Both the position numbers and the translations under genes were made by a program. From the NCBI RefSeq assembly GCF_001748285.1, contig NZ_BDGT01000047.1:1-35293 (forward strand): a stretch of 35,293 nucleotides of DNA. The letters run 5' to 3'. This document shows, piece by piece, positions 1 to 35,293 of this stretch. Numbering within the stretch: the stretch's first letter is position 1; every line of letters begins with the position of its first letter. This DNA comes from Thermogemmatispora onikobensis (GTDB lineage Bacteria; Chloroflexota; Ktedonobacteria; Ktedonobacterales; Ktedonobacteraceae). The notes beneath the pieces are model-generated. The model saw only the letters and a list, made by a program, of their open reading frames with translations. It was not told the DNA's origin and ran no database searches.

Positions 1-212
1 TAAGCGCCTGACTTTTACCTTCTGAATCTGCTGCTCACTCACTGCTGCCTCCAGGGAAGGGAACTGCTGCCGACTGCGGTCACCGGATCGGATGGGACGA
101 CCGGCTGGCTGGTGATTTGGCTCTTGAGTACCAGCCAGGCGGTCAAAGCTCTCTTTTTCTGGGGAATCATACCCAGAGTAAGCGAGCCAGGTCAACAGAT
201 CTCCCCCAAAGG

Positions 213-1184
213 TCATAGCTTTTCGTCCTCACCCTCCTCATCCCTCGGCTCCCCGGCGGAAGAGAGGGCGCGCTCCGCCTCGCTCTGCCCGCTGACCTCC
301 GCGCTACCGCAAGGCCGTGTCCTGGGAATCTCCAGCGGCTGGCCACTGGTGGACCTGGGAGACTGTGGCTCGACAGGCCAGTCGCGCTCTGGCAACCCAG
401 GCGCCAGGTCAGCCCCGGAGCGAGCCGGCGAGAGGCCGAACGCTGTCAGCGAGGCAGGGGGAGCGATCCACGGAGAGAAGCCAGGTTCAGCTGGCGCCCC
501 AACCGAGGAGGAGGGCAGCTCATCCGGCAAAGGGGTTCCAGAAGAAGCCGCTCCACTGGGAGACGTGCGCTCACTCCACTCAGAGCGAGACCCGGCAGCA
601 GACGAGGGTGGCCAGGGAATCTCGGTGAGGGCCGGCTCCAGCTCGCCGCGCGAGAGGTCGAACGTCTCTAGAACCCGCACCAGCGAGGGCGGATCTGGCA
701 TCGGGGTCTCCGGCGCTCCCAGCTGACCAGGCAGGCTCTTCCAGGGCAGACCAGCCGAAGAGGAGGCCGGGAGGGCGGAATCCATAATCGTCTGCTGCGA
801 GAGGGGTACAGAGGGCAGGTTAGCAGGCCAGCGCGGTCTGAGTGCAAGCAGAGAGACGGCGAGAGCGAGGGCAGCACACAACGGCAGGAACCAGAGATGC
901 CAGAGCACGGCCAGCACCAGTGTGCCCCCGCTCAACATGGAGGATGCCACGAGCGCGGCCAAAAAGAGGCGCGGCAGCCATTGTGGCGAAGCCACAGGCG
1001 GTCTTGGCAGTTGAGACGACCGCCGCCGCATCAAGCGAGCGCGGCGGCGCTGAGCGGCCCTGTTGGTCTCCACCAGCCTCCGCGCCGTGGCAGGCCAGAG
1101 CGCGCGACTCACCCCACGAGAAAGGTTGCTCGCGCGCTCAACCAGGATATAGACTTTCTTATCGCTCTTGCTGTCTTCACTCAT
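213..1184 (-). CDS. Hypothetical membrane protein with two N-terminal-half TM helices and a Pro/Ser/Glu-rich tail
   Basis: The predicted protein has 323 residues and I do not recognise its family. Residues 1-70 are basic and soluble, with an Arg cluster around 46-56. Two hydrophobic helices follow at about 71-93 and 96-115. The remaining 200 residues are low-complexity and rich in Pro, Ser, Glu and Leu, ending in an acidic stretch. Both termini probably lie on the same side of the membrane. I chose the ATG at 1184 because the longer frame (to 1355) adds residues with no family resemblance and no better ribosome site; the SD before 1184 is itself weak. Nothing adjacent suggests a partner. The frame is uninterrupted and codon use resembles its neighbours. 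That it is a gene is likely; its function is unknown. Confidence 0.6.
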   Translation of the reverse strand: MSEDSKSDKKVYILVERASNLSRGVSRALWPATARRLVETNRAAQRRRARLMRRRSSQLPRPPVASPQWLPRLFLAALVASSMLSGGTLVLAVLWHLWFLPLCAALALAVSLLALRPRWPANLPSVPLSQQTIMDSALPASSSAGLPWKSLPGQLGAPETPMPDPPSLVRVLETFDLSRGELEPALTEIPWPPSSAAGSRSEWSERTSPSGAASSGTPLPDELPSSSVGAPAEPGFSPWIAPPASLTAFGLSPARSGADLAPGLPERDWPVEPQSPRSTSGQPLEIPRTRPCGSAEVSGQSEAERALSSAGEPRDEEGEDEKL

Positions 1185-2503
1185 CACACATCCACCCCTG
1201 TGCCAAGAACAGGGCCACCACCCAGTCCCCCAGAGAGATGACAGCCAGATGATCGATCCTTCCTGTCGCGATACTGAAGTGCCGGCAGGAAGCCGGTGAC
1301 ACCCCAGTGCCTCCGCGAGGGACACGTATGGAGACAGAGGCACGCACCACACCACACATCATCCCTTGCTATATACGATGATACGCCGGGTACCAAAAAG
1401 GAGATACTGGCCGGACGGCAGTCCATCGTACGAGTCCTCAAGGAGAACCGTACACCACAACCAACGAACAACAACCCCACCGCAGCGGGAAACCCCCTGA
1501 CGGGCGGCCTTGAGCTGGCCCAGCCCGAGGCGGGCGGCATCGTCACCCCACCACCACATAGCTACCTCCTGCCGGCCTGTCTGCCTGCCTTCGCACGCAC
1601 GCATCCGGCAGGCGGAGGCAACCCACCCCGGGTCAGACCATGCTTTCCCGCACCGTCCGCTCCATAACTACAGCCCGGCGGCACCGTACATAGCAGCGCC
1701 GTGGCGGCACGCTTTGGTCCGCGCGTCTCGCAATTCGCCCGCCCGTCCCTTCACGCACCGCCAACGACGCACCACCACTGAGAGGCCAGAACACGCCGCG
1801 CTCCCAGGGACTGGCCGCAGCGAAAGCCAGCCCCACCACGCGCACGCTCCACTTCCAGACCTCTCCGCGTCTGCTCGTGCCCGCGCATTGGCACTTCACT
1901 ACCGCGACAGGAACACGCTCATGTGTGCACCTGCACCGTAGCAAGTCAGAAGGAGCACGCTCCTTCTCGAATACCACCCCCGCTTCTTCAGCTTCAAACA
2001 AGCTCGGATCTGAGATCACGCTTTTATTGTACCTCTCTCTACTTCTTCATCGGTTACGATAGGATGAAATTTGAGTTGAGAAACAAAAGCATGTATTGCA
2101 GATTTCTTAACTTTTCGATAGATTTATTACACTTTACAAAGATATTATCTTGAAAGGTATCAGCGTTAAAGCGGCATCCAAGTGCTTAAAAGAAGATGAT
2201 AGTGATAAATATTTCAGGAGAGAAGCAAGAAAGCAGTGGGGGGAGAGGTAGAACAGCTAGCCGAAGAGGGAGGGAAAGAGAGCAAGGCAAGAGCGACAGT
2301 TAGAGCCAGGGCGGGGTTCAGGAAGCCCCAGGCTGGAGAGAAAGGCGGGGAAGAAGAGCGGGCCGCGGCCAGGAGTGCCGGGCAGGAACACCTCTCAGAG
2401 CAGAAAGTACCAACGCCGGCAACCTCAAGCGAGCAGCGAATGCCGGCGCTGTTTTCTGCCTGTGCGGGCCAGGTCGTGATCCTCTATCCTCTTGCCTCAC
2501 CCG
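1185..2503. other. Gene-free 1.3-kb interval with an AT-rich island
   Basis: I see no convincing gene here. The open frames are short, mutually overlapping, Arg/Pro/Ala-biased and lack family resemblance. About 2030-2225 is clearly more A+T-rich than the flanks, and 2230-2400 is purine-rich. No tRNA, RNase P, SRP or tmRNA signature was recognised. A weak minus-strand -10-like TATATA lies at 1370-1375, about 190 bases upstream of the membrane-protein gene, without a good -35. The end of the interval holds the min-operon terminator candidate. Confidence 0.5.
2414..2448 (-). terminator. Inverted repeat, candidate min-operon terminator
   Basis: CGCCGGCA at 2414-2421 pairs perfectly with TGCCGGCG at 2441-2448 across a 19-base loop, 55 bases past the minE stop. 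On the minus strand the stem is followed by a moderately T-rich run (TTGGTACTTT). The loop is long and the U tract is broken, so this is only a candidate. On the plus strand TGTTTTCTG follows the stem, so it could also work in the other direction. Confidence 0.4.
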
Positions 2504-2854
2504 CTAAGATGGCGGCTCCTCACGCTCAATCTCCACCTGGAGCGGTCCCTCCAGCCCCTCAGCAGAAGGTCCATAGTAGGGTGGGTCCCACTCAAACGTA
2601 ATCTTCTGACGCTTGATCGGGACAGCGGCCTGCAGCTTATCCCAGCGATCTTCACGGGTCATCGTAATTTCCACATGCTGCTCATCGACCTCCAGGCGTT
2701 CGGAGATCACCCGCAGCAGATCGGCTTTGATCTGCTCCAGCAGCTCCGGGTTGACCTTCACCCGGTCCTGGACCAGGACCACCTTCAGGCGTTCCTTCGC
2801 CAGCTCGCCGGGCCTGGGCCGCTTGCGACTGGCCATAAAATCAAGCATACTCAT
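2504..2854 (-). CDS. minE: Cell division topological specificity factor MinE
   Basis: This 116-residue protein displaces MinC from MinD and stimulates MinD ATPase at the membrane, which drives Min oscillation or gradients and keeps the Z-ring at midcell. The N-terminus (MSMLDFMASRKRPRPGELAK) matches the MinE membrane-targeting helix. The following ERLKVVLVQDR segment is the anti-MinCD region, and the rest to about residue 85 is the topological-specificity domain. About 25 residues beyond the usual end are Pro/Glu-rich and atypical. The ATG at 2854 has AAGGAGG about 12 bases upstream. The gene starts 21 bases after minD and is almost certainly co-transcribed with it. The assignment is firm. 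Confidence 0.93.
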   Translation of the reverse strand: MSMLDFMASRKRPRPGELAKERLKVVLVQDRVKVNPELLEQIKADLLRVISERLEVDEQHVEITMTREDRWDKLQAAVPIKRQKITFEWDPPYYGPSAEGLEGPLQVEIEREEPPS

Positions 2855-2875
2855 GATGCACCATCGCCTCCTTGA

Positions 2876-3712
2876 TCAGGACGGCCAGGACCGTGTGCGC
2901 TTCCCAATCACGGCGGGGCCAAAGCCCACCAGGCGGCGCAAGCGCTCCATCAGCGTTGGCGCCTCCATCAGCTCCTCAAGAGGGATCTCCTCACCCAGAA
3001 TGCGCAGCGCAGCATTCATAAATGCCTGACCGGCACGCGAGCGCTTATCATAGACCACTGGCTCACCCTTATTGGTGGCCACGATAATCAACTCATCTTC
3101 GGGGACAATGCCCAGCAGATCGATCCCAAGCACTTCCAGCACATCCGCCACATCCATCATATCACCGCGTCTCACCATGTCGGGACGCAGGCGGTTGAGA
3201 ACCAGGCGCGGCTCCGGCTTGCCCGCCGCCTCGACCAGCCCGATGATGCGATCGGCATCGCGCACCGAGGCCATCTCGGGATTGGTCACAATGATGATCT
3301 CATCGGCGCCCACGATGGCATTGCGAAAGCCCTGCTCGATGCCTGCAGGCGAGTCGATGAGCACAAACTCGAATTCCTGGCGCAGCTGCTGGCAGAGCTG
3401 CACCATCTGCACGCTATTGATGGCATTCTTATCGCGTGTCTGAGCAGCGGGCAACAGGTAGAGTTCGGGCAAACGCTTATCCTTAATCAGCGCCTGACGC
3501 AGGCGACACTGCCCTTCAACCACATCGACCAGATCGTAGACGATGCGGTTCTCCAGTCCCAGCACAGCATCGAGATTGCGCAGCCCGATATCCGAGTCAA
3601 CTACCACCACCTTCTTACCCTGCATAGCCAGGGCTGTTCCCAGGTTCGCCGTTGTCGTTGTCTTGCCAACGCCGCCCTTTCCCGAAGTAATCGTGATCAC
3701 CCGGCTATCCAT
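2876..3712 (-). CDS. minD: Septum site-determining ATPase MinD
   Basis: MinD is a ParA/Mrp-type ATPase that dimerises on ATP, binds the membrane and recruits MinC (inhibitor) or MinE (activator). The deviant Walker A motif GKGGVGKTT lies at residues 11-19, followed by the switch region VVVDSDIGLRNLD and the family motif IDSPAGIEQGF. The C-terminal amphipathic membrane helix is visible as LMERLRRLVGFG, with an additional basic tail of about a dozen residues. I chose the ATG at 3712 because GGGAG lies 7 bases upstream and the resulting N-terminus aligns with MinD proteins; a GTG at 3742 would add 10 residues. The product is 278 residues. The gene is followed at 21 bases by minE and preceded at some distance by minC. 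The assignment is firm. Confidence 0.95.
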   Translation of the reverse strand: MDSRVITITSGKGGVGKTTTTANLGTALAMQGKKVVVVDSDIGLRNLDAVLGLENRIVYDLVDVVEGQCRLRQALIKDKRLPELYLLPAAQTRDKNAINSVQMVQLCQQLRQEFEFVLIDSPAGIEQGFRNAIVGADEIIIVTNPEMASVRDADRIIGLVEAAGKPEPRLVLNRLRPDMVRRGDMMDVADVLEVLGIDLLGIVPEDELIIVATNKGEPVVYDKRSRAGQAFMNAALRILGEEIPLEELMEAPTLMERLRRLVGFGPAVIGKRTRSWPS

Positions 3713-4096
3713 GCGCATGCTCCCAGTCGATTCGGAAAACACCGTTCTTTTCGCACACCTAGCAAAATATCACAGCAGCGACCAGTCGCCAGTCGGTCAC
3801 TCAACTCAGTCAACAGCCGGCCAGAGCATTCATCTGCAAAGCAGCTGAGCTGGCCAGCTGAAAAGCAAGCAGGGATTGCGGCACTCCTTCCTCATCAGCC
3901 CCTTCTGCTGGCCACAGCTGTGCTTCCTCTAATCTCAGCACGGATGTCAGCCGGCTCAGGGAGACGCCCCTGCTCCACTGCAGAGCAGTCACCGCCTGCC
4001 CTCACTCTCCAGGGCGACCAGCGCCATAGCCAGCAGCCAGCAGCTACGCGGTAGAGCGCCTGGCCGGGAGCAGCCCGCCCCAGGTGCCCGCTGTCC
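3713..4096. other. Long minC-minD spacer
   Basis: The spacer is about 384 bases between minC and minD on the same strand. It contains two short overlapping minus-strand frames with no family resemblance. It also holds a 12-bp perfect palindrome, AGCTGGCCAGCT, at 3848-3859. No convincing promoter was identified. It may hold a secondary promoter or processing site, or be non-functional. Confidence 0.4.
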
Positions 4097-5035
4097 TTAC
4101 TTACGCGGCGGGCGACCATTGAGCCAGGTTTCAACCACGATCTGGCCCTGGCGAATCGAGGCCACCTCTGGACGCGGCTGCACCTCTAGCCCCTCGGGCG
4201 GACGAGAAAGCAAATGGGCGATCCGCAGCTGGACAGGCGCCAGCAGCAGCGCACAGACCAGCGCCTGCTCGTTATCGGGATAGCCGGCATGGACCATACC
4301 GCGCAAGACCCCCCAGACGATCACATCGCCCCCCGCCACAACCTCCGCCCCAGGATTGACATCGCCCAGCACTACAATATTGCTGTGGTGGTGAATCGCC
4401 TGGCCAGAACGCACCGTCCGACGCACAAAGAGCGTATCATCTGACTCACGCGGATCACGTTGACCCGCACCCGCCGTCAGTCCCAGGTCCACAGTCACAG
4501 CCCCTGCTCCTGTCTTCTCATAGGGCGAGTATGGCGCATATGGCCCAGCAGCAGCATAGGCAGGTCCTCCGTTCAGACCCAGCCCCAACCGGCCCCCCTC
4601 GCTCAGGCCCCCCCTGCGCATGCCGGCAACCTGCTCCAGGGAAGCAATCGACATCCGATAATGCGCCAGCAAATTTTCGAGCTGAACCCGTTCGCTGGCC
4701 TGGAGCACCCGCTGCCGGGTGTCAACCGTCAGCGTGGCCCCGCGAAAAAAATCCGGAGCTTCAGCCAGCCGCTCGGCCAGCGCTTGCAATAGCTCACCAA
4801 AGGGAGTACCCGGCTCCAGCGTCAAGAGCAGGCCGTGGCGCGTCCCCTTGATGGCGATCTGCCCCTGGACAGGCAGCTTCTCCTCTCGCCGCTCCCCCTC
4901 ACCACCTACCACCCAGGAGGGAGCTTCACCCGCCTTCTTCTGCCGGTCGCGCGCACTCGACATGGCCTGCTCGGCAGAACCCTGCGCACTCATTTCGCTC
5001 GCTGCTTTTCTTGTATCAGTTTCTTCTCTTTTCAT
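4097..5035 (-). CDS. minC: Septum site-determining protein MinC
   Basis: MinC inhibits FtsZ polymerisation and is delivered to the membrane by MinD. At 312 residues it is longer than typical MinC (about 220-240), mainly through a low-complexity charged N-terminus of about 55 residues. The MinC_N domain spans about 55-140 (IKGTRHGLLLTLEPGTPFGE). A Gly/Ala/Tyr-rich linker follows. The C-terminal beta-helix MinC_C domain runs from about 200 to 300 and holds the typical signature RSGQAIHHHSNIVVLGDVNP and GGDVIVWGVLRGMVHAG. The start at 5035 is the first ATG but lacks a clear SD; ATGs at 4993 and 4963 would remove only low-complexity residues. It is the first gene of the min cluster. The function is firm, the start uncertain. 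Confidence 0.92.
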   Translation of the reverse strand: MKREETDTRKAASEMSAQGSAEQAMSSARDRQKKAGEAPSWVVGGEGERREEKLPVQGQIAIKGTRHGLLLTLEPGTPFGELLQALAERLAEAPDFFRGATLTVDTRQRVLQASERVQLENLLAHYRMSIASLEQVAGMRRGGLSEGGRLGLGLNGGPAYAAAGPYAPYSPYEKTGAGAVTVDLGLTAGAGQRDPRESDDTLFVRRTVRSGQAIHHHSNIVVLGDVNPGAEVVAGGDVIVWGVLRGMVHAGYPDNEQALVCALLLAPVQLRIAHLLSRPPEGLEVQPRPEVASIRQGQIVVETWLNGRPPRK

Positions 5036-5664
5036 TCAGGCAGGAGTTTCGATTTCTTACCGGCACTACACTTTTACCCGTTCTGCTTCAACATTCCCTT
5101 GAGGGCCGTCGCCCGCAGTCGAACGGGCCATCTGCAACGAAGAACCACCTTCTGACGCTACCAGGTTACAGTATAAACGCCAGAGCAACAAAACGCAATA
5201 GGAGCAGCTTCTTTGCCTCTCTTTGCCAGCCGGCGTTTCTCCCTAGTTCAGGCGATAGCGCGCACCCCCTGCCCGGCTTGCTGTTTGGAACGTACCATCG
5301 ATTGAGGCCAACATTACCACATTCCTATTGATAGATGAAGGGCTGGACACGGGCCTTCGACTCATCTATTATAGTAGTACATTCTCCTTGCTTTCCTATC
5401 CGTGCGTCCAAGATAGGGGCAGCGATTCACAACTTCTGTTAGAGGCCAGGAGCTTTTCACTGCAGAGATCACTCTTGCTCTTCCATATTGGTCATTATTC
5501 GTATTCCCTCGGCCAATGTTAAGGAGGCGACCGATCAGCTGCTGCTGGGCTGACGGTCGCGATCTCTTCAGTTGGCCGGTACCCGGATAGCCTGGCCATC
5601 CAGCGCCGCTGCTCCGGCTTCCGGCCTGGCTCTGGACGATTTGAACCTTCAGGAGTTCATTACG
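5036..5664. promoter_or_regulatory. Divergent upstream region of minC and the first APC permease
   Basis: This 629-base interval separates minC (minus) from a permease (plus) and holds no convincing gene. A minus-strand TATACT at 5175-5170 could be the minC -10; the -35 position 17 bases upstream, TTGCGT, is poor. Two RNA-like hairpins lie on the permease side: one at about 5332-5370 (ATAGATGA pairing with TCATCTAT around a second short stem) and one at 5527-5560. A structured leader for the permease is possible, but no known riboswitch or T-box signature was recognised. Confidence 0.45.
5527..5560 (+). promoter_or_regulatory. 12-bp stem-loop in the permease leader, next to an AAGGAGG
   Basis: GCGACCG (5527-5533) pairs with CGGTCGC (5554-5560). 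After one bulged A, TCAGC pairs with GCTGA, giving 12 bp around a 9-base loop. It directly follows a perfect Shine-Dalgarno-like AAGGAGG at 5521-5527. No U tract follows, so it is not a standard terminator. The likely permease start at 5665 has its own AGGAG, so this AAGGAGG is not needed for that start. Confidence 0.5.
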
Positions 5665-7146
5665 ATGGCTTTAGAAGCTTTGCAGCGTCTGGACCAGCAA
5701 AAGGGTGACCTTCCTTCCCAAAGTTATGTTCCACGAACAATGCCCCAGGCTCTCGGCATGTTCGACATGATGATGATCTTCATGATGATCATGCTCTTCA
5801 TTAATAATCCAGTAAGCACGATAGGCTCAGGACCGGCCGCTTTCACTTACTGGTTGCTGGGAGCTGTGGTCTTCTTTATCCCCTGCGCGATCGGTGTCGC
5901 TCAGCTGGGCGTTCTTTATCCTCATGAAGGCTCAACTTATATCTGGACCCATCGCGCACTGGGAAATTTCTGGGGCTTCTTCGCTAGCCTGATCTTCTGG
6001 ATGCCAGGTCTGCTGGCGATGGTTGCAAGCCTGAGCATTGGCATCGCCTTTATTCAGGGCCTGAACTCCTCCTGGCTGACTCAGCCCTGGCAGCAGGGCC
6101 TGCTCTGCATCGCCTTGCTGATCGCTTCCACCTTGCTGGCGCTGCAGCCGATGAGTACGCTGCGCCTGGTGATCAATGTGATTACGCTCATGACCTATGC
6201 GGTGGTGGTCTTGCTCGGCGGGGCAGCCTTGATCTGGCTGGCAACTGGTCATCGTACAGCGACGCCCTTCAACGATCTCCATTCCTGGGGCATCGATCCT
6301 TCTAACTTCGTGCTCTATGGCAGTGTGGTGCTGGCTTATCTCGGCGCCGATGTCTCGATGATCCTTGGTGGCGAAATGGCCAGTGAGCGCATTGCCGCCC
6401 GTCATGTCTCCTGGGGCGCCTTCTTTGTGATTCTCAGCTATCTGGTGATCACCTTCGCCCTCCTGGTCGTCCTCGGTCCCGACGCCGCCAGTCAGGGGCC
6501 TTTCGCGGTGATCAACGTCATCGATCATGTCTTCGGCAAGTTCCTGGGCAACGTGGCCGCCGTCTGCGTGATCGCTTATTTCCCGATCTTCACCACCCTG
6601 TTGAACGTGGCGTTCGCCCGCTTGCTGATGGTGGCCAGCATCGACCGCTTTCTGCCGCTGGGGCTGAGCCGTTTGAATCGCAATCGTCAGCCTGCGAATG
6701 CCATCGTCTTCCAGACAGTGGTGGCCTGCCTGTGCGCCGCCTTGATCTTCCTGCTGCCTTATCTATTGCCTCTGGGACAGCCCACCGATTTGGCCACGGT
6801 GGTCTTTACGGTGACGCTCTCGGTGCTGACTCTGGTCTGGGCTTTTTCTTCAATCTTTATCTTTGTCGATCTGGCGATCTTCTATTTCCGCCAGCGCGAG
6901 CGCTTCCTGCGCCTGCTGGTGGTGCCACTTCCAGTGCTCTGGCTCTGCATTATCATCGCGCCCCTTGCCTGCTTAATGGCAATGATTGTAACATTATTGT
7001 ACTCGCCGATCCCACAACAGATCAGCAATGGCCAATGGTGGTACATTGTAGGCGGCTTGACGGTGATTTGCCTGGTGCTATGCGGCATCGCCAGTATGTT
7101 CGCTATTAGCCAGGCCGCCTGGCAGGATCAGAGCTTCGAAGCGTGA
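5665..7146 (+). CDS. APC-superfamily amino acid permease
   Basis: This is a 493-residue integral membrane transporter with about 12-14 hydrophobic helices, consistent with the amino acid-polyamine-organocation superfamily of proton- or cation-coupled transporters. After about 30 soluble residues, the first helices carry the family pattern (NNPVSTIGSGPAAFTYWLLG, then PHEGSTYIWTHRALG). The segment LYGSVVLAYLGADVSMILGGEM corresponds to the conserved helix 6 region. The substrate cannot be read from sequence. I chose the ATG at 5665 because AGGAG lies 9 bases upstream (5651-5655). An in-frame TTG at 5572 would add 31 residues with no transporter similarity. Another permease of the same superfamily follows after 267 bases, and the two share little beyond fold-level features. 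Confidence 0.85.
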   Translation: MALEALQRLDQQKGDLPSQSYVPRTMPQALGMFDMMMIFMMIMLFINNPVSTIGSGPAAFTYWLLGAVVFFIPCAIGVAQLGVLYPHEGSTYIWTHRALGNFWGFFASLIFWMPGLLAMVASLSIGIAFIQGLNSSWLTQPWQQGLLCIALLIASTLLALQPMSTLRLVINVITLMTYAVVVLLGGAALIWLATGHRTATPFNDLHSWGIDPSNFVLYGSVVLAYLGADVSMILGGEMASERIAARHVSWGAFFVILSYLVITFALLVVLGPDAASQGPFAVINVIDHVFGKFLGNVAAVCVIAYFPIFTTLLNVAFARLLMVASIDRFLPLGLSRLNRNRQPANAIVFQTVVACLCAALIFLLPYLLPLGQPTDLATVVFTVTLSVLTLVWAFSSIFIFVDLAIFYFRQRERFLRLLVVPLPVLWLCIIIAPLACLMAMIVTLLYSPIPQQISNGQWWYIVGGLTVICLVLCGIASMFAISQAAWQDQSFEA

Positions 7147-7413
7147 ATAGACTTTGCCTGCTTCCGCTCCAGGTGCCGGAGTGGTTGCCTCTCTCTCTTG
7201 CGCTGAGGGCCGGACGCCGTTCGAGACTCAACCCGGTCTGAATGGTTCCGCTGTGCCACACACCGGGCTGAGGTCTGCTCACCGCTCTCAGCTCTCTTGC
7301 GCCACGCTGCTGCCCCGTCCCGGTGGGGCCACAGCTGCTTTCGGGTCACGAGCAGCCTTTGTGTTGGCCGCTCGTTTACAGTTATTTCGTTGTTTGTAAA
7401 GGAGTGGATCGCC

Positions 7414-8838
7414 ATGACGCTTAAGTCTAGCGCACCAACCGAAGAGCAGGGCAACCTGCGATCCGGGACAATCGGCTTGCCCGGCGTGCTCTTCCAGTCA
7501 ATTACGACAATGGCGCCGGCTTCCGCTGTTTCTTTTAGCTTGAGCGCCGCGGTGCCTTTCGCCGGCACCGCTCTCCCTCTGGCGGTGACGATTACGCTGG
7601 TGGTCAGCGTGTTGATCGCCCTGAATATCGGGGAGCTGGCCCGCCATCTGCCTTCCGCTGGCGGCTTCTTTACTTATATCGGTCGCTCGCTCGGCTCCAT
7701 TCCTGGCTGGGTGACCGGCTGGATCTTCGATCTGGCCTATCTGTTGATTGTTCCTCTGCAGCTGCTGGTTCTGGGTCCGGTGGCCGATTCGATTGTGCCT
7801 CTGGGTCCCTATGGCTGGGCTATCTGGGCTTGCATTTTTGCAGTGGTGATTTTTGCGCTGACGTACTTCGGCATTAAGGTCTCCGCCGATGTGGGCGTGG
7901 TGCTTGGCTGCATCGAGATCGGGGTCTTTTTGCTGCTGGCTCTGTGGCTCATTGTGACCGCTGGGAACAATAATACGCTGGCAGCCTTTAATCCGGCTTC
8001 CAGCGCGCAGTCCGGTTTCGGCGGCTGGCAGGGCGTACTACTGGGGATGATCTTTACTGTGCTGGCTTTTGCTGGCTATGAGTCCTCGGCTCCCCTGGCT
8101 GAGGAAACGCGCGATCCGCGCCGTACCGTGCCTCTGGCGATTGTGCTGGCCGCTCTCTTGATCGGTCTTTTCTATGTCTTCTGTTCTTATGCCGCGGTGG
8201 TCGGCTGGGGGCCGGCGAAAATCGCTTCTTATACCGGCGATCCAAACCCCTGGGGAACAATGGCGCAGCGCGTTTGGGGTGGCTTCAGCATCATTGTGAA
8301 TCTGGCGATTCTGAATAGCGCTCTGGCCAACTCGAACGCCGGGGTGAACGCTGTGTCGCGGGTGCTCTATGCTATGGGCCGCGTGCGCGCGCTGCCAGGG
8401 GTCCTGGCTCATTTGAATCGCTTTGCTTCACCCGATGTGGCCATTGTTTTCACAACGGTGGTGGGCATCGTGCTGACGGTGGCGCTCGGCCTGGCCTTTG
8501 GAACAGGGACGGCGTTCGCTCTGATCGGGACAATTATTGTGCTGCCCATTATTCTGGTCTACCTGGCAACTTGCGTGGCAGTGCCGGTCTTTTATCTGCG
8601 CGAGCACCCCAATGAGTTCAATGTCCTCCGCCATATCGTGCTGCCGCTGATCCCAACGGTGGTGCTGCTGATCGTGCTCTGGTTCCAGGCAACGCAGCAG
8701 TATGAGGCTCCGCTGACCTGGGCCTTCCCGCTGGCGGTGGCCTGGCTGGTGATCGGGATTATCATCGCTCTGGTGCTCCGCTTCCGCGCTCCCGAGGTGC
8801 TGGAGGCCAGCAGCAAGGTCTATGTGGAGGCAGAGTAA
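7414..8838 (+). CDS. APC-superfamily amino acid permease
   Basis: This is a second APC transporter, of 474 residues with about 12 helices. The N-terminal region SGTIGLPGVLFQSITTMAPA and the motif PSAGGFFTYIGRSLG are typical of APC permeases. The helix 6 region AFAGYESSAPLAEETRDPRRTVP is a strong family signature (E-S-A-x-x-x-E-E). The ATG at 7414 has AAAGGAG 9 bases upstream, which decides the start against a longer frame opening at 7297. A strong terminator follows the gene. The 267 bases separating it from the first permease hold no clear promoter, so the two may be co-transcribed. The substrate is unknown; amino acids or amines are likely. Confidence 0.88.
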   Translation: MTLKSSAPTEEQGNLRSGTIGLPGVLFQSITTMAPASAVSFSLSAAVPFAGTALPLAVTITLVVSVLIALNIGELARHLPSAGGFFTYIGRSLGSIPGWVTGWIFDLAYLLIVPLQLLVLGPVADSIVPLGPYGWAIWACIFAVVIFALTYFGIKVSADVGVVLGCIEIGVFLLLALWLIVTAGNNNTLAAFNPASSAQSGFGGWQGVLLGMIFTVLAFAGYESSAPLAEETRDPRRTVPLAIVLAALLIGLFYVFCSYAAVVGWGPAKIASYTGDPNPWGTMAQRVWGGFSIIVNLAILNSALANSNAGVNAVSRVLYAMGRVRALPGVLAHLNRFASPDVAIVFTTVVGIVLTVALGLAFGTGTAFALIGTIIVLPIILVYLATCVAVPVFYLREHPNEFNVLRHIVLPLIPTVVLLIVLWFQATQQYEAPLTWAFPLAVAWLVIGIIIALVLRFRAPEVLEASSKVYVEAE

Positions 8839-8893
8839 GCCCCCCCGAAAGAGGTTGCTCTTCTTCTAGCTAGCAGGAGAAGACAGCGCTGGG

Positions 8894-8931
8894 GAGAGGC
8901 GGACCGCTCGTCGGCTCCGCCTCTCTTTTTT
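8894..8931 (+). terminator. Intrinsic terminator after the second permease
   Basis: GAGAGGCGGA (8894-8903) pairs perfectly with TCCGCCTCTC (8916-8925) around a 12-base loop and is followed directly by six T residues. It lies 55 bases past the permease stop codon and before the epimerase-like gene on the same strand. Confidence 0.88.
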
Positions 8932-9047
8932 GTTGAGCATGTATCGTTTCTTTGCTTTCTTGCTCTGATTGTGCTTGGGCTTGCTTCGGCTGCCGCTGTT
9001 TTTTTACAATAGCGGCCAGAGATCTTTTTTCTGGAGAGAGCTGGCTG

Positions 9048-9890
9048 ATGAGTTCTGCTCTGCTTCCCGGCGATTTTCTGCGTTTTCCGACAGAGCGCGA
9101 GCTGGTGCTGCGCGCCCAGGAAACGGTGGTGGGGGTGATCCCTGAGATCTGCCTGGTTTCTCATTTCCAGGTTGGGACCTGGGAGGTGCTGTATCGCCCT
9201 CTGACCACTGGCAATGTGCGCCGCTGGGGCCTGCCACTGATGATCCCGAATTTTTCACGCCTGCGCAATGGCCTCTTCCTGGAGAAAGGGACTACCTTGC
9301 CGATCCACGGCTTCGGTCGCCTGCTGCCCTGGACACTGCTGATGGCAGACGAGCATCAGGTTCAGCTGCAGCTGCAGAGTAACGATACGACGCGCGCTTG
9401 CTATCCCTATGAGTTTACTTTTACGGTGACGGTGACGGCGGCCCCCAGGACCTTGACCTACACGCTGGCAATGGAGAACCACAGTGCTGAGACGATGCCG
9501 ATTGCGCCAGGTTTCCATCCGTATTTTGCCCTGGCTCAGGCCGCTAAGCCGCGCTTGCAGGTGCAGGGCCTGCCTGGCTTCGAGGCGGCGGCGATCGACT
9601 GGGAGCATCAGCCGCCGGATACGCCTTTTCCATTTGCTGGCGAGGTGACGATCACTTTTCCTGAGCAGGGGACGTTGACAATCGCTGAGCTGCCCCAGGA
9701 CGGTCGCTTTGCTCTGCATAATATGCAGGTGTGGACGGAGTTGCCGACGCGCCCAGACCACGCCTTTGTCTGCTTTGAGCCAACAGTCGGTAGTGAGGAT
9801 GCGCTGAATCGGCCCGGCGACCGTCTGGAGGTCGCTCCGGACAGCACGGTCTCGATTGTGCTGCAACTACGCGCTCAGACGCAGGCTTGA
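9048..9890 (+). CDS. Aldose 1-epimerase (mutarotase) family protein
   Basis: This 280-residue protein resembles the galactose-mutarotase-like beta-sandwich family, which interconverts the alpha and beta anomers of hexoses or hexose phosphates. Visible family features are RWGLPLMIPNFSRLRNG near the N-terminus, LPIHGFGRLLPW (catalytic His region), MPIAPGFHPYFAL (second His, central active-site motif) and VCFEPTVG near the C-terminus, with a Glu expected to act as base. The ATG at 9048 has GGAGAG 9 bases upstream. The gene is preceded by a terminator, so it probably has its own promoter, and its stop codon lies inside an inverted repeat. Neighbouring genes do not form a sugar operon, so the substrate is open. 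Confidence 0.82.
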   Translation: MSSALLPGDFLRFPTERELVLRAQETVVGVIPEICLVSHFQVGTWEVLYRPLTTGNVRRWGLPLMIPNFSRLRNGLFLEKGTTLPIHGFGRLLPWTLLMADEHQVQLQLQSNDTTRACYPYEFTFTVTVTAAPRTLTYTLAMENHSAETMPIAPGFHPYFALAQAAKPRLQVQGLPGFEAAAIDWEHQPPDTPFPFAGEVTITFPEQGTLTIAELPQDGRFALHNMQVWTELPTRPDHAFVCFEPTVGSEDALNRPGDRLEVAPDSTVSIVLQLRAQTQA

Positions 9891-9922
9891 TCAGGACGAT
9901 CAGGTTGGCTGATCAAGCCTGC
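9881..9922. terminator. 14-bp perfect inverted repeat between convergent genes
   Basis: Arms at 9881-9894 and 9909-9922 are perfectly complementary over 14 bp with a 14-base loop. The left arm contains the stop codon of the epimerase-like gene (9888-9890). The methyltransferase gene arrives from the other side and ends at 9977. There is no strong T tract on either strand. Bidirectional termination or 3'-end stabilisation is the likeliest role. Confidence 0.6.
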
Positions 9923-9976
9923 TGTTGGTGTATGGCTGACTTCCGCTTGCTTGCCACCGCTCGCAGGAAGTGCAGG

Positions 9977-10777
9977 CTAGGCTGATAGCTTGCGTGCGCG
10001 AATGCTGGCGCTGAGCCAGTGGCCCTCAAGGCGATGGCGCTCTTCCTGCTTGACAAATGACGGCCAGTCCCAGTCTCTTGGAGCCAGCTCGATGACGATC
10101 TCGCGGAAGCCAACGGTTGCCAGTAGCTCACGATAGGCCGCCGCGCTGAGGGCACCGGCCAGGCAGGTGGCCCAGGCCCTCGGCTCGCGACGGAGACTGG
10201 GCGGTAGCTCCCCTTCAAGAACTGGATCGGCCAGGATCAGTCTGCCCCCCGGCTTGAGGAGCCGGTAGGCTTCGCGCAAGACGCGCTCTTTGTCTGGCAC
10301 CAGGTTGATGACACAATTGGAGATGATGACGTCGATGCTTTCCGAGGGGAGGGGGACGGCTTCGATGATCCCCTGCAGGAAGCGCACGTTTTCGAGGCCG
10401 AGCTGACGCCGGTATTGTTCGGCCCGCTCCAGGGCAACCTCGTTCATGTCAACACCGTAGGCCACCCCGCCGGGCTGTAGCTGCGATGCGGCCAGCAGCA
10501 GATCCAGACCTGTGCCGCAGCCAAGGTCGAGCAGGCTTTCCCCGGGTTTCAGCCCGGCCTGCTTGAGAGGATTACCACAGCAGCAGGCACTGGCCAATAG
10601 CTCCGCGGGCAACTCCTTGAGCTGCTCAGGAGCATAGCAGGCACACTGGCCGGGCATCTGCTCCTGCTTTCGATCCTCGTAACAGCAAGCAATCGCAGCA
10701 TTCAATACGTTTTCTTGATAGTAACGCTGAACAAATGATCGTAGATCTTCTTCTGATTTGAAAGGCATATCTGCCAT
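9977..10777 (-). CDS. ArsM-like SAM-dependent methyltransferase (probable arsenite methyltransferase)
   Basis: This 266-residue class I methyltransferase has the SAM-binding motif LLDLGCGTGLD at about 83-93 and the acidic loop GVDM at 108-111. ArsM enzymes methylate As(III) using conserved cysteines. Matching positions here are Cys155 in IISNCVINL, Cys205 in CLAGAL, and the cluster CCCGNPL at 65-71 before motif I. Further cysteines at 31-32, 45 and 47 form an unusual Cys-rich N-terminus. The ATG at 10777 has GGAGG 10 bases upstream; an upstream frame to 10975 would overlap the preceding sigma gene. It lies 145 bases downstream of a SigZ-like sigma factor on the same strand, so regulation by that factor is plausible. 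A methyltransferase acting on another thiol-reactive substrate is the main alternative. Confidence 0.78.
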   Translation of the reverse strand: MADMPFKSEEDLRSFVQRYYQENVLNAAIACCYEDRKQEQMPGQCACYAPEQLKELPAELLASACCCGNPLKQAGLKPGESLLDLGCGTGLDLLLAASQLQPGGVAYGVDMNEVALERAEQYRRQLGLENVRFLQGIIEAVPLPSESIDVIISNCVINLVPDKERVLREAYRLLKPGGRLILADPVLEGELPPSLRREPRAWATCLAGALSAAAYRELLATVGFREIVIELAPRDWDWPSFVKQEERHRLEGHWLSASIRARKLSA

Positions 10778-10922
10778 GACGGGCTTTCCTCCTTCCGACT
10801 GGTTGGCCGGCTGGCGCTGGACCAGCGCAGCTTTTTCTTTGTCTGGAAGAGAAGACGCCCTTCCGGCGAAAAGGACGCAGCCAGTCAGGCGGTAAGGCTC
10901 CCGGTGAGAGGATAAGGGGAAG

Positions 10923-11573
10923 TTAGCGACCGGAGGCAGCAGCACAGGCGCTTTTATCGAGGCAAGCGCCGCCACCTTGCTCGCTTTCCTCGGGTTCCAG
11001 ACAACAGGAGGTTAGTGGTTGGTAGCCGATGACTCGCCCCAGCCGGTCAAATTCAAACTGGCAGCAGGCCGACAGGAGCTGGCGGAGCCGCTCACGCGCC
11101 CGTTGGACGCGCGATTTGGCCCCAGAGAAGGAGAGTTCCAGGCGGCGGGCCAGTTCGCGCTGCGAGAGTCCCTCATACTCGGTAAGGATCAACGCTTCGC
11201 GATAGGATGCAGGCAGGCAGCGGATCAGCTCCTGTAAGGATCGCTTGATAGCTGCTCGTGCGAGCTCGCTGGCTTGCTCTTGCTCAGAACGCAGCAGCAC
11301 CTCGTTCGTGGCCGCCTGGCTCTGAGGCTGATCCTCTAGTGGTAGAAGGTTGCGACGCCGACGGTAGTAATCGCAGACCAGGTGATGAGCGATACGATAG
11401 GCCCAGTGCTCCAGTTTCTCATTGGAACGCAGCTCTTGAGAGTGTTGGTGAATACGGAGAAAAATTTCTTGTAAGAGGTCGTCTACGCTCTCTTCGTCAG
11501 GCAATCGACGACGGAGAAAGAGACGCAGCGGCTCATGTAAGGCAACCCAGGCTCGTTCAGTCACGCTGGACAT
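10923..11573 (-). CDS. SigZ-like ECF RNA polymerase sigma factor with Cys-rich C-terminus
   Basis: This is a 216-residue sigma-70 family protein of ECF type. Region 2 is at about 10-75 (VDDLLQEIFLRIHQHS, then EHWAYRIAHHLVCDYYRRRR). Region 4 is at about 108-168 (LPASYREALILTEYEGLSQRELARRLELSFSGAKSRVQRARERL; the helix-turn-helix lies at the end). The motif CCQFEFDRLGRVIGY after region 4 is typical of SigZ-like factors. A further tail carries cysteines at 190, 191, 204 and 210. The ATG at 11573 has GAGGAGG 8 bases upstream, better than the GTG at 11594. The ArsM-like gene lies downstream on the same strand. No anti-sigma gene is present, so the Cys tail may itself sense a metalloid or redox change; that is inference. 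Confidence 0.85.
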   Translation of the reverse strand: MSSVTERAWVALHEPLRLFLRRRLPDEESVDDLLQEIFLRIHQHSQELRSNEKLEHWAYRIAHHLVCDYYRRRRNLLPLEDQPQSQAATNEVLLRSEQEQASELARAAIKRSLQELIRCLPASYREALILTEYEGLSQRELARRLELSFSGAKSRVQRARERLRQLLSACCQFEFDRLGRVIGYQPLTSCCLEPEESEQGGGACLDKSACAAASGR

Positions 11574-11972
11574 CGGTGCGGCCTCCTCGTGCACAGACCT
11601 TTCTTTTAGAAGACGTGGCTTCGCCTGAAAGGACGCAGAGCCTCTTCTCCTCTTGCGTGGGGGAGAAAGAGAAGGTCACCTTCTCTTGCACCTCTCCCGA
11701 GATTCGTTCGTAAATATCTTTTGAAACGATGGCAAGGAAGACAGCTCTTTGGCGAGCTGGTCAGCCTGGCCCTGATCCATCAGCTCGGCAGGCTGGGTTG
11801 ATCACTCTCTAGCGTTCTGCGCCCTCTTCTGCCAGTAGGCAATTTCCCCTTGGGTGGGATATAATAGGGTAGTTATAGGGAGCATCTGAAAGCGTCACGC
11901 CAGTGCCAGGGAGCGGGGTAGCTGCCGCTCTCAGCCAAAGACGGCGCAACCAGAAAACAGGAACGTCTCGCA
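11574..11972. promoter_or_regulatory. Divergent region between the sigma factor and ftsH
   Basis: About 400 bases without a gene separate the minus-strand sigma gene from plus-strand ftsH. The ftsH side carries a TATAAT (see separate entry). No CIRCE element was recognised. For the sigma gene I see only a poor TTGCCA/TACGAA pair near 11710-11740 on the minus strand, so its promoter is unassigned and could be of ECF type. Confidence 0.4.
11836..11865 (+). promoter_or_regulatory. Candidate ftsH promoter
   Basis: A perfect -10 TATAAT lies at 11860-11865. The best -35, TAGGCA at 11836-11841, matches four of six consensus bases with an 18-bp spacer. It would start transcription about 100 bases before the ftsH ATG. 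Confidence 0.5.
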
Positions 11973-14123
11973 ATGGAAAAAGAGCCATTATCTGGTCTGT
12001 ACCACGTACAACAGCAAGGTAACCATCAAAATAACAATACGCCGCCACCCCCGCTGCTACCGGTGCCGCCGCGCCAATCGCAGCGACAGCAGTCATCGCC
12101 TAACCAGTCACGCGGTCCTTCTGGGCAACCGCCGCGTTCCTCAAACCTGAATTTCTGGCTGCTGCTGGTAGTACTGCTGGTACTGGGGTTGTACTTATAT
12201 AGCTATATCAGTAACGCTAATAGCAGCTCCTCTCCTCAACGGCAGGAGTTAACATATACTGAGTTCTATCAGGAGATCAACGCCGGCAACATCAAGACGG
12301 CGACCTTTATCGGGGAGACGGACATCGTTGGCGATTTCCGCCAGCCGGTCCAGGGTCATCAGCAGTACCATGTTTACCAACTGCCCCAGCCGCAGACCGA
12401 TCCGCAGCTGATCCCGCTGCTGCTGTCCAAAGGGGTCACTGTTGTGAATCAGGCGCCGCCGGACAACAGCTTTTGGATCAATCTGCTGATTACGGTCTTG
12501 CCGTGGGCTTTCCTGCTGGGGCTGTTCTTCTTCGTGACTCGTCGAGCTACCCAGGGGCAGCAGGGCATTTTTAACTTTGGTCGCAGCCGGGCGCGCCTGA
12601 TCATGGAGGATCGGCCCAGCACGACCTTCGCCGATGTGGCCGGGGTCGATGAGGCCAAATACGAGCTGCAGGAGGTCGTCGAGTTTCTGAAGACGCCGCA
12701 GAAGTTCCAGCGCCTGGGTGGCAAGATCCCCCGCGGTATCCTCCTGGTTGGGCCTCCGGGCACGGGTAAGACCCTGCTGGCGCGGGCCGTGGCCGGCGAG
12801 GCCGGCGTCCCCTTCTTCTCGATGTCCGGCTCCGAGTTCGTTGAGGTCCTGGTGGGTGTCGGCGCCAGCCGCGTGCGCGACCTCTTCGACCAGGCCAAGA
12901 AGGCTGCCCCCAGCATCATCTTCATCGATGAGATCGATGCTGTCGGACGCCAGCGCGGCGCCAGCATTAACACTAATGAGGAGCGCGAGCAGACGCTGAA
13001 CCAGTTGCTGGTGGAGATGGATGGCTTCGAGTCGCATCAGGCGGTGGTGGTGCTGGCGGCAACCAACCGCCCCGATGGCCTGGATCAGGCCCTGCTGCGC
13101 CCCGGTCGCTTCGACCGTCGCGTGACGGTGGACCGTCCCGACTGGAGCGGGCGCCTGGCGATCTTGCGTATCCACACGCGCAATCTGCCCCTGGCTCCAG
13201 ACGTGAATCTGGAGGCGATTGCCCGGGCCACGCCGGGCATGGTCGGCGCTGACCTGGCCAATCTGGCGAATGAAGCGGCTCTGCTGGCGGCCCGCCGCAA
13301 TCTCGACTACATCGACCGCCGCTGCTTCGAAGATGCCCTCGACAAGATTTTGCTGGGCGCCGAGCGCCCGCTGGTGCTGAATGAGGAGGACCTGCGCGTG
13401 ACGGCTTACCACGAGGGCGGCCACGCCCTGGTGGGCCTGCTCATACCTCACTCCGATCCGGTGACGAAGGTGACGATCGTGCCGCGCGGTCAGGCTCTGG
13501 GTGTGACGATGTCGACTCCGCTGGATGATCGCTATAACTATCCAAAGGAGTACCTGCTGGCGCAGATCACCTACTCCCTCGGCGGCCAGGCCGCTGAGCA
13601 GGTGGTTTTCGGCACTATTACGACGGGCTCCCAGAGCGATTTGATGAAGGCGACGGCCCTCGCCCGCCAGATGGTGACGCGCTGGGGCATGAGCGAACGC
13701 CTGGGGACGATTTCTTACAGCGAGCGCCCCAGTCCTTTCTCGGGTGGCGCTGAGACGGAGATCGGCCAGCCCTACGACTATAGTGAGGAGACGGCGGAGT
13801 TGATCGATGAGGAGGTTGAGCGCATTGTACGCTCTTGCTACCAGCAGGCGATCGAGCTGTTGACGAAGCACCGCCGCACGCTTGACCGCATCGCGGAGGA
13901 GCTGCGTCTCCATGAGACGCTCGACGGCGAACAGCTGCACGCCATTCTGGCCGAGACTGGGGCCACGCCAGCCCCCGATGAGCCGGCACCTCTGGGCATC
14001 CCACAGGTGATCGCCCCACCGGAGCCGACTTCCGCTCCAGCACCTCCCGAGGTCGGTACAAGTCGTAACGAGCCGGAACCGCCCGCCCCCGCTGCATCTG
14101 GCAACGATAGCCACTTTTCGTAG
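11973..14123 (+). CDS. ftsH: ATP-dependent zinc metalloprotease FtsH
   Basis: FtsH is a membrane-anchored AAA+ protease that degrades misfolded membrane proteins and short-lived regulators. This one has 716 residues. A Gln/Asn/Pro-rich N-terminus of about 55 residues precedes TM1 (about 60-80), the extracytoplasmic domain, and TM2 (about 168-188). The AAA module follows, with Walker A GPPGTGKT at 260-267, Walker [12 protein letters not shown] and the second-region-of-homology [20 protein letters not shown]. The protease domain carries HEGGH at 480-484, where most FtsH proteins have HEAGH, and Asp556 as the probable third zinc ligand. The C-terminus is Pro-rich. The start has a weak AGGA about 10 bases upstream. 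It is a single gene with its own candidate promoter. Confidence 0.96.
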
Positions 14124-14260
14124 GGAAGGCCCGGGCCAGCTACTCTCTCCTTCACTTTAGCCAGAGAAGATCGAGCGCTTTGCTTCTCTGCAAAACGGGG
14201 GACCGCAGCCCAGCGGGCCTGCTTCTGCCAGATCAACTGTCAGGCTCGCTGGCTGCTCTG

Positions 14261-14288
14261 ATGGCTCTTGATGGCTCTTGATGGCTCT
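14261..14288 (+). repeat. Short tandem repeat downstream of ftsH
   Basis: The 10-base unit ATGGCTCTTG occurs twice in full (14261-14280) and then as eight more bases. It lies in the 241-base convergent interval between ftsH and the thioesterase gene, which otherwise holds only a small CAGCCC/GGGCTG palindrome at 14323-14336. Confidence 0.7.
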
Positions 14289-14364
14289 GCCCGACTGGGT
14301 TCTCTGACCCGCGTCAAGCTGACAGCCCTTGGGCTGAGGGCAAAACTGTCGTCTTGCTCAGCGC

Positions 14365-14850
14365 TCACTCCTCTAGCTCTCCGGTGAAAAACTGCCGTAG
14401 CCCGGGATAGTCGCGCATGAGTGTGTCAACAAAGGCATCTGGCAGTGGTAAAAAGATGCCCTGCGCCTCCGCCAGCGGCTTGCTTTCATCGCTGGCCAGG
14501 GTCAGCACCCCCTGAGCCTGAAGCATCGTGCGGCGCTCCTGAAGAAGCCAGGCGCGCACCCGCAATAACGGCCCATAGGGAACGTAGCGTCGATAGCGCA
14601 CCTCCAGCTTGCCCGTCATGGTCCACTGAGGCTGCTGAGCCAAGAGTGAGGCTCGCCCCAGCGTCTCGTCCAGGACCGCAGCCACAATACCACCATGAAT
14701 GACGCCGGGAAAACCCTGGTGCTCCTCGCGCGGCTGAAAATCGGCGACAATGCTCCGGTCTTCGCGACGAAAGACCAGCTGCAACCCATAAGGGTTGCGC
14801 TGGCCACAGACAAAACAGCGCTGATAGTCAGTATCGTCGTTGAGCTTCAT
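14365..14850 (-). CDS. PaaI-like hotdog-fold thioesterase
   Basis: This 161-residue protein is of the acyl-CoA thioesterase/PaaI type, which hydrolyses aromatic or fatty acyl-CoA thioesters. The N-terminal CFVCGQRNPYGLQL motif is typical of one branch of the family. The core FPGVIHGGIVAAVLDETLGRA carries the conserved HGG and the acidic residue of the hotdog active site. The beta strand LEVRYRRYVPYG is also characteristic. I chose the ATG at 14850 because the longer frame (to 15015) adds Arg/Leu/Pro-rich residues without homology; the SD is not obvious, so the start is moderately certain. It has its own promoter candidate upstream and no clear operon partner. The substrate is unknown. Confidence 0.85.
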   Translation of the reverse strand: MKLNDDTDYQRCFVCGQRNPYGLQLVFRREDRSIVADFQPREEHQGFPGVIHGGIVAAVLDETLGRASLLAQQPQWTMTGKLEVRYRRYVPYGPLLRVRAWLLQERRTMLQAQGVLTLASDESKPLAEAQGIFLPLPDAFVDTLMRDYPGLRQFFTGELEE

Positions 14851-15265
14851 AGAACGAGCTGAGGGCGTCCTTCCGTGGAGAATTTTCGTCGGTGGAGCGA
14901 GAACGGGAATCCTTTGGCTCGCCTGCTTTGACAGGGACAGGCAGAGCAGAAGGGAGGCTCTACCTCTCGCTCGCTCCCCACACCACCGGCCTGGGCTGAG
15001 TGTATCACAGCTCAACGATGCGAGGCAAGCAGGCCACCAGCCATCCCGAGTTCTCTTCTATCCTTCCCGGCTCCTTTCCCTTAGATTGGTCCCGCCGCTT
15101 CTTTCCTTGACGGGGAACTCTTTGGCAGGTTGACCCTGGTCAGTAGGCCGCGCGCCCGCAGCGAAAAGGACTCCTGCAGTACCCCCGCTCTGATGAGGAA
15201 TGGCTCCCGCTGCGCTCCTACTACGACGGGGAAGGCTCCTCTCCTTTTGCTCGTCGTCGAGTGCC
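14851..15265. other. Gene-free interval upstream of the thioesterase
   Basis: The 415 bases hold no supported gene. They contain the thioesterase promoter candidate and, at 15141-15161, one copy of a 21-bp sequence that recurs in the PAP2 gene at 17132-17152. No terminator for the MBL hydrolase gene ending at 15266 is evident. Confidence 0.4.
14999..15028 (-). promoter_or_regulatory. Candidate thioesterase promoter
   Basis: On the minus strand, -35 TTGCCT (15028-15023) and -10 TACACT (15004-14999) are separated by 18 bp, about 150 bases upstream of the chosen start. Matches to consensus are moderate. Confidence 0.35.
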
Positions 15266-16051
15266 TTATGCATCCAGAGCTACCGGCTGCCCCAGTGGCA
15301 AAAAGCGAAGCCGTTTTTCCAGTCCAGCTGCTCGAAAGGCTTGCTCGATCTGAGTACGCCCCTCGGTATAATGCGCCCATCCCTCGAAATGAATGGGAAT
15401 GATGATCGCCTCCCCCAGCGCTTGTGCCATCTGCACGCCATCGGTCGCCGTGAGCGTGAGATGGACTGGACCATACACGCTGGTCTGAGCCGCCCCGAAA
15501 TGCAGCACTGCTACTGCGACCGGGTAACGCCGGGGGATCTCCCTGAGACCATCGAAAAACACAGTGTCTCCCGATACATAAAGCGCACCGTGACGTGCTC
15601 CCTCCCACTCCACTATCCAGCCATTCACGTCGCCGAGCATGCCCAGAACTTCCTCCGGCCCGTGATGAGCTGGGACTGCTGTGATATGAACACGCCGACC
15701 ATCTGTTCCTACTAGTTCAATGCTCTCCCACTTCTCCATGCCACGCGCGCCATTCCCCAGCCGTGACGCTCCTGCTGGCGTGGTCAGAACATGCCGCGCC
15801 TGTGACAAAGAGGCGCGACCGGCTTCATCGAGATTATCGGGGTGTTGATCGTGGCTGACCAGAGCTACATCGACTGGTCCAACTTCAGAGACGCTGAGTG
15901 CCGGGTCAATGTATTTCATCGTTCTTTCGTATTGGCTTCCTGCTGGATCAAAGGTCGGATCGGTCAAGATGCGGAACTGGCCGATTTCAACAAGAATGGT
16001 TGGACCTCCAATATGCGTGATGCGCACACGATCACTGGCTTGCTGACTCAT
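15266..16051 (-). CDS. MBL-fold metallohydrolase (UlaG-like)
   Basis: This 261-residue protein has the metallo-beta-lactamase fold, in the branch related to UlaG and N-acyl-phosphatidylethanolamine hydrolases. Visible motifs are TILVEIGQFRILTDPTFDPAG at the N-terminus, the metal site LVSHDQHPDNLD at about 65-75, AVPAHHGPE (third His), YVSGDTVFFDG (bridging Asp) and IPIHFEGWAHYTEG (final His). The SHDQHPDNLD variant replaces canonical HxHxDH, as I recall for this subgroup. The ATG at 16051 has GAGGAGGA upstream at suitable spacing. It is divergent from a CGNR regulator, with overlapping promoters and a palindrome over its likely transcription start. The substrate is unknown. Confidence 0.85.
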   Translation of the reverse strand: MSQQASDRVRITHIGGPTILVEIGQFRILTDPTFDPAGSQYERTMKYIDPALSVSEVGPVDVALVSHDQHPDNLDEAGRASLSQARHVLTTPAGASRLGNGARGMEKWESIELVGTDGRRVHITAVPAHHGPEEVLGMLGDVNGWIVEWEGARHGALYVSGDTVFFDGLREIPRRYPVAVAVLHFGAAQTSVYGPVHLTLTATDGVQMAQALGEAIIIPIHFEGWAHYTEGRTQIEQAFRAAGLEKRLRFLPLGQPVALDA

Positions 16052-16117
16052 GCTCTTCCTCCTCTGCTGCTCTCCCCCCGGAGACCGGGAGAGACAGGGA
16101 CTTTCGTGATCTCCATA

Positions 16118-16149
16118 TATACATATCTAAAATGGTTTTGATATGTATA
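16118..16149. promoter_or_regulatory. Palindromic operator over the MBL-hydrolase start site
   Basis: TATACATATC (16118-16127) and GATATGTATA (16140-16149) are perfect 10-bp inverted arms around a 12-base centre that itself contains AAAA and TTTT. The site lies just downstream of the minus-strand -10 of the MBL gene, covering its expected +1, and upstream of both divergent -35 boxes as seen from the CGNR gene. This is the geometry of a repressor site. Confidence 0.75.
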
Positions 16150-16154
16150 CCCCT

Positions 16155-16183
16155 AGTATAGTCAGCGAAAATATACTTGTCAA
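16155..16183 (-). promoter_or_regulatory. MBL-hydrolase promoter
   Basis: On the minus strand, consensus -35 TTGACA (16183-16178) and -10 TATACT (16160-16155) are separated by exactly 17 bp. The -35 overlaps the -35 of the divergent CGNR promoter by five bases, so the two promoters probably compete. Confidence 0.8.
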
Positions 16184-16205
16184 GATGGAAATAGCTGCGT
16201 ATAAT
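16177..16205 (+). promoter_or_regulatory. CGNR-regulator promoter
   Basis: On the plus strand, -35 TTGTCA (16177-16182) and a perfect -10 TATAAT (16200-16205) are separated by 17 bp. Transcription would start about 50 bases before the CGNR ATG. Confidence 0.8.
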
Positions 16206-16260
16206 AAAGAGAGGGAACAGGGTTCAACCACAGGTCAGAGCGAGACCGGGAGACACAGAG

Positions 16261-16896
16261 ATGGGCAAGAAGAGAAAGTTTCAGCAGTCTGGAAATGCAG
16301 AACATGTTTCAGGTGAAAAACGATCATTTGTCTTTCTCGGGGGGAACCTCGGCCTTGACCTTGTCAATACAGAAGTCATGGTACGCGGGAAAAGAACCGA
16401 CTTGCTCCAGACCCCTCAGGATGCCAGCCAATGGTGGGAGATGGCCCGGCAAGCTCATCCTGACCTCTCACAAGAAGGAGAGCAGGTGAGATGGGATGAG
16501 CACCAGCTCCGAGCGCTGCACGCCTTGCGTACCATCCTGCGCAATCTCTTTGAAGACATTGCAGCACGCTGTCGAGTGGACAACATGGCTGTACGAGAAC
16601 TGAATGCCTTCTTGCGTGAAGGGTATTACGAGCTCGAAGTCTCCCCGGAAGGGGCGCTGTCTGCCATCTACCGGACACGCCAGGACAGGAGGGCTTCAGC
16701 CGTCGTGACCATCGCCTTTGCCGCCTTCCGTTTGTTGACAGAGCACGATCTCCGCCGGTTGCGTATCTGCCGCAATGACCGTTGCATCCTGCTCTTCTAC
16801 GATACTACCAGAAGCGCCACACGGCACTGGTGCAGCGTGGCATGCGCCAATCGAGCACGGTCCATCCAAAACTACCGGCGAGCAAAGGGAAAGTAA
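16261..16896 (+). CDS. CGNR zinc-finger (ABATE-domain) probable transcriptional regulator
   Basis: This 211-residue protein has two parts. The N-terminal ABATE-type region spans about 22-160 (FLGGNLGLDLVNTEV is the characteristic start). The C-terminal CGNR zinc finger spans about 166-205, with Cys170, Cys175, Cys191 and Cys195 spaced as C-x4-C-x15-C-x3-C. In this copy the namesake CGN is CRN. Such proteins are proposed to be stress-linked transcription regulators; direct evidence for the family is limited. It is transcribed away from an MBL-fold hydrolase gene, and the shared region holds overlapping promoters and a 10-bp-arm palindrome, so it probably controls itself and that gene. The start has GGGAG about 10 bases upstream. 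Confidence 0.85.
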   Translation: MGKKRKFQQSGNAEHVSGEKRSFVFLGGNLGLDLVNTEVMVRGKRTDLLQTPQDASQWWEMARQAHPDLSQEGEQVRWDEHQLRALHALRTILRNLFEDIAARCRVDNMAVRELNAFLREGYYELEVSPEGALSAIYRTRQDRRASAVVTIAFAAFRLLTEHDLRRLRICRNDRCILLFYDTTRSATRHWCSVACANRARSIQNYRRAKGK

Positions 16897-17107
16897 GTGT
16901 GGAGACGCTCGAGAAAGATCAGACCGTTGGCAAGAAAGGTGGTGACATGCCCGTGTTTACAGCGTACCCTGAAGAGGCGACGCGCCTCCGCCTCCTGTGG
17001 CAGCGTGGATGCTGAGGAGGTGATGACCTGTTGCGGGGACGTGCGAAAGAAAAATCGTGGTCATGCTCTCCCCTCTTGCTATGGCCCACTCGCCCGGCAT
17101 GCCTGCA

Positions 17108-17908
17108 TCAGCGTCTCCGCATTATCAGTGCCAGTAGGCCGCGCGCCCGCAGGCGGAGGTAGAGGAGCAGCCAAAGGCTCAGCCAGACACCGCTGAGAAG
17201 ATAGCCGCCAAGGACATCGCTGGCCCAATGATCCCCCAGATAGACGCGCGATGGGCCTACCATGACGATGAAAAAACCCGAGAGGAGCAAAAGAAGGATA
17301 CGCCACCAGCTCCGACCCTGGAAGAGAATGAGGCCATAGGAGAACAGCACGCCCCAGTAGGCCACATAGGCCATGACGTGCCCACTCGGAAAGCTGGCTC
17401 CTCTGGCCGCTTGCAAAACCTCAACCAGCGTGGGCGAGGGACGCGGACGCGCGACCAGTAGCTTGACTGTATGATTGAGTAGCTCGCTGCTCAGACAGTT
17501 ACCAAGCAGAATCAAAGCTTCCAGGCGCAGGCGTCCGAGCCAGAGCAGCATGGCCGTGGCCAGCACCAGCCCCGCCGCCAGCAATGGCACACTGCCGATG
17601 AAGCTGATTGCCAGCATGAGCGCGCGTAGCCAGGGACTCTGCTCCTCCTGAAATTCGCGCGTGATGGCAACGTCAATGGTCAACACCGGATGGGTGTGAA
17701 CCCACCAGGCCAGCAGCGCAAACAGGCTCAGCAGCAAGGTGTAGAGGGCCAGCAAGAACCTGCCCCGGTGTAATGTCCGGTACCAGGGGAGCCGCGCTTT
17801 CTGAATCTCTCGCTGCGCTTCTGCTAAGGATGTTTCTTCTTCACTATCTCCGTTTATTTTATACTTTTCTTGATTTTTTCGTTTAATTGGTGTAATCCGC
17901 TCTCCCAT
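17108..17908 (-). CDS. PAP2-family membrane phosphatase
   Basis: This 266-residue integral membrane phosphatase is of the type 2 phosphatidic acid phosphatase family, acting on phosphatidate, undecaprenyl diphosphate or related lipids at the outer membrane face. All three catalytic motifs are present: KLLVARPRP (149-157), SFPSGH (172-177) and SRVYLGDHWASD (220-231), with the catalytic His177 and His227. About six TM helices are visible and an unusually long charged N-terminus (about 45 residues) precedes the first. The ATG at 17908 has GAGGAAG 9 bases upstream; a frame to 17965 is open. A minus-strand TATAAT lies at 17982-17977. The gene is divergent from the GNAT gene. The substrate is not determined by sequence. 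Confidence 0.9.
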   Translation of the reverse strand: MGERITPIKRKNQEKYKINGDSEEETSLAEAQREIQKARLPWYRTLHRGRFLLALYTLLLSLFALLAWWVHTHPVLTIDVAITREFQEEQSPWLRALMLAISFIGSVPLLAAGLVLATAMLLWLGRLRLEALILLGNCLSSELLNHTVKLLVARPRPSPTLVEVLQAARGASFPSGHVMAYVAYWGVLFSYGLILFQGRSWWRILLLLLSGFFIVMVGPSRVYLGDHWASDVLGGYLLSGVWLSLWLLLYLRLRARGLLALIMRRR

Positions 17909-17976
17909 CCTGATCTGCTTCCTCTCTCTGAGCAAGCCTGGTCGCTTGCAAGACGGATACGACACATTCTTGTTGT

Positions 17977-17982
17977 ATTATA
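17977..17982 (-). promoter_or_regulatory. Candidate -10 of the PAP2 gene
   Basis: A perfect minus-strand TATAAT lies about 70 bases upstream of the chosen start. No good -35 lies at 16-18 bp, so it may depend on an activator or be fortuitous. Confidence 0.35.
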
Positions 17983-18054
17983 TCTGGTGAGAACCGCAGC
18001 TAGTGAGCAGGTAGACATTGCTCTGGCTCGAAGAGGGGAAGGAGAACAAGCACG

Positions 18055-18942
18055 ATGGCAACGTTCGAGGTACGTTCCGCGCGTCCAGAGGACCGCGAGA
18101 CGGTTCTCGCCTTTTGTGCCCATACCTGGGAGTGGGGGGACTACATTCCCGAGGCCTGGGATGCCTGGCTGGGGGACCAGCCAGGGAGGTTACTGGTGGC
18201 TACGAGCGATGAGCGAGCCGTGGGTCTGCTCCATTTGCGCATGCTCAATGAGCACGAAGCCTGGCTGGAGGGCTTGCGCGTTGATCCGGCCTACCGCCGC
18301 CAGGGTGTTGCCACCGCTTTGCATCAGGCAGCGATGGCCGAGGCTATGCGCCGGGGAGCCAGAACGGTGCGCCTGCTCACCGAGACCAGGAACAGCGCCG
18401 CCATCGCACTGGCCAGGAAAAGTCGTATGCACGAGGTTGGGAGCTTTTTCCCGTATCAGGCCCCGCCGCTGCCAGAGCTGCCACGGCGCCTGGCTTCGCT
18501 GCCCACACCAGAACTGGCACGGGCCGAGGACCTGGAGGAGATCATCGCCTATCTCAATGTCTCGAATATCTTCCCCCTGACCGGTGGCCTCTACTACTCG
18601 GGTTTTATCGCCTATAGTATCAGCGACCGCTTGTTGAAGACGAAGATCAACGCTGGCGAGATCTATCTCTTGCGCCGTTGGGAGCGCCTTGATGGGCTGA
18701 TGATGATCGAGGAACGCCAGGGGCGCCACGGCAACTATCTGTTCATTGGCTACATCGACGGGACGACAGCCGACACCATTGGCCAGCTCGCCTATGTCCT
18801 GCGCCATCAGGCGGCTCAGCGCAACCTGGAGGCGGTCCGCGTCCACGTTCCCGACCTGCTGATGGTGCGTGATACCTTCGCCGGGGCCGAATATCAGGTC
18901 GCCGACCATCCCTACGTCACCTACGAGCGCTTGCTGACCTGA
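18055..18942 (+). CDS. GNAT-family N-acetyltransferase, probably tandem
   Basis: This 295-residue protein begins with a clear GNAT domain (about 3-140). It carries the acetyl-CoA-binding motif A, LRVDPAYRRQGVATALHQAA, and the motif B region RLLTETRNSAAIALARK. The C-terminal half (about 160-295) looks like a second, degenerate GNAT fold, with a strand pair LFIGYIDGTTADTIGQLAYVL and a final beta segment, but lacks the Q/RxxGxG/A loop. GNATs acetylate amines of antibiotics, polyamines or proteins; the substrate here is unknown. The ATG has AAGGAG 10 bases upstream (18039-18044). It stands alone between a divergent PAP2 gene and a convergent ketoacyl synthase gene. Confidence 0.87.
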   Translation: MATFEVRSARPEDRETVLAFCAHTWEWGDYIPEAWDAWLGDQPGRLLVATSDERAVGLLHLRMLNEHEAWLEGLRVDPAYRRQGVATALHQAAMAEAMRRGARTVRLLTETRNSAAIALARKSRMHEVGSFFPYQAPPLPELPRRLASLPTPELARAEDLEEIIAYLNVSNIFPLTGGLYYSGFIAYSISDRLLKTKINAGEIYLLRRWERLDGLMMIEERQGRHGNYLFIGYIDGTTADTIGQLAYVLRHQAAQRNLEAVRVHVPDLLMVRDTFAGAEYQVADHPYVTYERLLT

Positions 18943-19280
18943 CTCGCTTGTCCGCTCGCTCGCCCCGCCGTTCCCTCTGCATCAGTTAGCACCAACCAGG
19001 CCGACCACCCTCTTGTCTGGCTCTGGCCAGGCTCCCGCTTTTCAGCCCAGAGTCGCTGCAGCCCCAAACCCCAGGCCGGGAAGGAGAGCCAGACGAGACG
19101 CGCAGAGAGAGCCAAAGCTCAATCAGAAGCAAGAAGCGGGACGGAAGGCACAGCCGCTGGCAACCATTCCACCAGGAACCACTGTGGACCTGGCAGGTCA
19201 GCCGTGGGCAATACGCGCCCAGCGCATCGTCCCGCCTCCCTGTCGAGGAGCGCTTTCCTTCTCAGATTGACATTGGGCGG
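18943..19280. other. Convergent intergenic region
   Basis: The 338 bases between the GNAT gene and the convergent ketoacyl synthase gene hold no supported gene. A modest hairpin at 19172-19193 (CCAGG with CCTGG around CCAC/GTGG) is the only structure seen; it has no T tract. Confidence 0.4.
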
Positions 19281-20546
19281 CTACTCATGCTGCAGGGGCT
19301 TCATCACCGCGCGAGGATTCTTGAGCGCGCGATAGCGCAGCAACCAGCAGCCATAGTGCATACCACCACCAACCGCAGGTAACGCCAACCACTGGCCATC
19401 CTTCAGCTGATCGTGAGAGATCAGCTCGGCCATTGCCGTAGCAATGCTGGCATTCGAGAGGTTCCCATAATAGCGGAAATTATCCACCAGCTTCTCCATC
19501 GTCGAAGCCGGCCAGCCGTAATCGTGGATCAGCAGCTCGCCAAGACGGCGGGTGATCCGCGAGTTGGCCTGATGGGGAATAATATAAGCGACCTCGTCAT
19601 GACCGAGACCAGCATGACGCACGCAGGCATCGACCGCCTCCGCCATAGCGCGGGGAGCCTCGCGGAAGACCTCCTTGCCATTCATTTTAGTGTAGCCCAC
19701 CAGATTCTGTGAGAGCAGCTGCGCCAGCTCCTTGCCTTTCCCCTCGCGATAGAGCTGGAGAATCTTCATATCAACCTCGGCCATCTCGATCGAGTCCTTG
19801 CGCAGCGGCGTCTGATAGAACAGCGCCGGCGCCTGACTGGCATCATAGCCACTGATGGCGTAGGTTTCATCGCCCTCCTCGCCACGCTCCAGCAAGAAGG
19901 CCGCGGCCCCCTCACCGAAGAGTGAGCTGGTTTTCCAATCCAGAACGTGCATAATATTAGGCAGCAGGCCCTCCGCTGTCACCAATAACACCAGGCGCGC
20001 CGTGCTACAAGAAAGCGCCTCCGCACAGACCTGAAAAGCCTCGGTCTGGGAGGCGCAGGCTCCGCGTAGCATGGTGGCGCGAATGGGCTTGAGGCCGAGG
20101 CGATGCTGGACCTGCCCGGCAATGGTGGGGAAAGCATCGTTGTCTGAGGAGGAGGCGCCAATAATCATGTCGATCTCGGAGGCCGAGCGACCGGCGCTTT
20201 CGAGGGCCCGCTGCGCCGCCACAACAGCCATATCGGCCAGCGACTCATCGCGTGGGGCGTCAGGGCTATCGATCAGGCCGGGAGCCTCATCGCCTGCCAT
20301 CCGGCGACACAGCTCCAGGGTGCTCGCGCGCACATGGCGGGTGATAAGACCTGTCACCCGCTCCAGATCCTCGGCTTTGCGCGGATCGCCCAGGCGTGTC
20401 GAAATATAAGCAAAAAAATCATTGGTGATGATTCCAGCGGGTGCATAGGTACCCAGGCCAATCAGGCGCACTCTGGCGCGGGTGTAGATCTCAGGCACAA
20501 TGTAGGTGTACTGCGGCCATGATCCGTCTGTAGGGAAGGATGTCAT
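19281..20546 (-). CDS. 3-oxoacyl-ACP synthase III (FabH/KAS III)-like thiolase-fold enzyme
   Basis: This 421-residue condensing enzyme has the KAS III catalytic triad: Cys164 in RGACASQTEAF, His325 in IIPHQANSRI and Asn362 in YYGNLSNASI. The final Gly-rich loop GGGMHYG is also present. Typical FabH has about 320 residues; the extra length lies in an N-terminal extension of about 25 residues and insertions near 70-100 and 255-295. Long members of the family include beta-ketoacyl synthases for specialised or branched lipids, so it may not be the housekeeping FabH. No acyl carrier protein, FabD or FabG gene is adjacent. The ATG has GGGAG 11 bases upstream. A divergent MBL-like gene lies upstream. 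Confidence 0.87.
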   Translation of the reverse strand: MTSFPTDGSWPQYTYIVPEIYTRARVRLIGLGTYAPAGIITNDFFAYISTRLGDPRKAEDLERVTGLITRHVRASTLELCRRMAGDEAPGLIDSPDAPRDESLADMAVVAAQRALESAGRSASEIDMIIGASSSDNDAFPTIAGQVQHRLGLKPIRATMLRGACASQTEAFQVCAEALSCSTARLVLLVTAEGLLPNIMHVLDWKTSSLFGEGAAAFLLERGEEGDETYAISGYDASQAPALFYQTPLRKDSIEMAEVDMKILQLYREGKGKELAQLLSQNLVGYTKMNGKEVFREAPRAMAEAVDACVRHAGLGHDEVAYIIPHQANSRITRRLGELLIHDYGWPASTMEKLVDNFRYYGNLSNASIATAMAELISHDQLKDGQWLALPAVGGGMHYGCWLLRYRALKNPRAVMKPLQHE

Positions 20547-20603
20547 TGCTTGATGAACTCCCTCAATGAGGTTCCATGATCAGGCATAAGACCGATTATT
20601 CCA

Positions 20604-20609
20604 AGTATA
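20604..20609 (-). promoter_or_regulatory. Extended -10 of the ketoacyl synthase gene
   Basis: The minus strand reads TGGTATACT, an extended -10 (TGn before TATACT), about 60 bases upstream of the start codon. A -35 is absent at the usual distance, as is common with extended -10 promoters. Confidence 0.5.
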
Positions 20610-20732
20610 CCACATTGCTGCCGCTTCCGTCCTTAGCGCCGACCTTTGAGGCACGCTGACCTCGCCTTTGCCTGGCTTGACCTGGGTGATAGGATAGAAA
20701 GGGCAGCTATCGCGCTACCAGAGGAGAGACGC

Positions 20733-21485
20733 ATGACTGCTATTTCGCCCGGGCAGGAAGTCCCACCCCGGACCGCCCAGAAGCTTCGCCAGGTGCATAC
20801 GATCACCGACCGCTTTGGCATGCTCAACACTTACCTGATCGACGACGGCGGCCTGGTGGTCGTTGATCCTCGCTCCTCTTTAAATGGGCAGTTGATTCTT
20901 TACTACATCGAGCGCTTTTTGAAGCGCTCTCCCACCGATATCGATCTGATCGTGCTGACCAGTCTGGAGACCAACCAAAGCGGGGGCATCGAGACGCTCC
21001 GTCAGCGCTGTAGGGCGCCAGTCGCCGCGCTCTCTAAGACAAGGGGCCGCGCTTCCTCTAACGGCGAGCCAGGCCGCGGGAGCACAGGCACTCATTCACG
21101 GATGCCTTCCTCCTTTCGCACCAGCGAGCTATTCTCGTTCGACCCTTTGCTTGTTCTCACTGCCCCTTCTCTGCGCCAGGTCAGCATCTGGCTGCAAGAT
21201 GTAGGCGGCCTGCCACACCATGAGGACTGGCGCGTGGTCGCCACCAGTGGGGCGGCGCGTGGCTATTTTTGCCTCTATAATCCCTTTTCCTGGGAATTAA
21301 TCGGCGGGGCCGCCATCAGCACAACCGAGGGAGGCCAGCCCGTTCTCCACGCCAGCAGCGACCAGCGCGGTCAGCAGGAGACGCTGCACGTGCTGCGAAA
21401 TCTCCAGATTTACTACCTGTACCCCGGTCAGGGCAAGCCGTTGCTCGCTCGCAACGCCGCCGCTCAGATCCGCCTGGATTGGTAG
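20733..21485 (+). CDS. MBL-fold-like protein lacking metal ligands (probable pseudoenzyme)
   Basis: The 250-residue protein has the strand pattern of an MBL-fold N-terminal half: HTITDRFGMLNTYLIDDGGLVVVDP, then a helix and DLIVLTSLETNQSGGIETL. The position of the T-H-x-H-x-D-H-x-G-G signature reads TSLETNQSGG (76-85), so both histidines, the Asp and the last His are replaced by Ser, Glu, Asn and Gln. Residues about 95-130 are Ser/Arg/Gly-rich and poorly conserved in character. Catalysis by a di-metal site is therefore unlikely; a binding or scaffolding role is possible. The ATG at 20733 has AGAGGAGA upstream, better than the frame start at 20646. It lies between a divergent KAS III-like gene and a convergent FHA gene 23 bases away. 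Confidence 0.7.
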   Translation: MTAISPGQEVPPRTAQKLRQVHTITDRFGMLNTYLIDDGGLVVVDPRSSLNGQLILYYIERFLKRSPTDIDLIVLTSLETNQSGGIETLRQRCRAPVAALSKTRGRASSNGEPGRGSTGTHSRMPSSFRTSELFSFDPLLVLTAPSLRQVSIWLQDVGGLPHHEDWRVVATSGAARGYFCLYNPFSWELIGGAAISTTEGGQPVLHASSDQRGQQETLHVLRNLQIYYLYPGQGKPLLARNAAAQIRLDW

Positions 21486-21508
21486 GGAGGGAGGGAGGCC
21501 AGGAAGGC

Positions 21509-22912
21509 TCACTGTTCGGGAGGCCAGAACAGCTGTGCTTGCGGCTGCCCCTGTGGTTGCAGCTGTGGCTGAGCCGCAGAGAAGAGCGCTTCGCTGGAGG
21601 ATGCAGATGGCTCCGAGCGCGTGCCGGCTGTTGGCGAGGTGACCAGGGGTCTGTACTGGAGCAGCACGGCCCCCAACTGGATCAGGTCGCCGCTTTCCAG
21701 TAGGCGTGGCCCGCTCAGCGGCTCCCCGTTCACCAGCGTCGCTCCAGCCGCCAGATCCTGGAGATAGAGACACTCAGAGCGCACCAGCAAGAGGGCATGA
21801 CGTGGGGCCAAAGAAGGATCGGGGAGAGAGACCTCACAGCCCGGATCAGCACCGATCACCAGGGCCGGCCCGTTGCATACGAAGCTGCGACCCACCAACG
21901 TCCCATTGCAAATGAGCAGGAGATGTGTCACGGGGTGCAGCGCCGGCAGGGCCTCCGAGGGCGCTGTGACAGTCTGGGGCGTCGCTGAGAACGGGGGGAG
22001 CGGGGTCTGCCGGAGCGAGACCTCCGACTCGCCTGCGGGCCCGGCTTCAAATGGCGGCTCCCAGGCCGTGATCGGCGTTGGGGGCGTCAGCGGGGAGGAC
22101 GTCAGCGGGGAGGGTGTCACCGGCGAGGACGTCCCTGGCGTAGCTGTCTCGCTCTTCCGCAGGCGCACCGGGCGCAGTGGATGAGGATGGCGCAGTAAAG
22201 GATCATCGTCAGTGGGAGCCGCCGGGCGCGTCGGCGTAGCCAGCTCGAAGAGGAAGCGTAGCGAGCCAATCTCTAGCATATCACCCGAGCGCACAGGGGC
22301 GGAACCCGAGACGCGCTGTCCGTTCACGAAGACCCCGTTCAGACTCTGGCAGTCAATCACATAAGCCTGCCCATTCTCCCAGAGCAGTTCAGCATGATAG
22401 CGCGAGGCCAGATCATCGTCGAGCCAGATATCGTTTTCTTCCCCACGCCCCAGGCGCACAAAGGCCCGGGTGAGAGCCAGCCGTTGGCCCTGCAAGCGCC
22501 CATTGCGATGCTCTAACCACCCCCACGGCGTGTCAGCATTGAAGACAAAGGGAGCCGTCACACCTGGCGGATGCGGCGCATACCTGGCAGGCGAGAGAGC
22601 GATCTGAGGGGCACTCAGGCTGCGTGTCAGGGCGCGGGTCCCCTTCGGAGCGACAGAGGCGGGCGTTGCGAAAAGGGTGTATCCCAGGGCCGTAGTCAGC
22701 GGTAACCCCCAGCCACAGAGAGCCACATAGGCCAACATGGCCGCCACCTCCGCTGGCGGAAGGATCGGCTGGAGCGGGATAAAGCGCAGATAAAACCAGA
22801 TAAGGGCCGGAGCAATCAAGAGAGCAGACAACCCCTCCACCAGCAGCGCCCCAGCAAGCTGGCGTCTTGTTCCGCGGCGGCCCAGCGCTTTATAGACGAC
22901 CTCTCCGGCCAT
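21509..22912 (-). CDS. Membrane protein with two FHA domains
   Basis: This 467-residue protein has two hydrophobic helices at about 22-42 and 54-80. FHA domain 1 spans about 136-225 (FVRLGRGEENDIWLDDDLAS, SRYH and SLNGVFVNG). A Thr/Pro/Ser-rich linker spans about 230-325, and FHA domain 2 spans about 332-421 (VIGADPGCEVSLPDPSLAPR, then GATLVNGEPL). FHA domains bind phosphothreonine peptides. Domain 1 keeps the GR, SRxH and Asn residues; domain 2 has lost the GR and keeps RH and Asn, so it may not bind phosphate. The C-terminus is Gln/Pro-rich. The ATG at 22912 is near the start of the frame but lacks a clear SD. It lies 107 bases downstream of the transglutaminase-like gene and may be co-transcribed with it. 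Confidence 0.83.
   Translation of the reverse strand: MAGEVVYKALGRRGTRRQLAGALLVEGLSALLIAPALIWFYLRFIPLQPILPPAEVAAMLAYVALCGWGLPLTTALGYTLFATPASVAPKGTRALTRSLSAPQIALSPARYAPHPPGVTAPFVFNADTPWGWLEHRNGRLQGQRLALTRAFVRLGRGEENDIWLDDDLASRYHAELLWENGQAYVIDCQSLNGVFVNGQRVSGSAPVRSGDMLEIGSLRFLFELATPTRPAAPTDDDPLLRHPHPLRPVRLRKSETATPGTSSPVTPSPLTSSPLTPPTPITAWEPPFEAGPAGESEVSLRQTPLPPFSATPQTVTAPSEALPALHPVTHLLLICNGTLVGRSFVCNGPALVIGADPGCEVSLPDPSLAPRHALLLVRSECLYLQDLAAGATLVNGEPLSGPRLLESGDLIQLGAVLLQYRPLVTSPTAGTRSEPSASSSEALFSAAQPQLQPQGQPQAQLFWPPEQ
22086..22130 (+). repeat. 15-bp tandem repeat inside the FHA gene linker
   Basis: Three 15-bp units start at 22086, 22101 and 22116 (GTCAGCGGGGAGGAC and close variants). On the coding strand they encode Ser-Pro-(Leu/Val)-Thr-(Ser/Pro) units. 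The copy number probably varies between strains. Confidence 0.75.
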
Positions 22913-23019
22913 TGTAAGCAAGCAACAGAGGAGGCCACCGTAGCAACCGAAGCTAAACCATTCAGGAAAAGCAACGCTACTCGTAGCACTCCCTCCTTAC
23001 GCGCGCGCGCTCCATCGCT

Positions 23020-24111
23020 CTAAAGCATCGGCACCACGCCGGCACGGCGGGCCTCAGAGATCAGAATCCTGTCGACGACAGCACCCTGCTTCTCTTCCTT
23101 GGCGTAGAGCGCATCGCTGGCAATATTGACGGCATCGCCTGTCATAGCAGCACTTAACTCACTGGCATCCCAATAACCAAAGCCCTGCTCATCGGGGGAG
23201 AGGGCTACCCCGAGCAAGGTGCGATCGGGCAGCACCACAATGACAGCATGGAGGCCAATGCTTTCCACCGCCGACGCTAACAGCAGCGTCACCTCGACAT
23301 CTGAGCCACCGCCCTGCTGGAGCACCTCGGAAGGAAGGCGAATCAGCTGGGTTGCCGAGGCCGTGCTCTCCGGCCCACCATAGGGGACGCCTTGACGCTG
23401 GCAACGCAGGCCATAGTCGAGCCGTAAGGCATCGAAGATGGCATCGACCTGATCCAGCACCTGGCGCAGAATCGTTCCCGAGTAGCCCGCCATGACCAGG
23501 GGAGCCGGCGGCGGTTGCTGAGGAAGATAGGCCATCGCACGCGAGACCAGCTCTTGGACCGCAGGAGCAGTCGGCGTGACCCAGGCCGCGAGGCGCAACC
23601 GATTGGCCGCTGACCAGGCCATCAGGCGCCGCGCACGTAGCTGCAAGGGGATGGCATTGCTGTAATAGCGCGTACCCCGTCCATCGGCAACTGTCACCTG
23701 CAACTGGGTCTGACGATCACTGGTCAGGGTTGGCAAGACGCCGTTCAACAAGGGCGGCACAAAGCCCGCGCTCTGCAGGCGCTCCTCGGCACTCACCATG
23801 CGCGTCTCCGTCTGCGAAAATCCAGCGATGGTCACGCTGATGCGCAGCGGCTGCGGGCCAGCCGTGCTACTGAAGAGGACCTCCACGACGGCGCTTCCTG
23901 TGTGCAGGTACGAGGGATAGAAGGCAGAAAATAGCTCCTGGGGAGCACTTACACAGACGCGCACCGGTAGCTGACCACCACAATGTTGGCGATCCGCCAG
24001 GCTCGCCTGCTGATAGCGCGCGTAGCTCTGCAGGCCACCCCAGACATAGCCCAGCCCCAGGCCCGTCAGCCCGCTGACTGCCAGCAACAGCACAATAATT
24101 TTTCTGGCCAT
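23020..24111 (-). CDS. Signal-anchored protein with a transglutaminase-like domain lacking the catalytic Cys
   Basis: The 363-residue protein starts MARKIIVLLLAVSGLTGLGL, a signal sequence or membrane anchor, so most of it is probably extracytoplasmic. Residues about 40-200 look like a beta-rich domain. The C-terminal part (about 210-345) resembles the core of bacterial transglutaminase-like proteins: IRLPSEVLQQGGG, a helix LLLASAVESIGLHAV and a strand with VVLPDRTLLGVAL. Where active members have Gly-(Asp/Thr)-Cys at the start of the helix, this has GGGSDVEVT. The His position (usually GHA) reads PDR. It is therefore probably inactive. The ATG at 24111 has AAAGAGG close upstream. It precedes the double-FHA gene. 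The family call rests on pattern only. Confidence 0.6.
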   Translation of the reverse strand: MARKIIVLLLAVSGLTGLGLGYVWGGLQSYARYQQASLADRQHCGGQLPVRVCVSAPQELFSAFYPSYLHTGSAVVEVLFSSTAGPQPLRISVTIAGFSQTETRMVSAEERLQSAGFVPPLLNGVLPTLTSDRQTQLQVTVADGRGTRYYSNAIPLQLRARRLMAWSAANRLRLAAWVTPTAPAVQELVSRAMAYLPQQPPPAPLVMAGYSGTILRQVLDQVDAIFDALRLDYGLRCQRQGVPYGGPESTASATQLIRLPSEVLQQGGGSDVEVTLLLASAVESIGLHAVIVVLPDRTLLGVALSPDEQGFGYWDASELSAAMTGDAVNIASDALYAKEEKQGAVVDRILISEARRAGVVPML

Positions 24112-24309
24112 TGCCTCTTTTCTCGCCCCCTGCCTGCTCTGCACCAGGAGAATGTGGTGTGGGATGAAGGCATTATATCAAAGCGTGTCAGAGCCGACAA
24201 AGGGCATAGGACTTGTTGGGGAGACCGTTGCAGGCCGGGCAGAGCTGGTCAGGGCCAGCCAGAGCCTGCCCGGCTGTCGTCCCCCAGGCTGGCCTGGCTG
24301 CAGACGCTC

Positions 24310-24861
24310 TCACCATGAGGAGAGCACAGAGCGGAACTGGAAGGCGCGGATGAGCTGGAGCACGCCGAAGACAATGGCGTAGAGACCAATCAGCCAGACC
24401 AGGGCCAGCAGTCCAGCCGCTGGACTCAAGGCCAGAGCAATCCCCAAGAGAATGGAGACCGCGCCAGCCAGTATCAGCGTCCATTCTAAGCCGAACGCGC
24501 GTCGGAAACTCAGGGCTGCCGCCACCTCGATCACCCCTGTAAGGATGGCCCAGGCGGCTACCAGGCCGAGCAAAACCAGGGCCGTAATGCCCGGCCAGAA
24601 GAAAGCCAGGAGACCTGCCAGAATGCCAGCCAGCCCTTCAATGAGCAGAATCCACCAATGACCGACAACGTTGCGCTCCTGGAACGCCACCGCCACGGCT
24701 ACCAGGCCGTCAACCAGGGCATAGGCTCCAAAGAGATAAATCAGCACCAGAAGGGTAAGATGCGGCCAGAGTAGGGCCGCAATGCCAAAGAGAATGGCCG
24801 CTACTCCGCGTATGGCCAGTATCCACCACGAGTGCTGCGAGATCTGATAACCGGTCATCAT
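24310..24861 (-). CDS. HdeD/DUF308-family membrane protein
   Basis: This 183-residue protein has six closely spaced TM helices in three similar hairpins, as in HdeD, the acid-resistance membrane protein. Repeated motifs such as WWILAIRGVAAILFGIAAL, HWWILLIEGLAGILAGLLAF and LEWTLILAGAVSILLGIAL mark the three pairs, each followed by a WP or SP and a short turn. The biochemical function of the family is not established. The ATG at 24861 has GGAG 10 bases upstream; a second ATG follows directly. A 17-bp palindrome lies 55 bases upstream. Its neighbours are unrelated. Confidence 0.88.
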   Translation of the reverse strand: MMTGYQISQHSWWILAIRGVAAILFGIAALLWPHLTLLVLIYLFGAYALVDGLVAVAVAFQERNVVGHWWILLIEGLAGILAGLLAFFWPGITALVLLGLVAAWAILTGVIEVAAALSFRRAFGLEWTLILAGAVSILLGIALALSPAAGLLALVWLIGLYAIVFGVLQLIRAFQFRSVLSSW

Positions 24862-24915
24862 GCCGATCACGCTCCTTTTCCTGTGCCACACCGGTCACTC
24901 TGCTTTCCCTCTGTA

Positions 24916-24932
24916 TGGCAGAGACTCTGCCA
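24916..24932. promoter_or_regulatory. 17-bp perfect palindrome upstream of the HdeD-like gene
   Basis: TGGCAGAG and CTCTGCCA flank a single central A. The site is 55-71 bases upstream of the HdeD-like start. On the plus strand it is followed by ATTTTT and could act as a terminator, but no plus-strand gene leads into it, so an operator is more likely. Confidence 0.5.
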
Positions 24933-25128
24933 ATTTTTCTTTCCCATGAGGAATAACCACAGCAGAGCCTATCTTGCATCCATCTATCTATAGGAAAAAC
25001 ACGCAGTAAAGAGGCTTTTGGAGACAGCCCGGAACAGGCCAGCCTCTCCTCCGTCGGTCGGTTGGGCTGGCCGGTGCTCGATATGGCAGGCGATAAGCGA
25101 GTCGGCCAGCCTGCAGCCAGCTAGAAGC

Positions 25129-25725
25129 TTAAGGGTTGGGATCAGGGTCCGCCTTTGTTGAGGGGAAGTGGATAAAGGCCGGAGGAATAGCGTCGGCCAG
25201 CCAGGTCTGGTCGTTACCGCGATAGAAACGGATACCTTGTTCGCTGGCTTCTCGCGCGCGTACCACGAGAATCACCGGTCGGTGCGTTCGGCGCCTGCCC
25301 ACCTGTCGAGCAGTAGCGGTATCGGTAGACAGGTGAACGTACTGCCGACGCATGGGCTTGAGTCCCTCTTGTCGGATCGCTGGCAGGGCCTCCGACGAGG
25401 TTCCATGATAGAGGATTTCTGGCGGGGTGGCTTCCGGCTTTGGTAGACGACGCGGCAGTGAGTGCCCGTAGAGGGCCCGGATCTTACCATCGCGCAGCTC
25501 GTAGCGCTGTTTCTCCGCACTGGCCATCATGGCCTCCAGGTCTTCCTCGCGCAAATCACGCCAGCTCGCCCGATGCTGGCGCAGGGCACGCAGCAGGTCA
25601 GCTACGGGAACCCAGCCCTCTTCATCTAGTTCTAATCCATAACGGCCCGGCTGATGCCGCAGAGCGTGCGCTATCGTCCGGCTCAGACTGCGATTATCAA
25701 TTGACTTCTCTCCTCTCTGCTCCAT
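25129..25725 (-). CDS. kptA: RNA 2'-phosphotransferase KptA/Tpt1
   Basis: This 198-residue enzyme transfers an internal 2'-phosphate from RNA to NAD+, giving ADP-ribose 1'',2''-cyclic phosphate. In eukaryotes it acts in tRNA splicing; its bacterial role is open. The N-terminal winged-helix domain has SRTIAHALRHQP (family S-K/R-x5-LRH) and LDEEGWVPVADLL. IRALYGHS links to the ART-fold C-terminal domain with YHGT, RRQYVHLSTDTATARQVG and IRFYRGNDQTWL, which line up with the known E. coli protein throughout. The ATG at 25725 has AAGGAG 12 bases upstream; the frame remains open to 25797. The product has the expected length. No RNA ligase or splicing genes are adjacent. Confidence 0.92.
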   Translation of the reverse strand: MEQRGEKSIDNRSLSRTIAHALRHQPGRYGLELDEEGWVPVADLLRALRQHRASWRDLREEDLEAMMASAEKQRYELRDGKIRALYGHSLPRRLPKPEATPPEILYHGTSSEALPAIRQEGLKPMRRQYVHLSTDTATARQVGRRRTHRPVILVVRAREASEQGIRFYRGNDQTWLADAIPPAFIHFPSTKADPDPNP

Positions 25726-25778
25726 GAGATGATCAAACTCCTTTCCTGCTCTCTCAGCATGCTCAAAGCTGCCTCGCA

Positions 25779-25807
25779 AGGCTAAGCTCTGTATCAATCT
25801 CTGTCAA
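25779..25807 (-). promoter_or_regulatory. Candidate kptA promoter
   Basis: The minus strand has a consensus -35 TTGACA (25807-25802) and, 17 bp on, a weak -10 TAGCCT (25784-25779), about 55 bases before the chosen start. Confidence 0.45.
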
Positions 25808-26022
25808 GTTTACGCCCCCATCCGTCTTTTTGCCCTTTAGCTGACCTGACATTCTTCTCACCTCCTGCTAGCTGCAATCCTTTTGATGTATACTTCTCTA
25901 TGTACAGGGAGATTGACCAGCGAGGGCTGTTCAGGCCCTCGCCAGATCAGGGAGCCTTGGTCAACCGCGTTAGGCTGCTTTTCAGGATGAAAGCAGAACG
26001 AGCCTCAGAAAGGAATCGCAGC

Positions 26023-28152
26023 ATGTCTGGCAAGAGACTCCGCGCTCTTCTCCTCCCGGGAGCACTTTCCCGTCTATTGATCCTCTTCCTCGTCTTGGGC
26101 AGTCTGGCACTGGTGAGAACGCTGCCCGGACTCCGCGGCGAGCCGGCCCATGCCGCTTCGCCCGTGACCTTGAGCGTCTCCGGTATGAGCGCGACGATCG
26201 GCAATGGTATCTTCACGGTCAAATTTAACAGCTCCGGTACTGGCTACTCGCTGGTCTGGCAGGGCAAGGAGCTGATTGGGCCAGCCAAGGGCTTTTACAG
26301 CTCGATCAATGGTGGCACGGGCTTCAGTCCAACGCAGCTCACTGTCGTGACCAATACCTCTAGCCTGGTCGATATCGCCTACATCAGTAGCTGGGGCGAG
26401 CTGCACTACGTCGTTCGCAGCGGCGTGAGCGGTCTTTACTCCTACTTTCTGGCCACTGGCATCGGGACGGTTGGTGAGTTCCGCACGCTCTACCGTGTCG
26501 ACGGTTCGATCTTCCGCACAGGCTATAACGGCGCCGAAACCGCCATCGCTTTCCCAACCCTGAGCCAGATTCAGTCGGCTACCGTGCTCCAGGACTCAAC
26601 CTATCAGCTGAGCGATGGCACTATCTATACGAAATACGACGCTGCTACCTACCTGATGAGCCAGGATTTGCTGCACGGCGTCTACGGCAATGGCTACGGC
26701 GTCTGGCTGATTTCGCCCAGCCACGAGTACAACAATGGTGGCCCGCTGAAGCAGGATCTGACGGTCCACGTCGATAGCAGTAACGGCGATGCCGTTGTTC
26801 TCAATATGCTCATTAGTGCACATTTTGGAACACCAGAGGTGACGATCCCCAACGGCAAGCTCTTCGGTCCCTGGTTTGTCTACTTTAATAACGGGAGTAT
26901 CAGCGATGCCCAGGCTCAGGCCACGCTCCAGCAGCAGCAATGGCCCTATAGCTGGCTCTCCAACCCGGCCTATCCACTCAACAGGGCTACGGTGACAGGT
27001 AGTCTGCGCCTGGCCGACGGACGCCCTGCCGCCGGGGCCCAGATCACACTGGCCCAGCCTGGTGGCGACGTCTATGCCCAGGGGGCCGGCTATATTTTCA
27101 CAACGGTGGCCGACGCCTCCGGCAACTTCACGCTTCGCCAGGTGCGTCCCGGCAGCTACAGTCTCTACGCCTGGGCCAACGGCGGCAGTATCGGCGATAT
27201 CACGGATCAGTACGAGCTGGATAACGTGAACGTGACTGGGACGAGCACCAGTCTGGGCACCTTGACCTGGACGCCGGTACGCTACAGTATCCTTCTCTGG
27301 CAGATCGGCACCGCGGACCGCAAGGCAGCGGAGTTCCGGCTAGGCAATCTGCCGCGCCAGTACGGTCTTTGGAACCAGGTCCCGGCGAACCTGACCTATA
27401 CCATCGGTTCCAGCACGCCTGCGAACAACTGGTACTATGCCCAGACGGCGGTTGGTACCTGGAATGTCAATTTCTCTGTCAGCCAAAGCTACAGCGGCGA
27501 TGCTCATCTAACGGTGGCGCTGGCCGGTATGACACGTACTGCCGCCGTGACGGTCCGCGTAAATGGGACGGCCATCGGTTCGTACCCAGCCTATACGAAC
27601 GACGCGGCGATTTATCGCAGCGCCAATCAGAGCGGCTACTACCACCTGATGACCTTTACCTTCCCGGCCTCGCTGCTGAAGATCGGCACTAACACGGTAG
27701 CCTTTGCCATGACTTCGGTCAGTAGCGGCGGCGGCGCGATGTACGATACAATCAAGCTGGAGGTGGGGCCCCAGGTGACCGGCGGCTCGACCGCATCCCC
27801 TACACCTACCCCGACCGCCGCTTCCTCGGGGAGCACCTGTCGCGTGAGCTATAGCGTCACCAGCCAGTGGCCCGGTGGCTTCACGGCCAGTATTACGCTG
27901 ACGAACAGCGGAACAACGACGATCAATGGCTGGACGCTGACCTTTGTCTTCAGCGCTGGCCAAACGGTCACTCAGGGCTGGAATGCCACCTTTAGTCAGC
28001 AGGGAAGCCAGGTAAGCGCAAGCAGCCTGAGCTATAACGCCACGCTGGCCCCAGGCGCCTCGACTACCCTGGGCTTCAATGGCACCTGGACCACTACTAA
28101 TCCTGCGCCAGCCTCCTTCACCCTGAATGGACAGAGCTGCGCGCTCTCCTGA
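26023..28152 (+). CDS. Secreted rhamnogalacturonan lyase-like (PL4) protein with C-terminal CBM2
   Basis: This 709-residue extracellular protein begins with a basic N-region, a long hydrophobic stretch and AHA, a signal peptide. Residues about 40-310 are a beta-sandwich lyase domain with patterns of polysaccharide lyase family 4 (LVWQGKELIGPAKGFY, IYTKYDAATYL, LHGVYGNGYGVWLISPSHEYNNGGPLKQD). A carboxypeptidase-regulatory-like domain follows (ATVTGSLRLADGRPAAGAQITL), then a CBM-like jelly roll. A TASPTPTPTAAS linker leads to a CBM2 (about 600-709) with Cys at both ends. PL4 cleaves rhamnogalacturonan I; CBM2 binds cellulose or xylan. The ATG at 26023 has AAAGGA 8 bases upstream; earlier in-frame starts would lengthen the N-region. 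A -10-like TATACT lies at 25889-25894. Confidence 0.83.
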   Translation: MSGKRLRALLLPGALSRLLILFLVLGSLALVRTLPGLRGEPAHAASPVTLSVSGMSATIGNGIFTVKFNSSGTGYSLVWQGKELIGPAKGFYSSINGGTGFSPTQLTVVTNTSSLVDIAYISSWGELHYVVRSGVSGLYSYFLATGIGTVGEFRTLYRVDGSIFRTGYNGAETAIAFPTLSQIQSATVLQDSTYQLSDGTIYTKYDAATYLMSQDLLHGVYGNGYGVWLISPSHEYNNGGPLKQDLTVHVDSSNGDAVVLNMLISAHFGTPEVTIPNGKLFGPWFVYFNNGSISDAQAQATLQQQQWPYSWLSNPAYPLNRATVTGSLRLADGRPAAGAQITLAQPGGDVYAQGAGYIFTTVADASGNFTLRQVRPGSYSLYAWANGGSIGDITDQYELDNVNVTGTSTSLGTLTWTPVRYSILLWQIGTADRKAAEFRLGNLPRQYGLWNQVPANLTYTIGSSTPANNWYYAQTAVGTWNVNFSVSQSYSGDAHLTVALAGMTRTAAVTVRVNGTAIGSYPAYTNDAAIYRSANQSGYYHLMTFTFPASLLKIGTNTVAFAMTSVSSGGGAMYDTIKLEVGPQVTGGSTASPTPTPTAASSGSTCRVSYSVTSQWPGGFTASITLTNSGTTTINGWTLTFVFSAGQTVTQGWNATFSQQGSQVSASSLSYNATLAPGASTTLGFNGTWTTTNPAPASFTLNGQSCALS

Positions 28153-28197
28153 AGCCAAAACCATACGACCTTCTCCCCTCCTCCTTTGGTTTGGACA

Positions 28198-28232
28198 AGG
28201 CGCCTGTGGTCAGCCTCTGACCACGGGCGCCT
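28198..28232 (+). terminator. Strong stem-loop after the lyase gene
   Basis: A 16-bp stem (28198-28213 with 28217-28232, one G.T wobble) closes on a three-base loop, 45 bases past the stop. The downstream sequence is only mildly T-rich, so efficient intrinsic termination is not assured, but stem strength makes a 3'-end role very likely. Confidence 0.75.
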
Positions 28233-28439
28233 CTCTTGATCGCATCTTTCTCCCCTCGGCTGCCAGCCAGGGCTTGCCTGCCGGCGCTGGTGGCTCTCGC
28301 TCCTCCCTCAGTCTCTCGGGTTGAAGGCGCGCCACCTGGTGCTAGCCCTTTCGTTTATCAATGCAATGATTAACCAGTCTTCTCCGTTACTGCGGGTAAA
28401 ACGATCACAGACTGGCTCTGATGAGCCAAGGTTTCGTCT

Positions 28440-28634
28440 ATGCTCACATATCAAGAGGCACAGCAGCTAGAGACACTCATTCAACAGGAAGCGCCAACGG
28501 TGGAGGTCCACATCTTGCCCGAGGTGGGGCAACCGGACTACTATTGCCTGGCCATTTACCTGCATGGCCAGCCACGCTTCGTGGTCCGCTCTCTGGATCA
28601 ATGGAAGCAGCGCAAAAAGACACTGAAATGCTGA
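28440..28634 (+). CDS. Small hypothetical protein (64 residues)
   Basis: I do not recognise this protein. It is compact and not low-complexity: a short N-terminal helix (YQEAQQLETLIQQEA), then alternating strands (VEVHILPEVG, YYCLAIYLHGQPRFVVRSL) and a basic C-terminus. That pattern suggests a small folded alpha/beta protein. AAGG lies 8 bases before the ATG. An imperfect palindrome (16 of 20 positions, 28354-28373) sits about 70 bases upstream. Another frame over the same bases has no such character. Its neighbours are the PL4 lyase gene, separated by a terminator, and an LLM oxidoreductase gene. It is a probable gene. Confidence 0.55.
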   Translation: MLTYQEAQQLETLIQQEAPTVEVHILPEVGQPDYYCLAIYLHGQPRFVVRSLDQWKQRKKTLKC

Positions 28635-28943
28635 TAGGGCCTCGTCTGGCAAGTCAGTACCTTGAGCGAGAAGAGAGAGCGGCTAGAAAGAACTGGCCTG
28701 CCGCCGCGGTCGGGTGAGGATGCCCGTCCCGGGCCAGGGCAGGCCAGCACAACGGGAGCAAGGTTCTTTCTCCTTCCAGCTCCTGAAGGCCACCTGCTGA
28801 CGAAGCGCCCTTCAGGAAGGCAAACAGACAGGCAGACAGGTAGGCAGGCAGACGGGCGGGCAGGGTAGACAGGCAAAGCGACCAGCCAGCATGCGCTATA
28901 ATTTCAGCATAGGAGCAAATTCCACCAATGGAGGTACGCAGGC
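28635..28943. repeat. Intergenic region with GACAGGCA-type low-complexity repeats
   Basis: The 309 bases before the LLM gene hold no supported gene. About 28815-28876 is a degenerate run of (A/G)GACAGGCA-like units, probably slippage-derived. A TATAAT at 28897-28902 is the likely -10 for the LLM gene, with no recognisable -35. Confidence 0.6.
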
Positions 28944-30008
28944 ATGAGCGCTGATTTCGCGCCTGCAGCGACGAAGGCTTATCGCAGTCGTGTGGGGCTG
29001 GTAGCTGATTCGCCGCAATTCCCCGGAGCCTGGCAGGAGATTGTCGAGAAGGTCAAGATTGCCGATGAGCTGGGCTTCGACTCTGTCTGGCTGGGCGAGT
29101 CCTGGGGCTACGAGCTGTTTACCTCGCTGGCCGACCTGGCTCGTGCGACCAGGCGCATCAAGCTCGGCGCCGGCATTGCTAATATCTACTCACGCACCCC
29201 GGCCCTGATCGCCAGCACTGTTGCCACTCTGGATGAGCGTTCTGGGGGGCGCATGATCCTTGGTCTCGGCCCTTCGGGCGCTAATGTCATCGAGCACTGG
29301 CACGGCGTGCCGTTCGAAAAGCCCCTGCAGCGCACACGCGAGTACGTTGAGATCATCAGGATGATCTTGCGCCACGAGAAGCTGATCTATCATGGGCAGT
29401 TCTTCAAGCTGGAGCGTGGTTTCAAGCTGCGTTTTACGCCGCTGCGCGCGGATGTGCCGATCTACATCGCGGCAATGGGGCCGAAAAACGTGATTCAGAC
29501 CGGGGAGATCGCCGACGGCGTCTTGCCAGTCTACTGGCCTGGCCATAAGTGGCAGGAGCTGCGTCAGCAGTTGGATGAGGGCGCGCAACGAGCCGGACGT
29601 CCCCCCCACAGCGCGCTGATCGCCCCCTATATCACTAGCGCAATCTTGCCTGAGAACGCCGACGAGCAGATGCGCCAGGCCGCTCGCTATCAGGCCGCCG
29701 CTCCTCTGGCCTACTATATCGGGAAGATGGGCGTCTACTACGCTGAGATGCTGACCCGCCACGGCTATGGAACCCAGGTGCAGGCGGTCATCGAGGGCTG
29801 GAAGCAAGGCATGAAGAGCGCTATCGAGGCCGTTGATCCAGTGATGCTCGACGCCGTGACCATCGTGGGGACACCGCGCGAGATCGTGGCCAGGCTCGAT
29901 GCATGGGCCGAGCAGGGCCTGGATCAGCCGCTGCTGAGCATGCCGGGCGGCTCGGTGGACGAGGCCGGCCAGCTTCTGAGCGCTTTGATGGAGGCCCTGC
30001 GCTCCTGA
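28944..30008 (+). CDS. LLM-class (luciferase-like) flavin/F420-dependent oxidoreductase
   Basis: This 354-residue TIM-barrel oxidoreductase is of the bacterial luciferase superfamily, resembling F420-dependent methylenetetrahydromethanopterin-reductase-like enzymes. Typical motifs are EIVEKVKIADELGFDSVWLGES near the N-terminus, TRRIKLGAGIANIYSRTPALIA (non-prolyl cis-peptide region) and RSGGRMILGLGPSGANV. Further on come FTPLRADVPIYIAAMGPKNV and a C-terminal VGTPREIVARLDAW. Members use reduced F420 or FMN to oxidise or reduce various substrates; neither cofactor nor substrate can be fixed from sequence. The ATG has GGAGG 9 bases upstream. The full family length is present. It is convergent with the M48 gene and not in an operon. 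Confidence 0.92.
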   Translation: MSADFAPAATKAYRSRVGLVADSPQFPGAWQEIVEKVKIADELGFDSVWLGESWGYELFTSLADLARATRRIKLGAGIANIYSRTPALIASTVATLDERSGGRMILGLGPSGANVIEHWHGVPFEKPLQRTREYVEIIRMILRHEKLIYHGQFFKLERGFKLRFTPLRADVPIYIAAMGPKNVIQTGEIADGVLPVYWPGHKWQELRQQLDEGAQRAGRPPHSALIAPYITSAILPENADEQMRQAARYQAAAPLAYYIGKMGVYYAEMLTRHGYGTQVQAVIEGWKQGMKSAIEAVDPVMLDAVTIVGTPREIVARLDAWAEQGLDQPLLSMPGGSVDEAGQLLSALMEALRS

Positions 30009-30194
30009 CTGCAGCCTGGCCTGACCGGGCCTGCTGCCACGCTCAAGATAAGGGAAGACAGGCCCAGGCCACGGACGCGCTGCTCGCCCTCCTCTGTTGC
30101 AACGTCCCTGGCCTGGCCTGAACTGAAGTGAACTGGATGTCGCTCTGCTCTTCGCTCAGCCCAACCCACTACTGGCCGGCCACCTGCAGGAGGA

Positions 30195-31433
30195 TTATGA
30201 CCTGGCCAGGCTCAGATCGTCGCGACGCTGGCGACGCGCAAACGCTTTGGCATGCTCCAGTCGCTTTTTGATCGAAGGATGGTCGTGAAAGAGGATCTCG
30301 ACCAGCGGGGCCGGCTCGGCTTCGGCAAGGTTCTGATTGGCCAGGCGCGTCATCATGCTCTGAAAAGCCTCGCTCTTGCCCGTGGTTAGCAGGGCATACT
30401 CGTCGGCCTGATATTCGAGATAGCGGCTGATGGCGTTACCCAGAGGCATGAAGATCAGGCCGATCACAGCACTGACCAGAGCGATCAGGGGCAGGGTTGC
30501 CGGATCAGCCAGGCCGTGATAGCCAAACTGCGGCGTGGCCAGCCAGTGCAGGGTGACATTGATCAGATAGAGGGCCACCAGGGTCAAGAGCGACTGGCTG
30601 GCGATGAGCTTCCAGATGTCGCCGTGAACATGATGGCCCAGCTCATGCGCCAGAACGACTTCGATCTCGTCGGGCGTATATTGGTCGAGCAGGGTATCGC
30701 CCACGACGATGCGACGTGTGTTCCCCAGACCCATCAGGGCCGCATTGGCCGCGGTGGTCTTGCTGCTCATGTGCATGGTGAAGACACCGCGTACGCGCGT
30801 ATGAGCACGCTCGGCGAGCGCCAGCAGGCGCGCTTTTAGCTCTCCATCGGGCAGGGGGGTGAAGCGATAGAAGAGGGGCAGGATCAGGATGGGGGCCAGA
30901 TTGGCCAGTACCACCGAGAAGAAGAGCATCACCAGAGCCACCCAGAGCCACCAGGTCAGCGGCTGCCAGGCCAGCAGTAGATAGATGAGTTCCAGAGCTG
31001 CCAGCTCCAAGACAATACTCAAGAGCAAGCCTTTGAGCAGGTCGCCTAGCCAGGCCCCCAGCGTCTGCACAGAGAGGCCATAGCGCCGCGGCAGGACGTA
31101 GCCGCGATAGACAGTCAGGGGAGCGCTGATCAGCTCGTAGACCAGGAGCAGGACCAGGAAGTAGCCGGCCACCTGCAGCGGGTACCAGCCCGCTAGCGGC
31201 TGCCAGGCCAGCGGCTGCAAGAGGTCGCGCAGCCAGAGGTCGAGCCGGAAGAGATAGAGAACCACCAGGCCAGCAGCGGCGATGGCCAATCCGACGAGCC
31301 AGAGCCTCCGCCGGAGACGCGCATACTCACGCGCCTCCCGCTGCCGCTGGGGATCAAGCTGGGCGGTCGTGGCTGGCGGCTCTTCTCTCTGCTGCGCTGG
31401 TTGTGTAGTCTGTGTAGACTGCTCTCGTTCCAT
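30195..31433 (-). CDS. M48-family (Ste24/HtpX-like) integral membrane zinc metalloprotease
   Basis: This 412-residue protease has a Gln/Pro-rich cytoplasmic N-terminus (about 1-40), about four to six TM helices and the M48 zinc site. HELGHH lies at 263-268, with Glu340 in EYQAD as third ligand and Asp344 following. The neighbouring TPDEIEVVLAHELGHHVHGD is the diagnostic segment, and ANAALMGLGNTRRIVVGDTLLD is the conserved substrate strand. Members degrade or process membrane proteins. The ATG at 31433 has GGAAGG about 8 bases upstream. It lies 94 bases after the Clp-N/M48 gene on the same strand, and the two protease domains are clearly paralogous, so an operon and local duplication are likely. 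Confidence 0.93.
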   Translation of the reverse strand: MEREQSTQTTQPAQQREEPPATTAQLDPQRQREAREYARLRRRLWLVGLAIAAAGLVVLYLFRLDLWLRDLLQPLAWQPLAGWYPLQVAGYFLVLLLVYELISAPLTVYRGYVLPRRYGLSVQTLGAWLGDLLKGLLLSIVLELAALELIYLLLAWQPLTWWLWVALVMLFFSVVLANLAPILILPLFYRFTPLPDGELKARLLALAERAHTRVRGVFTMHMSSKTTAANAALMGLGNTRRIVVGDTLLDQYTPDEIEVVLAHELGHHVHGDIWKLIASQSLLTLVALYLINVTLHWLATPQFGYHGLADPATLPLIALVSAVIGLIFMPLGNAISRYLEYQADEYALLTTGKSEAFQSMMTRLANQNLAEAEPAPLVEILFHDHPSIKKRLEHAKAFARRQRRDDLSLARS

Positions 31434-31527
31434 AAAAGCTACCTTCCTCCACGCGATGCTAAGCGCCAGTGCAGTGCCCGGGCTAGCCCGTGTCAACCTG
31501 TTTCGCTTTATCTTAACGCACAGGCCC

Positions 31528-33252
31528 TTATCTGGGCAAGCCGCTCTTGCTCGCCTGCCCTCGCTGCTGCAAGCTGAACAGATCGGCCTGAGCCAGCCGT
31601 TGCGCTAAAGACGGGTAGCTGCGGTTAGTGGGCCGTTCCCCCCAACCTCCTCGCGCGCTCGCGGCACTGAGATTGGCCAGACGAATCACAGCATTGCGGT
31701 AGGCTCGCACAAGGCCGGTCCGTTCCAGGGCAAACCTATCAGCACGCATCTCCTGACGATAGGATAAGGAGTTGTGGAGGACTCTGTAGTTCAGCCAGAG
31801 AGCAAGAAGCACCATGACGAGCGCCACCTGACCTAGCTTGCTGGTCAGGGGAAAATTTGAGACGAGCATCAACTGCCAGAGGAGAAGCCAGGCCAGGTGA
31901 TAGAGCGCGCTCAAACCGATACGCCAGAGAAGGTCATTGTGGACATGGTGAGCCATCTCATGGGCACAGAGGACCTCTATCTCGTCAGGCGGGAAATGCT
32001 TGAGCAGGCTGTCTGTTAGCCAGATTCGGCGCCTTGATCCCAGGCCCGTGGCATAGGCATTGGCTATGGCCAGTTGCCCCTCGGTCTCGTAGACATAGAT
32101 GCCTTCCAGCCTCAGACTCAGGCGCTGTAAGAGATTGGCGCAGCGCTGTTGAATTTCGCCCGGGGGGAGCGGGTAGCGAGCAGCAGGCAAGAGACTAGCT
32201 GGCCTGCTCACCCACCAGCACGAGAACAAGAGCCAGATCACGATGAGCAGCCAGACTGGCAGCCACCACCAGGCCGGCATAGCCACCTGCAGTACGGCAG
32301 CCAGCCCTATCACCAGGCTGAGAGCCAGCGTCAGGCTCAGCCAGCGACTGAACTGGAAGCGAAGCCAGTACCCTGGAGAAGAGCGCAGGATGCCCTGCGC
32401 CCTGATGCTCTGGAGTAGCAGAAGAACTAGCGGGACAAAACCTATCAGGCTGCCCAAAAGCCAGTAGATCAGAAAGGCTTTCAGGGTGGCCAAGAGACGC
32501 CAGACCGGATCAGCCAACAAGAGATCTCCATCCACCCCAGGGAACGACACTGTTAGCAGGCTCAACGGTGCGGAAGGGAACCAGGCGAAGGCTAAGAGCA
32601 GGCAGCCAATGATGGCCAGCCAGAGCCTCACTTTGCGGACGAGGGAGCGCTGGGCGGACACAATCGCCTGTTGGTGAGCCATGTCTATGAGGACCACCTC
32701 CGGCTCGAGTTTACCCTGTTTCTCCTGTTTGACTTCAGCCCCCGACTGCGCACGGGCTGCCAGTCTCTGCTGAATAAGCTGGCGAGCCTGCCCTAGAGCC
32801 TCGGACCCAGCCACGAATTCAGCGAGTGGGCGCTGCTGGCAGGCAATCAACCCCAGCAGCAGATGCAGTGGTTCAATGCGCTCATGGCCAAGATGGCCGG
32901 CTTCAGCAGCGGCAGCGTTCAGAGCACTCCGCGCAGCTTGAGAGAGGCCGCCCTCAACTCCCACCTCCTCGCTGAGCGCCACACTAGAGAAGATAAGCTG
33001 TGTTAGGCGCCCGTTAAGCGTCGCGAGATCTATTCCCAACTGAGTGAGACAGGTTGGCCCTTCCTCCTGCGGGTCGGCCAGGAGTCCTGCCAGAAGGTCA
33101 GGTCCCGTTAACCACGACCGCCCTGCCTGCAGCGCCAGTCGGCAGGCGTGTACCAGCACTTCTTTCGCACGATAACTGTAATGCTCGTAACTGGGGATAT
33201 ACTGCTCCATACTCATGCTACTCAGGTCTCCCATCTCTTTCTGCCGGGCCAT
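31528..33252 (-). CDS. Fusion of a Clp-N (double Clp R) domain with an M48 membrane metalloprotease
   Basis: In this 574-residue protein, residues about 22-165 form two Clp-N repeats (YSYRAKEVLVHACRLALQAG with LTGPDLLAGLL, then LSQAARSALNAAAAEAGHLG with IEPLHLLLGLI), normally the N-domain of ClpA/ClpB/ClpC. Six TM segments follow (about 208-226, 255-282, 305-325, 329-348, 445-467, 472-492), with the M48 site HEMAHH at 431-436 and EMRAD at 501-505. No AAA+ module is present, so the Clp-N domain may serve as an adaptor for substrates of an ATP-independent protease. The start at 33252 is taken as first ATG; 33216, with GGGAG 11 bases upstream, is a good alternative. Promoter TTGTCA/TATAAT lies upstream. 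It precedes the simpler M48 paralogue. Confidence 0.85.
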   Translation of the reverse strand: MARQKEMGDLSSMSMEQYIPSYEHYSYRAKEVLVHACRLALQAGRSWLTGPDLLAGLLADPQEEGPTCLTQLGIDLATLNGRLTQLIFSSVALSEEVGVEGGLSQAARSALNAAAAEAGHLGHERIEPLHLLLGLIACQQRPLAEFVAGSEALGQARQLIQQRLAARAQSGAEVKQEKQGKLEPEVVLIDMAHQQAIVSAQRSLVRKVRLWLAIIGCLLLAFAWFPSAPLSLLTVSFPGVDGDLLLADPVWRLLATLKAFLIYWLLGSLIGFVPLVLLLLQSIRAQGILRSSPGYWLRFQFSRWLSLTLALSLVIGLAAVLQVAMPAWWWLPVWLLIVIWLLFSCWWVSRPASLLPAARYPLPPGEIQQRCANLLQRLSLRLEGIYVYETEGQLAIANAYATGLGSRRRIWLTDSLLKHFPPDEIEVLCAHEMAHHVHNDLLWRIGLSALYHLAWLLLWQLMLVSNFPLTSKLGQVALVMVLLALWLNYRVLHNSLSYRQEMRADRFALERTGLVRAYRNAVIRLANLSAASARGGWGERPTNRSYPSLAQRLAQADLFSLQQRGQASKSGLPR

Positions 33253-33422
33253 GCTCTTCTAACCACCAGTGCGTGACACGTCGCAGCAGCGAGCGTGCCT
33301 TGGCCCAATAGCTATAGCTCTTAAAGGCTGGAATACGCCATTGGTCCTAGCCATTGCCACCCCTCTCTTCTGCTGCATTGTCCCCTTCTCTCTCTCCTTC
33401 ATAAATTTCCAGATGCTTATCT

Positions 33423-33450
33423 ATTATAGACGGAACTCCGCTCCTGACAA
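33423..33450 (-). promoter_or_regulatory. Promoter of the Clp-N/M48 gene
   Basis: On the minus strand, -35 TTGTCA (33450-33445) and -10 TATAAT (33428-33423) are 16 bp apart. The spacer contains CGGA/TCCG, a short inverted repeat. Transcription would start about 165 bases before the first ATG. Confidence 0.65.
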
Positions 33451-33552
33451 GAGGCTTTTATGGTGCACAGTGAAGTAAGATGTGGCTCTCATATTTACAA
33501 GAAGAAAGAAAATACATTTTTTGAAGATAGAAATTGCACTCAATTTAACATA

Positions 33553-33574
33553 ATTTATCACAAGAGTGATAAAT
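33553..33574. promoter_or_regulatory. Palindrome in the AT-rich block
   Basis: ATTTATCAC and GTGATAAAT form perfect 9-bp arms around AAGA. It lies about 100 bases upstream of the protease -35. An 11-base piece of it, GTGATAAATAT, recurs at 2202-2212. It may be an activator or repressor site. Confidence 0.45.
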
Positions 33575-33691
33575 ATATTTTTGACAAGGAGGGACGCTAG
33601 AGAGCGAGATCACATTATTTTTTCCGCGAGGAGAACAACAGAGGAGGAAGGGAAGTACTGAAAGGGAGGGCGCCGTTCTGGAGCCTGCGGC

Positions 33692-33735
33692 TCTCCCCGG
33701 CAGGTCTGCCAGTCAGGCAGATCAGACCGGGGAGA
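33692..33735 (-). terminator. Hairpin after the zinc-ribbon/FHA gene
   Basis: TCTCCCCGG (33692-33700) pairs with CCGGGGAGA (33727-33735); inside, TCTGCC (33705-33710) pairs with GGCAGA (33716-33721). The stem begins 18 bases past the stop on the minus strand. No U tract follows, so termination may need Rho or the structure may protect the 3' end. Confidence 0.5.
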
Positions 33736-33752
33736 AGCGGCCCCGCATTTCC

Positions 33753-35219
33753 TCAGAGCTTGTGGAAAGTGCAGCTAACCTTACCAAAGTGGAGCGAGTC
33801 GCCATCGTTGAGAGGAGTCGCCTTATCCGGTTCCAGGCGCCGCCCATTGATGCGCGTCGCATTCGTGCTGTTCAAGTCTGTCAGGGTAAAGGTACTGCCG
33901 ATATGTTCCAGAAGCGCATGCACGCGCGAGACTGTGTCTGCATGCTCCATCGGGCCCAGATCAATATCGGGCTTCAGGCCGCCCAGGTCGTGATCGTAGC
34001 GTCCTACCACCAGGCGCTCACCTGTCAGGAGAAGCTCACGACCATCGCCAAAGATCAGCCGTCCCCACGGCGCATTAGGATCAGGACGCGGCTCACTGGC
34101 CGGGCGAGCTTTGATCGGCTGGGGAGGGCCAGGAGGTGGCGGCGAGACAGGGGCCGCAGGGACAGCGGGCGCAGGCGACTGCGAGCCAGGGACCTGCACA
34201 GTGGGCACAGAAGAGGCCGCAATCGTCGGCTCAGCACTAGAGCTGGCGCTGGTCTCCGTACCCTTATCCTGCGCCCCTGGCCCAGGAATAAAGGTCACCG
34301 TTGGCTTCGGAATTACTGGCGGCCTGGCCGGTACCTGGGAAGCATAGGGCTGGATCGGTGGCTTCGCTGGCGGTGCAGGAGGAGGGGCCACCGGCGGCTT
34401 CGCCGGTGCCGGAGACGGAGCCGGCTGAGCAGGCGGCTGGACCCCCCGCGCGCCCGAACCCTGGGACTGGAAAGTTGAAGCCCCACACTTCGGGCAGAAG
34501 GCCGCATTGGGTTTCAGCTCTGTTTTGCAATTAGGACAGAGTTGCTTGAGCGCCCGCCCGCAGCCCGAGCAGAAGGTATCGCCCGGCTCATACGGCGTGT
34601 TGCACTGAGGACAGCGCAGGCCAGCAGCGGGCCGCGCAGGCATCGCCGTGGGAGCTGCTGGCACAGGCGTGGGCGGCACATAGGGCGGCACATAGGACGG
34701 TGAACCCGGCGACGGCGTCGGCACCGCTCCATAGGGACCCGCCGACATGGCCGGTCCCCCCCACTGTTGCTGAACCTGCGGCAGAAGCGAAGGGGGAATC
34801 GGGCCGATCTGTACCTCGGGACGCTGCTGGCGCACCAGGCCATCAACCATGTTGAGCACCTCATTGGCCAGGCTCGCCTGACGCACGGCCCCCACACCGG
34901 CAGTAATCGCCAGCGGCAGCAGTACCGGGATGACCATCGCGCCCACAGCTCCTATCGTCCCAACCGCCGCTTTATCCATCCAGCGCTGCTGGCCAATCAT
35001 CGCCAGCACTCCCCCCGAGACACGCTGCAGCGTCACCGAGAGGGCAGCCTGCATTCCGAGCACGGCCTCAAAGTCGCCGCCCTTCTTCAACTGCACCAGG
35101 GCCTGATCGGCATTACTAAACTGCTGCGTCTGATACCCCTTGGCACGATAGACATTCTCCAGATCGGTGGCCAGACGCGGTATATCGATATCTTGCGATG
35201 TATAAAATCGGGCATCCAT
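33753..35219 (-). CDS. Double zinc-ribbon protein with C-terminal FHA domain
   Basis: This 488-residue protein has four parts. An N-terminal alpha/beta region of about 140 residues (ARFYTSQDIDIPRLATDLENV, hydrophobic helices at about 84-112) contains possible membrane contact. Two zinc ribbons follow, with cysteine pairs 203/206 with 217/220 and 228/231 with 242/245. A Pro/Ala-rich linker spans about 250-385. The FHA domain from about 391 to the end carries VVGRYDHDLG, SRVHALLEH and LNSTNATRINGRRL, so the phosphothreonine-binding Arg, Ser, His and Asn are kept. It is probably a signalling scaffold linked to a Ser/Thr kinase elsewhere in the genome. The ATG has GGAG 8 bases upstream. The gene is complete, and lies upstream of the protease gene. 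Confidence 0.87.
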   Translation of the reverse strand: MDARFYTSQDIDIPRLATDLENVYRAKGYQTQQFSNADQALVQLKKGGDFEAVLGMQAALSVTLQRVSGGVLAMIGQQRWMDKAAVGTIGAVGAMVIPVLLPLAITAGVGAVRQASLANEVLNMVDGLVRQQRPEVQIGPIPPSLLPQVQQQWGGPAMSAGPYGAVPTPSPGSPSYVPPYVPPTPVPAAPTAMPARPAAGLRCPQCNTPYEPGDTFCSGCGRALKQLCPNCKTELKPNAAFCPKCGASTFQSQGSGARGVQPPAQPAPSPAPAKPPVAPPPAPPAKPPIQPYASQVPARPPVIPKPTVTFIPGPGAQDKGTETSASSSAEPTIAASSVPTVQVPGSQSPAPAVPAAPVSPPPPGPPQPIKARPASEPRPDPNAPWGRLIFGDGRELLLTGERLVVGRYDHDLGGLKPDIDLGPMEHADTVSRVHALLEHIGSTFTLTDLNSTNATRINGRRLEPDKATPLNDGDSLHFGKVSCTFHKL

Positions 35220-35293
35220 TGGTCTCTCCTCTTCTGCGGTAGCGAGGCGCTTCTCAACTCGCCCTGTTGGCTCAGCAGCAGCCGTTTGCTGCC

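Follow-up and report, generated by a model that had tools for sequence, protein, structure and literature searches.

A Clp N domain joined to a membrane M48 metalloprotease in the Ktedonobacteraceae: a candidate ATP-independent protease with a tethered receptor

Background

Clp N domains are of interest both as the part of AAA+ unfoldases where docking takes place and as a target of antibiotics. In Thermogemmatispora onikobensis, a thermophile from soil, a gene designated here fusB carries such a domain ahead of a membrane-embedded M48 metalloprotease, which raises the question of what a Clp N domain does on a protease of this kind and how the combination arose. The gene lies on contig NZ_BDGT01000047.1, positions 1 to 35,293 of which are referred to below as the window. 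An earlier, sequence-only reading of this locus proposed a possible ATP-independent protease that arose by duplication of the neighbouring M48 gene followed by the gain of a Clp N domain. Here, both the architecture and this scenario were examined by comparative analyses.

Results and discussion

Domain organization of fusB

The features of fusB and of the adjoining M48 gene are as follows (all on the minus strand):
31528 to 33252, minus: fusB, Clp_N plus M48 membrane metalloprotease, 574 aa in a single uninterrupted frame
32737 to 33195, minus: Clp N domain of fusB (aa 20-172), built of two helical repeats, as seen by Pfam and in the fold
32206 to 32625, minus: four transmembrane (TM) helices of fusB ahead of the catalytic domain, aa 210-349 (hydropathy, positive-inside pattern and AlphaFold2 helices)
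31945 to 31962, minus: zinc-binding HEMAHH of fusB, aa 431-436 (motif in alignment)
31738 to 31752, minus: EMRAD of fusB with the third zinc ligand Glu501 (motif in alignment)
30195 to 31496, minus: plain M48 paralogue with Peptidase_M48_N and without Clp_N (Pfam; orthologues 86-97% identical within the genus)

Because the orthologues begin at (V/M)SHLSTMHMEQYIP and MESQSTMSMEQYIP, fusB probably starts at M7 (33234) and not at 33252; the plain M48 gene probably starts at 31433 (MEREQSTQ), as its orthologues do, and not at the TTG at 31496. In a Pfam search of the 574-aa protein, Clp_N scored 27.3 bits in two stretches (gathering cut-off 20.7), Peptidase_M48 scored 67.4 bits over aa 365-556 (gathering cut-off 20.3) and no AAA+ domain was found. 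Peptidase_M48_N had no match at E<=1 in fusB, whereas the plain neighbour scored 89.8 bits. In a phmmer search against PDB sequences, aa 17-164 matched the N-domains of mycobacterial ClpC2 and ClpC1 (best E 2.7e-6) and aa 327-452 matched Ste24p (E 1.1e-8). The zinc site is complete, consisting of H431, E432, H435 and E501. The Clp N domain at the N-terminus, the six-helix M48 protease with an intact HEMAHH...E site and no ATPase, and the adjoining M48 paralogue devoid of Clp-N, all of which had been read from the letters alone, are thus borne out by Pfam, and for the protease part hydropathy and the motif alignment agree.

By its Pfam score, its HExxH with a downstream Glu and its fold, fusB is a member of the Ste24/HtpX-type M48 family. 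It lies outside the Clp/Hsp100 ATPases, as the AAA+ modules are absent after Clp_N, and outside the ClpC2 type (soluble Clp_N, no protease), as it has six TM helices and an M48 domain; it also lacks the five-helix N part (Peptidase_M48_N) that marks the M48A Ste24 CAAX proteases.

Predicted structure and membrane topology

An AlphaFold2 model of fusB, based on an alignment with 37 related sequences, had a mean pLDDT of 84.2 and a pTM of 0.86, and its parts were compared with known structures using Foldseek and VIA-align. As the Clp-N assignment had anticipated, aa 20-172 form a complete double repeat with the fold of the N domains of ClpC, ClpB and Hsp104 (Z 15-18; for the ClpB N-domain 1khy, Z 17.7 and 1.8 A over 130 residues). 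The remainder resembles ZMPSTE24/Ste24p (Z 24-27), and the membrane chamber plus catalytic domain align with ZMPSTE24 at Z 27.2 and 3.6 A over 358 residues.

Hydropathy indicated six TM helices, four of them before HExxH. Positive charges are found in loops 0, 2, 4 and 6, with nearly none in loops 1, 3 and 5, and this pattern places Clp_N, the HExxH segment and Glu501, the third ligand, in the cytosol, so that the Clp N domain and the zinc site are both predicted to lie on the cytosolic side. The plain M48 neighbour has the same TM and charge pattern.

With Ste24/ZMPSTE24 and HtpX, fusB shares the HExxH...E site, the membrane helices, the fold and the predicted cytosol-facing active site; these proteases, however, have no N-terminal receptor domain, and fusB differs from them in having six instead of seven TM helices and no match to Peptidase_M48_N. 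Among M48 proteases that carry an extra protein-binding domain, BepA of E. coli is the best known. Its TPR repeats give it, like fusB, a separate protein-binding domain, but it is periplasmic and soluble, and its TPR receptor is unrelated to Clp_N (cf. PMC7950410). Mycobacterial ClpC2 likewise carries Clp_N without an ATPase of its own (PMC10030653); unlike fusB, it is a soluble regulator or sponge with a four-helix dimerisation domain and no protease. The FtsH ternary conflict systems, in which ClpN repeats are fused to vWA, also place Clp_N repeats on a non-Clp protein, but the published account of them describes no M48 fusion (PMC7159879), and none of their partner genes was seen beside fusB in the window.

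Distribution of the fusion

Profile searches were run on 47 genomes from the class and on 400 from the phylum Chloroflexota. Full-length Clp_N-M48 fusions were found only in Thermogemmatispora, an uncultured genus known from metagenome-assembled genomes (MAG genus g2; G006 and G018) and Ktedonobacter, all three of which belong to the family Ktedonobacteraceae. The architecture that the sequence-only reading had suggested looking for in other Chloroflexota therefore recurs in two further genera. Both Pfam domains scored above the cut-off in three fusions of the MAG genus and in two of Ktedonobacter, and the Clp_N scores in these two genera (37.9-61.1 bits) were above that in the window. That a frameshift might have joined two separate genes is ruled out by the same continuous architecture in independent genera, and the interpretation of fusB as such an artefact was rejected. 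A scan of 84,980 species genomes of all phyla, which relied on a pair of short M48 motifs and would overlook a fusion that arose separately with another M48, gave 55 loci, with full-length fusions confined to the same three genera of the Ktedonobacteraceae. Searches of 294 genomes of Planctomycetota and 297 of Acidobacteriota, sets that contain no positive control, gave no fusion at E<=1e-62.

Within Ktedonobacter, K. racemifer and K. sp. SOSP1-85 carry an intact fusion. Of the two Clp_N-M48 copies in K. robiniae (L083:5004-6509 and L085:4875-6716), one is truncated and the other falls into two reading frames that part close to the catalytic region. No description of a Clp_N-M48 fusion was found in the open-licence literature; as far as could be searched, the combination is undescribed, although anyone consulting the public domain databases would be able to see it.

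A tandem sister gene and its loss

Upstream of fusB, the window holds the following:
33270 to 33462, minus: remnant of a second fusion gene, fusA, comprising the promoter region and first codons with a broken frame (ATG at 33378)
33423 to 33450, minus: promoter-like TTGTCA-N16-TATAAT, 11/12 consensus (TCTATAATAGAT invariant in three species)
33753 to 35219, minus: zinc-ribbon/FHA protein, a conserved neighbour of the M48 genes of the family (Pfam and synteny)

The ancestral operon of Thermogemmatispora held two tandem fusions, fusA and fusB. As fusA itself lies in relatives, the gene and its remnant in the window had escaped the sequence-only reading. In T. tikiterensis (G001 = L089) the order is FHA gene, fusA, fusB and plain M48, the stop of fusA overlapping the start of fusB, and in G004 the same genes are divided by a contig end. 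The 193-base remnant of the window is 79.9% identical in DNA, over 199 columns, to the promoter and start of T. tikiterensis fusA, after which the alignment jumps to the start of fusB. Judged from this alignment, the window has lost fusA while retaining its promoter and first codons, and the promoter-like element of fusA now stands directly ahead of fusB.

The losses differ among species. In G002, fusA is kept and fusB is reduced to a C-terminal scrap; in G003 and T. aurantia (G005 = L090) only scraps of the fusions remain; and in G004 both are present, with fusB cut by the contig end (two contigs overlap by 22 bases). Overall, fusA is missing in three of the six Thermogemmatispora species and fusB likewise in three, which argues for an accessory function.

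fusA is 32-34% identical to fusB. Its Clp_N scored 25.4 and 32.5 bits in two species and 18.5 bits, below the cut-off, in G004; Pfam gave no M48 match, and AVAPY, TVAPY or ELAPY stands where HExxH would be. The fold model of fusA (pLDDT 74.0, pTM 0.65) is weaker than that of fusB, yet comparison with known structures still recovers ClpC N domains and, with a poorer fit, ZMPSTE24.

By Nei-Gojobori counts, with synonymous sites close to saturation in the more divergent pairs, dN/dS was 0.21-0.28 for fusB (0.16-0.19 for its Clp_N part), 0.26-0.36 for fusA (0.22-0.25) and 0.07-0.12 for the plain M48 gene, so that the fusion genes are two to three times less constrained than the plain paralogue. 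Neither part of fusB thus looks as though it were decaying. The fusA pair of T. tikiterensis and G002, at a dS of 0.24 and a dN/dS of 0.36, is not near saturation, and together with the other fusA values it indicates that the dead copy is constrained and is no fresh pseudogene. In terms of substitution counts, both parts of fusB and fusA are under purifying selection.

Two further observations concern the surroundings. The zinc-ribbon/FHA protein shares an unassigned N-terminal domain of about 180 aa with the product of an adjacent gene (L034:5062-5658), and only the former adds zinc ribbons and FHA. In addition, a large secreted protein is encoded at 25900-28152 on the plus strand, by eye polysaccharide lyase-like with a C-terminal cellulose-binding-like module, and about 87-91% identical within the genus.

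Origin of the fusion

A recent duplication of the neighbouring gene followed by Clp-N gain, as proposed from the sequence, is rejected in this simple form. In the M48 tree, a clade made up of the Thermogemmatispora fusions and the plain M48 genes beside them was rejected (p-AU 1.7e-7). Instead, the fusions group with Clp_N-less M48 proteins of Dictyobacter (support 100/96), far from the plain neighbours, in trees whose long branches call for caution; this grouping indicates an old duplication at the family level. A single clade of fusions was not rejected for either the M48 part (p-AU 0.295) or the Clp_N part (p-AU 0.31), and the trees may accommodate one gain of Clp_N or several. The Clp_N tree is too weak to tell a ClpC, ClpB or free-standing origin.

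The Dictyobacter proteins in question are second, fast-evolving M48 proteins without Clp_N (L091:4956-6116, L095:4935-5984 and L097:5007-6164). In D. kobayashii and D. vulcani, the second M48 gene lies beside a UvrD/PcrA-type helicase gene.

The Clp_N binding pocket

Although fusB shares the complete double-repeat fold with the ClpC/ClpB N domain (Clp_N, PF02861), it differs from it in having no AAA+ module, in its membrane anchor and in its phospho-arginine pocket. The sites in the ClpC N domain, which we take to be T7/E32 and T81/E106 (B. subtilis numbering), read T, E, T, E in the ClpC of the host and S26, P51, S104 and L129 in fusB of the window. P and L also occupy both Glu positions in fusB of T. 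tikiterensis and G004, the fusions of the MAG genus keep the first pocket Glu, and those of Ktedonobacter have D and E at the two positions. By these residues, fusB does not appear to be a ClpC-type phospho-arginine-binding N domain. With the pocket residues replaced, phospho-arginine is unlikely to be the tag for the Thermogemmatispora fusions, the best understood recruitment code of Clp_N probably does not apply to fusB, and its specificity probably differs from that of ClpC. A search for McsB in the genus (PF00217, NF002194) gave no match, but the controls were equally without a match.

Possible functions of the fusion genes

We favour the view that fusB is a Ste24/HtpX-type metalloprotease of the membrane that faces the cytosol, works without ATP and uses Clp_N as a tethered receptor, and assign this reading a probability of about one half. 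The two domains, the complete zinc site, the conservation in three genera, the purifying selection and the common side given by topology prediction all point in this direction, and a substrate-recruiting role independent of ATP would be the most economical reading of fusB. The Clp N domain might bind an adaptor, a protein of the cytosol, or a membrane protein that tends to aggregate or is only half inserted; the putative client would then be held beside the opening of the M48 chamber on the same side of the membrane and be cleaved without ATP. In species that have both genes, fusA, encoded in the same operon, would probably regulate fusB, act with it as a partner or serve as its decoy. More tentatively, the two might form a membrane protease/pseudoprotease pair in which Clp_N with a new binding code picks cytosolic clients for ATP-independent proteolysis under conflict-like rapid evolution; in design, such a bacterial pair would parallel the active and inactive rhomboids.

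The abundance of non-ATPase Clp_N proteins in Ktedonobacteria indicates that the domain serves this class as a receptor module in its own right. Clp_N without ATPase occurs together with HTH_17 (L138, L150 and L052) or singly (L154, in the T. onikobensis genome), and tandem arrays hold two (L140, L142) or three (L157) complete Clp_N domains. The T. onikobensis genome also encodes a 1228-aa protein (L166:2898-6584; G000:C41, minus) in which a CHAT caspase-like peptidase domain is followed by Clp_N, two Clp-type AAA modules and ClpB_D2-small; it joins a CHAT protease to an Hsp100 unfoldase, and a DUF4012 protein is encoded next to it. The same genome has a divergent Clp ATPase of 902 aa (L053:7929-10634; G000:C2, minus), which is distinct from the ClpC and ClpB of the host and whose Clp_N is divergent as well.

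Several other functions have to be weighed against a receptor-equipped protease. fusB might be a site-specific regulatory protease that cuts one dedicated partner, such as a membrane-tethered signalling protein, with Clp_N reading the signal, fusA modulating it and the zinc-ribbon/FHA protein acting in the same pathway. The rapid divergence between species would suit a dedicated pair, and the FHA gene adjoins the M48 genes in Thermogemmatispora and genus g3 and is nearby in the MAG genus; the same gene, however, stands beside the plain M48 even in fusion-free genomes, and the Ktedonobacter fusions are located elsewhere without it, so that we regard this role as rather unlikely. A membrane arm of the Clp system, in which Clp_N would recruit ClpC or ClpB adaptors and hand over clients bound to these, or fragments, between ClpCP and the protease in the membrane, would agree with the complete Clp N fold and with the presence of adaptor or partner complexes (MecA, YjbA) among the ClpC N-domain structures it matched. 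The strong divergence from ClpC at the known pocket positions makes this improbable, as does the lack of a recognisable adaptor gene next to the fusion; we know of no adaptors of Chloroflexota ClpC.

Clp_N might also mimic the ClpC N domain and bind peptides or small proteins that poison or hijack ClpC, the protease destroying the bound peptide and fusA being a plain sponge. ClpC2 offers a precedent, being a proven sponge for cyclomarin A, a natural product that binds ClpC1 (PMC10030653), and the maintenance of a dead fusA, whose Clp_N is its most constrained part in one comparison, would fit, as would fast evolution and repeated loss in an accessory defence against variable molecules. A decoy should nevertheless keep the surface of its target, and at the cyclomarin-binding residues (F2, F80 and E89) the window fusion has Y, L and N where the ClpC of the same genome has F, L and E; moreover, PADLOC gave no defence-system match for the fusion or the neighbours tested, and a sponge needs no membrane anchor. 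By analogy with ClpC2, such a function has its appeal for the dead fusA, but we would give it little weight. The proposal that the fusion is an old relic in decay that does nothing important appears least probable: although each fusion gene is missing in half of the Thermogemmatispora species and both K. robiniae copies are damaged, the reading frames are intact and dN/dS is 0.2-0.36 where the genes are kept, the dead copy included, and two Ktedonobacter species retain an intact fusion.

Conclusions

The Clp_N-M48 fusion is real, old, rare and fast-changing, and combines two well-known domains. With Clp_N placed on an ATP-free membrane protease, recruitment can be studied apart from unfolding, and a recruitment code of another kind is to be expected from the loss of the phospho-arginine pocket. 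The natural dead copy fusA provides a built-in test of the role of Clp_N without proteolysis.
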